This document shows, one piece after another, positions 1 to 64,000 of a stretch of DNA of 64,000 nucleotides. A program made the translations under genes and the position numbers. Position 1 is the stretch's first letter; the number at the start of each line of letters is the position of its first letter. The stretch is from the NCBI RefSeq assembly GCF_032191775.1, contig NZ_CP132507.1, positions 2,319,001 through 2,383,000 on the forward strand, in the 5' to 3' direction. Below the pieces are notes generated by a model that did not search any database, was not told the origin of the DNA, and saw nothing but the letters and a program-made list of their open reading frames with translations. The DNA comes from Rhodoferax mekongensis (GTDB taxonomy: Bacteria > Pseudomonadota > Gammaproteobacteria > Burkholderiales > Burkholderiaceae_C).

Positions 1-802
1 CGTCCAGCGTGTCGAGGTAGCTGGCGGTAAGCCAGCGCGGGTCGCGCTTGATGAGGTTGGCCAGCATGGGCGCGAGGTCCAGTGTCTCGCCCTCAATCTC
101 AATCCCCAAGCTGAGCAGCCATTCGCCTTCGCGCCCGGGCAAGGCCAATTTTTCCACGCCGCGTGCGGGCTTCACCAAGGGGCTGGCCAGCTCCTTGCCC
201 AGCACCTCGCCGGTGTCAGGGCTGAGGATGAGCTTCCAGCGTTCCACAGCCACGCTTTCGTGCGCAAAGCCCGGTTGCACCACCACCGTCCAGCCTTGGG
301 CTTGGAGCTGGGGCACCTGGTCGGCCCAGAAGTCACCAAAGTGCTCTTCCTGCGGCAGCGTCCACACGCTGCCCAGATGCGGGCGCTGCTTCTGGCTGCG
401 CCACTGGAAGGTGGCGTCCGCCAGCGGCACAAAGCCCATGTCCCACACCGTGTCCATGGCGTCGGCCTCGGCCACCAGGTTGCGCTGCAGGCGCACGACC
501 GGGCCACCGGTGTCGAACAACTCTGCAAATTCCGCCGGGCGACTGTTGAGGATGGAGCTGGGGGCGGGTGTCTCCCAGCGGTCGCCAGCCGGGGTACGGT
601 AGGTCCAGTCGAACTGCGCCAGCGTCACACTGTCGCCTCGGGGGCCCAGCTTGCCCTGAGGCTTGAGGCCCAGTAGCCCTTCGCCCCGGCCCAGCGTCAT
701 CAACGTGATGCGGGGGCGGAACTGGCCGATGACGGTGCCATCAGCGTCGGGCTCTGGGGGGCTAGGGGCGGCAGGCAGAGGCGGTGTGCGCTTGCGGTTC
801 AT
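1..802 (-). CDS. SNF2-type DEAD/DEAH helicase, N-terminal part (cut by window edge)
   Basis: The frame is open from an ATG at 800-802 down to base 1, giving about 267 residues with no stop, so the gene continues outside the window. The N-terminus is proline-rich and followed by a region rich in tryptophan and aromatic residues. Near residues 235-255 it reads GEWLLSLGIEIEGETLDLAP, which resembles the helicase-associated region upstream of the ATPase core in betaproteobacterial SNF2-family proteins. No Walker motif lies in the visible part, so the family is an inference from this N-terminal style. A dispersed palindromic repeat lies directly upstream of the start codon and fills the leader. Confidence 0.55.
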   Translation of the reverse strand, partial: MNRKRTPPLPAAPSPPEPDADGTVIGQFRPRITLMTLGRGEGLLGLKPQGKLGPRGDSVTLAQFDWTYRTPAGDRWETPAPSSILNSRPAEFAELFDTGGPVVRLQRNLVAEADAMDTVWDMGFVPLADATFQWRSQKQRPHLGSVWTLPQEEHFGDFWADQVPQLQAQGWTVVVQPGFAHESVAVERWKLILSPDTGEVLGKELASPLVKPARGVEKLALPGREGEWLLSLGIEIEGETLDLAPMLANLIKRDPRWLTASYLDTLD

Positions 803-862
803 GATCAAAATGGCTTCTAGCGCCCGTGAAATGTGCGCGAGCAGCTATCAAAAGAAGAGCAA
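803..862 (-). repeat. Dispersed palindromic repeat, copy 1
   Basis: Read on the minus strand it shows the family pattern: GATAGCTGCTCGCGCA, a short spacer with CACGGGC, then GCGCTAGAAGCC and a T-rich end. Matching copies lie near 14061, 38481, 42890, 46741, 53823, 60531 and 63813. This copy ends where the helicase start codon begins. Confidence 0.75.
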
Positions 863-883
863 ATCTTCGTCAACACCCGCAGG

Positions 884-1591
884 CTAAATGCCCATGCTTT
901 GCAGTGTGACCAGGCCCTTGGGCGTCTTGAGGGTGGCGCTCAGGTTGGCCGGGCCTTCCGATATGGCCACGCCTTCCAGACCGATGGCCGCGTAAGCCGC
1001 TTGCAGTTTGGCCGCGCTCGGGTGGCTCACCCCGATGCTGTCCAGGCTGACGCGGCTGCGCGGCAGGCTGTTGCGCGGGTGCAGGCGCAGGGGCTCGGCA
1101 TCGTCCGGTTTACCCCATTGAATGAGTGTGGGCAGGCAGCCTTCAAACAGGCGGTAGCCGTCTTCACGCACCGTGATTTGCCAGTGCAGCACGCCTTTGC
1201 GCGAGTGGCGGCTGGCGGGCATGGCCGGGCCGCGGTCGATGCCGATGTTCTTGAGGGCAATGCGGGCGGCTTGCAGTTCATCGGTGCCGGCCACAAAGTG
1301 CACCAAGCGCGGTTCTTGGGCCACTGCGACACGCAACTCGGGGTTGTCCAGGTCAAACCAGCGTTTGGCGTTGGGGTTGGCCGGGCCTTTGGCGCCGGGG
1401 TTGATGGCAATGATCTCGAAATACGCCAGTGGGTGGGCGGGCGTCGCGATCTTGAAGAGTTTGTTGTGGGTACCGAACTGGCTGTGTTCGCCGCCGGCTT
1501 CCGGGGTGATGCCGAGGGTGGCTTCGCACCACTGCACACCCTGTTCCAGGGTGTGGGCTGCAACGACGAGGTGGTCTATCTGTGTTTTCAT
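884..1591 (-). CDS. VOC family protein (glyoxalase-like)
   Basis: A 235-residue protein beginning MKTQIDHLVVAAHTLEQGVQ, the usual first strand and helix of a vicinal-oxygen-chelate fold. The length suits the long glyoxalase-like (PF13468-type) branch, in which two VOC half-modules are joined. Histidine 7 is a plausible metal ligand. An in-frame ATG eight codons upstream (1615) is possible, but the family start matches 1591. The substrate cannot be read from the sequence. It lies just downstream of the aldehyde dehydrogenase on the same strand with a 36-nt gap, so the two are probably co-transcribed. Confidence 0.8.
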   Translation of the reverse strand: MKTQIDHLVVAAHTLEQGVQWCEATLGITPEAGGEHSQFGTHNKLFKIATPAHPLAYFEIIAINPGAKGPANPNAKRWFDLDNPELRVAVAQEPRLVHFVAGTDELQAARIALKNIGIDRGPAMPASRHSRKGVLHWQITVREDGYRLFEGCLPTLIQWGKPDDAEPLRLHPRNSLPRSRVSLDSIGVSHPSAAKLQAAYAAIGLEGVAISEGPANLSATLKTPKGLVTLQSMGI

Positions 1592-1627
1592 CGCCGCACG
1601 ATACCACCCCGGCACCGTCTCAAACTT

Positions 1628-3064
1628 CTAGCGGCTGACCCACTTCACCAAGAAGTTCAGCAGTTTGGTGCGGCCTGCCGTGTAGGGCGGGAAGAACATG
1701 CGGATGCTGGGCAGCCAGCCGCCCTTGAGCACCGCACGCTCGTGCGAGAAGGCCTTGAAACCGTAAATGCCGTGCGAGCTGCCGATGCCGGAGTTGTTGA
1801 CCCCGCCGAAGGGCAGGTTGCCGTGGGCCACGTGCAGCACGCAGTGGTTCACACAGGCGCCCCCTGAGCTGGTGTTGGTGAGTACGGTGTCGATGTTGCT
1901 CTGGTCGCTGCTCCAGATGTAGAGGGCCAGCGGCTTCTGGTCGGCATTGATGGAGGCAATGACCTGCTGCAGGTCGGTGTAGGGAATGATGGGCAGCACC
2001 GGGCCGAAGATTTCCTCCTGCATCAGGGTGGAGTCCATGGGCACGTTGTCGACCAAAGTAGGGGCGATGTAGTTGCCGGCGGTGTCCACCTCGCCGCCAC
2101 TCAGCACCCGTGCGCCGCGCGAAGTGGCGTCTTTGAGCAGGCCTTCGATGCGCTGGGTATGGCGCTGGTTGATGATGTGTGTGAAGTCCGCGTTGCTGCG
2201 CTGGCTCTGGGCGCTGTCGCCATAGCGGGCCTTGATCACGGCCTGGCAGGCGGCCACAAAAGCATCTCGCACCGAGGCGTGCACATACAGGTAGTCGGGC
2301 GCCACGCAGGTCTGGCCGGCATTGACGAACTTGCCCCACATGATGGTTTCAGCCGCCTTTTGCAGGTCGGCGGTCTCATCCACGATGGTGGGGGACTTGC
2401 CGCCCAGCTCCAGGGTCACGCTGGTCAGGTTCTTGGCCGCAGCCGCCATCACCACCTTGCCCACGGCGGGTGAGCCGGTAAAGAAGATGTGGTCAAACGG
2501 CATGGCCAGCAGGGCTTGCGAGGTGGCCAGTGCCCCTTCAAACAAAGCTACCTCATGCGCCGGGAAGGCCTTGGCCACGATGCTGGCCAGCACCTGGGCC
2601 ACGCGCGGCGCCATCTCCGAGGGCTTGAGGATGGCGGTGTTGCCTGCAGCCAAGGCGGACACCAGCGGGCTGAGCATCAGGTACAGCGGGTAGTTCCAGG
2701 GCGCGATGATCAGGCAGCGGCCGCGGGGCTGGTACTGCACATGGGCGCTGTTTCCCATGGTGAGTTCGGTGGCGCGGATGTGGGTAGGGCGCATCCAGCC
2801 ATTGAGGCATTTGATGTTGTGGCGGATTTCGTCCAGGCTGGGCACGATTTCGGTGCCGTCTACTTCAAAGCGGGGCTTGTGGAAGTCGGCGGCAAAGGCC
2901 TCGTAGAGGGCCTCTTTGTGCGCGAGCAAGCTGGTGCGCAGCCGCTCCAGACGTTCAATCCGCTCGGCCGCGGTGGACTGGCGCCAGGCCAGCGCAGTGG
3001 CCCGCTGAGCCTCGAAGGTGGTTTGCATCAGTTGCGGGTCGGCATCTTGAAACGGTGAGTTCAT
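1628..3064 (-). CDS. Aldehyde dehydrogenase, coniferyl-aldehyde/ALDH3-like
   Basis: A 478-residue NAD(P)-dependent aldehyde dehydrogenase. APWNYPLYL (121-129) and FFTGSPAVGK (194-203) belong to the nucleotide-binding fold, ELGGKSP carries general base E219, and NAGQTCVAPDY carries nucleophile C253. The short length and the CVAPDY context fit the ALDH3/coniferyl-aldehyde branch rather than the roughly 500-residue classical ALDHs. It oxidises an aldehyde to the acid in the cytoplasm; the aromatic or aliphatic preference is unknown. The start at 3064 is preferred because GGAG lies six bases upstream. An upstream ATG at 3133 would add 23 residues unlike the family. Confidence 0.88.
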   Translation of the reverse strand: MNSPFQDADPQLMQTTFEAQRATALAWRQSTAAERIERLERLRTSLLAHKEALYEAFAADFHKPRFEVDGTEIVPSLDEIRHNIKCLNGWMRPTHIRATELTMGNSAHVQYQPRGRCLIIAPWNYPLYLMLSPLVSALAAGNTAILKPSEMAPRVAQVLASIVAKAFPAHEVALFEGALATSQALLAMPFDHIFFTGSPAVGKVVMAAAAKNLTSVTLELGGKSPTIVDETADLQKAAETIMWGKFVNAGQTCVAPDYLYVHASVRDAFVAACQAVIKARYGDSAQSQRSNADFTHIINQRHTQRIEGLLKDATSRGARVLSGGEVDTAGNYIAPTLVDNVPMDSTLMQEEIFGPVLPIIPYTDLQQVIASINADQKPLALYIWSSDQSNIDTVLTNTSSGGACVNHCVLHVAHGNLPFGGVNNSGIGSSHGIYGFKAFSHERAVLKGGWLPSIRMFFPPYTAGRTKLLNFLVKWVSR

Positions 3065-3156
3065 TCGGGGCTCCAGAAAGAGGGGAGTGTGACAGGCGGC
3101 ATTGTGGGGGCTTGTGCAGCGACCTGCTGTCACCTGCGCTGCGTTTTGAGCACGCT

Positions 3157-3174
3157 CCCCAAAGCGCCTTGGGG
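3157..3174 (-). terminator. Small hairpin downstream of alkB
   Basis: CCCCAA and TTGGGG form a 6-bp stem with a 6-base loop, seven bases past the alkB stop on the minus strand. There is no clear U-tract, so termination is uncertain. Confidence 0.3.
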
Positions 3175-3180
3175 TTGTCC

Positions 3181-3834
3181 CTAGGCTGCTTTGCGGAAGG
3201 TCAGGTTGAACCGGTGGGCACCAGTGAGCAGGTGCTGGCCGGGGTCCACAGCGCGCACGCCATGGAAACGGAGCCGTGCCGGCCCGCCCCAGACCAGCAC
3301 ATCGCCATGTTGCAAGCTCAGGCGTTGTACCTTGTCGCCACGTTCCAAGCCACCTAGCTCAAACACAGCAGGCAGGCCCAGCGAAACCGAGACGATGGGG
3401 GCAGAGTAGTCGCGCTCGTTCTTGTCCTGGTGCAGGGTCATGCGCGCGCCGGGGGCATAGCGGTTGATCAGGCAGGCGTCAGGCTCAAACGCAGGGTAGC
3501 CGGCCTGTTCGGCGGCCGATATGGCCATTTCCCGGAAACCTTCGGGCATGGCCGGCCAAGGAGTTTGCGTGAGCGGGTCTGTGCCTTGATAGCGGTAGCC
3601 CGCTTCGTCGCTGACCCAGCCCAAGTCGCCGCAGTTGCTCATGGCGACCGACATGCGCGAGCCACCGGGGGTGACCAAGTGGCGAAGCGGATGGGATTGG
3701 ATGACCTTGTGGATACCTGCCCAAAGCGCATCCGCATGGGTGGAGGCAATTCCCGGCAGGGCCCAGGCGCCGGGCGCAATCTCATAGGGAGTTGGGGGCG
3801 CGGTGTCCTCTGCGCTGAAAAGATCCAGATTCAT
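3181..3834 (-). CDS. alkB: Alkylated DNA repair dioxygenase AlkB
   Basis: A 217-residue Fe(II)/2-oxoglutarate dioxygenase that removes N-alkyl lesions such as 1-methyladenine and 3-methylcytosine from DNA. Metal ligands are visible as H135-x-D137 in TLHQDKNERD and H191 in RLRFHGVRAV. The 2-oxoglutarate-binding arginines are R208 and R214 in HRFNLTFRKAA at the C-terminus. Length and motif spacing match AlkB proper. It stands alone with no ada-type regulator nearby. It is on the same strand as the aldehyde dehydrogenase but 116 nt away with a small hairpin between. Confidence 0.95.
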   Translation of the reverse strand: MNLDLFSAEDTAPPTPYEIAPGAWALPGIASTHADALWAGIHKVIQSHPLRHLVTPGGSRMSVAMSNCGDLGWVSDEAGYRYQGTDPLTQTPWPAMPEGFREMAISAAEQAGYPAFEPDACLINRYAPGARMTLHQDKNERDYSAPIVSVSLGLPAVFELGGLERGDKVQRLSLQHGDVLVWGGPARLRFHGVRAVDPGQHLLTGAHRFNLTFRKAA

Positions 3835-3873
3835 GGGGAACCCGGTACGGCCTGCGCCGTGTGACTGTCCGGC

Positions 3874-4431
3874 TTAGCGGGCAGGGGCCTGCTGGGCTTC
3901 TTCGGCGTTCACGCGGCGGGCGCCGTCAAAACGCTTTGCCCAGTAGCTAACGCCCATATCTTCCACACGCACTTCGGCACCGGGCTTTGGCGAGTGGATG
4001 AATTTGCCGTTGCCCACATAAATGCCGACATGGCTGAACGCGCGGCGCATGGTGTTGAAGAACACGAGGTCACCGGGTTGGAGTTCGTGTTTGTCGATTT
4101 TCTGGGTCGCAGCGGCCTGTTCGGACGCTTGGCGGGGCAGCAAAAGGCCGGCGGTCTGCTCATAGATGGCGCGCACGAAGCCGCTGCAATCAAAACCGGT
4201 GTCGGCTTGGGTGCCGCCGCGTTTGTAGGGCACGCCCAGAAACGCCATGGAGTTCATGACCAGCTCGGAGGCACGGTTAGTGACCTTGTTACCGACATCC
4301 CCGATGCGGGCCAGAAAGCCGCGGTCGTTGATGAAACGGGACATTTCATCGCCGGAGGCCGGAGCAGGTGCCGGTTCCGCGTGGGCGAGGCCCAAGGAAA
4401 GCAGCAGTGTGAGGAGCAGAACAAAACGCAT
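3874..4431 (-). CDS. Secreted NlpC/P60 (C40) peptidase
   Basis: A 185-residue protein with a cleavable signal peptide (hydrophobic residues 3-15, then AHA) and a C-terminal NlpC/P60 domain. The catalytic triad is readable: C82 in FDCSGFV, H134 in SHVGIYVG and H146 in FIHSP. Such enzymes cut peptide bonds in peptidoglycan stem peptides in the periplasm (Spr/MepS-like). No LysM or SH3 domain is present, so targeting must come from the linker. The gene ends 39 nt upstream of alkB and starts next to an AT-rich region shared with a divergent TetR gene. Confidence 0.92.
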   Translation of the reverse strand: MRFVLLLTLLLSLGLAHAEPAPAPASGDEMSRFINDRGFLARIGDVGNKVTNRASELVMNSMAFLGVPYKRGGTQADTGFDCSGFVRAIYEQTAGLLLPRQASEQAAATQKIDKHELQPGDLVFFNTMRRAFSHVGIYVGNGKFIHSPKPGAEVRVEDMGVSYWAKRFDGARRVNAEEAQQAPAR

Positions 4432-4494
4432 CGGCGCACTCTAGTGAGCTTGTCTCCATGTGTCAAGTAATGTGACACCTTCAGTTACACACTT

Positions 4495-4653
4495 AACTAT
4501 TTGATTTACTTCAAGAATCCTGAATTTTTAAGGATTCAAGCGAAATCCGACGATGAATAATTAAACAATATTCAGCGATTTGTTGTTTGTTTAAATTAAT
4601 CGATTTTATTAAAATCGTTGATCGTATTGGCTTTTCTTCGCGGGGTGTGACGG
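4495..4653. promoter_or_regulatory. AT-rich divergent promoter region with two inverted repeats
   Basis: This gap between the divergent NlpC/P60 and TetR genes is far richer in A and T than its surroundings. It holds two perfect 7-bp inverted repeats: GAATCCT at 4515-4521 with AGGATTC at 4531-4537, and CGATTTT at 4601-4607 with AAAATCG at 4611-4617. Either could be a regulator-binding site; the second lies about 40 nt upstream of the TetR start, where an autoregulatory operator would be expected. Confidence 0.5.
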
Positions 4654-5322
4654 ATGGAGCTCAAGTTAAAGCGCCAACAGGCACTGGCAGACACACGGCG
4701 CAGTCTGGTGCTGCAGGCAGTGCGCGCGGCGATTGCTGAGGGCGGCTTGGAGTCCGCCAGTGTCCGCGAGATTGCCTCGCGTGCCGGCTACACGCCGGGC
4801 GCGCTGTATGCCTATTTCCCGAGCAAGCAGGCTTTGCTGGCTGCGGTGCTGCAAGAGACCCTGGAAGGGGCGCGGTCGGCAGCGGCCCAAGCCAAACTGT
4901 CCAAAACCAACCCCGGCACCTTGCTCCATGCGCGGGCCAACGCCTGGTTGGCGCACTTTTTCGCCCGCCCCGGAGATACGGGCATCGTGCTCCATTTGCT
5001 GGCATCTGACGGTTCTGGCGAGCCTCAGGTAACAGTGGTGAGGCAATTGATTCAGGATTTGCAAACGTCTTTGGAGCCAGTGGCAGAGGCTCTGGAGGGC
5101 CTGGGATGTGCGAATTCGCGGCTGCCCTCTGAGGTGGCGGGTCTGTTGTCTGCGGCGTTGGGCGTACTGTTGTTACGGGATTCGCGCCGCATGTTTGCCA
5201 TCAATGACGTGGCTTTTGATGGATTTGCGCTCTATCTTGACCGATTGGCGACCCAGCTGGAAGGCAAAGCGCCAGCCGAGCAGGATGACCCCGCCAAGTT
5301 GCAAGTGGATTTGTTCGGCTGA
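4654..5322 (+). CDS. TetR/AcrR family transcriptional regulator
   Basis: A 222-residue repressor-type protein. The N-terminal helix-turn-helix covers about residues 15-60, with VREIASRAGYTPGALYAYFP followed by SKQALLAAVL, the classic TetR DNA-reading helix. The C-terminal ligand domain has no recognisable specificity. It is followed 56 nt later by an isochorismatase-family gene that it may control. The AT-rich palindromes upstream suggest self-repression. Confidence 0.9.
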   Translation: MELKLKRQQALADTRRSLVLQAVRAAIAEGGLESASVREIASRAGYTPGALYAYFPSKQALLAAVLQETLEGARSAAAQAKLSKTNPGTLLHARANAWLAHFFARPGDTGIVLHLLASDGSGEPQVTVVRQLIQDLQTSLEPVAEALEGLGCANSRLPSEVAGLLSAALGVLLLRDSRRMFAINDVAFDGFALYLDRLATQLEGKAPAEQDDPAKLQVDLFG

Positions 5323-5378
5323 GTGGGCCACTGCGGGGCGGTTATGCTCGCCCCACGTTTTTTGAGAAGGATTTCCCC

Positions 5379-5987
5379 ATGTTGATCGATGTGGACATGA
5401 GCCAGCTGGTGCTGGTGGATTACCAGACCCGTTTGATGCCTGCCATGTTCGAGTCTGAATTGGTGGTGGCCAACGCCGTGCGTATGGCCAAGCTGGCCGC
5501 TTTGCTGGAAGTGCCTGCTTTCTATACAGAGCAATATCCTTCTGGCCTGGGCCATACCGTGCCGGAAGTGAAGGCCGCTTTGGACGAGGCGCGGGCCCGG
5601 GTTCTGAACAAAATGCAGTTCAGCGCCATTGAAGAGGGTTTGGGCGAATGGCTGCGCCCGCCGGCCAAGCCGGTGCAGGGCAATGCCCGCAGCTTGCCCA
5701 AGCATTTGCAGAAGCCTGCAGCGTCTGAGCGCAGCGCAATTGTGATTGCCGGTTGTGAGGCCCATGTCTGCCTGATGCAAACAGCACTGGATTTGCTCGA
5801 AGACGAGTTTGAAGTCTGGGTAGTCTCAGATGCCTGCAGCTCCCGTACCGAGCGCAACCGTGATGCTGCTTTCGACCGTTTGGCTGGCGCTGGCGCCGAA
5901 CTGGTAACGACCGAGATGGTGGCTTTTGAATGGATTCGTACCGCAGAGCACCCTGTATTCAAGGAAGCGCAGGCCTTGATCAAATAA
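5379..5987 (+). CDS. Isochorismatase-family cysteine hydrolase (YcaC-like)
   Basis: A 202-residue alpha/beta hydrolase of the isochorismatase-like superfamily. The expected triad is present: D14 in VLVDYQTRL, K78 in LNKMQFS and nucleophile C131 in GCEAHVCLMQTA. Members hydrolyse amides or related bonds; the substrate here is unknown. No signal peptide is seen, so it is cytoplasmic. It is bounded downstream by a strong intrinsic terminator, which makes the TetR-hydrolase pair a self-contained unit. Confidence 0.88.
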   Translation: MLIDVDMSQLVLVDYQTRLMPAMFESELVVANAVRMAKLAALLEVPAFYTEQYPSGLGHTVPEVKAALDEARARVLNKMQFSAIEEGLGEWLRPPAKPVQGNARSLPKHLQKPAASERSAIVIAGCEAHVCLMQTALDLLEDEFEVWVVSDACSSRTERNRDAAFDRLAGAGAELVTTEMVAFEWIRTAEHPVFKEAQALIK

Positions 5988-6019
5988 GTTCAGGGCGCTG
6001 GCGCGGCGGCTTATTCAGT

Positions 6020-6052
6020 AAGCGGCAGTCTGAAAAGACTGCCGCTTTTTTG
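6020..6052 (+). terminator. Intrinsic terminator after the hydrolase gene
   Basis: A perfect 12-bp stem, AAGCGGCAGTCT with AGACTGCCGCTT, closes a GAAA tetraloop and runs directly into six Ts. This is a textbook Rho-independent terminator 33 bases past the stop. Confidence 0.95.
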
Positions 6053-6158
6053 TGGCTTGTTGATGAGTGGAGTGTCGGGCAGGGGAAAAGTCAGCTTGCA
6101 GCAAGTTGGCTCTCCATAATTATGAATTCAGTTTTATAGGCCCGACCGGAGACAAACA

Positions 6159-8050
6159 ATGACAGGCTACGCTGATTTCTACCGCCGTTCCATCGATGAC
6201 CGCGATGGCTTTTGGACCGAGCAGGCAGGGCTGATTGACTGGAAAACCGCACCTGCCCAGGTATGTGACTACAGCAATCCACCCTTTGCCAAGTGGTTTG
6301 TAGGCGGCACCACCAACCTGTGCCACAACGCAGTGGACCGCCATCTGGCGACGCGGCCGGACCAGGCGGCACTGATCGCGGTGTCCACCGAAACCAATTC
6401 GGAAGTCGTCTATTCATTTGCGCAGTTGCACGCCGAAGTGCAGCGCATGGCGGCTGTGCTGCTGTCATTGGGCGTGAAGAAGGGCGAACGGGTCCTGATT
6501 TACATGCCAATGATTGCGGAAGCAGCATTTGCCATGTTGGCCTGTGCACGGATTGGTGCGATCCACACCGTCGTGTTCGGCGGCTTCGCAGCAGGGTCGC
6601 TGGCCTCCCGTATTGAAGATGCGTCGCCTGTGGTCATTGTGAGTGCCGATGCCGGCTCACGCGGTGGCAAGGTCGTGGAGTACAAGCCCTTGCTGGACGA
6701 GGCTATCGCCACATCCAGCCACAAGCCGGCCGCCGTATTGTTGGTGGACCGCAAACTGGCTGCTATGAATTTGGTAGCTGGCCGCGACCATCTGTGGGGC
6801 GCTGAACGCCTGAATCATCTGGATGCAGTGGTGCCTTGCGAGTGGGTGGAGTCCATCCACCCCAGCTACACGCTGTACACCAGCGGTACCACCGGCAAGC
6901 CCAAAGGCGTGCAGCGCGACACCGGCGGCTATGCGGTGGCCCTGGCTGCCAGCATGAAGCACATCTTCTGCGGCAACGCCGGCGAAACCTACTTTTCCAC
7001 CAGCGATATCGGCTGGGTCGTGGGGCACAGCTATATCATTTACGGGCCGCTGATTGCAGGCATGGCCACCATCATGTACGAAGGGTTGCCCACACGTCCC
7101 GACGCAGGCGTCTGGTGGAGCCTGGTGGAGAAATACAAGGTGACGGTGATGTTCAGCGCCCCGACGGCTGTGCGGGTTTTGAAAAAGCAGGACCCAGCCA
7201 TGCTGACCAAGTACAACCTGTCCAGCCTGCGGGCGCTTTTCCTGGCCGGCGAGCCGTTGGACGAACCCACTGCACAGTGGATCAGCGAGAGCTTGGGCAA
7301 GCCCATCATCGACAACTATTGGCAGACCGAAACCGGCTGGCCCATCCTGACCATTGCGAATGGCGTGGAAAAAGCACCCAGCAAGTTCGGCAGCCCCGGC
7401 GTGGCCATGTACGGCTACAACATCAAGCTGATCGACGAAAACACGGCCGAAGAACTGACAGGCCCCGACCAGAAAGGCGTGGTCGCCATCGAAGGCCCGC
7501 TTCCCCCGGCTGCATGCAAACCGTCTGGAAAGACGATGCGCGCTTCGTGAAAACCTATTGGAGCAGTATTCCCGGCAAGCAGCTGTACAGCACCTTTGAC
7601 TGGGCAGTGCGCGACAAGGACGGGTATTTCTTCATCCTGGGGCGGACTGACGACGTGATTAACGTGGCCGGCCATCGCTTGGGGACCCGTGAAATTGAGG
7701 AAAGCATCTCCAGCCACCCGAATGTGTCAGAGGTGGCAGTGGTGGGCGTGGCGGATCAGCTCAAAGGGCAGGTGGCGGTTGCTTTTGCCGTGCTCAAGGA
7801 TGCCAGCGGTTTGACCGACGATGCTGCCAAGCTCAAGCTGGAGGGCGAGATCATGAAAGTGGTGGACCAGACCATTGGTGCGGTGGGGCGGCCAGCGCGG
7901 GTGCGGTTCGTCTCTGTGTTGCCCAAGACGCGCAGTGGCAAATTGCTGCGCCGCGCCATTCAGGCAGTGTGTGAGGGGCGTGACCCCGGCGACCTGACCA
8001 CCATGGAAGATCCTGGCGCGCTTCAACAGATCCGCGATCTGTTAGCTTGA
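6159..8050 (+). pseudogene. prpE: Propionyl-CoA synthetase PrpE, interrupted by a one-base deletion
   Basis: Propionate-CoA ligase of the AMP-forming acyl-CoA synthetase family. The first frame runs from the ATG at 6159, preceded by CCGGAGA, and carries the P-loop TSGTTGKPKGVQRDTGGY and the YWQTETGWP adenylate motif. It loses sense after VVAIEGPLPP near 7509. The reading continues in the next frame with CMQTVWKDDARFVKTYW, then GYFFILGRTDDVINVAGHRL and the SGKLLRR catalytic-lysine motif, to the stop at 8050. One G is missing where CCG GGC TGC ATG is expected. Restored, the protein is about 630 residues, normal for PrpE. Either a real lesion or a base-calling error next to a C5 run. Confidence 0.88.
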
Positions 8051-8058
8051 ATCGGCAT

Positions 8059-8085
8059 GAGGGTATGCAAGAAGTGCATACCCTC
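8059..8085 (+). terminator. Hairpin after prpE
   Basis: GAGGGTATGC and GCATACCCTC form a perfect 10-bp stem with a 7-base loop, eight bases past the prpE stop. No proper T-run follows, so it could be a weak terminator or an mRNA-end stabiliser. Confidence 0.55.
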
Positions 8086-8257
8086 GCCCATACTTTACTT
8101 TCCCCAAAAATCATTCGGTGGCACAATCCGCCCTGCAATGAAGGCCCTTCCCATGCCACAGTCGCATCCGCCAATCGGTTCAGCCGTGTCGCGGAAGGTT
8201 AATTAACCAGCTTTAACCAGCTAATGTTCCCTGAAGGGGAACGGAGGTCAGCGAAAT

Positions 8258-11152
8258 ATGAGTGATTCCAGCTCCAATGGTGCGAACACGGGCTCGTCCG
8301 TGTACCAAACCTACCAAAACAACACCTACCTGTTCGGTGGCAATGCTCCATATGTCGAAGAGATGTATGAGAACTACCTGGCCAACCCTGGTAGCGTTCC
8401 CGATACCTGGCGCGATTACTTTGATGCCTTGCAGCACGTTCCCGCTGCGGACGGCACCACAGCCAAAGACGTAGCCCACATGCCCGTGATCAACGCGTTC
8501 GTTGATCTGGCGAAAAAAGGTGTCAAACACACGGTCGTCGCGAGTGGCGCGGACTCCGAGATGGGCCGCAAGCGCACTGCAGTGCAGCAATTGATTGCCG
8601 CCTACCGCAATGTGGGCGCCCGCTGGGCGGATCTCGATCCCCTCAAGCGCATGGAGCGCGACAAGATTCCCGAGCTGGAGCCCGCGTTCTACGGCTTCAG
8701 CGATGCTGACCAGGAAACGGTCTTCAACATCAGCAATACATTCTTCGGCAAAGAGTCCATGAGCCTGCGTGAGCTCATGAACGCATTGCGTGAAACCTAC
8801 TGCGGCACCATCGGCGTGGAGTACATGTACACCACCGACCAGAATCAGAAGCGCTGGTGGCAGCAAAAGCTGGAGGCAACACGCAGCAAGCCCCAGTTCA
8901 ACGCAGAAAAGAAAAAGCACATCCTGGAGCGCCTGACCGCGGCTGAAGGCCTGGAGCGCTACTTGCACACCAAGTATGTGGGCCAGAAGCGCTTCTCCCT
9001 CGAAGGTGGCGAGAGCTTTATTGCAGCCATGGACGAGCTGATCCAGCAAGCTGGTGCCAAGGGCATTCAGGAAATCGTGATTGGCATGGCCCACCGCGGC
9101 CGCCTGAACGTGCTGGTCAACACCTTGGGCAAGATGCCTGCGGACCTGTTCGCCGAGTTTGACCACACTGCCCCTGAGGACCTGCCTGCTGGTGACGTGA
9201 AGTACCACCAGGGTTTCAGTTCGGACGTGTCCACCGCTGGCGGCCCCGTTCACTTGTCCTTGGCCTTCAACCCGTCTCACCTGGAAATCGTGAACCCTGT
9301 GGTGGAGGGCTCTGTGCGTGCCCGTATGGACCGCCGTGGCGACCCCAAGGGTGCTCAAGTGCTGCCCGTGCTGGTGCACGGCGATGCGGCCTTCGGTGGC
9401 CAGGGTGTGAACCAGGAGACATTGGCGTTGGCCCAGACCCGTGGCTACACCACTGGCGGTACGGTGCACATCATCATCAACAACCAGATCGGCTTTACCA
9501 CCTCCGACCCCCGCGACATGCGCTCCAGTGCGTTCTGTACCGATATCGTGAAGATGGTCGAGTCGCCCGTGTTGCACGTGAACGGTGATGATCCGGAAGC
9601 CGTGGTGTTGGCGACCCAACTGGCGTTGGAGTTCCGCATGGAATTTGGGCAGGACGTGGTGGTGGATATCACTTGCTACCGCAAGTTGGGCCACAACGAA
9701 CAGGACACACCTTCCCTGACTCAGCCCTTGATGTACAAAAAGATCGGCGCCCACCCCGGCACCCGCAAGTTGTACGCCGACAAGTTGGCTGCGCAAGGCC
9801 TGGGTGCAGACCTTGGCGACTCCATGGTCAAGGAATACCGCGCCGCCATGGATGCCGGTAAGCACACTGTGGACCCTGTGCTGACCAACTTCAAGAGCAA
9901 GTACTCGGTGGACTGGTCTCCGTTCCTCGGCAAGAAGTGGACTGACGCGGGCGACACCGCCATTCCATTGACCGAGTGGAAGCGTTTGTCTGAGCGCTTG
10001 ACCAAGATCCCCGGTAGCGTTACGCCCCACCAGTTGGTGAAAAAGGTCTACGACGACCGTGCAGCCATGGGCCGCGGTGAGATCAATGTGGACTGGGGTA
10101 TGGGTGAGCACATGGCCTTCGCTTCGTTGGTGGCCAGTGGTTACCCCGTGCGTCTGTCGGGCGAGGATTGCGGACGTGGTACTTTTACCCACCGCCATGC
10201 CGTGATCCACGACCAGAAGCGTGAGAAGTGGGATGCCGGTACTTATGTGCCTTTGCAGAACGTGGCCGACAACCAGGCTCCGTTCGTAGTAATCGACTCC
10301 ATCCTGTCGGAAGAGGCGGTGTTGGGCTTTGAGTATGGCTACGCTTCCAACGACCCGAACACGCTGGTGATCTGGGAAGCCCAGTTCGGCGATTTCGCCA
10401 ACGGCGCCCAGGTGGTGATTGACCAGTTTATTGCGTCCGGCGAAGTGAAGTGGGGGCGTGTGAACGGTATCACCTTGATGCTGCCCCACGGTTACGAGGG
10501 CCAAGGCCCTGAGCACAGCTCGGCCCGTCTGGAGCGCTTCATGCAACTGGCTGCAGACACCAACATGCAGATCGTGCAGCCCACCACGGCCAGCCAGATC
10601 TTCCACGTGCTGCGTCGTCAGATGGTGCGCAACCTGCGCAAGCCGTTGATCATCATGACGCCCAAGAGCCTGTTGCGTAACAAGGATGCGACATCACCTT
10701 TGTCCGAGTTCACCAAAGGCGCATTCCAGACCGTGATTCCCGAGAGTAAAGAGCTCAAGGGTGACAAGGTTAAGCGCGTGATTGCTTGCTCCGGCAAGGT
10801 TTACTACGACCTGGTGAAGAAGCGCGAAGAAAAGGGCCAGGACGATGTGGCCATCATCCGTGTGGAGCAGCTGTACCCCTTCCCGCACAAAGCGTTTGCG
10901 ACCGAACTGAAGAAGTACCCCAATGCCACCGATGTGGTGTGGTGCCAGGACGAGCCACAAAACCAGGGTGCATGGTTCTTTGTGCAACATTACATCCACG
11001 AGAACATGCTGGAAGGACAGAAGTTGGGTTACGCAGGCCGCGCTGCCTCTGCGTCTCCTGCAGTGGGCTACGCCCACCTGCACCAAGAGCAGCAAAAAGC
11101 GCTGGTGGAAGCTGCTTTTGCGAAATTGAAGGGCTTTGTTCTGACCAAGTAA
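8258..11152 (+). CDS. sucA: 2-oxoglutarate dehydrogenase E1 component
   Basis: A 964-residue thiamine-diphosphate enzyme that decarboxylates 2-oxoglutarate and passes the succinyl group to E2 in the TCA cycle. The N-terminal segment near residues 16-55 has the YLFGGNAPYVEEMYENYL pattern that anchors E1o to the complex. The cofactor region contains IGMAHRGRLNVLVN and HGDAAFGGQGVNQE. The C-terminal half contains EDCGRGTFTHRHAV and LPHGYEGQGPEHSSARLERF. The length is close to the usual 930-960. GGAGGT lies ten bases before the start. First gene of the sucA-sucB-lpdA operon, 45 nt ahead of sucB. Confidence 0.98.
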   Translation: MSDSSSNGANTGSSVYQTYQNNTYLFGGNAPYVEEMYENYLANPGSVPDTWRDYFDALQHVPAADGTTAKDVAHMPVINAFVDLAKKGVKHTVVASGADSEMGRKRTAVQQLIAAYRNVGARWADLDPLKRMERDKIPELEPAFYGFSDADQETVFNISNTFFGKESMSLRELMNALRETYCGTIGVEYMYTTDQNQKRWWQQKLEATRSKPQFNAEKKKHILERLTAAEGLERYLHTKYVGQKRFSLEGGESFIAAMDELIQQAGAKGIQEIVIGMAHRGRLNVLVNTLGKMPADLFAEFDHTAPEDLPAGDVKYHQGFSSDVSTAGGPVHLSLAFNPSHLEIVNPVVEGSVRARMDRRGDPKGAQVLPVLVHGDAAFGGQGVNQETLALAQTRGYTTGGTVHIIINNQIGFTTSDPRDMRSSAFCTDIVKMVESPVLHVNGDDPEAVVLATQLALEFRMEFGQDVVVDITCYRKLGHNEQDTPSLTQPLMYKKIGAHPGTRKLYADKLAAQGLGADLGDSMVKEYRAAMDAGKHTVDPVLTNFKSKYSVDWSPFLGKKWTDAGDTAIPLTEWKRLSERLTKIPGSVTPHQLVKKVYDDRAAMGRGEINVDWGMGEHMAFASLVASGYPVRLSGEDCGRGTFTHRHAVIHDQKREKWDAGTYVPLQNVADNQAPFVVIDSILSEEAVLGFEYGYASNDPNTLVIWEAQFGDFANGAQVVIDQFIASGEVKWGRVNGITLMLPHGYEGQGPEHSSARLERFMQLAADTNMQIVQPTTASQIFHVLRRQMVRNLRKPLIIMTPKSLLRNKDATSPLSEFTKGAFQTVIPESKELKGDKVKRVIACSGKVYYDLVKKREEKGQDDVAIIRVEQLYPFPHKAFATELKKYPNATDVVWCQDEPQNQGAWFFVQHYIHENMLEGQKLGYAGRAASASPAVGYAHLHQEQQKALVEAAFAKLKGFVLTK

Positions 11153-11197
11153 GTCAGCAGCACTTCATCCCCCAACACATTACGGAAAGAATTAGAT

Positions 11198-12472
11198 ATG
11201 GCAATCGTAGAAGTCAAAGTCCCACAGCTGTCTGAATCTGTGGCGGAAGCAACTTTGTTGCAATGGAAAAAGAAGGTCGGCGAAGCAGTGGCTGTCGACG
11301 AAATCCTGATTGAAGTCGAAACCGACAAGGTCGTCATGGAAGTGCCCGCTCCCGCAGCCGGTGTGCTGGTGGAATTGGTGGCCGCCGATGGCGCCACCGT
11401 CGCTGCCGAGCAGCTGATCGCCCGCATCGACACGGCTGCTGTGGCTGGTGCTACAACTTCCGCTTCCACACCTGCTGCTGCCGCTCCCGCCGCTGCGCCG
11501 GCTGTCGCAGCCCCAGTGGCCGCTGCTGCAGCCGGCAACTCCAAGGCAGGCGTTGCCATGCCCGCTGCAGCCAAGTTGTTGGCTGACAACGGCATTGCTG
11601 CTTCCAGCGTTGAAGGCACAGGCAAAGACGGTCGCATCACCAAGGGTGACGTGTTGGCTGCTGCGGCTGCTCCTAAAGTGGTAGCTGCTGCCGCAATCCC
11701 CACGGGCGTTCCCACCAAGTCTTTGCCTCAAGTGGCTGCACCTTCGGTGAATCTGGCGGATGCTTTGGCCGGTCGCCCTGAGCAGCGCGTGCCCATGAGC
11801 CGCCTGCGTGCGCGCGTGGCTGAGCGTTTGTTGCAGTCCCAGTCCACCAATGCCATCCTGACCACCTTCAACGAAATCAACATGGCCCCGGTCATGGAGA
11901 TGCGCAAGCGCATGCAAGAGCGTTTCGAGAAGGAACACGGCGTCAAGCTGGGCTTCATGAGCTTCTTCGTCAAGGCTGCTGTGCACGCCTTGAAGAAGTT
12001 CCCTGTGTTGAACGCATCGGTCGATGGCACCGATATCGTGTACCACGGGTACTTTGACATCGGTATCGCTGTGGGTTCGCCCCGCGGCCTGGTGGTGCCC
12101 ATTTTGCGCAACGCCGACCAGATGAGCTTTGCCGATATCGAGAAGAAGATTGCCGAGTTCGGCCAGAAGGCCAAGGACGGCAAGCTGGGCATTGAAGAAA
12201 TGACCGGCGGTACCTTCTCCATCTCCAACGGCGGCACCTTCGGTTCCATGATGTCTACTCCCATCATCAACCCGCCCCAGTCCGCCATTCTGGGTGTGCA
12301 CGCGACCAAAGACCGCGCCATGGTCGAAAACGGCCAAGTGGTGGTTCGCCCCATGAACTACTTCGCGATGTCCTATGACCACCGCATCATCGACGGCCGC
12401 GAAGCGGTGCTGGGTCTGGTGGCCATGAAGGAAGCGCTGGAAGATCCAGCACGCTTGCTGTTCGACATTTAA
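11198..12472 (+). CDS. sucB: 2-oxoglutarate dehydrogenase E2 (dihydrolipoamide succinyltransferase)
   Basis: A 424-residue E2 core of the 2-oxoglutarate dehydrogenase complex. One N-terminal lipoyl domain carries the lipoylated K44 in [11 protein letters not shown]. An alanine/proline-rich swinging linker (about 80-120) follows, then a peripheral-subunit-binding domain (about 125-160, KLLADNGI...[11 protein letters not shown]). The C-terminal catalytic domain ends with the active-site motif [13 protein letters not shown]. One lipoyl domain is normal for SucB. It lies between sucA and lpdA in one transcript. Confidence 0.98.
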
Positions 12473-12476
12473 GGCA

Positions 12477-12570
12477 TACCCCAGGCTGCGCGCACTGCGT
12501 GTCGCTTCGCCACCCCCTAGCAGGGGCAACACCAGCAGCCCGGCAAAGCCGGTTCTGCGGTGTTCACTGG
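12477..12570 (+). repeat. Comamonadaceae-type intergenic GC-rich repeat
   Basis: The gap between sucB and lpdA holds a GC-rich stretch with two nested hairpins: CCCC/GGGG around TAGCA, and CCGGC/GCCGG around AAA. Its start, CCCCAGGCTGCGCGC, and the following TCGCTTCGCCACCCCC resemble a repeat I recall from intergenic regions of Acidovorax- and Rhodoferax-like genomes. Only one copy is seen here, so repeat status rests on memory. Confidence 0.45.
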
Positions 12571-12616
12571 TGAAGGCACCTCTTGCGTTGCGGCTCATTT
12601 TTTAAGCGAGAAATTC

Positions 12617-14044
12617 ATGAGCAAACATTTTGACGTGATCGTCATTGGCGGCGGCCCCGGTGGCTACATTGCTGCCATCCGTGCCGCCCAGCTGGGCTTC
12701 AATGTGGCCTGTATCGACGAGTGGAAGAATGCCGCTGGCGGCCCCGCTCCCGGTGGTACTTGTACCAACGTGGGTTGCATTCCTTCCAAGGCTTTGTTGC
12801 AATCGTCCGAGCACTTTAACCACGCCAATCACCACTTTGCCGAGCACGGCATTGAGGTCAAGGGTGTGAGCATGGATGTGGCCAAGATGATTGCCCGCAA
12901 AAACACCGTGGTAAAGCAAAACAACGACGGTATCTTGTACTTGTTCAAAAAGAACAAGGTCGCCTTCTTCCATGGCCGTGGCTCGTTCGTGAAGGCTGCC
13001 GAAGGCGGCTACGAGATCAAGGTCGCAGGTGCAACCGAGGAAACGATCACCGGCAAGCAAATCATCATCGCCACCGGTTCCAATGCCCGCGCACTGCCCG
13101 GCACGCCTTTTGATGAAGTCAACATCCTGTCCAACGACGGCGCTCTGAACATCGGTGCCGTGCCCAAGAAGCTGGGCCTGATCGGTTCTGGCGTAATCGG
13201 TCTGGAAATGGGTTCTGTGTGGAAGCGTCTGGGCGCCGAGGTCACCATTCTCGAAGGCCTGCCCGTGTTCCTGGGCGCGGTCGATGAAGGTGTTGCCAAG
13301 GAAGCGCACAAGGCGTTCACCAAGCAAGGCCTGAAGATTGAGCTGGGCGTGAAGGTCGGCGAGATCAAGAACAGCAAGAAAGGCGTGTCCGTTGCCTACA
13401 CCAACGCCAAGGGCGAAGCCCAGACGCTAGATGTCGACAAGCTAATCATCTCCATTGGCCGCGTGCCCAACACCATCGGTCTGAACACCGAGGTTGTGGG
13501 CCTGGCGCTGGACGAGCGCGGTGCGATCGTGGTGGATGCCGACTGCAAAACCAACCTGCCCGGTGTCTGGGCGGTGGGCGACGTGGTGCGCGGTCCCATG
13601 TTGGCGCACAAGGCGGAAGAAGAGGGCGTTGCCGTGGCTGAGCGCATTGCCGGTCAACACGGTCACGTGAACTTCAACACCATTCCTTGGGTGATTTACA
13701 CCAGCCCCGAGATCGCATGGGTGGGTCGGACCGAGCAGCAGCTCAAGGCGGATGGCGTGGCCTACAAGGCGGGTCAGTTCCCATTCCTGGCGAATGGCCG
13801 CGCACGTGCGCTGGGCGACACCACCGGTTTCGTGAAGTTCCTGGCCGATGCCACGACCGACGAAATCTTGGGCGTTCATATCGTTGGTCCGCAAGCCTCG
13901 GAGTTGATCTCCGAAGCCGTTGTGGCCATGGAGTTCAAAGCCAGTGCGGAAGACATCGCCCGCATCTGTCATGCACACCCCTCCTTGAGTGAAGCCACCA
14001 AGGAAGCAGCGTTGGCAGTGGACAAGCGTACGCTGAACTTCTGA
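12617..14044 (+). CDS. lpdA: Dihydrolipoyl dehydrogenase (E3)
   Basis: A 475-residue FAD enzyme that reoxidises the lipoyl group of E2 with NAD. The FAD-binding motif is GGGPGGY (11-17). The redox disulfide is C49 and C54 in [15 protein letters not shown]. The NAD site is [16 protein letters not shown], and the C-terminal base is in [10 protein letters not shown]. The insert with [11 protein letters not shown] before the first cysteine is typical of betaproteobacterial OGDH-linked E3. The start at 12617 gives the family N-terminus [13 protein letters not shown]; an upstream ATG at 12560 would lie in the repeat and add 19 unrelated residues. Confidence 0.97.
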
Positions 14045-14060
14045 TCGTTGTAAGCCAAAC

Positions 14061-14105
14061 AAGCTGCTAGCGCCCGTCATTCGTGCGCTAGCAGCTTCTC
14101 TTTTT
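14061..14105 (+). terminator. Suc operon terminator formed by palindromic repeat copy 2
   Basis: AAGCTGCTAGCGC (14061-14073) and GCGCTAGCAGCTT (14085-14097) are a perfect 13-bp inverted repeat around an 11-base loop, followed by CTCTTTTT. It starts 16 bases after the lpdA stop. The sequence also matches the dispersed repeat family in the same orientation as the copy at 803-862, so a repeat appears to serve as the operon terminator. Confidence 0.85.
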
Positions 14106-14125
14106 GTAGCATACCGGAGCATGCA

Positions 14126-15223
14126 TTGAGCGTCAAAGAAGCCTACGAGGCGGAGTTGAAGGCCCGTGGATACACCGCTGACCCGGCACAGTTGCGCGCT
14201 GTGGAGGCCTTGGAGCGCTGTGCCAACGATTGGGCTGCCTATAAAGCCAAACGCTCGAATGCCCTCAAGAAGCTGATCAACCGGCCTGAGATTCCGCGGG
14301 GCGTGTACATGTATGGCGGGGTAGGGCGGGGCAAAAGCTTTCTGATGGATTGCTTTTTCAATGCCGTGCCGCTCGAGCGCAAAACCCGCTTGCATTTTCA
14401 TGAGTTTATGCGTGAGGTTCACCACGAACTGGTAAACCTGCAAGGTACGGTGAATCCGCTGGACGAGTTGGGCAAGCGCATGTCCAAGCGCTACCGCTTG
14501 ATCTGCTTTGACGAGTTCCACGTGGCGGACATTACCGACGCCATGATCCTCCACCGCTTGCTCAACGCCCTGTTTGACAACGGTGTGGGTTTTGTGACGA
14601 CCTCGAATTTCAAGCCGGATGATCTTTATCCCGGCGGCCTGCACCGCGACCGAATCCTGCCGGCCATTGCCCTGTTGAACGCCAAGCTGGAAGTTCTCAA
14701 CGTGGATAACGGTACGGATTACCGCCGTCGTACCCTCGAAGATGCCAAGCTCTACCACGTGCCCAATGGCCCGGTGGCGGACGCCGCAATGACGGCTACC
14801 TTCAACGCGCTGGCCGAGCAGCATGATGAAGACCCGCTTCTGAATATCGAGTCGCGCCAGATCAGTGCCGTGCGCAAGGCAGGGGGGGTAGTGTGGTTTG
14901 ACTTCAAGACGCTGTGTGGTGGGCCCCGCTCGCAGAATGATTATTTGGAGATCGCGTCGCGCTTCCACACCGTCTTTCTGAGTGGTGTGCCGCACATGCC
15001 GGTGCGCATGGCATCAGAAGCCCGGCGCTTCACCTGGTTGGTGGATGTGCTGTATGACCGGCGCGTCAAGCTCATCATGTCTGCAGATGTAGCACCGGAG
15101 GCACTCTATACCGAGGGCCCGATGTCGCATGAGTTTCCCCGCACCGTTTCCCGGTTGACAGAGATGCAGTCCAAAGAGTTTTTGGATTTGGAGCGTCGCA
15201 CGGTGGATACGCGACTCACATGA
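14126..15223 (+). CDS. zapE: Cell division protein ZapE (AFG1-like ATPase)
   Basis: A 365-residue ATPase of the AFG1/ZapE family, which associates with the Z-ring during constriction. Walker A is GGVGRGKS (64-71) and Walker B is LICFDEFHVAD (about 134-144). The SNFKPDDLYPGGLHRDRILP stretch is characteristic of the family. The start is a TTG with GGAG upstream (CCGGAGCATGCA TTG). The nearby ATG at 14121 is out of frame and meets a stop after one codon, so TTG is the only sensible choice. It overlaps the next gene by 4 nt (ATGA). Confidence 0.94.
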   Translation: MSVKEAYEAELKARGYTADPAQLRAVEALERCANDWAAYKAKRSNALKKLINRPEIPRGVYMYGGVGRGKSFLMDCFFNAVPLERKTRLHFHEFMREVHHELVNLQGTVNPLDELGKRMSKRYRLICFDEFHVADITDAMILHRLLNALFDNGVGFVTTSNFKPDDLYPGGLHRDRILPAIALLNAKLEVLNVDNGTDYRRRTLEDAKLYHVPNGPVADAAMTATFNALAEQHDEDPLLNIESRQISAVRKAGGVVWFDFKTLCGGPRSQNDYLEIASRFHTVFLSGVPHMPVRMASEARRFTWLVDVLYDRRVKLIMSADVAPEALYTEGPMSHEFPRTVSRLTEMQSKEFLDLERRTVDTRLT

Positions 15224-15768
15224 TGCGCGTTCTGTTTGGTATTTGCCTAGGGCTTTTGTCCGTTATGGCCCTTGCGCAAGGAGGCGATTCTCTCCAAGCA
15301 GTCGAGGCTGAGCGCGCGAAATTGCAGGCCGAGAGTCGCAATGCCGAGGCATTGTGTTACGAGCGCTTTGCAGTGAATGCCTGCCTGTCTGAAGTAGCCA
15401 CCCAGCGGCGCGCACAAGCGGCAGTCTTGCGCAAGCGTGAACTCGTTTTGCGGGATGCGCAGCGTGCGGAACGCACCCGTGAACAATGGGAACGACTGAA
15501 TGAGAAGCAAGCCCAAGCGCTTGAGCAAACCTTGGATGCACAAGGAAAGCCTGCATCGCTCCCCGCAGAACGAAAAGAAGCACCAACGCCAGCCAAGCGG
15601 GCGGCTTCAGCTCCAGAAAAAACGCCTTCGATTACGCCCGTGCAGGCCGCCGCCAATCGCGCAGCATTTGAGTCCAAGCAGGACGAAGCAGCACGACACA
15701 AATCGGAAGTGGAAAAACGTTTGCAGGAAAAAAAAGACAGGGCTGAGTCCTTGCCTACCACGCCTTAG
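15220..15768 (+). CDS. Secreted coiled-coil protein of unknown function, coupled to zapE
   Basis: A 182-residue protein I do not recognise. It has a signal peptide (hydrophobic residues 3-17, cleavage likely after ALAQ) and then a highly charged helical segment rich in A, E, R, K and Q, which predicts a coiled coil, with two cysteines near residues 45-55. A proline/alanine linker and a second charged helix follow. The 4-nt overlap with zapE implies translational coupling and hints at a role at the division site or envelope. It ends 4 nt into the convergent PP2C gene. Confidence 0.75.
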   Translation: MMRVLFGICLGLLSVMALAQGGDSLQAVEAERAKLQAESRNAEALCYERFAVNACLSEVATQRRAQAAVLRKRELVLRDAQRAERTREQWERLNEKQAQALEQTLDAQGKPASLPAERKEAPTPAKRAASAPEKTPSITPVQAAANRAAFESKQDEAARHKSEVEKRLQEKKDRAESLPTTP

Positions 15769-16526
15769 TGGTGCAAGGATTCCACTTTGACGATCACCAC
15801 CGACAGGTTGTCGCCGCCGCCTCGGGCCCGGGAGCGTGCTTTCTCAATCAAAAACTCGGTGGCTTCGCGGGGGGATAGGGTAGACAACACGGAACCGAGC
15901 TCGCCATTGTTGAAGTAGTGCCAAACCCCGTCACTGCAGGCCATCAACACATCTCCAGTGCGTAACTTGGGAATGAAGTGAAAGTCGACCGGAGGGTCGT
16001 TTTCGGTGCCCAAGCAACCCATCAAAATATTGGATTGCGGGTGGGTGGCTGCCTGCTCTTCGGTGATTTCCCCTCGATTGACCAGCGCCTGCACATAGGA
16101 GTGATCCATAGTTCGCTTGATAAAGCGGTTACCGTGGAACTGGTACACGCGGGAGTCTCCAGTATGTGCCCAGTGGCAGTCACCTCCGGGGTTGATCAGG
16201 AATGCAGCGAGTGTGCTGTGTGGTTCTTCTTCGGAGGAAATTGCTGTGAGCTTGATAACGATGTGGGCCTCTTGAACCATCTGACGCAAAGTGGCTACGG
16301 AGTCATCCGTATCCGGGTCATAACGTTCGAATAACTGCTTGGCCGTCAACATGACCTGGTCGGAGGCTTTTCGGCCGCCACTGCGACCGCCCATGCCATC
16401 CGCCACGATGGCCAACAAACAACCGTTCACTCTCGGGTGTTTGAACAAAGACACTTGGTCTTGTTGGTATTCTCGGTCACCCTTGTGGATGCCGGTGGAA
16501 GCGCTAAGGCGGTAGCCAGAGGACAT
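15765..16526 (-). CDS. PP2C-family serine/threonine protein phosphatase
   Basis: A 253-residue PPM/PP2C phosphatase (Stp/PrpC-like). Metal-binding aspartates are seen in VADGMGGRSGG, HTGDSRVYQF, MACSDGVWHY and GGGDNLSVVIV, in the correct order. HKGDREYQQDQV near the N-terminus gives the first acidic motif. It should dephosphorylate Ser/Thr-phosphorylated proteins in the cytoplasm. No kinase or FHA partner lies beside it, which is unusual because these genes often sit in kinase/phosphatase pairs. It is convergent with, and overlaps by 4 nt, the zapE-linked gene. Confidence 0.93.
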   Translation of the reverse strand: MSSGYRLSASTGIHKGDREYQQDQVSLFKHPRVNGCLLAIVADGMGGRSGGRKASDQVMLTAKQLFERYDPDTDDSVATLRQMVQEAHIVIKLTAISSEEEPHSTLAAFLINPGGDCHWAHTGDSRVYQFHGNRFIKRTMDHSYVQALVNRGEITEEQAATHPQSNILMGCLGTENDPPVDFHFIPKLRTGDVLMACSDGVWHYFNNGELGSVLSTLSPREATEFLIEKARSRARGGGDNLSVVIVKVESLHH

Positions 16527-16636
16527 GGTGTGCAGTTAAAGGGTAAATGGGAGCCGGGTTGATGCAAACCGCCGTATTATCGAACGCATCCCGGACCACA
16601 CAACCAGTTTAACCACCTAGCGGGGCGCATTTACCT

Positions 16637-16843
16637 TTGGAAACCAATCTTCACTATCCTGAGCGCCGGCTAATTGAACTGAGGATGGCTCATCATGAGA
16701 TGGACGTGTGCATCGATAACGCAACCTTGCATGGCGGGTGGCGCGATGATTTGCAGCTGCGACGCCTCAAGAAAAGGCGCCTCGCTCTACGCGACGAGAT
16801 TGTTGCCTTGGAATTCAGCCTGAGTCCGGACGCGTTAGCATGA
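16637..16843 (+). CDS. YdcH/DUF465-type small protein
   Basis: A 68-residue charged helical protein. The C-terminal part DDLQLRRLKKRRLALRDEIV matches the conserved second helix of YdcH (DUF465) proteins, small helical hairpins of unknown function. The start is a TTG at 16637 with a G-rich stretch about nine bases upstream; an internal ATG at 16686 would remove most of the first helix. It overlaps the DinG-like gene by 4 nt (ATGA), suggesting coupled translation. Confidence 0.7.
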   Translation: METNLHYPERRLIELRMAHHEMDVCIDNATLHGGWRDDLQLRRLKKRRLALRDEIVALEFSLSPDALA

Positions 16844-18842
16844 ATCTGCCCCTCGGAGACCGGGTTGCCCGGGTCTTTGCTTCAAGCGGCCCCTTGGCAA
16901 GTGCAGTGCCGGAATATTTGCCCCGCCAAGGCCAGCAGGAAATGGCGAGTGCGGTGGCCGCCAACATGCAAGACGGTGGAGTGCTTGTGGTTGAGGCAGG
17001 TACGGGGGTAGGGAAAACTTATGCATATCTTGTGCCCGCTTTGCTGAGTGGACAAAAGGTGCTCCTTTCTACGGCCACCAAAGCGTTGCAAGACCAGCTT
17101 TTCACGCGCGACATTCCGGAGCTACTGGAAATACTGAAAATTCCGGTACGCGTAGCTTTGCTGAAGGGGCGCAGCAGTTATGTGTGCTTGCACCGATTGG
17201 CCAATGCACGCCATTCCGGAATCCTGCAAAGCGCAGCGCCCTTGCGTTTGTTGGGGCAGGTGGAGAGCTGGGTGACGGCGACCAGAACCGGAGATGTCTC
17301 AGAGGTGCCTGCGCTGGAAGAGTCGCAGCAGCTGCTTCCGCTGGTCACATCTACCCGTGAAAACTGCACCACATCAAAGTGTCCTCGGTACCAGGAGTGC
17401 CATCTCTATAAGGCGCGGCGGGATGCCATGGCCGCGGACGTGGTGGTCATTAACCACCATTTGTTTTTTGCGGACTCCAACGTGCGTGAATCCGGAGTCG
17501 CTGAACTTCTCCCGACCGTGAATGCGGTGGTTTTTGACGAGGCGCACCAGCTCAATGACATCGGAGTCCAATTTCTCGGGCGGCAATGGTCGACCCTGCA
17601 ATTGCTGAATCTGGGGCGGGATGTCGTGTTTGTGTGTTTGCAATGGGCTCGGGGCATGGCCGATTGGCAGCTGCTGGTGGAGCAACTGGAAATGGCGGTT
17701 GTGGACTTGCAGTTAGTGTGTCAGGAGAGCGCTGCAAACACCCCTCGCTTGCCATGGCAAGCCCTTGTTCCGGAAGGACTGTCGCCTGGTTTGTGGGAGC
17801 GTCGCCTGGGGCGCTTGTTGCAGGTCCATGGCACTCTATTGCAAGCGCTTCAAGGAGTGGCAGATGCGCACCCGGAGCTGGCTGCCTTGGCTGAACGGGC
17901 GTCGGTACTGAAAGATCACTTGGATCGGGCTGCTCTTCCGGCGGAAGATGGATTGATCCGTTGGATGGATAACAGCACCCGTTTGCGCTTCGTGGAGTCC
18001 CCTATGGACATATCAGACGCGATGCGGAGCAAAGTGACGGGCGCACTGGAGGCTGGTTCCCGGGTGTCGTGGACTTTTACTTCTGCAACCTTGGGCCCCG
18101 GCTCAGATGTGGCTTGGTTTGTGAATTCTGCAGGGCTTCACGGTGCCAAGGTTTTGAAGGTTCAAAGTCCCTTCAATTACGCGCATCAGGCCGCGCTGTA
18201 CGTTCCCGGCGCGATTCCTGCGCCGTCCCACCCCAACCATGGCGCTCGCGTTGCTGCATTGGCAGCAGAGGGCGCCCAGATTCTTGGCGGACGGACCATG
18301 GTCTTAACCACCACTTTGCGTGCCATGCGCTTGATAGGTGAAACGATACGGAAGCTCCTTTCCCCCACCTGGATATGGCTGTGTTGGTGCAAGGTGAGAG
18401 CTCCAAGCGAGAACTTTTGCAGCTCTTCCAGCAACGGGAAGGATTAGGGTGTGTGCTGGTGGCCTCTGCCTCATTTTGGGAGGGGGTAGACATTCCCGGC
18501 CGAAGCTTGCAATTGCTGCTGATCGACAAGATACCTTTTGCGCCGCCGGATGACCCGCTACTCCAAGCCCGATGTAAGCAAGTGGATGAGGCTGGGGGGA
18601 GCTCTTTCAATGAGGTTCAGCTACCCATGGCTGCCGTAGCCTTACGACAAGGGGTAGGGCGTCTGATCCGCAGGGAGTCAGACCGCGGTGTGCTGGTGGT
18701 GTGCGATGTACGACTGCGCTCCATGGGCTACGGGCGCAAGTTACTGTCAGCCTTGCCTGTCATGCGTATCGTCAAGGACGACACTCAGTTTCAGGCAGAA
18801 CTCAAGGCCCTTACCAAATCTTCCACCATGGATCTGAATTAG
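16840..18842 (+). pseudogene. DinG/YoaA-type ATP-dependent DNA helicase, interrupted by a one-base deletion
   Basis: XPD-like superfamily 2 helicase. The first frame carries Walker A EAGTGVGKT (52-60), the iron-sulfur cluster region with cysteines in SYVCLHRL and ENCTTSKCPRYQEC, and the DEAH box VVFDEAHQL. It runs off after RLIGETIRKLLSP near 18362. The other frame resumes with HLDMAVLVQGESSKREL and includes SASFWEGVDIPG and the motif VI arginines RQGVGRLIRR, ending at 18842. One C is missing from a C5 run at 18362-18366. The restored length is about 667 residues, normal for the family. Its 3' end overlaps bamD by 32 nt tail to tail. Confidence 0.87.
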
Positions 18843-19617
18843 CTTTCCCGCCTTTGAGCAGGAAGTCGGACTGGGGGAAGTTCTTTTCAAGCACACGTTT
18901 GGCATCGTCACGAAGCTGTTCCATGCCCAAGGCGTCGTAGGACTTGTAGAGGATAAAAAGTGCCTCCTCAGTGGCTGGAACATCGCGGTAATCGGTAATG
19001 CACTGCTGAGCGCGGTTGGCGGCAGCCAGATACGCACCACGCTTGTAGTAGTACTTGGCGACATGCACTTCGTACTGCGCCAAGGAACCCACGATGTAAT
19101 TCATGCGCTGTTGCGCATCTGGTGCGTATTTCGAATCAGGGAATCGTGTCGTCAGCTCTTTGAATGATTCAAAAGATTCTTTGGCCGCCTTCTGATCCCG
19201 TTCGGCGAGGTCTTGACGGGTAATGGATGACAGCAAGCCCAGGTCGTCATTGAAGTTAACGATGCCCCGCAAGTAAATGGCGTAATCTAATGCAGGGCTG
19301 GCAGGGTGGAGTTTGATGAAGCGTTCCAAAGTGGCCAAAGATTGGGCTTGTTCACCTGCCTTGAACTGTGCATAGGCTTTGTCCAACTGAGCTTGTTGTG
19401 CGAGTGGGGTACCAGCGGCTCTGGCCTCCAGCTTTTCAAGCAGCGGTACGGCCTTGTCCCATTGGGATGCCCCCATCTCGTCCTTGGCCTCGGCGTACAG
19501 TCGGTTGGGGCTCATTCCTGCCGTTTTGTCTACCGGTGCACTGGAGCAACCTGCCAGCAGTGTCGCCATGGTCGTCAGCATCGTGGCACAAACGACCGAT
19601 AATTTCGCACGCAGCAT
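18811..19617 (-). CDS. bamD: Outer membrane assembly lipoprotein BamD
   Basis: A 268-residue lipoprotein of the BAM complex, which inserts beta-barrel proteins into the outer membrane. The lipobox is LLAG-C24. Five TPR-like helical repeats follow, including QWDKAVPLLEKLEAR, TRFPDSKYAPDAQQRM and YYYKRGAYLAAANRAQ, all strongly BamD-like. It diverges from rluD, as in many proteobacteria, and ends inside the 3' end of the DinG-like gene. A TATAAT box on the minus strand at 19654-19649 places transcription start about 25 nt before the ATG. Confidence 0.96.
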   Translation of the reverse strand: MLRAKLSVVCATMLTTMATLLAGCSSAPVDKTAGMSPNRLYAEAKDEMGASQWDKAVPLLEKLEARAAGTPLAQQAQLDKAYAQFKAGEQAQSLATLERFIKLHPASPALDYAIYLRGIVNFNDDLGLLSSITRQDLAERDQKAAKESFESFKELTTRFPDSKYAPDAQQRMNYIVGSLAQYEVHVAKYYYKRGAYLAAANRAQQCITDYRDVPATEEALFILYKSYDALGMEQLRDDAKRVLEKNFPQSDFLLKGGKANSDPWWKIW

Positions 19618-19648
19618 CTTGGGGACTTTCTTGAATCAAACCGTTGGA

Positions 19649-19654
19649 ATTATA
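19649..19654 (-). promoter_or_regulatory. Probable -10 box of bamD
   Basis: The minus strand reads TATAAT here, 32 bases upstream of the bamD start. No good -35 hexamer stands at 17 bp, so the promoter assignment rests on the consensus -10 and the position. Confidence 0.5.
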
Positions 19655-19666
19655 TCGGCGCACTCT

Positions 19667-20659
19667 GTGCAAGCAGAGGCGGATGAGGCGTCTGATATCG
19701 CCAGCGAAGCAGAGTTCCGCACCTTCACATTAGACGCATCTTTGCATGGTGAGCGTCTTGACCGGGCACTGGCATTCAGTGTTCAGGAGTTTTCGCGCAG
19801 CTATCTCCAGCAACTTATTGAATCCGGGTTCGTACAAGTTAATGGCAAAGTCGTTACCAAGACTTCGGGCAAGGTAAAGGTGGGTGAGGAGCTTACTGTG
19901 GAGCTCAAGCCAACCCCGCAAAGCCAGGCCTTCAAGCCTGAGCCCATGGCTCTGGACGTGGTCCACGAGGACGAACACGTATTGGTTATCAACAAACCAG
20001 CAGGGTTGGTGGTTCATCCGGCGCCCGGAAATTGGAGCGGAACACTCCTGAACGGTCTGCTGGCCTACAGTCCGCATGCCGCGCTGGTCCCACGGGCGGG
20101 GATTGTCCATCGGCTTGACAAGGACACCAGTGGATTGATGGTGGTGGCCCGATCAAGGACTGCCATGGATGCTCTCGTAAATGCAATAGCCGCGAGGGAA
20201 GTAAGTCGCCAATATTTCGCGATTGCACACAAGACTTGGCCTTGGACGCGATTGAAAGAAGTCGATGCTCCTATCGGACGAGATCCGCGTAATCGACTGC
20301 GAATGGCGGTGGTCGATCTGGTACATCAATCCGGCAAAGAGGCGAGAACAGACTTCAGTTTGATCAGCAACAGTCAAGTAGCCTGTTGGGTCAGGTGCAT
20401 TTTGCACACGGGGCGTACCCATCAGATCCGGGTCCATATGGCGCACATCGGCCATCCATTGGTGGCCGATGCGGTATACGGAGGAGCTGTGTTGGGGGAA
20501 ATGACTCGTCAAGCTCTGCATGCCTGCCGTTTGGCATTCAAGCATCCCGTTTCGGGAGAGTCTTTGGAATTTGAATGTGGCCCGCCATCTGATTTCATGG
20601 CGCTTTGCGCTGAATTGGGCCTCGGGTACAATCAAGCTTGCAAACCGGGAGGTTTGTAG
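19667..20659 (+). CDS. rluD: 23S rRNA pseudouridine(1911/1915/1917) synthase RluD
   Basis: About 330 residues. An N-terminal S4 RNA-binding domain (ERLDRALAFSVQEFSRSYLQ, QVNGKVV) is followed by the RluA-type catalytic domain with active-site aspartate in GIVHRLDKDTSGLMVVARS and HTGRTHQIRVHMAHIGHPLV near the end. It modifies helix 69 of 23S rRNA and aids ribosome assembly. The start is uncertain: no ATG lies between bamD and the S4 domain. GTG at 19667 is chosen; TTG at 19631, with GGGGA upstream, is the alternative. It is divergent from bamD. Confidence 0.93.
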   Translation: MQAEADEASDIASEAEFRTFTLDASLHGERLDRALAFSVQEFSRSYLQQLIESGFVQVNGKVVTKTSGKVKVGEELTVELKPTPQSQAFKPEPMALDVVHEDEHVLVINKPAGLVVHPAPGNWSGTLLNGLLAYSPHAALVPRAGIVHRLDKDTSGLMVVARSRTAMDALVNAIAAREVSRQYFAIAHKTWPWTRLKEVDAPIGRDPRNRLRMAVVDLVHQSGKEARTDFSLISNSQVACWVRCILHTGRTHQIRVHMAHIGHPLVADAVYGGAVLGEMTRQALHACRLAFKHPVSGESLEFECGPPSDFMALCAELGLGYNQACKPGGL

Positions 20660-20767
20660 CTACGTCTCTCGTAGGGTAGTCAAGTTGCGGCCAAGGCCCT
20701 TCCTACCGTCGGTGCGATCGTTTCCGGTCTGCCATTTTTTCCGGCTCTCCATCATTACGTACAGACT

Positions 20768-21439
20768 ATGAATATGGTCGATGCCAAGCGTGTTCTTGAA
20801 ACCGCTTTGATATGTGCCCAGCAGCCTTTGACTGTCAAGGCTTTGCGTGAATTGTTTGCCGATGCAATTGGCGCTGACACTGTGAAGAGTTTGCTCAGTG
20901 AGTTACAAACTGAATGGGTGGGCCGGGGTGTCGAGTTAGTGAGCGTTTCGAGTGGATGGCGATTCCAGAGCCGTCCTGAAATGCGGGAATATCTGGACAG
21001 ATTGCACCCCGAGAAGCCGCCCAAGTACACCCGCGCAACCCTAGAGACATTGGCCATTATTGCCTACAGGCAGCCGGTTACCCGAGGTGACATGGAAGAC
21101 ATCCGTGGCGTCACCATCAGTTCATTGTTGATCAAGCAATTGGAAGATAGGGGATGGGTGGAGGTGATCGGGCATCGTGAGGCACCTGGCAGGCCTGCGC
21201 TGTACGCAACCACGAAGCAGTTTTTGGATGATTTGGGCCTTGCGTCCCTGGATCAATTGCCAATTCTCGAATCGCCAGAGCGCGGAGAAGATTCCATGGC
21301 TGGACTAGAGGGGCTGTTGGGAGCTTCGGGCGAGGTGGTTGATCATGGAACAGTTGGAGCAAGCAATCCAGACGAGCAACAAATGGCGATGCCACTTCAG
21401 GCCGCGCTAGAAGAAATTGATAACGGAACACAAACATGA
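20768..21439 (+). CDS. scpB: Segregation and condensation protein ScpB
   Basis: A 223-residue kleisin-associated winged-helix protein of the SMC-ScpAB condensin. The conserved core is [20 protein letters not shown] followed by IRGV and then the second winged helix [22 protein letters not shown], which is typical of ScpB. The acidic, low-complexity C-terminal tail (about 175-223) is poorly conserved. scpA is not adjacent here. It overlaps rluB by 4 nt (ATGA) and opens the long co-directional run to der. Confidence 0.94.
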
Positions 21440-22671
21440 ACGAGAACGAATTGACGCCTGATGCCGCTGTGACACCGTCTGGCGCGCCCCAGCAGCAAAT
21501 GGCTACCGAGGCGGCATTGCCGAAGGGCACGAATCGTTTCGATGATGTGATCTCCGGTCAATTTGACGCGGATGAAGAAGCAGAAGATGTCGTGTTGCCC
21601 AAGCGGGTTCTGTTGCCCCAAGCAGAAACGCCCAAGTTGCACAAAGTGTTGGCTCAATCCGGTATGGGTTCGCGGCTTGAAATGGAGCAGTTGATTCTCG
21701 AGGGACGAATCTCTGTCAATAACGAGCCGGCGCACATTGGCCAACGCATTCAATTTGGTGACAACATCAAAGTAAACGGGAAGCCTATCCGTTTCCGAAT
21801 TGAGCCGCCACCTGCCCGAGTCATTGCGTATCACAAGCCAGTTGGCGAGGTAGTTACGCATGACGACCCGCAAAACCGTCCGACCGTGTTTCGCAGGTTG
21901 CCTAAACTGCACCAAGGAAAGTGGCAATCGGTTGGTCGCCTCGACCTGAATACAGAGGGGCTTCTCTTGTTTACCAGTTCGGGCGAATTGGCCAATAACC
22001 TGATGCACCCTCGCTTCGGATTGGAGCGTGAATATGCGGTGCGGGTATTGGGGGCTCTGAACAAAGATGAAAAGCAGGCCCTTTTGGATGGGGTTCAATT
22101 GGATGACGGAGTAGCCCAGTTCGGCTCCATAGAAGACGGTGGTGGCGAAGGCTCCAATTGCTGGTACCGGGTCACTATCTCCGAAGGTCGGAATCGCGAA
22201 GTCAGGCGCATGCTCGAATCTGTGGGGCATGCGGTCAGTCGGTTGATCCGTATCCGCTACGGGGCCATGGTATTGCCTCGTGGACTCAAGCGTGGAGCTT
22301 GGATGGAGCTGGATGAGACCGATATCCGTGCCCTGATGCAGGCAGCAGCGAGCGCGGGCAAGCCCAGAGCCCGCGAGGAATCGAATGGGGCTGCGGGTGC
22401 TCCCCGCCCCCGAGGCCGTGGCCCTCGCCAAGGCGGTCGGGGTCCGGCTTCCCCGAAAGGTGCGAGCGGTCAAGGAGGCACTGCTCGTCAGGCCAATGGA
22501 AAGTCTCCGCGTCAGGGAGGACGCCAGGAAGGTGGAGCGCAGCCTGATCCGATGAAAACTTCTCTGGGTTACATCGGTGCAGACAGTTTTTCCAGGCAGC
22601 GGCAAGAGTCCAATGGCCGTGGCCGGCCCGGCGGTGGCGGACAAAGACGCAATGGTGGTCGAAGCCGCTAA
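21436..22671 (+). CDS. rluB: 23S rRNA pseudouridine(2605) synthase RluB with basic tail
   Basis: A 411-residue RsuA-family pseudouridine synthase acting on U2605 of 23S rRNA. An acidic N-terminal extension (1-60) precedes the S4 domain (about 66-105) and the catalytic domain with the aspartate in [34 protein letters not shown] follows. The last 90 or so residues are a disordered tail rich in Arg, Gly and Pro ([13 protein letters not shown]-like), probably an extra RNA-binding region; such tails are common in Burkholderiales RluB. Coupled to scpB by a 4-nt overlap. Confidence 0.94.
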
Positions 22672-22739
22672 TGCCGATGCTAAAATCATCGGCTTTGTCT
22701 ATCACGGGCAATTAATTTTTTATACTTTTGGGAATCAAC

Positions 22740-23165
22740 ATGGCAATCGAACGCACTCTCTCCATCATCAAGCCCGACGCAGTGGCCAAGAACGTGATCG
22801 GTCAAATCTACGCCCGCTTCGAAGCAGCCGGCTTGAAGGTTGTTGCTGCACGCATGGCGCACCTCTCCCGCGGTGAGGCAGAAGCCTTCTATGCTGTGCA
22901 CAAAGAGCGTCCTTTTTTCAAGGATTTGGTGGACTTCATGATCTCCGGCCCCGTCATGATCCAGGCGTTGGAAGGTGAAGGAGCCATCGGCAAAAACCGT
23001 GACTTGATGGGTGCAACAGACCCTAAAAAGGCAGCTCCCGGCACCATTCGCGCCGATTTTGCTGACAGCATCGACGCCAATGCGGTTCACGGTTCTGACG
23101 CTCCTGAAACAGCGGCAGTGGAAGTGGGCTTTTTCTTCCCCGGCATGAACGTTTACTCGCGTTAA
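22740..23165 (+). CDS. ndk: Nucleoside diphosphate kinase
   Basis: A 141-residue enzyme that balances NTP pools by transferring the gamma phosphate through a phosphohistidine. The active site is H117 in NAVHGSD, with substrate-binding residues in [11 protein letters not shown] near the N-terminus. The length is exactly that of bacterial Ndk. The start at 22740 gives MAIERTLS; an in-frame ATG at 22728 would add four residues. It precedes rlmN by 6 nt, the common ndk-rlmN order in beta- and gammaproteobacteria. Confidence 0.98.
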
Positions 23166-23171
23166 TTCAGT

Positions 23172-24323
23172 ATGGCGGTCAACCTGCTCGATTTTGATCT
23201 CGAGGGTCTGGCCGCCTTCTGCGAAAGCCTAGGCGAAAAGAAGTTTCGGGCTACCCAGTTGTTCCGTTGGGTGCATCAAAAAGGCGCGAGCCAATTTGAT
23301 GATATGAGCGATCTCGCCAAGTCGCTCAGGGACAAATTACGGGGGCATGCAGAAGTACGTGCCCTGCCGGTAATCACTCAACATATCTCTGCAGACGGTA
23401 CCATCAAGTGGTTGTTCGATGTTGGCAATGGAGATGCTGTCGAAACGGTCTTTATCCCCGAGTCTGACCGCGGGACACTTTGTATATCTTCCCAAGCCGG
23501 ATGCGCAGTAGGGTGCAGATTTTGTTCGACCGGGCACCAAGGCTTCAGCCGCAATCTCAAAACTTGGGAAATACTGGCGCAGCTTTGGTTTGCTGAGCAC
23601 TTTTTACGCAGCCACCTGGGGGTGTCTGATCGGGTTATCTCCAACGTCGTGATGATGGGTATGGGCGAGCCCTTGCAGAACTATGCGGCGCTCGTTCCGG
23701 CTTTGAAAGTCATGTTGGATGACCATGGTTACGGGCTGTCACGCCGCCGAGTCACAGTTTCGACGTCAGGCGTAGTTCCAATGATGGACCGCTTGGGGGA
23801 GGATTGTCCCGTAGCCCTCGCTGTATCTTTGCATGCACCTGAAGACTCGCTGAGGGATAACCTAGTTCCTTTGAATCGAAAGTACCCGCTCAAGGAATTG
23901 ATGGAGGCTTGTCGCCGGTATTTGGCCCATGCGCCTCGCGACTTCATTACCTTTGAATACTGCATGCTGGATGGGGTCAATGACCACCCAGAGCATGCCA
24001 AGTTATTGTTGCAACTGGTGAAAGAATCTGGCGTTCCTTGCAAGTTCAACTTGATCCCATTCAATCCCTTTCCTGCCTCTGGATTGCTGCGTTCCTCTAA
24101 CAATGCAGTTCAAGCTTTCGCACGCATCCTGCTAGATGGTGGCTTGGTGACTACTATCCGAAAGACCCGTGGAGACGATATTGATGCCGCTTGCGGTCAA
24201 CTCGCCGGGGATGTCAAAGACCGTACGAACGTAGGGACTCGTATTTCCAAGCAACGCACGGTTATGCTCCAGCAGGTCCGCGATTTCGAAACGCGCGGTA
24301 ATGATGGGATGCGAAATGACTGA
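23172..24323 (+). CDS. rlmN: Dual-specificity 23S rRNA/tRNA adenine-C2 methyltransferase RlmN
   Basis: A 383-residue radical SAM enzyme that methylates A2503 of 23S rRNA and A37 of some tRNAs. The iron-sulfur cluster cysteines are C111, C115 and C118 in [12 protein letters not shown]. The SAM-binding motif [13 protein letters not shown] follows, and the catalytic cysteine is in [11 protein letters not shown] near the C-terminus. It overlaps the following pilW gene by 8 nt if that gene starts at 24316. Confidence 0.97.
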
Positions 24324-25155
24324 TGGATTTTCCGCGCTGACGCTAGCTCTGCGGCCATTTGGCCGTGCTGTCGTGTCGATGATTTTTCTTGCTTTGGCTA
24401 TCGGCTTATTGCAAGGTTGTGCAGGTGGCGCGCAAACGCCGGCATCCACTAATGATTTACTAACAGATTCAGATGAATCACCTGCCCGTAAGCGCGCCAA
24501 AATCCGCTTGGAGTTAGCCGCTGGCTATTACAACAATGGCCAAACTACGGTTGCTTTGGACGAACTGAAGCAGTCAATTAGCGCGGACCCGGGGCTTTTT
24601 GAGGCGCACAATCTGCGCGGCTTGATATACATGCGCTTGAATGATTTCCCCTTGGCAGAGGAAAGTTTCAAACGCGCATTGCAACTCAATCCTCAGGCTG
24701 CCAGCGTGCAACACAATTACGGTTGGCTTCTTTGCCAACAAGGCCGTGCCCAAGACTCCTACACGCAGTTCATGGGGGCTATTGCAAATCCGAACTACAA
24801 CGAGCGTTCCAAGTCTTGGATGGCAATGGGTGTCTGCCAAGTGAAGGCCGGGGCTCGCAACGATGCGATTGCCAGTTTGACGCGAGCAAATGAATTGGAT
24901 CCTTCAAACCCTGTAGCAGGTTACAACCTTGCACTTTTGTTGATGCAGCGTGGGGATTTGGCCAAGGCACAGTTTCACGTTCGCAGGATCAACAATAGTG
25001 AATACGCAAATGCGGAGTCACTCTGGTTGGGTATCAAGATTGAGCAGATGTTGGGCAACAAGGATGCGATGACGCAACTCGGTGCGCAACTCCGGAAACG
25101 GTTTGGGCAGTCCAAAGAAGCGGGTTCTTTTGATAGGGGAGCATTCGATGAATAA
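24316..25155 (+). CDS. pilW: Type IV pilus biogenesis lipoprotein PilW/PilF
   Basis: About 279 residues. A lipoprotein signal ends at the lipobox LLQGC, followed by at least five TPR repeats ([20 protein letters not shown], then [20 protein letters not shown], and later ones). This is the pilotin that helps the PilQ secretin assemble in the outer membrane. Position between rlmN and a RodZ-like gene is classic. ATG codons at 24301 and 24304 are also in frame; 24316 is preferred as giving a compact signal peptide. It implies that type IV pilus genes exist elsewhere on the chromosome. Confidence 0.9.
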
Positions 25156-26050
25156 GGTTGAGATGAGTGGCGCGCTCCCTGAGTTGCCAGAAACGACGCT
25201 CGCTGCAGCGCCCGTAACGGCTGGCCGCCTTTTGCGAAATGCCCGCGAGGCGGCAGGACTGCATATTGCTGCTCTGGCCGTGTCCATGAAGGTGCCTGTC
25301 AAGAAGCTGGAGGCTTTGGAGGCGGATCGTTCAGACTTATTGCCGGATGCGGTGTTCGTCAGAGCATTGGCGTCTAGTGTCTGCAGAGCTCTGAAAGTCG
25401 ATTCAGCCCCCATCCTTGAGCTGCTCCCCCAGACCGTCAAGCCCAGTTTTGAGGCAGGGGATAAAGGCATCAACGCTCCATTCAAGGTTCCTGGTGAAGC
25501 GGCATCCGTCGGGTTTGTAGACGCACTCAAACGACCTGTTGTGATCGTGGTGTCACTATTGCTGTTGGCTGTATTGGGTATTGCTTTTGCGCCGGAAATG
25601 CACTTGCCTGAGTTCGCGTCAAAAGCCGATGTAACTCCAGTAAATATTGCTCCCCCTAAAGAGCCAGCCATTGAACCGGTGCCAGTTGCAGAGAAACTTG
25701 AAGAAAAATTGCCTCCGGTAGAGGTAGTTCCAGGACCATCTCCAGCGGAGCTGGTGAAGCAACCAGTGACTGAGGTGGCGTTACCTGCAAGCTCGGCCCC
25801 GGTGCAAAAGCCAACCGAGATGATTGTGATTCGCGCGAAAGGTACAACGTGGGTGGAGGTTGTTGACTCCGCTGGTGCTGTATTGGTTCGTAGAACTTTG
25901 CAGGCTGATGGCATCACTTCTGCCACTGGTGTACCTCCATTGGCCGTCGTAGTCGGCAAGGCAGACATGGTGGATGTCGAAGTGCGGGGCAAACCCTTCA
26001 GTATGTCGACTGTTTCCAGAGACAACGTTGCCAGATTTGAGGTGAAGTAG
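25148..26050 (+). CDS. RodZ-like HTH membrane protein (DUF4115)
   Basis: A 300-residue single-pass membrane protein. The cytoplasmic N-terminus holds an XRE-like helix-turn-helix ([20 protein letters not shown]). One transmembrane helix lies near residues 135-155, a proline-rich periplasmic linker follows, and a C-terminal DUF4115 beta domain has [20 protein letters not shown]. This architecture is that of RodZ, which links MreB to the envelope and sets rod shape. The start at 25148 overlaps pilW by 8 nt; an earlier ATG would lie deep inside pilW. Confidence 0.88.
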
Positions 26051-26061
26051 TGGAGCAGCAA

Positions 26062-27318
26062 ATGCCTATCGCCCTGGCGCAACCCTTGGCGCGCACTAGT
26101 TTGCAGTCTGTCGTCAAATGGGGCAGTCACGTTGTGACTGTGGGTGGCGATGCGCCGGTCCGTATCCAGTCCATGACCAATACGGACACAGAGGATGCAA
26201 TCGGTACCGCCATCCAGGTGAAGGAACTTGCCTTGGCAGGGTCTGAATTGGTGCGCATTACAGTGAATACTCCTGAGGCTGCTCAGGCAGTCCCTTACAT
26301 TCGTGAGCAGTTGGATCGTATGGGTATCTCAGTGCCCTTGATCGGCGACTTTCACTACAACGGTCACCGGCTGTTGAGTGAGTTTCCCGACTGTGCCCAA
26401 GCCCTGTCCAAGTACCGTATCAATCCGGGAAATGTGGGTAAAGGCGACAAGCGTGATCGTCAGTTTTCTCAGATGATTGAAGCCGCTATTCAATGGGATA
26501 AGCCGATTCGGATTGGTGTGAATTGGGGAAGCCTTGATCAAGAATTGCTCGCCAGTTTGATGGATGCGAATAACCAGAGAGTTAACCCTTGGGATGCCAA
26601 GCAGGTGATGTATGAGGCTTTAATCACTTCAGCCTTGGAGTCTGCTCAGCGCGCAGAGGAGATCGGGCTGGCGGGGCATCAGATCACGCTCTCCTGCAAG
26701 GTGAGCGGCGTCACGGACCTGATCGCGGTTTACCGCGAATTAGCTAAGCGTTCAAAATACTCATTGCACCTTGGGTTGACTGAGGCTGGAATGGGCACCA
26801 AAGGTACGGTAGCCTCCGCAACTGCTCTTGGAATTCTGTTGCAGGAGGGTATCGGCGACACTATTCGAGTGTCTTTGACGCCTGCACCTGGCGAGGCCAG
26901 AACGCAAGAGGTAGTGGTCGCATCAGAAATTATTCAGTCTCTGGGTCTTCGCAAGTTCGTTCCAAGCGTCACTGCTTGCCCGGGGTGTGGAAGAACCACC
27001 AGTACCACTTTCCAGGAACTGACCAAGCAAATTGACGACTTCTTGCGGGACCAGATGCCTGTATGGCGTACACAGTACCCCGGCGTCGAGAACATGAAGG
27101 TCGCAGTCATGGGCTGCATCGTCAATGGACCGGGAGAAAGTAAGCATGCCGATATCGGTATCAGTCTTCCCGGTACCGGTGAAGCTCCGGCAGCGCCCGT
27201 TTTTATTGACGGAGAGAAACGCATGACTTTGCGCGGCGAGTCTATCGCCGCTGATTTCCAGAACGTAGTGGAAAACTACATCCGGGAGCGTTTCACGCCC
27301 CGTACCCCCAGTATTTGA
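26062..27318 (+). CDS. ispG: 4-hydroxy-3-methylbut-2-enyl-diphosphate synthase IspG
   Basis: A 418-residue iron-sulfur enzyme of the MEP isoprenoid pathway that converts methylerythritol cyclodiphosphate to HMBPP. The N-terminal TIM barrel starts [19 protein letters not shown]. Cluster cysteines are in [11 protein letters not shown] and [11 protein letters not shown]. The length includes the insert typical of betaproteobacteria. ATG at 26062 has GGAG six bases upstream; a GTG at 26050 overlapping the previous stop is the alternative. It lies between the rodZ-like gene and hisS, as in E. coli. Confidence 0.96.
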
Positions 27319-27324
27319 GAGCTT

Positions 27325-28638
27325 ATGTCCGAGAAGAATAGTCCGCGCAAGGCGGACAAGATTGTTGCCGTCAAAGGCATGAACGACATCATGCCGCCGG
27401 AATCTGCGGTATGGGAAGCATTGGAGGCCCGCGTAAGGGAATTAATGCGGCGCTTTTCCTTTGAAAATGTACGCACGCCTATTGTTGAACCTACCTCCCT
27501 GTTTGTGAGGGGCTTGGGTGAAGTGACGGATATCGTCGAAAAGGAGATGTATTCCTTTGAAGACCGTTTGAATGGCGAGGCGCTGACTTTGCGGCCGGAG
27601 AATACAGCGGGAGTTGTGCGCGCAGCTGTGGAGCATTCGATGCTTTACAACGGTCCTAAGCGTCTCTATTACATGGGGCCCATGTTCCGGCATGAGCGAC
27701 CACAGCGCGGGCGGTACCGGCAGTTTCACCAAATCGGGGCAGAGGCACTCGGGTTCGGTGGCGCTGAAATCGATGCAGAAGTGATTCTGATGGCCCACAT
27801 GCTCTGGAAAGAGTTGGGTTTGGCGGATATCGAGTTACAGATAAACAGTCTGGGGCAGCCAAACGAACGCAACTCGCACAGAGCTGCCTTGATCCAGCAT
27901 TTTGAATCCCATCTGGATCTGCTGGATGAAGAAGCCAAGCGGCGCTTGCACCTGAATCCACTCCGCCTTCTGGACTCCAAAAATCCCGGAATGCAGGCTG
28001 TGATCGAGTCCGCTCCCAAGTTGATCGATTTCTTGGGTGATGCTTCCAGAGAGCATCTGGAAACGGTGAAAAAAATACTGGATGCTCACCGAGTGAGCTA
28101 CACGGTGAACCCTCGCTTGGTTCGGGGAATGGACTATTACAACTTGACGGTGTTTGAGTTTGTCACTACGAAATTGGGATCCCAAGGCACCGTTTGTGCG
28201 GGCGGCCGGTACGATTACTTGATAGAGCAAATCGGCGGAAAGCCAGCTCCCGCAGTGGGATGGGCCATGGGCGTTGAGCGCGTTCTGGAGTTAATCAAAG
28301 AGTCGGGCGTGGCACTGAGGCAACCGGGTTTGGATGTTTTTGCCGTTATTACAGATGTCGCAAACCTGCAAGCTGTGATGCCTTCGCTGCATGTTCTCCG
28401 GGAGGCTGGGCTTTCTGTCCAGATGCAAGCCAGCACCTCTGAAGGGATGCCCAGCATGAAGTCTCAATTCAAACGAGCAGATGCTTCGGGCGCACGGTTC
28501 GCTTTCGTGTTTGGTCCTGATGAACTCGCTTCCGGACAGGTCACTGTCAAATCATTGCGGGATTCGAATGTTCCGCAAGCCACTCTTCGGATAGATGAGA
28601 TGGCAACATGGGCTGCTAGCCTTTATCCAACCGTTTAA
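27325..28638 (+). CDS. hisS: Histidyl-tRNA synthetase
   Basis: A 437-residue class II aminoacyl-tRNA synthetase charging tRNA-His. Motif 2 is [19 protein letters not shown]; the histidine-specific motifs are [15 protein letters not shown] and AGGRYDYL; motif 3 is [12 protein letters not shown]. The C-terminal anticodon-binding domain begins near residue 330. It follows ispG by 6 nt and precedes the yfgM-like gene by 12 nt in one operon. The HisZ paralogue in the histidine pathway lies about 8 kb downstream. Confidence 0.97.
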
Positions 28639-28650
28639 ACCAGGTTCAAC

Positions 28651-29298
28651 ATGGCAAATCATTTAGATCTCGAAGAGCAAGAGCAACTCGATCAACTGAA
28701 ACATTTTTGGAAGCAGTATGGAAACGCTATTTCCTGGCTGTTGATCATCGTGTTTGGTGCCTTTGCCTCGTGGAATGGTTATCAGTGGTGGTCCAAGCGG
28801 CAGGCTGAACAAGCTTCCGCCATGTATGAAGAAGTGGATCGAGTTATTGCTGGTGGCGATGTTGCTGCTGCAGACCGTGCCTATGGAGATATGCGCCAGC
28901 GATTCCCCTCAACCGTGTATACCCAGCAAGCAGGTCTCACCCTTGCCAAAGTGGCTTACCTCTCGGGAAAACCTGACGTGGCCCAAACTGCGTTGACCAC
29001 CGTTGCTGAGAGTAGCGCGGACCCAGGATTGGCGGCATTGGCGAGAATACGACAAGTGGGTTTGTTGATTGAGGCCAAGAGTTTTGATGCGGCTGCGAAG
29101 ATCTTGGATGGCAAATTTCCCGTCGAGTTCATGGGGCTTGTTGCAGACAAAAAAGCCGACCTCATGATGGCGCAGGGTAAGACCGAAGAAGCGGTGGCTT
29201 TGTACAAGGACGCGATCAAACATTTGGCTGAGCGTGATCAATACCGTCGTTTGGTGGAAGTGAAACTGGCTGCGCTAGGTGCCGGCGAATCGAAGTGA
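28651..29298 (+). CDS. YfgM-like TPR membrane protein
   Basis: A 215-residue protein with a cytoplasmic N-terminal helix (DLEEQEQLDQLKHFWKQYG), a single transmembrane segment at about 24-42, and a periplasmic TPR-like domain. In E. coli YfgM binds the SecYEG translocon and periplasmic chaperones. Position between hisS and bamB is the same as in E. coli, which supports the call beyond the modest sequence signal. Its TGA stop overlaps the GTG start of bamB. Confidence 0.88.
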   Translation: MANHLDLEEQEQLDQLKHFWKQYGNAISWLLIIVFGAFASWNGYQWWSKRQAEQASAMYEEVDRVIAGGDVAAADRAYGDMRQRFPSTVYTQQAGLTLAKVAYLSGKPDVAQTALTTVAESSADPGLAALARIRQVGLLIEAKSFDAAAKILDGKFPVEFMGLVADKKADLMMAQGKTEEAVALYKDAIKHLAERDQYRRLVEVKLAALGAGESK

Positions 29299-30431
29299 GT
29301 CGAAATCTGAACATGCGACGGACCGCTAATTTTCTGATGGTAGGGGTAATGGCCGTCGTGATGGCTGGTTGTGCCGGTCCGTCTAAGCCCAAGCCAGCAG
29401 AACTCGCTCCCGCGGCTTCACTTTTGGCGGTGAAGAAGGTCTGGTCTGCATCGATTGGGGAGGTCGGTTTCCCGCTTGAGGTAAAGCTGGTTGGCTCCGA
29501 CGTCTATGTGGCATCCAGTTCAGGATCCATTTCGAGCTTGGATTCGAATACCGGGGGCGTCCGCTGGACGGCAGATTTAGGCAAGAAAATTTCTGCTGGT
29601 GTCGGAGCAGATGGCGAAAAGACGGCTGTCGTCACGACCGATGGGGAGTTGGTTGTGTTGCAGAAAGGGAAGCGGATCTGGCAACAAAAGTTGACTTCCG
29701 TCGCCGTAACGCCACCCCTGGTTGCTGGTGGACGCATATTTGTGATCACTCCGGACCGGACACTTATTGCTTTCGACAGCGAAACGGGTAAGCGCCTTTG
29801 GCAACAACAAAGGGGGAGCGATAGCCTGGTGTTGGACCGGGCCGCTGTACTTTTCCCTGCGGGTGATACCCTGGTGGCAGGAATCGGTGGGCGGTTAGTG
29901 GGTTTGAATCCATTGACAGGTACCCAGCGTTGGGACATTCCAGTTTCCGTCAGTCGCGGGACTAATGAGGTAGACCGCCTGGTGGACCTGATGCCAGGAG
30001 TCAGTCGCTTGGGGTCTGATGTGTGCCTTCGCGCCTATCAGAATGCAGTAGCGTGTGTCAGTCTGGCGAATCAAAAGGTGATTTGGTCCAGAGCTGCCAA
30101 CGGATTTACTGGTGTTTCTGGCGATGACAAGTTGGTGTTTGGCACAGAGGCCGATGGCAGGCTCTTGGCATGGCGGCGCGCTGATGGGGAGGTTGCATGG
30201 CAATTGGCGACCCTGAAGTGGCGAGATTTGGGAACACCTTTGCTCTTGGGAGAAACTCTGGCGGTACCTGACAGTGCCGGACTCGTGCATCTATTGTCAA
30301 AAACAGACGGCTCCTCTTTGGGGCGTTTGGTGCTCGATGGTTCACCACTGGGGGCGTCGCCTGTCCTTGCTGGAAAAACGTTGGTCGTTGTGACCCAAAA
30401 GGGAGGTGTTTTTGCCTTCCGTCCAGAATAA
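29295..30431 (+). CDS. bamB: Outer membrane assembly lipoprotein BamB
   Basis: A 378-residue eight-bladed beta-propeller lipoprotein of the BAM complex. The lipobox is VMAGC near residue 25, and PQQ-like repeats with Trp are visible: GGVRWTADLGKKI, TGKRLWQQQRGSD, TGTQRWDIPVS, NQKVIWSRAANG and GEVAWQLATLKW. The start is taken as the GTG at 29295 overlapping the yfgM-like stop; an ATG six codons later (29313) would also leave a complete signal peptide. It is co-transcribed with hisS and der. Confidence 0.95.
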   Translation: MSRNLNMRRTANFLMVGVMAVVMAGCAGPSKPKPAELAPAASLLAVKKVWSASIGEVGFPLEVKLVGSDVYVASSSGSISSLDSNTGGVRWTADLGKKISAGVGADGEKTAVVTTDGELVVLQKGKRIWQQKLTSVAVTPPLVAGGRIFVITPDRTLIAFDSETGKRLWQQQRGSDSLVLDRAAVLFPAGDTLVAGIGGRLVGLNPLTGTQRWDIPVSVSRGTNEVDRLVDLMPGVSRLGSDVCLRAYQNAVACVSLANQKVIWSRAANGFTGVSGDDKLVFGTEADGRLLAWRRADGEVAWQLATLKWRDLGTPLLLGETLAVPDSAGLVHLLSKTDGSSLGRLVLDGSPLGASPVLAGKTLVVVTQKGGVFAFRPE

Positions 30432-30443
30432 GAGAGGTCCCGA

Positions 30444-31781
30444 ATGAAGCCTGTTATAGCCCTTGTGGGGCGCCCGAATGTCGGGAAGTCGACCTTGTTT
30501 AATCGCTTGACGAAAACCCGTGACGCGATCGTTGCCGACTATGCCGGTTTGACGCGTGACCGCCATTACGGCAATGGCAAACACGGCAAGCAGGAATTCA
30601 TTGTCATCGATACCGGTGGTTTTGAACCCGATGCCGGAAGCGGCATCTTCAAAGAGATGGCGAAGCAAACCCGGCAGGCGGTTGCTGAAGCTGATGTGGT
30701 TGTATTCGTGGTGGATGCTCGGGCGGGGCTATCCGCGCAGGATCATGACATCGGCAACTATTTGAGAAAGCTTGGCAAGCCCTGCCTTGTTGTGGCTAAC
30801 AAAGCGGAAGGCATGAAAGCCGGCTCTCAGCTTGCTGAATTCTTTGAGTTAGGCTTGGGTGAGGTCTTCCCAGTATCTGCTGCCCATGGTCAGGGCATGC
30901 GCTCTTTGGTCGAGATGGCGCTGGACGCGTTGCATCTTGAAGAGCCGGAGGAGGACCCTGAACCGTCTGATCCTTCCGTGATTAAGCTTGCAGTCGCAGG
31001 CAGGCCAAACGTAGGCAAATCGACACTGATTAACACATGGTTGGGTGAAGAGCGTTTGGTGGCATTTGATATGCCCGGTACCACGCGGGATGCCATTTCT
31101 GTCCCTTTTGAGCGGGAAGGTCAGAAGTTTGAATTGGTAGACACAGCAGGATTGCGCAAAAAGGGCAAAGTGTTTGAGGCCATCGAGAAATTCTCGGTCG
31201 TCAAGACGTTGCAGGCTATTGAGTCTGCCAGCGTCGTCTTGTTGTTGATCGACGCTGAACAAGGCGTAACTGACCAGGACGCCCACATAGCGGGCTATAT
31301 TCTGGAATCCGGTCGGGCTGTGGTTGTGGCGGTTAACAAATGGGATGCGATTGACGAATACCAACGCGAGTTGGTGAAACGATCTTTAGAGACCCGTCTG
31401 GGCTTCTTGAAGTTCGCTGCATTGCATCTCATCTCGGCTAAAAAACGCCAGGGCCTAGGCCCGCTCTGGGGAGCAATTACTCAAGCGCACAAAGCGGCCA
31501 ATTGCAAGATGCCGACGCCGGTATTGACCCGTCTGCTATTGGAGGCGGTGCAATTCCAGACACCGAAGAAGACCGGCGCATACCGGCCCAAATTGCGTTA
31601 TGCCCACCAAGGTGGGATGAATCCGCCCATTATCGTGATCCACGGAAACTCCCTGGAGCATGTGACCGAAGCCTACAAGCGGTTTTTGGAAGGTCGCTTC
31701 CGCAAGGAGTTCAATTTGGTGGGAACACCTTTGCGTATCGAGATGAAGTCTTCTCAAAACCCATTTGCTGATAAAGATTAA
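30444..31781 (+). CDS. der: Ribosome-assembly GTPase Der (EngA)
   Basis: A 445-residue double-GTPase needed for maturation of the 50S subunit. Two complete G domains each have a P-loop, [11 protein letters not shown] at residues 8-18 and [11 protein letters not shown] at about 184-194. DTGGF and DTAGL are the switch II motifs, and ANKAEG and VNKWDA the G4 motifs. The C-terminal KH-like domain includes [14 protein letters not shown]. It is the last gene of the long scpB-der run; hfq follows after 116 nt. Confidence 0.97.
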
Positions 31782-31897
31782 GTCAAGCAGCAAGTTACTT
31801 GACTAGTCCCTATGCGTAAACTCCTCGTCAGTAGGAGGGGCTCAAAGCATGTGTGGTATCGTCAAACCCTTATCATTTTTTGAACACGGAGAATATC

Positions 31898-32143
31898 GTG
31901 AGCAACAAAGGCCAACTCCTCCAAGATCCTTTCCTGAACGCTTTGCGTCGTGAACATGTGCCTGTTTCCATTTATTTGGTGAACGGCATCAAGTTGCAGG
32001 GACAGATCGAATCTTTTGACCAGTACGTGGTCTTGCTCCGCAATACAGTGACACAAATGGTTTACAAGCATGCCATTTCAACTATTGTTCCCGGACGCGC
32101 AGTGAACCTGGCAGCCGCTGGTGACGAAGCAGCATCTGCTTGA
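31898..32143 (+). CDS. hfq: RNA chaperone Hfq
   Basis: An 81-residue Sm-like hexameric RNA chaperone that pairs small RNAs with mRNAs. The Sm1 motif is [20 protein letters not shown] with [13 protein letters not shown], and Sm2 is [14 protein letters not shown]. The start is GTG at 31898, preceded by CACGGAGAATATC; the N-terminus [13 protein letters not shown] is the family standard, so upstream in-frame ATGs are rejected. It is followed by hflX as in most proteobacteria. The tail after the Sm core is short, as usual in betaproteobacteria. Confidence 0.97.
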
Positions 32144-32155
32144 TGCTTCAAAAGT

Positions 32156-32177
32156 GGGGGATCCTTTGGATCCTCCC
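32156..32177 (+). terminator. Hairpin between hfq and hflX
   Basis: GGGGGATCC and GGATCCTCC pair over nine positions (one G-T) around a TTT loop just after hfq. A T5 run follows only nine bases later, so it may act as an attenuator that lowers hflX expression relative to hfq rather than a full terminator. Confidence 0.4.
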
Positions 32178-32196
32178 GCAGTGAATTTTTCTCCCA

Positions 32197-33369
32197 TTGA
32201 ATAATCCCCAAGAAAGCAAATTGGCGCCAACCATACTGGTTGGTGTCGATCTGGGTGGTCCGAATTTCGATTCTGAGCTGGAAGAGCTCGGACTTCTGGC
32301 TCAAACAGCTGGTTTGCAACCCGTGGGGCGTGTTGTGTGTAAACGCCGCGCTCCCGATGCAGCGTTGTTTGTAGGTTCCGGAAAAGCAGAGGAAATCCGG
32401 CAGCTAGCGCTGCAGACCGGTGCCACCGAAATTTTGTTTGACCAGTCGCTTAGTCCCGGTCAACAACGAAATCTGGAGCGGCACATGCAGCTTCCGGTCA
32501 ATGACCGGACCTTCTTGATTCTTGAGATCTTCGCACAACGGGCGAGGAGTCATGAAGGCAAGTTGCAGGTTGAATTGGCTCGACTCCAATACCTCAGCAC
32601 ACGTTTGGTACGCCGCTGGTCCCATTTGGAGCGTCAGCGAGGGGGTATCGGAACACGCGGGGGGCCCGGCGAAACCCAGATTGAACTGGACCGCCGGATG
32701 ATCAGCGAGAACATCAAACGAACCAAAGAGCGTTTGGGCAAAGTCAAGCGACAGCGACAGACGCAACGCCGTCAACGCGAGCGCCGTGATGCTTTCAACA
32801 TTTCATTGATCGGCTATACCAACGCGGGCAAATCCACACTGTTCAATGCCTTGGTAAAGGCACGCGCCTACGCAGCTGATCAGCTGTTCGCCACCTTGGA
32901 CACCACTACCCGTCAACTGTATCTTGGTGAAGCCAATCGATCAGTGTCCTTGTCCGACACGGTAGGGTTCATTCGGGATTTGCCCCATGGTTTGGTGGAT
33001 GCTTTTCAGGCAACTTTGCAGGAAGCAATTGATGCTGACCTGCTTCTTCACGTCGTAGACGCTGCCAATGTGGACTTTCCGGAGCAAATCGCCCAAGTCC
33101 AGGCAGTGCTCAAAGAGATTGGTGCCGACGACATTCCTCAACTGCTGGTCTTCAACAAAGTTGACGCTATTTCCGCAGATGCACAACCCTTGCGTTTGGA
33201 AGATACCTATGAAATCCAGGGACTACAGACTCCACGTATATTCGTAAGCGCGCGCAACTTGACCGGAATGCCTTTATTGCGCCAAAAATTGGCCGAAATT
33301 GCGAAATCTGCGACAGATTTGAATGACTTGCCGTCAATTCACCCTGAGCCCTCTGGGGACGGTGTGTGA
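32197..33369 (+). CDS. hflX: Ribosome-splitting GTPase HflX
   Basis: A 390-residue GTPase that rescues stalled ribosomes by splitting them. The N-terminal domain has GSGKAEEIRQLA and EILFDQSLSPGQQRNLER. The glycine-rich GGIGTRGGPGETQIELDRR linker follows, then the G domain with P-loop GYTNAGKSTLFNAL, DTVGFIRDLP and FNKVD. The start is a TTG at 32197 with a weak ribosome-binding site; another TTG at 32221 is possible. It lies in the conserved hfq-hflX-hflK-hflC order. Confidence 0.94.
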   Translation: MNNPQESKLAPTILVGVDLGGPNFDSELEELGLLAQTAGLQPVGRVVCKRRAPDAALFVGSGKAEEIRQLALQTGATEILFDQSLSPGQQRNLERHMQLPVNDRTFLILEIFAQRARSHEGKLQVELARLQYLSTRLVRRWSHLERQRGGIGTRGGPGETQIELDRRMISENIKRTKERLGKVKRQRQTQRRQRERRDAFNISLIGYTNAGKSTLFNALVKARAYAADQLFATLDTTTRQLYLGEANRSVSLSDTVGFIRDLPHGLVDAFQATLQEAIDADLLLHVVDAANVDFPEQIAQVQAVLKEIGADDIPQLLVFNKVDAISADAQPLRLEDTYEIQGLQTPRIFVSARNLTGMPLLRQKLAEIAKSATDLNDLPSIHPEPSGDGV

Positions 33370-33407
33370 ATTGGCACAATGCGCCCCACAGCACTAAAGA
33401 AGATTCC

Positions 33408-34778
33408 ATGAAACTATCTGCGTTTCGAATGAAGAGCATGCCATTGGCACCCTGGTTGCGTAATGTGTTCAATTTGAACGATTCCCGTTGGGGGCGTGGT
33501 GACGACAAGCAGGAAGGGCAGGGTCCAGAGGGTCAGGCCAAGCCCGAGGCGGAGCGGCCTTCGCCTGTTGCGGGGCCGCAGTCCGGCGGCCCCAAAAATA
33601 CGTCCCAATCCGGCCCCCCCGATCTTGATGAGCTGTGGAGGGACTTCAACCGGAAACTGGCTGGCTTGTTCGGCGGAGGCAAGAAACCCGCTGGAGGCAA
33701 TGGCGGCGGCTTTCAACCTGACATGAAGAATGCTGGTATTGGCGCTGGCTTGATTGTCGGAGTGTTGGTCCTGATCTGGTTGGGCACGGGTTTTTTTATC
33801 GTGCAAGAAGGCCAGCAGGCCGTCATTACCCAATTTGGAAAATACAAATCCACGGTGAACGCGGGTTTCAATTGGCGTCTTCCATATCCGATTGAGAAGC
33901 ATGAATTGGTATTCGTGAGTCAAATCCGATCGGTGGATGTCGGCCGCGATGTGGTTCTCAAGGCCACTGGACTGAAAGAGTCGGCCATGCTGACTGAGGA
34001 TGAAAACATTCTCGACATCAAATTCGCAGTGCAATACCGTTTGAGCGATGCGCGAGCTTTCTTGTTCGAAAGCAAGAATCCGAGTGAGGCGGTCGTGCAG
34101 GCTGCCGAGACGGCAATCCGTGAAGTATTGGGCAAGATGAAAATGGATGCGGCGCTGTCTGAAGAGCGTGATCAGATTGCCCCGCGGGTACGTGCCCTGA
34201 TGCAAACCATTCTGGATCGCTACAAGGTTGGCGTTGAGGTGGTCGGGGTCAACCTTCAGCAAGGCGGAGTTCGCCCACCTGAACAAGTGCAGTCTTCGTT
34301 TGATGATGTCTTGAAGGCCGGGCAGGAGCGTGAACGTGCCAAGAACGAAGCCCAAGCCTACGCCAACGATGTGGTACCCCGCGCGGTCGGTTCCGCTTCC
34401 CGATTGAAGGAAGAGGCTGACGCCTACAAAGCCCGTGTAGTAGCGCAGGCGCAAGGTGATGCCCAACGTTTCCGATCGGTGTATGCCGAGTACCAGAAGG
34501 CGCCTCAGGTCATGCGGGATCGTATGTACCTGGATACCATGCAACAGATCTACAGCAACGTGACGAAGGTCATCGTGGACTCCAAGCAGGGTGGCAATTT
34601 GCTTTACCTGCCTTTGGATAAAGTGCTGCAGCTAACAGGCGCGCCTGCTGCGGCTGAACCGGCTTCCGGTCCCGTTACATCCACTCAGTCTGCGCCTGCC
34701 GCTCCTGCGACAACTTTTGGCAACAACGATCCACGCAGCCGCGATGCCGCGAGAACCCGTGAACGCGACGTGCGCTAG
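33408..34778 (+). CDS. hflK: FtsH modulator HflK
   Basis: A 456-residue SPFH/prohibitin-family protein that with HflC forms a large periplasmic cage around the FtsH protease. A glycine- and proline-rich cytoplasmic N-terminus (about 30-110) precedes one transmembrane helix (about 111-132). The SPFH domain begins QEGQQAVITQFGKY and continues through LTEDENILDIKFAVQYRL to a long coiled coil rich in Ala, Glu and Arg. The C-terminus is Pro/Ala-rich. The start is the ATG at 33408; a GTG at 33366 overlapping hflX is in frame but less likely. hflC follows after 9 nt. Confidence 0.94.
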   Translation: MKLSAFRMKSMPLAPWLRNVFNLNDSRWGRGDDKQEGQGPEGQAKPEAERPSPVAGPQSGGPKNTSQSGPPDLDELWRDFNRKLAGLFGGGKKPAGGNGGGFQPDMKNAGIGAGLIVGVLVLIWLGTGFFIVQEGQQAVITQFGKYKSTVNAGFNWRLPYPIEKHELVFVSQIRSVDVGRDVVLKATGLKESAMLTEDENILDIKFAVQYRLSDARAFLFESKNPSEAVVQAAETAIREVLGKMKMDAALSEERDQIAPRVRALMQTILDRYKVGVEVVGVNLQQGGVRPPEQVQSSFDDVLKAGQERERAKNEAQAYANDVVPRAVGSASRLKEEADAYKARVVAQAQGDAQRFRSVYAEYQKAPQVMRDRMYLDTMQQIYSNVTKVIVDSKQGGNLLYLPLDKVLQLTGAPAAAEPASGPVTSTQSAPAAPATTFGNNDPRSRDAARTRERDVR

Positions 34779-34787
34779 GACAACACT

Positions 34788-35690
34788 ATGAACCGTATCG
34801 GACTTATCTTCACTTCGTTGCTGGTGCTGTTGGCGCTGGCTAGTTCCACCTTGTTCGTGGTGGATCAGCGGCAATTCGGCGTGGTCTATGCCTTGGGTCA
34901 AATCAAGGAAGTGATCACCGAGCCCGGCTTGAACTTCAAGCTTCCGCCACCTTTTCAGAATGTGTCCTATATCGACAAGCGCTTGTTGACCTTGGACAGC
35001 ACAGATGCCGAGCCCATGCTCACGGCTGAAAAACAGCGCGTGGTCATCGACTGGTATGTGCGTTGGCGTATCACTGAGCCCTCCGACTACATCCGCAACG
35101 TAGGCCTGAATGAGAGCGCCGGAGCTAGCCAGTTGAACCGGGTGGTGCGTAACGCATTCCAGGAAGAGATCAACAAGCGTACGGTAAAAGAACTCTTGTC
35201 CCTCAAGCGTGAAGCCCTGATGTCTGATGTGAAAGCGGAGGTTCTGGACAAGGTGCGTGGTACCAAACCTTGGGGGGTAGACGTTGTGGATGTGCGTATC
35301 ACCCGGGTTGATTACGTGGAAGCCATCACAGAGTCTGTTTACCGCCGTATGGAGGCAGAGCGCAAGCGCGTGGCCAATGAGCTGCGCTCCACGGGCGCTG
35401 CAGAAGGTGAAAAAATCCGTGCTGATGCAGATCGCCAGCGCGAAATCACGATCGCAAATGCTTATCGTGACGCCCAGAAAATCAAGGGTGAGGGCGATGC
35501 GGAGGCTGCAAGGATTTACGCCGATGCCTTCGGCAAAGACCCCCAGTTTGCACAGTTCTACCGCAGCCTGGAAGCCTACAAGAGCAGTTTCGCCAACAAG
35601 AGTGACGTGATGGTTCTGGATCCCTCCGGCTCTGAGTTTTTCAAGACTTTCCGCAGTGGCGGTAACGCTGCAGCTGCGGCCAAAAAGTAG
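34788..35690 (+). CDS. hflC: FtsH modulator HflC
   Basis: A 300-residue partner of HflK. It has an N-terminal signal-anchor helix (about 4-24), an SPFH domain (VVDQRQFGVVYALGQIKEV, MLTAEKQRVVIDWYVRWRI) and a coiled-coil C-terminal part (RRMEAERKRVANELRSTG, RQREITIANAYRDAQKIKG). Position directly after hflK and motif order are diagnostic. HflKC limits FtsH degradation of membrane proteins. Confidence 0.96.
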   Translation: MNRIGLIFTSLLVLLALASSTLFVVDQRQFGVVYALGQIKEVITEPGLNFKLPPPFQNVSYIDKRLLTLDSTDAEPMLTAEKQRVVIDWYVRWRITEPSDYIRNVGLNESAGASQLNRVVRNAFQEEINKRTVKELLSLKREALMSDVKAEVLDKVRGTKPWGVDVVDVRITRVDYVEAITESVYRRMEAERKRVANELRSTGAAEGEKIRADADRQREITIANAYRDAQKIKGEGDAEAARIYADAFGKDPQFAQFYRSLEAYKSSFANKSDVMVLDPSGSEFFKTFRSGGNAAAAAKK

Positions 35691-35691
35691 C

Positions 35692-35883
35692 GTGAACGCT
35701 GACGCACTTTGGATGGCACTGGCTTTGGTGCTGGTGCTGGAGGGTTTGTTTCCTTTTGCATCACCCCAAGGGTGGCGCAAATTGTTTTCCCAGCTCTTGC
35801 AATTGCAGGATGGGCAGATACGTTTCTTCGGCTTGTGCAGCATCCTGTGCGGATTGTTCTGCATTTGGTGGCTGCTGCCCTGA
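35692..35883 (+). CDS. DUF2065 small membrane protein
   Basis: A 63-residue protein with two hydrophobic helices: DALWMALALVLVLEGLFPF near the start and FGLCSILCGLFCIWWLLP at the end. The LEGLFPFASPQGWRK turn is the DUF2065 signature. The GTG start at 35692 follows the hflC stop after one base. The same arrangement, hflC-DUF2065-hisZ-purA, recurs in betaproteobacteria. The function is unknown, but linkage suggests a role with HflKC. Confidence 0.85.
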   Translation: MNADALWMALALVLVLEGLFPFASPQGWRKLFSQLLQLQDGQIRFFGLCSILCGLFCIWWLLP

Positions 35884-35938
35884 AATCCGAGCCTCAAGGC
35901 CGGTAAAATCTCGGTTTTAACAGCCTCCCCTCAATTCC

Positions 35939-38475
<2,537 letters not shown>

Positions 38476-38480
38476 CCGAT

Positions 38481-38541
38481 TTTGAATGCTATTTGAGCCT
38501 CTAGCCCCCGTAAATCCTGCGCAAGCAGCTACTTTTTTAGG
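38481..38541 (-). repeat. Dispersed palindromic repeat, copy 3
   Basis: Read on the minus strand it gives AGTAGCTGCTTGCGCA, then TTTACGGGGGCTAGAGGC, matching the family with a T-run on the plus-strand side. It fills the gap between purA and the phosphoribosyltransferase. Its arms are less perfectly paired than in the copy at 14061. Confidence 0.75.
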
Positions 38542-38550
38542 AGCACGCTG

Positions 38551-39075
38551 ATGTTGACTGAAGACGGCAAGCATCTCTATGTCAGTTATGACGAGTACCA
38601 CAACCTGATCGAAAAGCTGGCCATCAAGGTGTTCCAGTCCGGTTGGGAGTTCGACACCATCTTGTGCCTGGCACGCGGGGGCATGCGTCCCGGCGACATC
38701 TTGTCGCGCGTGTTTGACAAGCCGCTGGCCATCATGTCTACCAGCTCCTACCGCGCTGAAGCCGGCACCCAGCAAGGCAACCTGGACATTGCCCGCTACA
38801 TCACCACTCCTAAGGGTGAAATCGCTGGCAAAGTGCTGCTGGTTGACGATTTGGCGGATTCCGGTCACACCTTGAACGCGGTGATCAATCAGCTCAAGAA
38901 CAACTACGCCCCCATCACCGAGTTGCGTAGCGCGGTGATCTGGACCAAGGCGGTGAGCGTGTTTACGCCCGACTACTCAGTGGAGTTCCTGCCGACCAAC
39001 CCCTGGATTCACCAGCCATTTGAGAGCTACGACTCCTTGCGTCCCCAGCAGCTGATCCAGAAGTGGAGCGTTTGA
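38551..39075 (+). CDS. Phosphoribosyltransferase, purine (hypoxanthine/guanine) type
   Basis: A 174-residue type I PRTase. The PRPP-binding motif is KVLLVDDLADSGHTL (about 93-107), and the N-terminal flexible region is ILCLARGGMRPGDILSR. The C-terminal hood DYSVEFLPTNPWIHQPFE is like the bacterial xanthine-guanine/hypoxanthine PRTase group. It probably salvages a purine base to its nucleotide, in keeping with purA just upstream. The base cannot be told from the sequence alone. Confidence 0.87.
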   Translation: MLTEDGKHLYVSYDEYHNLIEKLAIKVFQSGWEFDTILCLARGGMRPGDILSRVFDKPLAIMSTSSYRAEAGTQQGNLDIARYITTPKGEIAGKVLLVDDLADSGHTLNAVINQLKNNYAPITELRSAVIWTKAVSVFTPDYSVEFLPTNPWIHQPFESYDSLRPQQLIQKWSV

Positions 39076-39103
39076 CGCTCCAGCGCTTCACAGATTTCGC
39101 CGC

Positions 39104-40309
39104 ATGACAGACCGGATCACCCACCTCATTCATCATCCGTACCAGCCACCAGCTGGTTTTGAAGCGCCGCAACCCGGCGTATTCAAAGCGTCTACGGTGT
39201 TCTTCCCTACCGTGGCTGCCATGCGCAGCCGCGAATGGAAAGACAAGTCCGCCTACACCTACGGTTTGCACGGCACCCCCACCAGCTATGCGCTGGAAGA
39301 GCGCCTCGCGACCCTGGAGGGAGGCAAAGAGTGTCTGTTGGTTCCCAGTGGCCTCGCGGCGCTGGGACTGGTGGCGCTGTCTTTGTTGAAAAGCGGCGAC
39401 GAGGTCCTCTTGCCGGATAACGCATATGGACCCAACAAGTCCATCGTCGAAGGCGAGTTGATGGGGTGGGGGATTACCCACCAGTACTACAACCCGATGG
39501 ACCCTGAGGATCTGGAAGCCCAGATTTCGAGCCGTACCAAGCTGGTGTGGCTGGAGGCGGCGGGCTCTGTGAGCCTGGAGTTTCCCAACATTGTTGAAAT
39601 GGTGCGGATTTGCCAGCGCCGCAAGGTGCTCACCGCGCTCGACAACACCTGGGGCGCAGGCTTGGCCTTCAACCCGTTTGACCTCGTCCCCGGTGCCAGC
39701 AGTCCGGTGGCGGTAGACGTCTCGGCGCATGCCTTGACCAAGTATCCGAGCGGCGGTGGCGATGTATTGATGGGCAGCGTGATCACCCGCAACCCCGGGC
39801 TGCACCTCAAGCTCAAGTTGACCCATATGCGCTTCGGTATCGGGGTTGGCATGAACGATGTGGAAGCGGTGTTGCGCTCCCTGCCTACCATCGGATTGCG
39901 TTACCGCGCACACGATGTGGCCACACGCAGCCTCGCGGCATGGGCCCAAACCCAGCCGGAGTTTGTGCAGGTGCTGCATCCGGCCTTGCCGGAGTCCCCC
40001 GGGCACAGCCACTGGATGGCTCTGACGGGTGGGGAAGAGGGCAAAGCCGCCGGTCTCTTCAGTGTGATGCTGGACTCCCGGTTTACCCAAGCCCAAACAG
40101 ATGCCTTTTGCGACGCTCTCAAGCTGTTCAAGCTGGGCTACAGCTGGGGCGGCCCTATCAGTCTGGTGGTGCCTTACGAACTGGAAAGCATGCGTACGAT
40201 TTGGCCGGAGCATCTGCTGCGGGGAACGCTGGTGCGCTTCTCTATTGGCCTGGAAGATCTGGCCGACTTGCAGGCCGATATTGCCCAGGCACTGGAAGTC
40301 TTGCGCTGA
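39104..40309 (+). CDS. metC: Cystathionine beta-lyase MetC
   Basis: A 401-residue PLP enzyme of the Cys/Met metabolism family that cleaves cystathionine to homocysteine, pyruvate and ammonia in methionine synthesis. The Schiff-base lysine is K213 in SAHALTKYPSGGGDV. TYGLHGTPTSYALEERLATL and ALDNTWGAGL are family motifs. The Ala-Leu-Thr-Lys-Tyr context and the Trp-rich C-terminus (GYSWGGPISL, RFSIGLED) favour MetC over MetB or MetZ. The N-terminal HLIHHPYQPP is typical of Burkholderiales MetC. Confidence 0.93.
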   Translation: MTDRITHLIHHPYQPPAGFEAPQPGVFKASTVFFPTVAAMRSREWKDKSAYTYGLHGTPTSYALEERLATLEGGKECLLVPSGLAALGLVALSLLKSGDEVLLPDNAYGPNKSIVEGELMGWGITHQYYNPMDPEDLEAQISSRTKLVWLEAAGSVSLEFPNIVEMVRICQRRKVLTALDNTWGAGLAFNPFDLVPGASSPVAVDVSAHALTKYPSGGGDVLMGSVITRNPGLHLKLKLTHMRFGIGVGMNDVEAVLRSLPTIGLRYRAHDVATRSLAAWAQTQPEFVQVLHPALPESPGHSHWMALTGGEEGKAAGLFSVMLDSRFTQAQTDAFCDALKLFKLGYSWGGPISLVVPYELESMRTIWPEHLLRGTLVRFSIGLEDLADLQADIAQALEVLR

Positions 40310-40362
40310 CTGCGCGTTTTCCTGAGTAGGCAAGTGGCGGGTGTCGGCGTATTCTGCCGCGC

Positions 40363-41256
40363 ATGAGCACCACTTCCTCGCCTACCGAATCTCTCGATGC
40401 CACCAGTGCCGTGCGCTCGCCTGATTTGGAGCCGGCTCCGTATGTGCCACCGCCCTCCGAGGCGCCCCGGAAGACGATTCTCCCGTTGAAGTTGATGGAC
40501 CCTTTCCGGTGGCTGCGGCGGGGAGCGAGTGACCTAATGGCTCATCCCGGCATTGCACTCTTCTATGGCATTGCGTTCACCACCATGGCGCTGGTTCTCG
40601 GCGCCGTGTTCAGAAACAGCCCGGAGTACACCATGACCATTGCCTCCGGTTGTTTATTGGTTGGCCCGTTTTTGGCCATGGGCCTCTATGAGGTCAGCCG
40701 CCGTCGCGAGGCAGGCATACCGCCCGCGCTGGGTGCCTCCATCGTTTGTTGGGACCGCCATATTCCCAGCATGGCCATGCTGGTGCTCGTGCTCATCGTG
40801 TTGGAGTTGCTGTGGGGCAGGGCATCGCTGGTGGTGTTTGCGGTGTTTTTCAATACCGGCATGCCCTCGACGACTGGCGTGGTGCAAGCGGTGTTCAATC
40901 CGCAGAACCTCGAGTTTGTTTTCGCGTATGCCGTGGTCGGCGGTGGATTTGCCGTATTGGTCTTTGCGCTGACCGTCGTGTCCATTCCCATGATTCTGGA
41001 CAGGGACACCGATGCCATTTCTGCCGCGATCACCAGCATTGAGGTGTTTTTGAAGAACACGGGCGTCATGGTGTTGTGGGGCGCTTTGCTGACCGGCCTG
41101 CTCGCGGTCGCCATGGCGTTGCCCTGGCACCTAGGCTTGCTGCTGGTGGGGCCTTGGTTGGGCCATGCGACCTGGCATGCGTACCGCGGCGCTGTGCAGT
41201 GGCCCTTGGATGAAAGTCCGGTGAACCCGGTCGAAAACCCGGCCGCGTCGCCGTGA
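40363..41256 (+). CDS. DUF2189 integral membrane protein
   Basis: A 297-residue membrane protein with a proline-rich cytoplasmic N-terminus (about 1-50) and six or so hydrophobic helices. The stretch HPGIALFYGIAFTTMALVLG, then GPFLAMGLYEVSRRREAGI, is the DUF2189 signature. The function is unknown; some relatives sit with cytochrome oxidase genes, but none is present here. It stands alone between metC and a small lysine-rich protein. Confidence 0.85.
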   Translation: MSTTSSPTESLDATSAVRSPDLEPAPYVPPPSEAPRKTILPLKLMDPFRWLRRGASDLMAHPGIALFYGIAFTTMALVLGAVFRNSPEYTMTIASGCLLVGPFLAMGLYEVSRRREAGIPPALGASIVCWDRHIPSMAMLVLVLIVLELLWGRASLVVFAVFFNTGMPSTTGVVQAVFNPQNLEFVFAYAVVGGGFAVLVFALTVVSIPMILDRDTDAISAAITSIEVFLKNTGVMVLWGALLTGLLAVAMALPWHLGLLLVGPWLGHATWHAYRGAVQWPLDESPVNPVENPAASP

Positions 41257-41302
41257 GGGTGCGGCAAGGTGTTACAGTGGCCTCAATTAACGAAAGCACA
41301 CT

Positions 41303-41491
41303 TTGGCAACACCCAACTACGGATACGAAAAACGTCAGAAAGAACTGGCCAAACGTAAAAAGAAAGAAGAAAAGCTCAAGCAAAAAGCCGAGCGCAAGAC
41401 GGGCGACGGCGTGGAGTTGACCCCCAATGAGGCAGCGGAACAAGCGGCCTCGGCGGCGGCTCAAGCGCCTGACGAAGCCCCCCCGGCCTGA
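41303..41491 (+). CDS. Small lysine-rich protein of unknown function
   Basis: A 62-residue protein with no recognised domain. The first half is a very basic helix (YEKRQKELAKRKKKEEKLKQ) and the second half is acidic and alanine-rich. It begins with a TTG at 41303. Length, conserved-looking start MATPNYGYEKRQKELAK and a terminator directly after it suggest a real gene. The basic helix could bind nucleic acid or ribosomes, which is inference only. Confidence 0.65.
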   Translation: MATPNYGYEKRQKELAKRKKKEEKLKQKAERKTGDGVELTPNEAAEQAASAAAQAPDEAPPA

Positions 41492-41528
41492 TCGGCTCAA
41501 TCCGCCAACCGTCGCTTCACAGCGGCCA

Positions 41529-41566
41529 AACCTCTTGGGGTACGTCTACCGCAAGAGGTTTTTTAT
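41529..41566 (+). terminator. Intrinsic terminator after the lysine-rich gene
   Basis: AACCTCTTG (41529-41537) pairs with CAAGAGGTT (41552-41560), an inner GGTA/TACC continues the stem past one mismatch, and TTTTTTATT follows. The stem lies partly inside the 3' end of the convergent esterase gene, whose stop codon is in the loop side. Confidence 0.88.
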
Positions 41567-42199
41567 TGCCGGCCACATGGTGTTGAGAATGGTCGGGTGC
41601 GCTTCTTCCTTGGGGTGAATGCGGTCCGCCTGAAACAGGGCCGCTGCATTGGGCGCATCGGCGACACCTTTCAACAAAAATGGCACCAAAGCCGCTTTGG
41701 TGGATTTGGCTACCGTGGCAAAAGTTTCGCTGAAGCGCTTGGTGTAATCCTGGCCGTAGTTGGGCGGCACTTGCATGCCCGCCAGCAGCACTTTGGCACC
41801 ACTGGCCTGGGCCGCGCGCGTCATGGCCATCAGGTTGTCTTGCGTCATGCTCAACGGCAGCCCGCGCAGGGCATCGTTACCACCCAGCTCAATCACGACC
41901 AAGGTGGGTTTGTGTTGCGCCAACAAAGCAGGCAGACGGGATCTGCCGCCGGAGGTGGTGTCCCCGCTGATGCTGGCGTTGACTACCGTGGCGGCTACTT
42001 TGTCGGCTGCCATGCGTTGCTCCATCAGAGCAACCCATCCGGTACCGCGTTTGAGCCCGTACTCCGCGCTCAGCGAATCGCCCAGCACCAGCACTTTGGC
42101 AGATGCAGGGGACTCTTTGGCATGCGCTGTGTTTGCCCCTGCAAAAGAGGCCAAAATGAGCAGCGCGATACAGTGTCTACGAACTACAGAGAGCCCCAT
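41546..42199 (-). CDS. tesA: GDSL-type esterase/lysophospholipase (TesA-like)
   Basis: A 217-residue periplasmic SGNH hydrolase. A signal peptide (hydrophobic 10-24, AHA cleavage) precedes the nucleophile S42 in LVLGDSLSAEYGL. The oxyanion residues are in SISGDTTSGG and ELGGNDALRG, and the catalytic D-H pair is in DRIHPKEEAHP. This matches E. coli TesA, a thioesterase, protease I and lysophospholipase. The ATG at 42199 is chosen; an ATG at 42211 is also possible. Its start overlaps the divergent ABC gene, as the CATG tetranucleotide holds both start codons. Confidence 0.92.
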   Translation of the reverse strand: MGLSVVRRHCIALLILASFAGANTAHAKESPASAKVLVLGDSLSAEYGLKRGTGWVALMEQRMAADKVAATVVNASISGDTTSGGRSRLPALLAQHKPTLVVIELGGNDALRGLPLSMTQDNLMAMTRAAQASGAKVLLAGMQVPPNYGQDYTKRFSETFATVAKSTKAALVPFLLKGVADAPNAAALFQADRIHPKEEAHPTILNTMWPAIKNLLR

Positions 42200-42884
42200 G
42201 AGTGATTCCATTATTTCGGTTGAGCATGTTTTCAAGGCGGTGACAGATTCCACCGGCACGCTGGAGATCCTGCGCGACATTGATTTTGCACTCAATGCCC
42301 GTGAGACCGCAGCCATTGTGGGGGCTTCGGGCTCCGGCAAGAGTACCTTGTTGTCCATCATCGCCGGTCTCGATACGCCCACGGGCGGCACCGTGCGCTT
42401 GGCCGGGCAGGACCTATTCGCCCTGGACGAAGATGCCCGCGCCGCGCTGCGTGCCCGGCAGGTGGGTTTCGTGTTCCAGAGTTTTCAGTTGCTGGGCAAT
42501 CTGACTGCACTGGAAAACGTGATGCTGCCCCTGGAACTGGATGGCCGCAAAGACGCCCGTGCTGCCGCCACCGAAATGCTGTCACGCGTGGGCCTGTCCC
42601 AGCGCTTGAATTCTTATCCCAAGGTGCTCTCAGGCGGAGAGCAACAGCGCGTCGCGCTGGCGCGCGCCTTTGTGGTCAAACCGGCCGTGTTGTTGGCCGA
42701 CGAGCCCACCGGCAGCCTGGACTTTGCCACCGGTGAAAAAATCATGGAACTGATGTTCGACCTCAACCGCGAGCAAGGCACTACCCTGGTTCTGGTGACG
42801 CATGACCGAAGCATCGCTGCGCGTTGTGACCGCCGTATCCTTATCGAGGCGGGTCGGGTCGTCCCCGAAGCGGTGGCTGCCTGA
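42198..42884 (+). CDS. ABC transporter ATPase, YbbA/LolD-like
   Basis: A 228-residue ATPase of the MacB/LolD/YbbA type. Walker A is GASGSGKST (42-50), the signature is LSGGEQQRVALARAF, and Walker B is VLLADEPTGSLD. Pairing with a divergent tesA is the E. coli tesA-ybbA arrangement, so YbbA is the best match. The FtsX-like permease (YbbP) that should follow is absent: the next gene is a histidine kinase on the other strand. The permease must be elsewhere or missing. Confidence 0.9.
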   Translation: MSDSIISVEHVFKAVTDSTGTLEILRDIDFALNARETAAIVGASGSGKSTLLSIIAGLDTPTGGTVRLAGQDLFALDEDARAALRARQVGFVFQSFQLLGNLTALENVMLPLELDGRKDARAAATEMLSRVGLSQRLNSYPKVLSGGEQQRVALARAFVVKPAVLLADEPTGSLDFATGEKIMELMFDLNREQGTTLVLVTHDRSIAARCDRRILIEAGRVVPEAVAA

Positions 42885-42889
42885 GGGCC

Positions 42890-42953
42890 TTTTTGCTATT
42901 AAATCAGTAGCTACTCGCGCACATTCCCCGGGCGCCAAGGGCTGATTTTGGCC
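42890..42953 (+). repeat. Dispersed palindromic repeat, copy 4
   Basis: TTTTGCTATTAAATCAGTAG leads into AGCTACTCGCGCACATT, then CGGGCGCCAAGGGC and TTTTGG. It sits between the convergent ABC gene and histidine kinase and reaches the kinase stop codon. Confidence 0.75.
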
Positions 42954-45790
42954 TAAACGTCCCCTTGGGGGATGTCGATGGTGACAACCGTTCCTTGCTG
43001 TGGTGTGCTTTCAATGTGGAGTTGGGCTTTGTGCAGGTCCGCAATCAGTTTGGCGGTGCTCAGGCCCAGGCCGAATCCGGGGTGTTTGCCGGAGCTGTCG
43101 GCGCGGTAGAAGCGCTCAAAGATGTGTTGCTGCACTTCATGCGTCATGCCTTGGCCCTGGTCGCTGATGCGGATGCGTACACCACCGGGGTTGTCTACAT
43201 CTTCATTCAGCGGGCCCACATGGATCGTGACCGGAGTGCCCGCTGGGCTGAAGGCATAGGCGTTGTGCAGTAGCTCCGTCACCGCCATGGTGATCGCCAC
43301 CGGGTCGACACGGCACCAGGGGATCGGGTCCATATGCTGAACGACAGGCGGCTCCCGGTCCTCGGGTATCTGAATGCCCCGGGCGGCCATGGCGCAAAGG
43401 GCCCCCAGGTCGGTGATGCGGGTGCGCTTGATATCCAGCCCGTTCATGTCCAGCTCCGACAGGTCCAACATGCGTTGGAGCAACTGATTCAGTCCCTGGG
43501 ATTTGCGCAGTATCTGCAGCCCCATCTCCTTGACGCTGTCAGCGTTCAGCGTGCGCGTGGCCAGCAGGTCGGCATAACCATGGATCACCGTCAGTGGGGT
43601 GCGGATTTCATGTGCAGCAAATGACATGAACTGCGACTTGGAGCGCTCCAGCTGCATCTCGGGCGTGGTGTCGTGCAGCAGCACGATGGTGCGCAGAGTG
43701 GGGTCTTCAAAGGTGTGGACGCGCATGTCGAGGTAGCTGGCCACTGAGTCGGGCTTGACCGGCACCAGGTCGCGGTACACATGGTGTTCTTTGTTGTTGC
43801 GCACACTCAACATGCTTTGCGCCACCGACAGCGCCTGCGCCTGCGCCAGCTGGAAATTGCGTCCGATATGGCGGGCCACAGTCAGGTAGCTCTCGCGCTC
43901 CTCACCGGGAGGCATTGCGATCAAGTCAAAACTCTTGTCGTTGGAGAGCACCAGCACGCCATCGGCGTCAAAGCCCATGTAGCCTTGGTCCATGGCCTCA
44001 AGCACCGACCGCAGTTGTAACGACTGGTGCTGCAGCCGCAAATTGGTGGTTTGCAAGGCCGCATCCGCCTCTTGCAACTGGCGGGTGCGCCGCTCTACCG
44101 CGATGGTCAGCAGCTGGGTGGATCCGGTCAGCATCAGACTGGCGGCCAGGGTGAGCCAGGTCAGCAATATGCCGGTCCCCAGCGCAAAGAATGGGGCGCG
44201 GCTGAGCTCACCCTGCCAGAAGTCGCCACTGGGCGTGGCTTGCAGGGCGTAGCTGCGGTCGGCAAAACGGATGGTCTGGCTCACAGGTGCCGGGACCGGC
44301 AACGAGAGCAGACTGGCGTTATGCAGCAGGCCGCGCATGGGAGGCTTGGCCGCTTGACCATCCTCGAACAAGGCTTGCGTCTCGGCCGGCTCGTTCTGAT
44401 CTACAAACTGGTAGTGCACTACCTGGCGTCGCGGCGCCTCACCACTGGCCAGACGAAAGTTGGCAAAGCGCAGGCTTTCAACCGCACTGTCCACAATGTC
44501 CTCCATGCGCAGCACCGCCACGGCAAAGCCGACTGGGGTGGGTTTTGGGTCCGTGTTTGTCTGGGGCCCAGCTGGTGCCACGGGACTCAGGTACAGCGCG
44601 CCCCATGATTTGCCGGTCTCCTGCACCAGTTGGATGCGTGGGGTGATGGCCGGCTCTCCGCTGCGCAAGGCCTGATCGATGGCAGCACGCCGAGCGGGGT
44701 TGGCATGAATGTTCAGGCCCAAAGCAGCGCGGTTCTTCTCCAGGGGGGCAATGTGTTCCACCGCGACATAGAAGTCGGCTCTCCGGCTGGGCATCAGGGT
44801 GCCGTCAGTTGTACGGTCTACCAAGGCTGCCTGCGGGCCGTATTCGGTACGCAGTCGCTGCTCGAACTGATGGCGCTGCTCGTGGGGTATCAAGGGGTTC
44901 CAACTGAGCGCTTGCACATGTGGATGGCTGGCCTGTATCGCAGCAGCCACGTCACTGAATTGCGCGGCAGTCTCTCGAGGCGCATTGCGCAAGTGGCTCT
45001 GCAGGATCTGCACCGCCTGATGCGCGCTGCGGAAATCGGCATCCAGACGTTGGGCCAATGCGGTGTTCGAGTCCCGCAAACGGGCCAAGGTCTGTTGTTC
45101 GTCCATCCATACGGCGCGTGCGGTGACCCCCAATGTCAGCGCGGCGCCCAGTGCCACCAGTGTGCTCACGCGCCATTTGCGGGGCTCCCGCCATGCGTCA
45201 TCTTGCAGCCACAGAATGGTCAGGGGCAGGAGGAGGGCGATGCCTGCCCATTCCGGCAGGAGCAGCCCCGCAGCTTGCAGGCCCCAATGTTGCACGGCTG
45301 CGGCCTCCTGCATCTGGGACAGAACCAGCAGGTACAAGGCGGCACCGGCACTGGTCGCGAGCAGCCCCGCGCCACAGATCCACAGGCTTTTGCGCAGACG
45401 CCGCAGTTTGCTGGGCAGGATTTGCAATGCCAACACGGCGACACGCGCCACTTCAGTTTGCAGCACCAGAGCACATGCCCCCAGGCTGGCAAGTGCCCAT
45501 TCGCTGGACCCGGAAGTGCCTTCCATCAGCCAGAGGTCCCACACCAGGCGCGCCAACCATAGACCAGGCAAAACCTTGCGCCCGCACATCAGGGCCCCCG
45601 CGACCGCAACACCCGAAGCCGCAGTGCCAGCCACCAGCAGCGGGTTGGGCAAGGCAAACAGCAAGTGCACCAGCGTTGCCACCAGCACATAGGCCAACGC
45701 GCACACTGCGTTGGCTGCCAATGGCGGCAATGCCATGAGCCACGCCGCAGGCTTGCCTACAGTGAGACCAGCGATGTTGGTAGTGCTCAT
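42953..45790 (-). CDS. Membrane sensor histidine kinase with CHASE and PAS-like domains
   Basis: A 945-residue sensor kinase. The N-terminus has about eight hydrophobic helices resembling a MASE1-type sensor. A periplasmic CHASE domain (about 260-490, with ALSWNPLIPHEQRHQFE) comes next, then a further helix and a PAS-like segment (AMDQGYMGFDADGVLVLSND). HisKA carries the phospho-acceptor H727 in FAAHEIRTPLT, and HATPase_c has the N box LLHNAYAF, DQGQGM and GFGLGLSTA. No receiver domain is fused and no response regulator gene is adjacent, so the partner is unknown. The ligand is also unknown. Confidence 0.9.
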   Translation of the reverse strand: MSTTNIAGLTVGKPAAWLMALPPLAANAVCALAYVLVATLVHLLFALPNPLLVAGTAASGVAVAGALMCGRKVLPGLWLARLVWDLWLMEGTSGSSEWALASLGACALVLQTEVARVAVLALQILPSKLRRLRKSLWICGAGLLATSAGAALYLLVLSQMQEAAAVQHWGLQAAGLLLPEWAGIALLLPLTILWLQDDAWREPRKWRVSTLVALGAALTLGVTARAVWMDEQQTLARLRDSNTALAQRLDADFRSAHQAVQILQSHLRNAPRETAAQFSDVAAAIQASHPHVQALSWNPLIPHEQRHQFEQRLRTEYGPQAALVDRTTDGTLMPSRRADFYVAVEHIAPLEKNRAALGLNIHANPARRAAIDQALRSGEPAITPRIQLVQETGKSWGALYLSPVAPAGPQTNTDPKPTPVGFAVAVLRMEDIVDSAVESLRFANFRLASGEAPRRQVVHYQFVDQNEPAETQALFEDGQAAKPPMRGLLHNASLLSLPVPAPVSQTIRFADRSYALQATPSGDFWQGELSRAPFFALGTGILLTWLTLAASLMLTGSTQLLTIAVERRTRQLQEADAALQTTNLRLQHQSLQLRSVLEAMDQGYMGFDADGVLVLSNDKSFDLIAMPPGEERESYLTVARHIGRNFQLAQAQALSVAQSMLSVRNNKEHHVYRDLVPVKPDSVASYLDMRVHTFEDPTLRTIVLLHDTTPEMQLERSKSQFMSFAAHEIRTPLTVIHGYADLLATRTLNADSVKEMGLQILRKSQGLNQLLQRMLDLSELDMNGLDIKRTRITDLGALCAMAARGIQIPEDREPPVVQHMDPIPWCRVDPVAITMAVTELLHNAYAFSPAGTPVTIHVGPLNEDVDNPGGVRIRISDQGQGMTHEVQQHIFERFYRADSSGKHPGFGLGLSTAKLIADLHKAQLHIESTPQQGTVVTIDIPQGDV

Positions 45791-45935
45791 GGAATTAGAA
45801 AAATGAAGCGAATATCACATTAAAACATTTTAAATGATAAAAGTGAATCAAATATGATGGTCGTACTAACAAAAGACCGATATTGCCTCTGTAGCCCCAG
45901 ACGGCGGTGCAGGCGCCAGGGTCGATAATCCTCCC
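45791..45935. promoter_or_regulatory. AT-rich divergent promoter region, histidine kinase / rlmB
   Basis: The first 75 bases upstream of the kinase are very AT-rich, with an imperfect palindrome TCACATT...AAAAGTGA around ACATTTTAAATG at about 45815-45847. This could be a regulator site controlling the kinase. The rest is GC-rich and leads to rlmB. No clear sigma-70 pair was found. Confidence 0.35.
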
Positions 45936-46715
45936 ATGTCCTCCCCCAAAGTTTTATTCGGCTTTCATGCCGTGGGCGTGCGCCTGAAGACCGCCCCCCA
46001 ATCCATCATCGAGATTTACTACGAGCCCACCCGCCGTGACGCGCGCATGCGCCAGTTTCTCGACAAAGTGGCAGAAAGCGGTGTACGCCTGATCGAAGCC
46101 GACGGCATGCGCTTGGCCAAACTTGCCGGTAGCCACGGCCACCAGGGTGTGGCCGCCCGGGTGCAAGAGATCAAGCAGGTCCATTCCTTGGATGAGTTGC
46201 TCGAAAACCTGGAAGCCACCAATGCCGAGTTGCCCGTGGCTGAGCGCACCAACCCGCTGATTTTGGTGCTGGACGGCGTGACTGACCCGCACAACCTTGG
46301 CGCTTGCTTGCGGGTAGCTGATGGCGCCGGTGCGCATTGCGTGATTGCCCCCAAAGACCACGCGGCCGGCATCAACGCCACCGTGGCCAAAGTGGCCAGC
46401 GGTGCGGCCGAAACCGTGCCGTACTTCATGGTGACCAATCTGGCCCGCACGCTCAACGAGCTCAAGGAGCGCAATATCTGGATCATAGGCACCAGCGACC
46501 AGGCCACCAGCAACCTGTACCAGGCCGACCTGAAAGGGCCGGTGGCGTTGGTGTTGGGCGCCGAGGGCGATGGCATGCGCCAGCTCACTGCCAAAACCTG
46601 CGACCAGCTGGTGAGCATTCCCATGCAGGGCGCGGTGGAAAGCCTGAATGTGTCGGTGGCCAGTGGCGTGTGTTTGTACGAAGCCCTGCGTCAGCGCACA
46701 GCTGCCAGCAAGTAA
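45936..46715 (+). CDS. rlmB: 23S rRNA (guanosine-2251-2'-O)-methyltransferase RlmB
   Basis: A 259-residue SPOUT-class methyltransferase acting on G2251 in the ribosomal P-loop. An N-terminal substrate-binding domain (FGFHAVGVRLKTAP) is joined to the SpoU domain with LILVLDGVTDPHNLGACLR, KVASGAAETVPYF, LVLGAEGDGMR and IPMQGAVESLNVSVASGV, which form the trefoil-knot SAM site. Length and motifs are standard. It begins a plus-strand run with a short lipoprotein and a membrane protein. Confidence 0.96.
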   Translation: MSSPKVLFGFHAVGVRLKTAPQSIIEIYYEPTRRDARMRQFLDKVAESGVRLIEADGMRLAKLAGSHGHQGVAARVQEIKQVHSLDELLENLEATNAELPVAERTNPLILVLDGVTDPHNLGACLRVADGAGAHCVIAPKDHAAGINATVAKVASGAAETVPYFMVTNLARTLNELKERNIWIIGTSDQATSNLYQADLKGPVALVLGAEGDGMRQLTAKTCDQLVSIPMQGAVESLNVSVASGVCLYEALRQRTAASK

Positions 46716-46737
46716 ATCAACCCTTCCGGAGAGTTTC

Positions 46738-47097
46738 ATGATTGCTATAACGTCAATAGCTGCCCGCGCAATAGCGACGAGCGCTGCAGCCGTTTTTCTT
46801 TTGATGGGTTGTACCCAGGAGCAACAAAACAAGCTCGGCCGTGAAATCCAGAACTGGACTGGCACCAACGGCGTGCTGGAGTTCTATGCCGGCGACAAGC
46901 TGGTGCGCCGCTTCATCAAAATCGACAAACTCTCCACCGCCATGGGTACCGATGACGGCAAGCCACGCCCCTACCGCTATGGCTACGGGGTGCTCGACGA
47001 GAACTTCAACTTCGTGGCAGATAGTGGCGAAAAGAAGGTGTATTTCGAAATCAGCGATTACGGCTCGAACTACCTCTTCTTCGAGAACCCACGTTAA
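46738..47097 (+). CDS. Small lipoprotein of unknown function, N-terminus repeat-encoded
   Basis: A 119-residue lipoprotein. The signal peptide runs from MIAITSIAARAIATSAAAV to the lipobox LLMGC, and the mature part is a small, probably beta-rich domain (VLEFYAGDKLVRRFIKIDKL, YGYGVLDENFNF, YFEISDYGSNYLF). No family is recognised. The start has CCGGAGAG six bases upstream. The first 18 or so codons coincide exactly with a copy of the dispersed palindromic repeat, so the signal peptide seems to have been built from a repeat. It follows rlmB by 22 nt. Confidence 0.8.
   Translation: MIAITSIAARAIATSAAAVFLLMGCTQEQQNKLGREIQNWTGTNGVLEFYAGDKLVRRFIKIDKLSTAMGTDDGKPRPYRYGYGVLDENFNFVADSGEKKVYFEISDYGSNYLFFENPR
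46741..46795 (+). repeat. Dispersed palindromic repeat, copy 5 (inside a coding region)
   Basis: ATTGCTATAACGTCAATAGC continues as TGCCCGCGCAATAGCGACGA and GCGCTGCAGCCG. It aligns over about 50 bases with the intergenic copy at 53823 (TGCTATAA, AGCTGCTTGCGCAATA, GACGAGCGCTAGAGGCC). Here it begins one codon after the lipoprotein start. Confidence 0.75.
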
Positions 47098-47108
47098 ACC
47101 CGGTTGCC

Positions 47109-47603
47109 ATGCAGCCCACCACCACATCACTCAAGCTGGCTGTCGTGGTGAGTGTGCTGTGCCTGTGCGCGTTGGCGGTGTATCTGGCACCGCTGCAACC
47201 GAGCGTGGTGGCGCTGCAGCTCACCTTCACCCCCGATGCGTTTGCCCGCGTGCTGCAGGCTTGGGGCCCCGAGGGCGTGCAACGGTTTCGCCACCATTTG
47301 CCCATCGATGGGCTTCTGTTATGGAGCTACGGTGCTGCCGGTTATCTGGCCGTGGCGCGCACCCGCTTTTTTGAACCCCTCAAGAGCCTGCTGCCCATGC
47401 ACGGGCTCGCCTTGCTGTTGCCCGCAGCCGCTGCGTTTGATGCAGCGGAAAACCTGCTGCACTGGGTGCTGACCGGGGCTGGTGCAGGGGGAACACCAGC
47501 CAGTGCGGCCTGGTATCTCGCGGCTGGCATCTGTGCATCACTGAAATGGGCGGGGATTGCGGTATTTGCTTTTGCCACGGTGCTTGCGTGGAGGCGGCGT
47601 TAG
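47109..47603 (+). CDS. Four-helix membrane protein of unknown function
   Basis: A 164-residue integral membrane protein with four hydrophobic segments (about 8-27, 65-82, 92-112 and 135-158). A soluble-looking loop (PDAFARVLQAWGPEGVQRFR, then HHLPIDG) lies between the first two. The motif AAAAFDAAENLLHW in helix three is the most conserved-looking part. No family is recognised. It follows the small lipoprotein by 11 nt, and the two are probably co-transcribed. Confidence 0.72.
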   Translation: MQPTTTSLKLAVVVSVLCLCALAVYLAPLQPSVVALQLTFTPDAFARVLQAWGPEGVQRFRHHLPIDGLLLWSYGAAGYLAVARTRFFEPLKSLLPMHGLALLLPAAAAFDAAENLLHWVLTGAGAGGTPASAAWYLAAGICASLKWAGIAVFAFATVLAWRRR

Positions 47604-47831
47604 GAGGACTGGGTAGGGCACTAGAGTTGGGCAGGTGTCGACCCAAAGCGGAAGTACGCTGCATCAGGCTCGTCGCTCGAAAGCAGACATTCATGAGTAC
47701 CTGCTAGTGCCCCTTAGCTTCAGCCGAAAAGAGGCGGAAATGCAATAGTCCAGGCGAGATACCCCGAAGCGAACGCTTGTTTGCAGGAAGATGAATGCCA
47801 GTAGCTTTCAAGCTAGACTGATTGTTCTCAT
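47604..47831. repeat. Non-coding patch with short repeats upstream of an accessory gene
   Basis: No gene is seen. It holds an inverted repeat GGGCACTAG (47616-47624) / CTAGTGCCC (47704-47712), and AAGCAGACATTCA (47681-47693), which recurs almost exactly as AAGCAGACGTTCA at 48595-48607 on the other side of the next gene. A partial third copy, AAAGCGGAAGT, is at 47645. A 6-bp palindrome TAGCTT/AAGCTA lies near 47803. The pattern suggests an inserted segment. Confidence 0.5.
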
Positions 47832-48581
47832 ATGGAACTAAATCGCCCCTATTTCTCTGGCCCCCTAGCGTTCACGGATTTGCATGCTGGTGGCGTTTTC
47901 TTTTGTGTTGTCTATCGCGAGTGCATGCGATTTGAGGCAATGGGACGAGTCACTTGGTGGCGGGAAGTTGTAGACGCCTCGCGCCCCTATTGGGAGGATG
48001 TGGGAAAGTTTGAAGCACTGACTATCAATGGAACCTACGGGCGGAACGACCGTGGCTACTTGGTATGCAAGTTTCCGAATATGGAAATGACGGGAGCTGA
48101 GTGTGATGACGCAACCAATTTAATCGCATTTTATGTCTGGCACTCATCACAAGGACTTTCTGAAAGTCGAGTGTTTCATTCCCCGAATGTCAAGGCGGTG
48201 CTCGACTCTCAACTTCGCGACTCCGTAGATGTGTCACCAAGCGCGGGCTGTTCGCAAGAAGTGGCCACGACTACGGAGCTACTTCGAATTTGCGATGAAG
48301 ATGGCCGCAGCGACTCTTTCGTTGATTCAATTCGAGACTGCCTGAAGGCTCTCCTGGAAGGCAATGCTGGAGTTGCGGCGAAACACTTTCGCTCAGTGCC
48401 TCTCGGTGGAATGGGGCGATTTGATGATTGGCGTCCAGCAAACGCGTCCAACGCTGCACTTTTTGATCAGGCTATTCAAAAGTGGGTAACCGCTATGCGC
48501 CTGCATGTTCCCATAGAACAGTGCCCAGCCTGTGGAAAGCTGAAGCACCCAGGACCATGCTTTGAGTATTTTGGCGAATAG
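47832..48581 (+). CDS. Low-GC orphan protein with C-terminal Cys cluster
   Basis: A 249-residue soluble protein with no family I recognise. The N-terminal half is rich in aromatic residues (YRECMRFEAMGRVTWWREVV), the middle is acidic, and the end has CPACGKLKHPGPC, which could be a small zinc knuckle. Several lines counted by hand give about 40-55% G+C, against more than 60% in neighbouring genes. It is flanked by near-identical 13-base direct repeats 914 nt apart. Both facts suggest recent acquisition. No RBS is obvious. Confidence 0.65.
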   Translation: MELNRPYFSGPLAFTDLHAGGVFFCVVYRECMRFEAMGRVTWWREVVDASRPYWEDVGKFEALTINGTYGRNDRGYLVCKFPNMEMTGAECDDATNLIAFYVWHSSQGLSESRVFHSPNVKAVLDSQLRDSVDVSPSAGCSQEVATTTELLRICDEDGRSDSFVDSIRDCLKALLEGNAGVAAKHFRSVPLGGMGRFDDWRPANASNAALFDQAIQKWVTAMRLHVPIEQCPACGKLKHPGPCFEYFGE

Positions 48582-48594
48582 GCCTGCTGCATAG

Positions 48595-48640
48595 AAGCAG
48601 ACGTTCACCAACGGCCGGTTGTGGCCCTGAGCGGCCACCG
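48595..48640. repeat. Right-hand flanking repeat with hairpin
   Basis: AAGCAGACGTTCA (48595-48607) matches 12 of 13 bases of the left copy at 47681. It is followed by GTGGCC...GGCCAC, a 6-bp stem around CTGAGC, close to the end of the chromate transporter gene. Confidence 0.5.
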
Positions 48641-48651
48641 CTCCAAAGTCC

Positions 48652-49257
48652 TCAAATCCACCCCATCCACCCCGCAATCGCACCGGCGCCCAGCATCCAC
48701 AGCATGTGAAGGCGGGTCTTCCAGACCAATGCGCAGGTCACCAGGCTGACGGCCCACAAACCTAGGTGGTGTTCGTCGCCTTTGTGGTTGGCGGCCAGTA
48801 TCCAGCCGGTGGCGGCCAACAGCGCAATCACGATGGGGGCCATGCCTTGCTTGAATGCCCGTACCGCGCGCAGCTCGCGATTGCGGTGGCCCCAGCGCGC
48901 TGCCATGAAAGTGAGGGTGGTGCTGGGCAGCATGATGCCGGTCATGGTGACCGCCACACCGCCCAGCGCCAAGGCATAGGCTTGCCATGTGGTGGCTGCG
49001 GTGCCGGGTGGCACGCCGGCAGCACTCAGCCCGATGTTCCAGCCCAGCAGGGCTACAAACAGGATGTTGGGCCCCGGTGCGGCTTGCGACAAGGCGATGC
49101 TGGAGGTGAACTGTTCGTTGTCAATCCACCCATGTTCGACCACCAGATAACGCTGCATGTCCGGCGCGGTGGTGATGGCGCCACCAATCGCCAACAGCGA
49201 AAGGGCCGCGAAGTGCAGAAACAGGTCCAGCCACTGGACCGCGGGCAGGGCGTTCAT
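48652..49257 (-). CDS. Chromate transporter, second half-size subunit
   Basis: A 201-residue CHR-family membrane protein with five to six hydrophobic helices. The family motif is in the first third: LSLLAIGGAITTAPDMQRYL, then SIALSQAAPGPNILFVALLG. Together with the upstream gene it forms the split (short-chain) type of ChrA, in which two small proteins make the efflux unit. The start at 49257 gives a 4-nt ATGA overlap with the upstream subunit, so translation is coupled. The substrate is likely chromate or another oxyanion. Confidence 0.87.
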   Translation of the reverse strand: MNALPAVQWLDLFLHFAALSLLAIGGAITTAPDMQRYLVVEHGWIDNEQFTSSIALSQAAPGPNILFVALLGWNIGLSAAGVPPGTAATTWQAYALALGGVAVTMTGIMLPSTTLTFMAARWGHRNRELRAVRAFKQGMAPIVIALLAATGWILAANHKGDEHHLGLWAVSLVTCALVWKTRLHMLWMLGAGAIAGWMGWI

Positions 49258-49859
49258 AGGCGCTCCTTGCTGGTGTTGGCAGTAGCTATCCGGCCCAGAC
49301 AGTGGTAGGCCCAGAGGCAGGCGGGCAGGCCTATCGCCAGCAGCAGCCAAGCCAGCGGCAGGCGCATCAGGGCGACGGCTACAAAGGTGGCTACCACCAG
49401 CGCCCAGCAAGTCAGAATGCCCATCGCGTTACTGCGTAGCGCACCCACCAGCCGCAAACCGGCCGCCGCAATCAGGCCGGCAGCGACAGCGCCCATGCCG
49501 CGCAGGGCACTTTGTACCTCAGGCACGTCGGCCACGCCGGCGAACAGGGCCGCCAGCAACAACACCACGATGGTCGGAAAACACAGCATGCCGGCCACGC
49601 CGGTGAGTGCGCCCCGCCAACCGAAGTAGCGGTCGCCCAGCATGAGCGACAGGTTCACCACATTGGGGCCCGGCAGGATCTGGGCGACGGCCCAGTCTTC
49701 GACAAACTCTTCGGCCGTGAGCCATTTGCGCTTGTCCACCAGTTCGCGTTGCACGACCGCCAGCACGCCCCCGAAGCCCTGCAGTGCAAGGATGGAAAAG
49801 GCGTAAAAAAGCTCTGTTTTGGACTGCGGGGCCGGGCGGGTGTCTGGAGTGTCGGGCAT
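49254..49859 (-). CDS. Chromate transporter, first half-size subunit
   Basis: A 201-residue CHR-family membrane protein. The conserved segments are ILALQGFGGVLAVVQRELVD and EEFVEDWAVAQILPGPNVVN, followed by LSLMLGDRYFGWRGALTG. Orientation of the paired motifs differs between the two subunits, as expected for antiparallel halves. No chrB-type regulator is seen beside it. The gene lies 43 nt past the end of the extended PF10118 frame. Confidence 0.88.
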   Translation of the reverse strand: MPDTPDTRPAPQSKTELFYAFSILALQGFGGVLAVVQRELVDKRKWLTAEEFVEDWAVAQILPGPNVVNLSLMLGDRYFGWRGALTGVAGMLCFPTIVVLLLAALFAGVADVPEVQSALRGMGAVAAGLIAAAGLRLVGALRSNAMGILTCWALVVATFVAVALMRLPLAWLLLAIGLPACLWAYHCLGRIATANTSKERL

Positions 49860-49902
49860 GGTCTGCGAGGTGATTCCGGCCCGGTGCTGCCGCCCCGCGG
49901 GA

Positions 49903-50025
49903 TCAGCTTGCCGGGGCGTTCAACGGGCCTACCGGTGTGAACTGGTGCTTATTGTCGCGCAGCCATTGCGCTGAGCGCTCTGCCGGGTGTTGGCTGGGGT
50001 GAAAGTCTTCACGCAGATAGTCGCG
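49903..50025 (-). pseudogene. Untranslated 3' remainder of the PF10118 gene
   Basis: Forty in-frame codons after the premature TGA, rich in charged residues and ending PVGPLNAPAS before a second TGA. The codon use and continuity with the upstream protein show that this was coding until recently. Confidence 0.65.
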
Positions 50026-50739
50026 TCATAGCGGCCAGTTGCTGCGGATGATGCCCTCGCGGCCGAACAAAAAAGGCCAGGCACTGCGCCAGGTGCTCCA
50101 GCGGAACAGTGCCTTGTCGCGCCAGAGGTTGCGCACCGTCTGCCGGGCCACGTCGGTGAAGAAGGTCCAGGTGATGTAGCGGAACAGGCGCACGCGCCAC
50201 GCATGGTTGCCCCCTATGGCGTGGTACACGTCGAAGGCGGTGCTACGGTGCTCGCTCTCTTCGGCGCTGTGCCAGAGCCACAAGGTGCGCAAGCGGTCTT
50301 CGGTGCCCATCATGGCCTCGGGGTGGGCGAGCATCCAGTCGGCAAACAGGGCGGTCAGGTGTTCGGTAGCCGCGGTGGCGCCCACATGCATGCGCACATC
50401 GAGATGGGCATGGGCCTTCAGCCGCCGGGCAATCCGGTGCTCCATGGCGTTGTCAAAGCCTTGCCGGGCAAGCTGCTCGTTAAACAGGCTGTGGATGCGA
50501 CGGTGGGTGGCTTCCTGGCCCACAAAGCCTTGTACCTCGGCGGCAAACGGTTGCTGCGCGTCAGGCGGCAAGGTTTTGAGGCCTGCACGCACCGAGTCCA
50601 TGAAGTACTGCTCGCCCAGCGGGAAGCTCATGGACAGCGCATTGAAAAATGCGGACTTGAATGCGTCGCCGGAACACCAGCGCACCGCAAATGGAGTCTG
50701 CAAGTCGATCAAGAGTTTGCGTACGGTGAGTTGGCTCAT
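50026..50739 (-). CDS. PF10118-type metal-dependent hydrolase, C-terminally truncated by TGA
   Basis: A 237-residue protein related to the ferritin-like 'metal-dependent hydrolase' family. Ligand-like motifs are GQEATHRRIHSLFNEQ and SAEESEHRSTAFDVYHAIGG. The reading ends at a TGA (50028-50026) after REGIIRSNWPL. The same frame stays open for 40 more sensible codons (RDYLREDFHPSQHPAERSAQ and onward) to a stop at 49903, so a TGG-to-TGA change has probably removed the tail. The metal-ligand core is intact, and activity may survive. It lies just downstream of the lipase gene. ATG at 50739 is preferred to 50769. Confidence 0.82.
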   Translation of the reverse strand: MSQLTVRKLLIDLQTPFAVRWCSGDAFKSAFFNALSMSFPLGEQYFMDSVRAGLKTLPPDAQQPFAAEVQGFVGQEATHRRIHSLFNEQLARQGFDNAMEHRIARRLKAHAHLDVRMHVGATAATEHLTALFADWMLAHPEAMMGTEDRLRTLWLWHSAEESEHRSTAFDVYHAIGGNHAWRVRLFRYITWTFFTDVARQTVRNLWRDKALFRWSTWRSAWPFLFGREGIIRSNWPL

Positions 50740-50758
50740 GGAGTGTTCCGGATCAGTG

Positions 50759-51646
50759 TCAGGCCGCAAGGGGCGGGCTTTTCAGCTCGTTGGCGACCCA
50801 ATTGATCACCTCAGGCGCACTGCACATTTGCACATGCCCCAAGCCTTCGAATACCACGGGTGTCACTCCCGGCAGAGTCTGTGCCCGTTGGGGAAAAACA
50901 ATGTTGTCTTGCGGGGTGAGTGCGATGCGCATCAGCGCGCGCCGCTCGGGGGGCTCGGATTCCGCCAGGCCTTGGAGCCAGGCGCTGTCCCACAGCATCT
51001 GGCGGCCATTGGGCGTGCGGTTCTGTTTGGCGGCTTTGGTGCCGGCATGGGGCGTGCCCAGGGTCAGAATGCGGGCCACGTGTGTGCTGCCACATTGCCG
51101 CATCCAGGCCCGGATGGCCAGGCCCCCCATGCTGTGACCGACCAGTGCCACTTGAGATTGCCCGCTGTGTTTCATCAGAGCTTGTACCGATGCTTCGATG
51201 TGTTCCGCGTACTGGTCAATGGAGGTGAACAGAGGCTCCAGATTGATCGCCAGCACATCATGTCCCTCGGCACGAAGGCGGGGGGCGATGTCGTCCCACA
51301 AGCGGTGGTTGCACACATAACCATGCACCAGCAGCACTGGCACGCGTTTCAACCCATCCGTAGCAGGTAGGACAGCGGGTTGGGGCTCTGCCCACGGCTG
51401 GCGCAGTACAAAGGTGCGGAAGTTGGCCACGGTTTCGCCCCACCAGGCACGGTAGAACATGCTTGAGGGCTCCCCCGGGGCACGACTCTTGAGCATGGTG
51501 TAGGAGGTGCTGAGCACCACCGCCAGCCACGGCATCAAGAGCGCGCCCAGCATCACATCGCCTGTTGCGCCATGCCAAAGCACGGCCAAACCGGCGCCCG
51601 CAAGGGCAAGGGCCAACAAAAAGCGTTGCAGGAGTCTGGCGAGCAT
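50759..51646 (-). CDS. Membrane-anchored alpha/beta hydrolase (lipase-like)
   Basis: A 295-residue protein with two N-terminal hydrophobic helices (about 8-25 and 30-50) and an alpha/beta-hydrolase domain. VPVLLVHGYVCNHRLWDD is the oxyanion strand, and the nucleophile serine is in ALVGHSMGGLAIRAW. A later TLGTPHAGT motif is triacylglycerol-lipase-like, and the catalytic histidine is in FEGLGHVQM. It lies 3 nt after the FadB-like gene, so fatty acids freed by it may feed the beta-oxidation genes upstream. Confidence 0.86.
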   Translation of the reverse strand: MLARLLQRFLLALALAGAGLAVLWHGATGDVMLGALLMPWLAVVLSTSYTMLKSRAPGEPSSMFYRAWWGETVANFRTFVLRQPWAEPQPAVLPATDGLKRVPVLLVHGYVCNHRLWDDIAPRLRAEGHDVLAINLEPLFTSIDQYAEHIEASVQALMKHSGQSQVALVGHSMGGLAIRAWMRQCGSTHVARILTLGTPHAGTKAAKQNRTPNGRQMLWDSAWLQGLAESEPPERRALMRIALTPQDNIVFPQRAQTLPGVTPVVFEGLGHVQMCSAPEVINWVANELKSPPLAA

Positions 51647-51649
51647 GGA

Positions 51650-53809
51650 TCAGTACATGGGTTGAAAGCGCCGTATGGCGGATTTCACATCATCGCTCAA
51701 GGCAAAACCGCCTCCGAATTGTGTGGCCAAAGCGGCCGCCCGAGCCTCAAACGTGTCGATGCCCATGCCGTAGATGAACTGCATGGCGCCACCGGTCCAC
51801 GCCGGGAAGCCGATGCCGAAGATCGAGCCGATGTTGGCATCGTGCACGCTGGTGAGAACGCCCTCGGCCAGGCAGCGCGCTGTTTCTATCGCTTGGCGGT
51901 AGAGCAGGCGATCTTTGAGGTCGGTGATGTCCCAAGCGACATCGGACTTTTCGAACAGGCCTTTGAGTTCGGGCCAGAGGAACTTCTTGGCACCTTTCTC
52001 AGAGGGGTATTCGTAAAAGCCCGCACCACCGGCGCGACCGGGGCGGTTGTGCTGCTTCACCATTTTCTCGACTACGAGTTCACCGGGTGTGGCGATATAG
52101 GTCTTGCCCTCGGCCTCAAAGTCCTTTTGGGTCTGGTCCATCACGTGCAGGCTCAAGGTCAGCGCCGTTTCGTCCAGCACGGCCAATGGGCCCACCGGCA
52201 TGCCGGCTTGGATGCCTGCGTTCTCAATTGCCGCGGCGGGAATGCCTTCGCCCAGCATGGCTGCACCTTCCATCACAAAGGTGCCGAACACGCGGCTGGT
52301 GAAAAAGCCGCGCGAATCGTTCACCACGATGGGAAATTTGCCCAGTGCCTGCACATAGTCAAAAGCGCGGGCCACAGTCTCATCGTCCGTGGCTTTGCCT
52401 TTGATGATTTCGACCAGCTTCATCTTGTCGACCGGGCTGAAGAAGTGGATGCCGATGAATTTTTCGGGTTTGGTGCTCGCTTTGGCCAGACCGGTAATCG
52501 GCAAGGTGGACGTGTTGGACGCAAAGAAACCACCCGGTGCCAAGAGCGGCTCGGACTCTTGGGTGACCTTGGCTTTGAGTTCGCGGTTCTCAAATACGGC
52601 CTCGATGATCAAGTCGCAGCCTTGCAGGTCTGCCACGCTGCCGGTGGGGTGGATCAGGTCGAGGATCTGTTGCTGGGCCTCGGGCTTCATGCGGCCCTTG
52701 TCGACACGGCCTTGGGTGATCTTGGCGCTGTAGCTCTTGCCGAGGTCTGCTTTTTCCTGGCTCACGTCCTTGAGCACGGTGGTGATGCCTTTGCTGGCCT
52801 GGCTGTAGGCAATGCCCGCGCCCATCATGCCGGCGCCCAACAGGCCTACTTTGGCAGGCTTGAAGCGGGGCACGCCAGCCGGGCGGCTCTGGCCGCTCTT
52901 GATGGCGTTCAGGTTGAAGAAGAAGGTGTTGATCATGGCCTTGGCCTGTGAGCCGGACATGAGCTTGGCCAGGTACCGGCTTTCAATGCGCAGCGCGGTG
53001 TCGAGGTCCACCTGCAAGCCTTCGACCATGCAGGCGATGATGGCCTCGGGCGCGGGGTACAGGCCCCGGGTGTTTTTCTTGATGACTGCGGGCGCAATCG
53101 GCAACATGGCTGCCACCGCGGGGCTGCTGGGCAGGCCGCCCGGCACTTTGTAGCCTTTGGCTTCCCAAGGGTGTTGGGCTGTCGGGTTGGCGGCAACCCA
53201 TGCCAACGCCTTGGCGCGCATCTCGGCTGTGGCGTCGGGGCCGGGCGCTACCAGCTCGTGCACCAGCCCGAGCCCTTTAGCCTCATAGGGGTTGAAGGTT
53301 TTGCCTTCCACCAGATAAGGCTGGGCGCCCATCAGCCCCAGGTGACGCGTCATCTTGGTCACGCCACTGGCACCCGGCAGCAGGCCCAGGGTGACTTCGG
53401 GCAGGCCGAACTGGGTTTTTCGGTCGTCCACTGCGATGCGGTAGTGGCCCACCAGCGCAACCTCCCAGCCGCCACCCAAGGCCGTGCCGTTGAGCAGGCT
53501 GACCACCGGTTTGCCCAGGGTCTCAATGGTGCGGAAGTTGCGCTTCACCCGCTCGATTTCTTCAAAGATGCGCGGTGCATCCGCCGGGGTCAGTCGCATG
53601 GCCGCTTTGAGGTCCGCGCCGGCGAAGAAGGTGCTTTTGGCAGACGCCAGCAGGATGCCGGTGATGCTGTCTTTGTCATGCAGCACCTGGGCGGCCACGG
53701 CATCCATGTCCTGCTGCCATTGCAGGCACATGGTGTTGACGGGGGAGTCCGGCTCATCAAAGGTGATGGTGGCGATACCGTGGTCCAGGGAGTAGCGGAT
53801 GGTTTTCAT
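51650..53809 (-). CDS. 3-hydroxyacyl-CoA dehydrogenase / enoyl-CoA hydratase (FadB/FadJ-like)
   Basis: A 719-residue trifunctional-type beta-oxidation enzyme. The N-terminal crotonase domain (about 1-190) includes GALGGGWEVAL-type oxyanion sequence (LLNGTALGGGWEVALVGHYR). The NAD-binding domain starts VGLLGAGMMGAGIAYSQASK near 315, and the dehydrogenase has FIGIHFFSPVDKMKLVEIIKG with the catalytic histidine. The start at 53809 gives MKTIRYSLDHG; an earlier ATG would overlap the thiolase. It works in the same operon as the thiolase, with an intergenic repeat between. Confidence 0.93.
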   Translation of the reverse strand: MKTIRYSLDHGIATITFDEPDSPVNTMCLQWQQDMDAVAAQVLHDKDSITGILLASAKSTFFAGADLKAAMRLTPADAPRIFEEIERVKRNFRTIETLGKPVVSLLNGTALGGGWEVALVGHYRIAVDDRKTQFGLPEVTLGLLPGASGVTKMTRHLGLMGAQPYLVEGKTFNPYEAKGLGLVHELVAPGPDATAEMRAKALAWVAANPTAQHPWEAKGYKVPGGLPSSPAVAAMLPIAPAVIKKNTRGLYPAPEAIIACMVEGLQVDLDTALRIESRYLAKLMSGSQAKAMINTFFFNLNAIKSGQSRPAGVPRFKPAKVGLLGAGMMGAGIAYSQASKGITTVLKDVSQEKADLGKSYSAKITQGRVDKGRMKPEAQQQILDLIHPTGSVADLQGCDLIIEAVFENRELKAKVTQESEPLLAPGGFFASNTSTLPITGLAKASTKPEKFIGIHFFSPVDKMKLVEIIKGKATDDETVARAFDYVQALGKFPIVVNDSRGFFTSRVFGTFVMEGAAMLGEGIPAAAIENAGIQAGMPVGPLAVLDETALTLSLHVMDQTQKDFEAEGKTYIATPGELVVEKMVKQHNRPGRAGGAGFYEYPSEKGAKKFLWPELKGLFEKSDVAWDITDLKDRLLYRQAIETARCLAEGVLTSVHDANIGSIFGIGFPAWTGGAMQFIYGMGIDTFEARAAALATQFGGGFALSDDVKSAIRRFQPMY

Positions 53810-53822
53810 GGTGTGGGTGAAA

Positions 53823-53875
53823 ATGCTATAAAAGTAGGAGCTGCTTGCGCAATAAAGACGAGCGCTAGAGGCCGA
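53823..53875 (+). repeat. Dispersed palindromic repeat, copy 6
   Basis: AATGCTATAAAAGTAGGAGC continues as TGCTTGCGCAATAAAGACGA and GCGCTAGAGGCC. It lies between thiolase and fadB-like genes within a minus-strand operon, so it is transcribed and could influence relative expression. Confidence 0.78.
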
Positions 53876-53882
53876 AAAGTCT

Positions 53883-55088
53883 TTAAAGCCTCTCGACGAT
53901 GGTGGCAATGCCCATGCCGCCGCCCACACACAGGGTGGCCAGCCCGTAGCGCAATTTGCGGCGGTGCAGCTCGTCAATCAGCGTGCCCAGAATCATGGCG
54001 CCCGTAGCCCCCAGCGGGTGGCCCATAGCGATGGCGCCGCCATTCACGTTGACCTTGTCGTGTGGCACCTTCATCTCTTTCATGAAGCGCATCACCACTG
54101 CGGCAAAGGCTTCGTTCACCTCAAACAGGTCGATGTCGTCCACACTGAGCCCGGCTTTTGCCAGCGCTTTGCGCGTGGCGGGCATGGGGCCGGTGAGCAT
54201 GATGGTGGGGTCAGCGCCGCTCAAGGCCGTGGCCACAATGCGGGCGCGCGGGGCCAGGTTGTGGGCCTTGGCAGCGGCTTCATTGCCGATCAGCACCGCC
54301 GCTGCGCCATCCACAATGCCCGAAGAGTTGCCGGCGTGGTGCACATGGTGAATGCGCTCCACCTGCGGGTAGCGCGTGAGGGCCACGGCGTCAAAACCCA
54401 TGCCGCCCATGTCGCCAAAGGCAGGCTTGAGGCCTGCCAAACCTTCGAGCGTGGTGCCAGGTTTGATGAACTCATCGCGCGCCAGAATGGTCTGGCCCAG
54501 GCTGTCTTTGACCGGCATGACTGAGCGGGCGAAATAGCCGGCAGCTTGTGCCTTGGTGGCGCGGCGTTGCGATTCCAGAGCATAGGCATCCACATCCGCG
54601 CGGGTAAAGCCTTCCAGTGTGGCAATCAGGTCTGCGCCTATGCCTTGGGGTACGAAGCAGGTCTGGCTATTGGTTTCGGGGTCCATGGCCCAGGCACCGC
54701 CGTCGGAGCCAATAGGTACGCGGCTCATGCTTTCCACGCCGCCTGCCACCACCAGGTCTTCCCAGCCGGAGCGCACTTTTTGCGCGGCCATGTTCACCGC
54801 CTCCAGGCCGGAGGCACAGAAGCGGTTGATCTGCACACCCGCGCACTGGAAGTCCCAGCCGGCTTTCAGGGCAGCCACTTTGGGCAGCACAGCGCCTTGG
54901 TCACCCACGGGGGACACCACGCCCATGACTACATCGTCCACCTCCGCGGTATCGAACTGGTGGCGCTGTTGCAGGTCAGTCAGCAGCCCTGCGAGCAGGG
55001 TGACGGGTTTGACTTCAAACAGGCTGCCGTCTTTCTTGCCCTTGCCACGGGGCGTGCGGATGGCGTCAAACACATAGGCTTCGGTCAT
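53883..55088 (-). CDS. Acetyl-CoA C-acyltransferase (thiolase)
   Basis: A 401-residue thiolase that cleaves 3-ketoacyl-CoA at the end of each beta-oxidation turn. The acyl-accepting cysteine is C91 in [12 protein letters not shown]; the C-terminal motifs are [19 protein letters not shown] and [13 protein letters not shown]. The start at 55088 follows CCGGAGACCCC. It diverges from the acyl-CoA dehydrogenase across a palindromic operator and precedes the FadB-like gene, so the three genes cover the whole cycle. Confidence 0.95.
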
Positions 55089-55159
55089 GGGGTCTCCGGT
55101 GTTGTCTGGGGAGTGCGGCTGCGCAGGCTGGCGCCTGCAAGCTGTTTTGCAGTATATTG

Positions 55160-55187
55160 TTTTTACCAAGCAAACGCTTTGTAAAAA
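55160..55187. promoter_or_regulatory. 28-bp palindromic operator between divergent beta-oxidation genes
   Basis: TTTTTAC-C-AAGC-AAAC-GCTT-T-GTAAAAA is symmetric: twelve-base arms differ at one position around a 4-base centre. It sits midway between the thiolase and acyl-CoA dehydrogenase starts, overlapping probable promoter sequences. Such AAGC...GCTT palindromes are typical of TetR-family fatty-acid regulators in betaproteobacteria; the exact regulator is inferred, not seen here. Confidence 0.7.
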
Positions 55188-55216
55188 TAACTAATGACTT
55201 TCCCTTAGGAGACACC

Positions 55217-56380
55217 ATGATCGAACGCACCCTGTTCACCCCGGACCACGTATCTTTCCGCGAAAGCTTCCGCCGCTTCATGGAAAAGGAAATCGCGCCC
55301 TTCCATGCAGACTGGGAAGAGCAGGGCTATGTCGCTCGCGAGGTGTGGAACAAGGCCGGCGAGAACGGCTTTTTGTGCATGACCATGCCGGAGGAATACG
55401 GCGGCTCCGAGGCGGACAAGCTGTACTCGGTGATCCAGATGGAGGAGCTGGCCCGCGGCGGCTTCACCGGTATCGGCTTCGGGCTGCACAGCGAAATCGT
55501 CGCGCCTTACATCCTGCACTACGGCACGCCCGAGCAAAAGGCCAGGTACCTGCCCAAGCTGGCCAGCGGCGAGATGGTGGGCGCGATTGCCATGAGCGAG
55601 CCGGCGGCCGGCTCGGACCTGCAGGGCATCAAGTCAACGGCCATCCAGCAGCCTGACGGCAGCTACTTGCTCAACGGCAGCAAGACCTTCATCACCAATG
55701 GCTGGCATGCCGACCTCGTGGTGGTGGTGGCCAAAACCAACCCGGCGGCCGGCGGCAAAGGTACCAGCCTGCTGCTGGTGGAGCGCGGCATGCCCGGCTT
55801 CAGTGTGGGCCAACGCCTCAAGAAAATGGGCATGAAAGCCCAGGACACTTCGGAGCTGTTTTTTGACAATGTGCGGGTACCCGCCGAGAACCTGCTGGGC
55901 GGTGCGGCCTATGAAAACAAAGGCTTTATCTGCTTGATGGAGCAGTTGCCTTGGGAGCGCTTGCAGATTGCGATCGGGGCCGTGTCAGCGTCCCAGGCGG
56001 CCATCGACTGGACGGTGGATTATGTGAAAGAGCGCAAGGTCTTCGGCCAGCCGGTCGCCAGCTTCCAAAACACCCGCTATGTGCTGGCCGAGCTGCAAAC
56101 GCAAGTGCAAGTGGCCCGCGTTTTTGTGGACAAGTGCTGCGAGCTGATCGGCAAAGACCAGCTCGACACGGCCACTGCCAGCATGGCCAAGTACTGGACC
56201 ACCGACCTGCAGTGCAAGGTGATGGACGAATGTGTGCAACTCTTCGGCGGCTATGGCTACATGTGGGAGTACCCCATCACCCGCGCCTACGCCGATGCCC
56301 GGGTGCAGCGCATCTACGGCGGCACGAACGAGATCATGAAAGAAGTGATCACCCGGTCCATGGGGCTGGGCGGCAAGTAG
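55217..56380 (+). CDS. Acyl-CoA dehydrogenase (long-chain/isovaleryl-type active site)
   Basis: A 387-residue FAD flavoenzyme that desaturates acyl-CoA. Signatures are AIAMSEPAAGSDLQGI, DTSELFFDNVRVPAENLLGG and the C-terminal RIYGGTNEIMKEVI. The latter has Gly where MCAD has its catalytic Glu. Instead E247 in LPWERLQIAIG occupies the base position of long-chain and isovaleryl-CoA dehydrogenases. The start follows TTAGGAGACACC. It diverges from the thiolase, sharing the palindromic operator. Confidence 0.94.
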   Translation: MIERTLFTPDHVSFRESFRRFMEKEIAPFHADWEEQGYVAREVWNKAGENGFLCMTMPEEYGGSEADKLYSVIQMEELARGGFTGIGFGLHSEIVAPYILHYGTPEQKARYLPKLASGEMVGAIAMSEPAAGSDLQGIKSTAIQQPDGSYLLNGSKTFITNGWHADLVVVVAKTNPAAGGKGTSLLLVERGMPGFSVGQRLKKMGMKAQDTSELFFDNVRVPAENLLGGAAYENKGFICLMEQLPWERLQIAIGAVSASQAAIDWTVDYVKERKVFGQPVASFQNTRYVLAELQTQVQVARVFVDKCCELIGKDQLDTATASMAKYWTTDLQCKVMDECVQLFGGYGYMWEYPITRAYADARVQRIYGGTNEIMKEVITRSMGLGGK

Positions 56381-56392
56381 GCGGGTGGGCGC

Positions 56393-57385
56393 CTAAGGCT
56401 GCAAAGAGCCGGTGCGTGGCGCCAGACCGAAGTCCGCAGCCAGCTTGCGGTAGTTCTCCACCTGTTGGTCTACCAGTTGGTCCAGCGCCCGGCCGGTAAT
56501 CCATGCAGGGTTCATTCCGGCTTTGGTGAGCGCTCGCGCCGTGGCCGGTTGGCCGGCGGCCTTGGCCAGGGCGTCGGTCCATTCCTTGAAGTCGCGGTCT
56601 GACACGCCGGGGGCCATGTACAGGCCCCGCAGAATGGGCCACACGATGTCAAAGCCCTGTTCTCTGGCAGTGGGCACATGGGCCCAGCGGCCCGCCAGCC
56701 GCTTTTCTGAGAGCACGGCCAACACCCTTACCGCAACGCCTTGTTCCACCTGGCGGCCGACCTCTGCCGCATCGCCCGCCAGCACCTGAACATGGTTGTC
56801 GCCCAATGCGGACAGTGCTTCGCCGCCGCCTTCAAAAGCGACAAAACGCATCACCTTGTGCCCTACGCCCGCCGCACGGGCGAGGAGGGCGGCTTTCATC
56901 CAGTCCTGGCTGCCGATGGAGCCGCCTGCGCCGAAGACGATGCTGCCGGGTTTGTCACGCAAGGCTTCCAGCAGCTGCGGCAGATTTTTGTAAGGCGACT
57001 CGCGCGGCACCGCCACCACGCCATAGTCCATCCCCACAGCCGCCAACCAACGCACGCTGCGGGTGTTGTAGGGGCCGAACCGGTTTTGCGCCAAGTTCAG
57101 CAAGGAGCCCGAAGAGAACGCAACCACCGTTTTCCCGTCCGGCGGTTGTTGAGTTACCGTGTTTTTAAAGGCCAGCGCGCCTATGCCGCCGGGCTGGTAC
57201 ACCACCGCCAAGGGCGGGCGGCTGTTGTGGGGCTGTGCCAACATGTCTCTTGCGAGTTGGCAGGTGAGGTCGAATCCACCGCCCGCTTTGGCAGGCGCAA
57301 TACAGCGCCCGCCTTCGGGGCCTGCAAGTGCCGCGGCGCACACCATCATCAGCACGCTGCACAATGATTTGAAAAGCAGTTTCAT
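56393..57385 (-). CDS. Bug-family tripartite tricarboxylate transporter binding protein
   Basis: A 330-residue periplasmic binding protein (TctC/Bug fold). A signal peptide (residues 1-22, AALA) precedes APAKAGGGFDLTCQLARDML, YQPGGIGALAFKNTVTQ and later FGAGGSIGSQDW, which form the carboxylate-binding loops. The start at 57385 overlaps the sensor kinase stop by 4 nt (ATGA), so it belongs to the same operon as the two-component system. It ends 13 nt from the convergent acyl-CoA dehydrogenase. No transporter membrane subunits lie nearby. Confidence 0.88.
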   Translation of the reverse strand: MKLLFKSLCSVLMMVCAAALAGPEGGRCIAPAKAGGGFDLTCQLARDMLAQPHNSRPPLAVVYQPGGIGALAFKNTVTQQPPDGKTVVAFSSGSLLNLAQNRFGPYNTRSVRWLAAVGMDYGVVAVPRESPYKNLPQLLEALRDKPGSIVFGAGGSIGSQDWMKAALLARAAGVGHKVMRFVAFEGGGEALSALGDNHVQVLAGDAAEVGRQVEQGVAVRVLAVLSEKRLAGRWAHVPTAREQGFDIVWPILRGLYMAPGVSDRDFKEWTDALAKAAGQPATARALTKAGMNPAWITGRALDQLVDQQVENYRKLAADFGLAPRTGSLQP

Positions 57386-58767
57386 CGTGGCCACCCTAGC
57401 ACGACGTGCAGACCGGGGCCGGGCTCCACCGGGCGTATCTGTAGCTGCCCGCCGTGGGCCTCAATCACAGACCGCGCAATGGCCATGCCCAAACCGGAGC
57501 CCCTGCTGTGCCGTCCTTTGACAAAGCGTTCCCCCGCGCGCGCCAGTACGTCCGCCGCCATGCCGTTGCCGTCGTCAATGACCTGGATCTCATAGCCTGT
57601 CTCTGTGCTGTTGGCCATCAGGGTGACGGTGCCCCTGGCGCGGCCGTGTTCCAGACCGTTGTGCGCCAGGTTGAGCAGGGCCTGGCGCAGGAGGTTGCGG
57701 TCTCCCTTTGCCTCCAAGCCCCGTTCCGGTACATCGACACCAAAATCCACCCCCCGTTCGCGTGCCAATGGCATCAGCTCCATAGCCACCTCGCGCACCA
57801 GGGCAGACAGGTCAAAGACTTCGCGTTGGGTGAGGCCGGTGTCGCTACGGGCCAGCGCCAGCAGTTGGTTGGTGGCCCGAATGGCGAGCTCCAGCGCCTC
57901 AGAGAGCGCATTCAGGGCCAGCGCTTTGGAGGCCGAGTCCTTCTCGCGCAGGATGTAGTCGAGCTGGGCGCGGAGCACGGTCAGTGGTGTGCGCAGCTGG
58001 TGCGAGGCATCGTCCACAAAGCCGCGTTGTTCCGCCATCAGCTGTTCAGTGCGGTGCAATTGCTGGTTGATGGCATCGACCAGCGGGCGGATGTCACCGG
58101 GTAGATCCTGCACTGGCAGGGGGCGCAAATCGTCCGCACTGCGGTCCGTGGTTTGGCGCGCCAGGCGCGAGAGCGGGCGCAGTGCCAGCGTCAAACCGAC
58201 GATGACCGCGAGCACCATGGCCGCGAGAAACACGGCGTCCCGCAACAGACTGCGGCGTAGAAAGCTGCGGGTGAATTGCTCCCGTGACGAGGTGCTTTCC
58301 GCTACCTGGATGACGACAAATGCGCTTCCCGAGTTCTCCACCGCTTGCGAGAGCGGCCGCATGAAGGCGCCCACGCGGACCGTTTCATCGAAATAGCGGG
58401 CGTCATAAAACTGGGGTTGTCCGGCCAGAAGCGGCCGTGGTGGGGCAGGAAGATCGGGGTTGCCGATTTCCACCAGCCCATCGGCAGTGGCGACCCGGAA
58501 GTACACGCTGCCCGTGGCTGTGAGCTGGAAAAACTCAAACAGGCGGTAGGGCAGTTCCACCGCCAGCCCGCCCGATGCGGTGGAAATGTTTAGGTCCAGC
58601 GCTTTGAGGGCACCCAACAACGAGCGGTCATAGGCGGCATTGGCGGCTGCCACAGATTCACTGCGGGTCATCCACAAGCTCCCCACCGTGACCAGTGCCA
58701 TCACCGGCAACAGGAGCACGAGCAGGCGGACTTTAAGGCTGGCTTGGGGTATCCGATTCCAGAACAT
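57382..58767 (-). CDS. TctE-type sensor histidine kinase
   Basis: A 461-residue kinase. Two transmembrane helices (about 14-34 and 175-195) flank a periplasmic 2CSK-like sensor with DGLVEIGNPDLPAPPRPL. A HAMP-like linker leads to HisKA with H256 in DDASHQLRTPLTVL and HATPase_c with NLAHNGLEHG, DDGNGM and GSGLGMAIARSV. TctE kinases sense citrate or related carboxylates. The start at 58767 overlaps the regulator gene by 35 nt, typical of a tctDE pair. Confidence 0.92.
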   Translation of the reverse strand: MFWNRIPQASLKVRLLVLLLPVMALVTVGSLWMTRSESVAAANAAYDRSLLGALKALDLNISTASGGLAVELPYRLFEFFQLTATGSVYFRVATADGLVEIGNPDLPAPPRPLLAGQPQFYDARYFDETVRVGAFMRPLSQAVENSGSAFVVIQVAESTSSREQFTRSFLRRSLLRDAVFLAAMVLAVIVGLTLALRPLSRLARQTTDRSADDLRPLPVQDLPGDIRPLVDAINQQLHRTEQLMAEQRGFVDDASHQLRTPLTVLRAQLDYILREKDSASKALALNALSEALELAIRATNQLLALARSDTGLTQREVFDLSALVREVAMELMPLARERGVDFGVDVPERGLEAKGDRNLLRQALLNLAHNGLEHGRARGTVTLMANSTETGYEIQVIDDGNGMAADVLARAGERFVKGRHSRGSGLGMAIARSVIEAHGGQLQIRPVEPGPGLHVVLGWPR

Positions 58768-59413
58768 AGCCCAGTCCCCGGTAGGTGTGAATGTGGACGC
58801 CGCTGTGCTCCAGACGTTTGCGCAGGCGATGCAGCAGCATGTCGATGGCGCTGGGTAGGACGTCGGATTCGTCACTGAAGATCCGATCCATCACTTGCTG
58901 CCTTGAGAGCGGTTCGCCACTGCGCATGATGAGCGCCTTGAGCAGCGCGTGCTCGCGCGGGGAGAGTGCCAGCATGGCCCCGTGCAAGGTAAATTGGCGA
59001 GTGACGGTATCGAAGTTGAGAGGGCCGGCTGCAAACCGGGGGTGCTCGCTCCCGCGGGCTCGGCGCACCAAAGCCGTCAGTCGGGCTTCGAGCTCCGCGA
59101 GGGCGAAGGGTTTGGGCAGGAAGTCGTCAGCGCCCTGATTCAGGGTGTTGACGCGTTCTGTCAGGGAGTCTCTTGCGGTGAGCACCAGCACCGGCAGGCG
59201 GTTGTCCCGGCTGCGAATGCTGCGCAGGATGTCTGTGCCGCTCTTGCCCGGGAGGCCCAGGTCCAGCACCAGTGCGTCGTAATCCGTGTCGCCCAAGGCA
59301 AGCTCTACCAAGCGCCCGTCGTTGCGCCAGTCCACCTTGTGGCCGGATTGTTCCAAGGCCTTGCTGAGCCACTCGCCCAAACTGTGTTCGTCTTCGGCCA
59401 ACAGGATATGCAT
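58733..59413 (-). CDS. TctD-type OmpR-family response regulator
   Basis: A 226-residue regulator. The receiver phospho-acceptor is D51 in ALVLDLGLPGKSG, with acidic pair E7/D8 and lysine in FLPKPF. The C-terminal winged helix includes LSPREHALLKALIMRSGEPL and VDMLLHRLRKRL-like sequence (IDMLLHRLRKRLEHSG). First gene of a three-gene operon with the kinase and a Bug protein. It diverges from a second Bug protein gene that it probably controls. Confidence 0.95.
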   Translation of the reverse strand: MHILLAEDEHSLGEWLSKALEQSGHKVDWRNDGRLVELALGDTDYDALVLDLGLPGKSGTDILRSIRSRDNRLPVLVLTARDSLTERVNTLNQGADDFLPKPFALAELEARLTALVRRARGSEHPRFAAGPLNFDTVTRQFTLHGAMLALSPREHALLKALIMRSGEPLSRQQVMDRIFSDESDVLPSAIDMLLHRLRKRLEHSGVHIHTYRGLGYVLESDTPSQP

Positions 59414-59526
59414 GGCGCGGATTATGGGTCCGTTCACCCAGCCCAATTGATAGGAACTTGTTAGGTTGGGCCTTGCATCATCCGTAGCGGATATTGAATA
59501 CCAAGGCACCATAACGAGGAGACCCG
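59414..59526. promoter_or_regulatory. Divergent regulatory region of the TctD operon and second Bug gene
   Basis: The gap holds an inverted repeat GCCCAA (59441-59446) / TTGGGC (59466-59471) and a strong ribosome-binding site GAGGAG (59516-59521) before the plus-strand gene. It is the likely binding site for the response regulator. Confidence 0.4.
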
Positions 59527-60525
59527 ATGAACGAAATTTCCATGAATCGCCGCCAATGGCTGGCCACCGGAGCAGCCGCGGCCAGCAGCGTCTGGCTGCC
59601 GCCTGCATTTGCTCAGGGCACCTGGCCCAACAAACCTTTGCGGCTGGTAGTGCCGTTTGCACCCGGTGGCAGCTCGGAAATTGTGGCGCGCGCCATCGCG
59701 GGCGAGATGGCAAAAACCATTGGCCAGAACGTTTTTGTTGAGAACAAGCCCGGCGCAGCCGGCAACATCGCCATGCAAGAGGTGGCCAACAACAGCGATG
59801 AACACTCGTTCATCCTGGGGCACATCGGCACTTTGGCGGTGAATCCGTTCATCTTCCCCAAGCTGCCCTATGACGCTGACCGCGATTTCGCGCCCATTAC
59901 CTTGATCTCCAAGGTGCCCAGCTTGTACGTGGTGCATCCGGATTTGCCGGTACAGAACATCAAGGAATTTGTAGCCTATGCCAAGGCTCGCCCCGGTCAG
60001 TTGAACTACGGATCAGCGGGCAACGGCAGTGCAGGGCATCTGGCGTTTGAGTACCTCAAGATGGTGAGCGGTACCTTCATGTTGCATGTGCCTTACCGTG
60101 GTACGGGCCCCATGCTCACCGACTTGATGGCGGGGCGTTTGCAAGCGGCCTCTGTCGGTGCGCCTGCGTTGCTGGCCTTCATCAAGGCGGGCAAGCTGCG
60201 CTGCATCGCCACCGGCACTGCCGAGCGCTTGCCGCAGTTGCCTGATGTGCCCACCGTGGCCGAGCAGGGCTACAAGGGCTTTGAGATGACGCAGTGGTAC
60301 GGTTTGCTGGCACCCAAAAAGTGGTCTAAGCCGAACATCGACAAGCTGGAGTTGGAGGCCATCAAGGCTGCACGAGGATCTGCCGTGAAAGACAAACTGT
60401 CGCAAGAGACCGCGCTGGCAGTGGGCAACACCGGCAAAGAGTTTGATGCTTTTATCAAGGCGGAGAAGGTCCGGTGGAAAGCCGTGATCGAGCGGGCCCA
60501 GATCAAGCCGGATGGGTTGAGCTGA
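59527..60525 (+). CDS. Bug-family tripartite tricarboxylate transporter binding protein
   Basis: A 332-residue TctC/Bug periplasmic protein. The N-terminus MNRRQWLATGAAAASSVWLP (from the second Met) looks like a Tat-type signal, ending FAQ. KPLRLVVPFAPGGSSEIVAR and FVENKPGAAGNIAMQEV are the hallmark ligand loops, and NYGSAGNGSAGHLAFEYLK is the second. GGAGACCCG precedes the ATG. It is transcribed away from the TctDE genes. As for the other Bug protein, no tctA or tctB gene is near. Confidence 0.93.
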   Translation: MNEISMNRRQWLATGAAAASSVWLPPAFAQGTWPNKPLRLVVPFAPGGSSEIVARAIAGEMAKTIGQNVFVENKPGAAGNIAMQEVANNSDEHSFILGHIGTLAVNPFIFPKLPYDADRDFAPITLISKVPSLYVVHPDLPVQNIKEFVAYAKARPGQLNYGSAGNGSAGHLAFEYLKMVSGTFMLHVPYRGTGPMLTDLMAGRLQAASVGAPALLAFIKAGKLRCIATGTAERLPQLPDVPTVAEQGYKGFEMTQWYGLLAPKKWSKPNIDKLELEAIKAARGSAVKDKLSQETALAVGNTGKEFDAFIKAEKVRWKAVIERAQIKPDGLS

Positions 60526-60530
60526 GTAGG

Positions 60531-60590
60531 CGCTATGAATTAAGTAGCTGTTCGCGCATATCCCACGGGCGCTAGCAGCTCTTTTTATTT
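60531..60590 (+). repeat. Dispersed palindromic repeat, copy 7, with terminator-like end
   Basis: GCTATGAATTAAGTAGCTGT continues as TCGCGCATATCCCACGGGC and GCTAGCAGCTCTTTTTATTT. The two arms can pair (AGCTGTTCGCGC with GCGCTAGCAGCT, two mismatches) and a T5 run follows, so it probably ends the Bug gene transcript. Confidence 0.75.
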
Positions 60591-60640
60591 GTTTTTTGAG
60601 GGGGCGCGTAGTCCGCTGGCCGCGCCACTATGATCTCCGC

Positions 60641-61390
60641 ATGACGTTTGATGCACTGTTTCTGCTGGCGGGTCTGGCTGCTTTTCTGGTCGGGTCGTCC
60701 AAAGGGGGCTTGCCGGCGGTCGGCATGTTGGCGGTGCCTATCCTGTCCATGGCGATGTCGCCAGTCCAAGCGGCAGTGCTGTTACTCCCTATTTTTGTGA
60801 TCTCTGATGTGGCTGGTGTATGGCTGTACCGGCGCGAATTCAGCCGGCCGAATTTGAAGATTTTGATCCCGGCCGGCATCGTAGGGGTGGGAGTCGGTTG
60901 GGCGACGGCGTCCATGGTGTCGGACCGCGCGATCATGCTGATGATTGGCTTGGTAGGCGTGGGGTTCTGTCTCAACCTCTGGTTGCGGGACCAGAACGCA
61001 AGCGTTGCGCAGCCACCGCATCTGGCCAAAGGCTGGTTCTGGGGGACTCTGGCGGGATTTACCAGCTTTATTTCCCACGCGGGGGCGCCGCCCTATCAGG
61101 TCTACATGTTGCCGCAGAAATTGCCCAAGGCGGCGTTTGCCGGCACGTCCACCATTGTGTTTGCGGTGATCAATGCCGCCAAGATCATTCCGTACCAGAA
61201 CTTGCGGCCCTACTCAACGGCATCCTTGCATTACGCCGCTTGGCTGGTGCCGTTTGCGCTGGTGGGGGCGGTCGCAGGAGCCTACCTGACACGTCGCTTG
61301 GCAGACCAGTGGTTCTACCGCATCGTGCAGGTCAGTTTGTTTGCCGTGTCGATCAAATTGATCGGGGATGCGGTTTTCGTGAGTCCTTGA
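60641..61390 (+). CDS. TauE/SafE family permease
   Basis: A 249-residue membrane protein with about eight helices. It has the family's duplicated motifs: LAAFLVGSSKGGLPAVGMLA near the N-terminus and AGFTSFISHAGAPPYQVYML in the second half. Members export sulfite, sulfoacetate or related anions. The start at 60641 removes 15 unrelated upstream residues. It precedes the SRPBCC gene by 11 nt. Confidence 0.88.
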   Translation: MTFDALFLLAGLAAFLVGSSKGGLPAVGMLAVPILSMAMSPVQAAVLLLPIFVISDVAGVWLYRREFSRPNLKILIPAGIVGVGVGWATASMVSDRAIMLMIGLVGVGFCLNLWLRDQNASVAQPPHLAKGWFWGTLAGFTSFISHAGAPPYQVYMLPQKLPKAAFAGTSTIVFAVINAAKIIPYQNLRPYSTASLHYAAWLVPFALVGAVAGAYLTRRLADQWFYRIVQVSLFAVSIKLIGDAVFVSP

Positions 61391-61401
61391 AGGAGTTATC
61401 C

Positions 61402-61872
61402 ATGACAAGCAATACCCCCGAATTCGCGCTCACGCTGGAGCGTCGCCTGGCCGTCCCGCGTGCAGCCGTGTGGCGGTGCTGGACCGAGCCTGCCCTGCTG
61501 TGCCAATGGTTTTGCCCCAAGCCTTGGGGGGTAAGCCATGCCGATATGGAGCTCCATGCAGGGGGGCGTTTCTTCACCCATATGGTGGGACCCAACGGCG
61601 AGCAAATGCCGAACGCGGGTGTGTTTTTGCAGGTAGAGCCCGGCCGCAAATTGGTGTTTACCGATGCTTTTGTCAGCGCATGGGTGCCCAGCGGCAAGGC
61701 CTTCATGGTGGGTGAGATCACGCTGGCAGATGCTCCGGGCGGAGGCACGCACTACCTGGCCCGCGCCCTGCATTGGTCCGAAGCCGATATGCAACAGCAC
61801 GAGGCCATGGGCTTCCATGAGGGTTGGGCCGCTGCGACCCGGCAACTCGAAGAACTGGCCGCGACGCTATGA
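61402..61872 (+). CDS. SRPBCC (AHSA1/START-like) protein
   Basis: A 156-residue ligand-pocket protein. The N-terminus FALTLERRLAVPRAAVWRCW is the first strand and helix of AHSA1-type folds, followed by EPALLCQWFCPK and GGRFFTHMVGPNGEQ. The C-terminal helix HEGWAAATRQLEELA closes the pocket. AAGGAG stands seven bases before the ATG. It overlaps ybgC by 4 nt (ATGA). The ligand is unknown. Confidence 0.88.
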   Translation: MTSNTPEFALTLERRLAVPRAAVWRCWTEPALLCQWFCPKPWGVSHADMELHAGGRFFTHMVGPNGEQMPNAGVFLQVEPGRKLVFTDAFVSAWVPSGKAFMVGEITLADAPGGGTHYLARALHWSEADMQQHEAMGFHEGWAAATRQLEELAATL

Positions 61873-62270
61873 CGGATTTCCGGTTTGCGATACGGGTGTA
61901 TTGGGAAGACACCGATGCGGGTGGCGTCGTCTTCTATGCCAACTACCTCAAGTTTTTTGAACGCGCCCGCACCGAGTGGTTGCGGGCTGCCGGTGTAGAG
62001 CAGCAGCGCTTGCGCGATGAAACGGGCACCATGTTTGTGGTGACAGAGGTACACACCCGGTATCTGAGTTCTGCGCGTTTGGATGACCTGCTGCACATTA
62101 CGGTCCGCATCGAAGAGCAGGGTGCTGCCAGCATGGTATTCACCCAACAGGCCTGGCGCGGCGAAACCCTGCTGGCAGAGGGCCGCATCCGTATCGGCTG
62201 CGTGCAGGCAGCGACCTTGAAGCCCTGCCGCATTCCCAAACCGGTGCTACAGGCGATTTCCGGCGCCTGA
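61869..62270 (+). CDS. ybgC: YbgC-type acyl-CoA thioesterase
   Basis: A 133-residue hot-dog-fold thioesterase. The signature YWEDTDAGGVVFYANYLKFF contains the catalytic aspartate, followed by ERARTEWLR. It hydrolyses short-chain acyl-CoA or acyl-ACP and in many Gram-negatives sits with tol-pal genes. Here it is instead coupled to an SRPBCC gene by a 4-nt overlap, and no tol gene is visible. Confidence 0.9.
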   Translation: MTDFRFAIRVYWEDTDAGGVVFYANYLKFFERARTEWLRAAGVEQQRLRDETGTMFVVTEVHTRYLSSARLDDLLHITVRIEEQGAASMVFTQQAWRGETLLAEGRIRIGCVQAATLKPCRIPKPVLQAISGA

Positions 62271-62354
62271 GGTTTACGGCGGGTTTACGAAGCAGCCACT
62301 GCGTTTTTACCCGTGGCTTTGAGAATCCTCCTGTAACAAGGAGAAATTTCTAGA

Positions 62355-62858
62355 ATGAAGATCGCTACCCAACGCCCATGGATCACACCTGCAGTGATCG
62401 GCAGCTTCACGCTGCTGTCTGTCACGGGCATGTTGATGTTTTTTCACCTCGATTCCGGTTTGAACAAGCTCGCGCACGAGTGGTTGAGTTGGATTTTTGT
62501 GATCGTTGTGGTGATGCACATCCTGCTCAACAACATGGCGTTCAAACGTTACTTCAAGACAGTGGCCGGCAAGGCCGTCATCTTTGGATTTGTAGCTGTG
62601 CTGGGTTTGAGTTTTCTCCGGTTGGGTGGAGGTGACTCCAAGCCGCCTTTTGTGGCTCCGGTGCAGATGATGGCCGCGGCCCCATTGAGTGCCGTGGCGC
62701 AGTTGGCAAAGCTGGACGTGTCCGAGGTCACGGCCCGGCTTGCCGCCAAAGGCATTGCGGCGCAAAACCCTGCTCAGTCAGTCAAAGATTTGGTGGGCTC
62801 TGATCTGGGCGCCCAGATGAGGGCCTTGGCTGCTATTGCCGAAGCTCCCGCCAGATAA
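62355..62858 (+). CDS. DUF4405-type membrane protein
   Basis: A 167-residue protein with three hydrophobic helices (about 11-30, 44-62 and 72-88) and an alanine-rich soluble tail. The histidines in FFHLDSGLNKLAHEWLSW and VVMHILLNN fit the DUF4405 cytochrome-like pattern and could bind heme b. The tail includes DVSEVTARLAAKGI, which resembles a small helical sensor. The upstream AACAAGGAG gives a good RBS. Confidence 0.75.
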   Translation: MKIATQRPWITPAVIGSFTLLSVTGMLMFFHLDSGLNKLAHEWLSWIFVIVVVMHILLNNMAFKRYFKTVAGKAVIFGFVAVLGLSFLRLGGGDSKPPFVAPVQMMAAAPLSAVAQLAKLDVSEVTARLAAKGIAAQNPAQSVKDLVGSDLGAQMRALAAIAEAPAR

Positions 62859-62875
62859 GCGGCCCCTCGTTCACG

Positions 62876-63784
62876 TCAGGGCTTGGGTGGGAACTCACTT
62901 TGCAGTTGTGCGAGGGTGTTTTCTTTCTCCTGCCACAGCGCGCTGACCCAGGTGGAAAAGGCCGCGCGGAAAGCGGCGTCCTGGCCGTAGTCTTCCTGCA
63001 TGAGCTCACCCGGAACTTCGATGGAGCGGGCGCGCACTACCACTCGCCGTAATCGGCCGCACAAAAAATCCCAGAAGGTGGGAACTCCGTCGGGGTAGTA
63101 GATCGTCACATCCAGAATGCTGTGAAACTTGTCGCCCATGGCTTGCAGCGCCAGGGCCAGGCCACCCGCTTTGGGCTTGAGCAAATGGGGGTAGGGCGAT
63201 TGCTGTTGGGCGTGTTTGGCCGGTGTAAAGCGGGTTCCCTCCAAAAAGTTCATGACACTGGTCGGAACGAGTGAAAATTTTTCGCAGGCTTTGCGCGTGG
63301 TTTCCTGGTCTTTGCCGCGCATCTCCGGGTGCTTCTTCAGATAGGCCTCGCTGTGCCTGCGCATGAAGGGAAACTCCAGTGCCCACCAGGCCAAGCCCAT
63401 GACCGGCACCCAGATCAGCTGCTGTTTGAGAAAGAATTTCAGCAAGGGAATACGCCGGTTCAGCAGGTGTTGCAAAACAAAAATGTCTACCCAGCTCTGG
63501 TGATTGCTGCTCACCATGTACCAGCTGTCGGGCTGGAGTCCCTCAAGACCTTTTGCATCCCACTCTGTGCGTTGCGTCAGCGCCATCCAGCCGCTATTGC
63601 AACTGATCCAGCTCTCTGCGATCGAAAGAATCACCGGGTCCAAACGCAGGCGTACCCATGTGAACGGCAACACCAACTTGATTGCTGCCATTACCAGCAG
63701 GACGGGCACCCAGAAGAAGATGTTGAGCACCAGCAAGGCGCTGGCAATGACGCCGATCAGGAGAGGGGGGAGGATGTTCAGCAT
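62876..63784 (-). CDS. PlsC-like acyltransferase (YihG type)
   Basis: A 302-residue membrane-bound glycerolipid acyltransferase. The N-terminal helix (about 7-38) is followed by the catalytic H95-x4-D100 in SSNHQSWVDIFVLQ and the substrate motif NFLEGTRFTPAK near residue 180. PKAGGLALALQAMGD is the later motif. Length and a long C-terminal extension match E. coli YihG rather than PlsC. It acylates lysophosphatidate or a related lipid at the inner membrane. Confidence 0.9.
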   Translation of the reverse strand: MLNILPPLLIGVIASALLVLNIFFWVPVLLVMAAIKLVLPFTWVRLRLDPVILSIAESWISCNSGWMALTQRTEWDAKGLEGLQPDSWYMVSSNHQSWVDIFVLQHLLNRRIPLLKFFLKQQLIWVPVMGLAWWALEFPFMRRHSEAYLKKHPEMRGKDQETTRKACEKFSLVPTSVMNFLEGTRFTPAKHAQQQSPYPHLLKPKAGGLALALQAMGDKFHSILDVTIYYPDGVPTFWDFLCGRLRRVVVRARSIEVPGELMQEDYGQDAAFRAAFSTWVSALWQEKENTLAQLQSEFPPKP

Positions 63785-63812
63785 ACAGACCTCTAAGGGT
63801 TGCGCCTATGAC

Positions 63813-63862
63813 GATTGCTATGAAAAAAGGAGCTTCTCACGCAGATTTGGAGGGCGCAATCG
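63813..63862 (+). repeat. Dispersed palindromic repeat, copy 8 (partly coding)
   Basis: ATTGCTATGAAAAAAGGAGC continues as TTCTCACGCAGATTTGGAGG and GCGCAATCGG. It aligns with copies at 803 and 60531, though the right arm is degraded. It covers the stop codon and last codons of the diguanylate cyclase gene. Confidence 0.6.
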
Positions 63863-64000
63863 GTGGAATATCTTCAAAAAAGCAGACGTTGTTGCGTCCC
63901 CGTTGCTTGGCTGCATACATGGCAGTATCCGCTTTTTTCAGGACCTCCGACGCCTCTGTCGGACTCCCGGCAAACAAGGTGATGCCGATGCTGGGCGTCG
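63837..64000 (-). CDS. Diguanylate cyclase, C-terminal end (cut by window edge)
   Basis: About 54 residues of a GGDEF domain. The end of the domain is clear: PSIGITLFAG, then EVLKKADTAMYAAKQRGRNN, followed by VCFFEDI. The GGDEF motif itself lies beyond the window, so whether it is active cannot be told. Its final residues (PPIAPSKSA) read through a copy of the dispersed repeat, which also supplies the TGA stop. Confidence 0.88.
   Translation of the reverse strand, partial: TPSIGITLFAGSPTEASEVLKKADTAMYAAKQRGRNNVCFFEDIPPIAPSKSA

Follow-up and report, generated by a model that had tools for sequence, protein, structure and literature searches.

Signal peptides change quickly in evolution, and where they come from can seldom be seen. 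The locus studied here, a short lipoprotein gene in the 64,000-nt stretch of DNA that was analysed (the window), raises the question of whether a bacterial signal peptide can be traced to a dispersed DNA repeat. We propose that it can: the signal peptide is most probably a co-opted copy of a repeat of ~65 bp, a reading to which we give a probability of roughly 0.88. Since the DNA source is identifiable, recurs elsewhere and can be compared with and without the repeat, the origin of new signal peptides becomes directly testable. The parts of the locus are as follows.

45936–46715, + strand: SpoU-family rRNA methyltransferase gene, rlmB-like (PF00588 and PF08032), the conserved upstream neighbour
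46728–46733, + strand: ribosome-binding-like GGAGAG (GGAG at 46728–46731, 6-nt spacer to the ATG), outside the repeat, read from the sequence
46738–47097, + strand: 119-residue lipoprotein gene (ATG at 46738, 119 codons, stop codon at 47095–47097)
46742–46807, + strand: repeat-derived segment, as a 66-column matrix window (core 46743–46789), codons 2 to about 21–22 of the signal
46801–46812, + strand: lipobox codons L-M-G-C with Cys25, adjoining the 3′ edge of the conserved part of the repeat, read from the sequence

The ORF is as described in an earlier note on this stretch, with its start codon at 46738, 119 codons, GGAG ahead of them and Cys25 in a lipobox; the signal peptide quoted there is present too, but reads MIAITSIAARAIATSAAAVFLLMGC, an F after V having been omitted. 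The protein had no matches in Pfam or NCBIfam; its mature domain is kept among rlmB-linked orthologues, with rlmB upstream at 69 of 81 orthologous loci. The lipobox Cys is kept in the orthologues examined; the lipobox itself is L-M-G-C here and L-x-[GAS]-C in most orthologues, the model being [LVI][ASTVI][GAS]C. The n-region in this genome is weak because Lys5, present in most relatives, has been lost (T5). Elsewhere in the window, a sucA RNA motif (RF01070) scores 81 bits at 8162–8253.

The consensus of the repeat, TTGCTATnAATTnAGTAGCTGCTnGCGCAnATTCCACGGGCGCTAGnGGCnnATTTGA, spans ~65 bp and was taken from 54 copies that look non-coding whichever of the six frames is read; among them, conserved blocks alternate with freely varying positions. 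Allowing two mismatches at most, the pattern GCTAY-N9-AGCTGCYYGCGC matches at least 525 times in the 3.89-Mb genome, versus 14 for a reversed-pattern control, and the 525 matches are split about equally between strands. A profile that combined the window with 35 further sites of the same genome, the lipoprotein copy having been removed, detected nine good copies within the 64-kb window. Sites other than the lipoprotein copy are these.

815–861, − strand: repeat copy, 41.1 bits
11668–11708, + strand: repeat-like intragenic stretch, 25.1 bits
14065–14111, − strand: repeat copy with a near-perfect dyad (AGCTGCTAGCGC...GCGCTAGCAGCT), 34.3 bits
38499–38545, − strand: repeat copy, 41.4 bits
42894–42940, + strand: repeat copy, 40.8 bits
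53824–53870, + strand: repeat copy quoted in the earlier note, 46.0 bits
60532–60577, + strand: repeat copy, 46.0 bits
63816–63857, + strand: repeat copy, more diverged, 29.1 bits

One of the six reading frames of the repeat is mostly open, giving A-[MIT]-K-x-x-A-A-[CR]-A-x-x-x-G-A, in which small hydrophobic residues come after a start that contains Lys. Coding signal in the same frame flanks 37 of 165 copies on both sides, and 34 of these 37 use the two mostly open frames. The description of the element as an intergenic repeat was therefore too narrow: non-coding copies exist, but many others lie in frame within genes. Copies occur in frame in the middle of enzymes at genome coordinates 170900 (ThiL-like), 657827 (MnmE-like) and 2454821 (DsbB-like), and in the reverse frame at 2117734 (NadE-like) and 684421 (KsgA-like), these names being read from translations. 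The enzymes look conserved, and their copies, in the main open frame and in one reverse frame, recall the in-frame Rickettsia palindromic elements (RPEs). Copies are also found at the N termini of CysN-like and MetH-like cytoplasmic proteins (2434529 and 424233), so N-terminal use extends beyond secretion signals.

Within the lipoprotein gene, positions 46744–46785 align with 53825–53866 without gaps at 32 of 42 identical bases (~76%), so that the match claimed to be base for base is so in the sense of being ungapped. It also runs further than the ~18 codons first proposed, from codon 2 to about codon 21. An HMM of ~50 other copies from this genome, with the lipoprotein copy left out, gives it 27 bits. 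A 66-column matrix built from the 54 non-coding copies scores 41.3 bits at the lipoprotein start, compared with a background maximum of 32.7 bits among 768,322 positions of the same genome. The 5,000 recodings of the same peptide, for which random synonymous codons were drawn at the codon frequencies of this genome, average −15.5 bits and reach 25.6 bits at most. Because the score exceeds both background and recodings, the similarity resides in the DNA, beyond what a hydrophobic peptide would bring, and the DNA of the signal peptide evidently derives from the repeat, which bears out the main proposal of the earlier note. Signal peptides are generally Ala-rich and AT-rich codons are favoured at gene starts, so that signal codons and start-region codon bias might resemble the repeat by accident; such convergence is nevertheless highly improbable, as none of the 5,000 recodings reached the observed score, orthologues without the repeat score far lower and the presence of the repeat-type signal is strictly tied to genomic repeat density, as the following comparison documents.

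Orthologues were gathered by a genome search and a scan of named genomes. The 81 in our tree comprise 45 with a repeat-type signal, 7 with a weak one and 29 with an unrelated signal, their mature domains being about 72–97% identical (72–90% for those with unrelated signals). Scores reach 56 bits for repeat-type signals, nearly all of which share the same register (in frame, offset by 71 nt from where the Cys codon ends), and lie at about −25 to −69 bits for orthologues without the repeat. Three loci (L179, L201 and L164) have a repeat-type or decayed repeat-type signal that is 12 nt longer. In 50 sampled genomes with an orthologue, the repeat-type signal was present in 29 of 29 with at least 11.5 copies per Mb and in 0 of 21 with at most 8.3 copies per Mb (Spearman 0.86 between repeat density and repeat-type signal), counts that overstate independence because the genomes are related. 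Lineages without the repeat thus have different signal peptides, as had been predicted, and the case that would have spoken against a repeat origin, the same signal protein sequence encoded by DNA unlike the repeat, was sought among the orthologues and not found.

The spacing at the locus bears on how the repeat came to occupy this position. Between the rlmB stop codon and the lipobox Cys lie 68–148 nt with the repeat and 69–119 nt without it; a simple 65-bp addition is therefore not visible, and this near-equal spacing led us to reject a net insertion at the locus. The spacing is compatible with replacement of a patch, or with insertion followed by trimming. The idea that a repeat had been converted into a secretion signal thus holds as to the source of the signal; conversion as a mechanism is conjectural, with spacing alike in both classes. 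In a tree of rlmB and the mature domain the repeat-type orthologues do not form a single clean clade (7 to 9 changes), and well-supported branches force at least five changes for the repeat group. Several independent gains are possible; one origin with later losses is favoured by the shared register, although the alignment is short.

We suggest the following course of events. The open frame of the repeat, when placed behind a start codon and before a lipobox or AxA site, would serve as a Sec signal peptide. In an ancestor of the bacteria now rich in the repeat, a copy would have replaced the earlier signal peptide, and some descendants would later have lost the repeat-type signal or let it decay. 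The signal would be used for Sec export and for lipidation at Cys25, by analogy with Sec and Lsp signals in general. The lineage concerned is a group of freshwater bacteria related to Rhodoferax, in which the repeat would act as an export signal.

The lipoprotein is not alone. A scan for further cases covered 1.26 Mb, about a third of the genome, plus targeted stretches. Repeat starts in the same frame were found at the following genome coordinates, the first two being the ones also compared in orthologues and the others seen in this genome.

222179, − strand: DUF1775 protein
3225528, − strand: SLT-domain lytic transglycosylase
342037, − strand: another lipoprotein
996580, − strand: TctC-like receptor
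3598848, − strand: UrtB-like permease
131489, 530783, 3034165 and 3659185: other repeat-frame gene starts

Besides the SLT and DUF1775 genes, this genome holds about eight further candidates for repeat-made signals. The sample contained four or five clear cases (up to six with doubtful ones) versus ~0.2 expected, a rough figure in which in-frame copies are spread evenly over coding DNA, with gene density and secreted fraction assumed. Across genomes, repeat-type signals occur in 11 genes for the SLT transglycosylase (40–70 bits) and in 12 for DUF1775 (26–65 bits); unrelated signals precede the DUF1775 orthologues of eight repeat-poor genomes (−24 to −55 bits). By these comparisons, the repeat also makes up the putative export signal of at least two other, unrelated exported proteins besides the 119-residue lipoprotein. 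A cytochrome-like gene at 376228 (+ strand) has an apparent signal from a repeat in the opposite orientation (MKNKPLAPVRYARAAMKWIAIALLAGAGPARA).

The signal-peptide-like character of the main open frame could also be read the other way round, the repeat family having been born from a spreading segment that encoded a signal peptide. We consider this very unlikely, given that the at least 525 copies lie on both strands, many of them intergenic or in the reverse frame within proteins, that the repeat is common to at least three unrelated genes and that it is scattered across other genera of the family. Its distribution there is patchy, strong in some other genera and missing from most; the named relatives are Rhodoferax and other Comamonadaceae.

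If the signals are co-opted repeat copies, does the repeat DNA within them continue to matter? At four-fold degenerate sites where the amino acid is unchanged, we found higher conservation between species in the repeat-made signals than in the mature domains of the lipoprotein (0.74 versus 0.55), the SLT transglycosylase (0.92 versus 0.56) and DUF1775 (0.80 versus 0.52). The non-repeat control for DUF1775 was reversed (signal 0.49, mature domain 0.57, n = 79), and the amino acids of the signals are less conserved than those of the mature domains in all three proteins. Of 41 lipoprotein orthologues, 38 have GCT at codon 8 and 21 have AGA at codon 7, although these triplets account for 14% of Ala and 4% of Arg codons, respectively, in this genome. 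The conservation of synonymous sites suggests that the repeat DNA itself is maintained, as would follow either from exchange with other copies or from selection acting on the motif.

These conserved synonymous sites could also mean that the repeat serves first of all at the nucleic-acid level, as a protein-binding site or an mRNA structure near the start codon, and is kept for regulation, encoding a signal only secondarily. The conserved blocks between free positions, unlike neutral decay, fit such a role, as does the consensus, which has an imperfect dyad and folds as two hairpins (−19.5 kcal/mol). Three observations make it unlikely all the same: in 144 copies, the pairs of the proposed stems lack compensatory changes, their paired fractions being those expected by chance; gene starts hold only a minority of copies; and a signal peptide is present in every orthologue, whether or not it carries the repeat. 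An RNA-structure constraint on the repeat, its stems predicted in silico but lacking covariation, was accordingly rejected, and no match to the repeat was obtained in Rfam even at a permissive threshold. Returning to co-option as an export signal, a broader version of it is conceivable, and we put it forward tentatively: the repeat may be a reusable signal-peptide cassette, placed repeatedly at the starts of exported-protein genes (~15–20 per genome by extrapolation) and homogenised at the DNA level by exchange, so that unrelated signals evolve in concert.

Precedents are known in Yersinia RU-2 and in RPEs. The RU-2/YPAL repeat makes part of the YPO1552 signal (Delihas 2007, PMC2759123; PMC2229807), a case confined to a single locus among close relatives in Yersinia, where the element is MITE-like and 168 bp long; by contrast, the repeat described here, at ~65 bp, makes nearly the whole signal, is kept in dozens of species and recurs in unrelated genes. 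RPEs lie in frame within genes (PMC2229807, PMC10969869), and the present repeat resembles them in being dispersed, imperfectly palindromic and partly open, with in-frame copies in many protein-coding genes. It falls outside the Rickettsia RPE family proper: RPEs are ~105–150 bp and inside proteins, whereas this repeat is ~65 bp, unrelated in sequence and from a Comamonadaceae genome, and a recurrent signal-peptide role of RPEs is not reported in PMC2229807 or PMC10969869. What is new here is that repeat-made signals recur in unrelated genes, are conserved throughout a lineage and can be compared cleanly with and without the repeat. No description of the repeat was found in the open literature, searched by sequence and by taxon, with subscription papers outside reach.

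REP elements with their RAYT transposases (Nunvar 2010, PMC2817692; GTAG class, PMC3733652) are the other natural comparison. Like them, the repeat is short, has dyad symmetry and exists in hundreds of copies, and the GTAG/GGAG-like tetramer before its palindrome may correspond to the tag of REP elements; its 525 copies with an imperfect dyad fit the usual REP definition of more than 100 short, palindromic copies per genome. Consensus positions 14–17 are G/A, T/G, A and G (GTAG, GGAG or ATAG), with conserved sequence also upstream. Unlike REP elements, it is longer and has extra conserved blocks, and the association with a RAYT is lacking: the one RAYT-like gene in the genome scores 42.7 bits versus the NCBIfam cut-off of 80, has no repeat copies near it and is equally present in repeat-free and repeat-poor genomes. 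A RAYT as mobiliser of the repeat was rejected, the gene being present everywhere and away from copies.

In Comamonadaceae, knowledge of the repeat would aid start prediction and gene annotation. Genome G179, which belongs to another genus of the family, carries a form of the repeat with AGCTGCTTAGGC in place of AGCTGCTTGCGC, which suggests lineage-specific versions.
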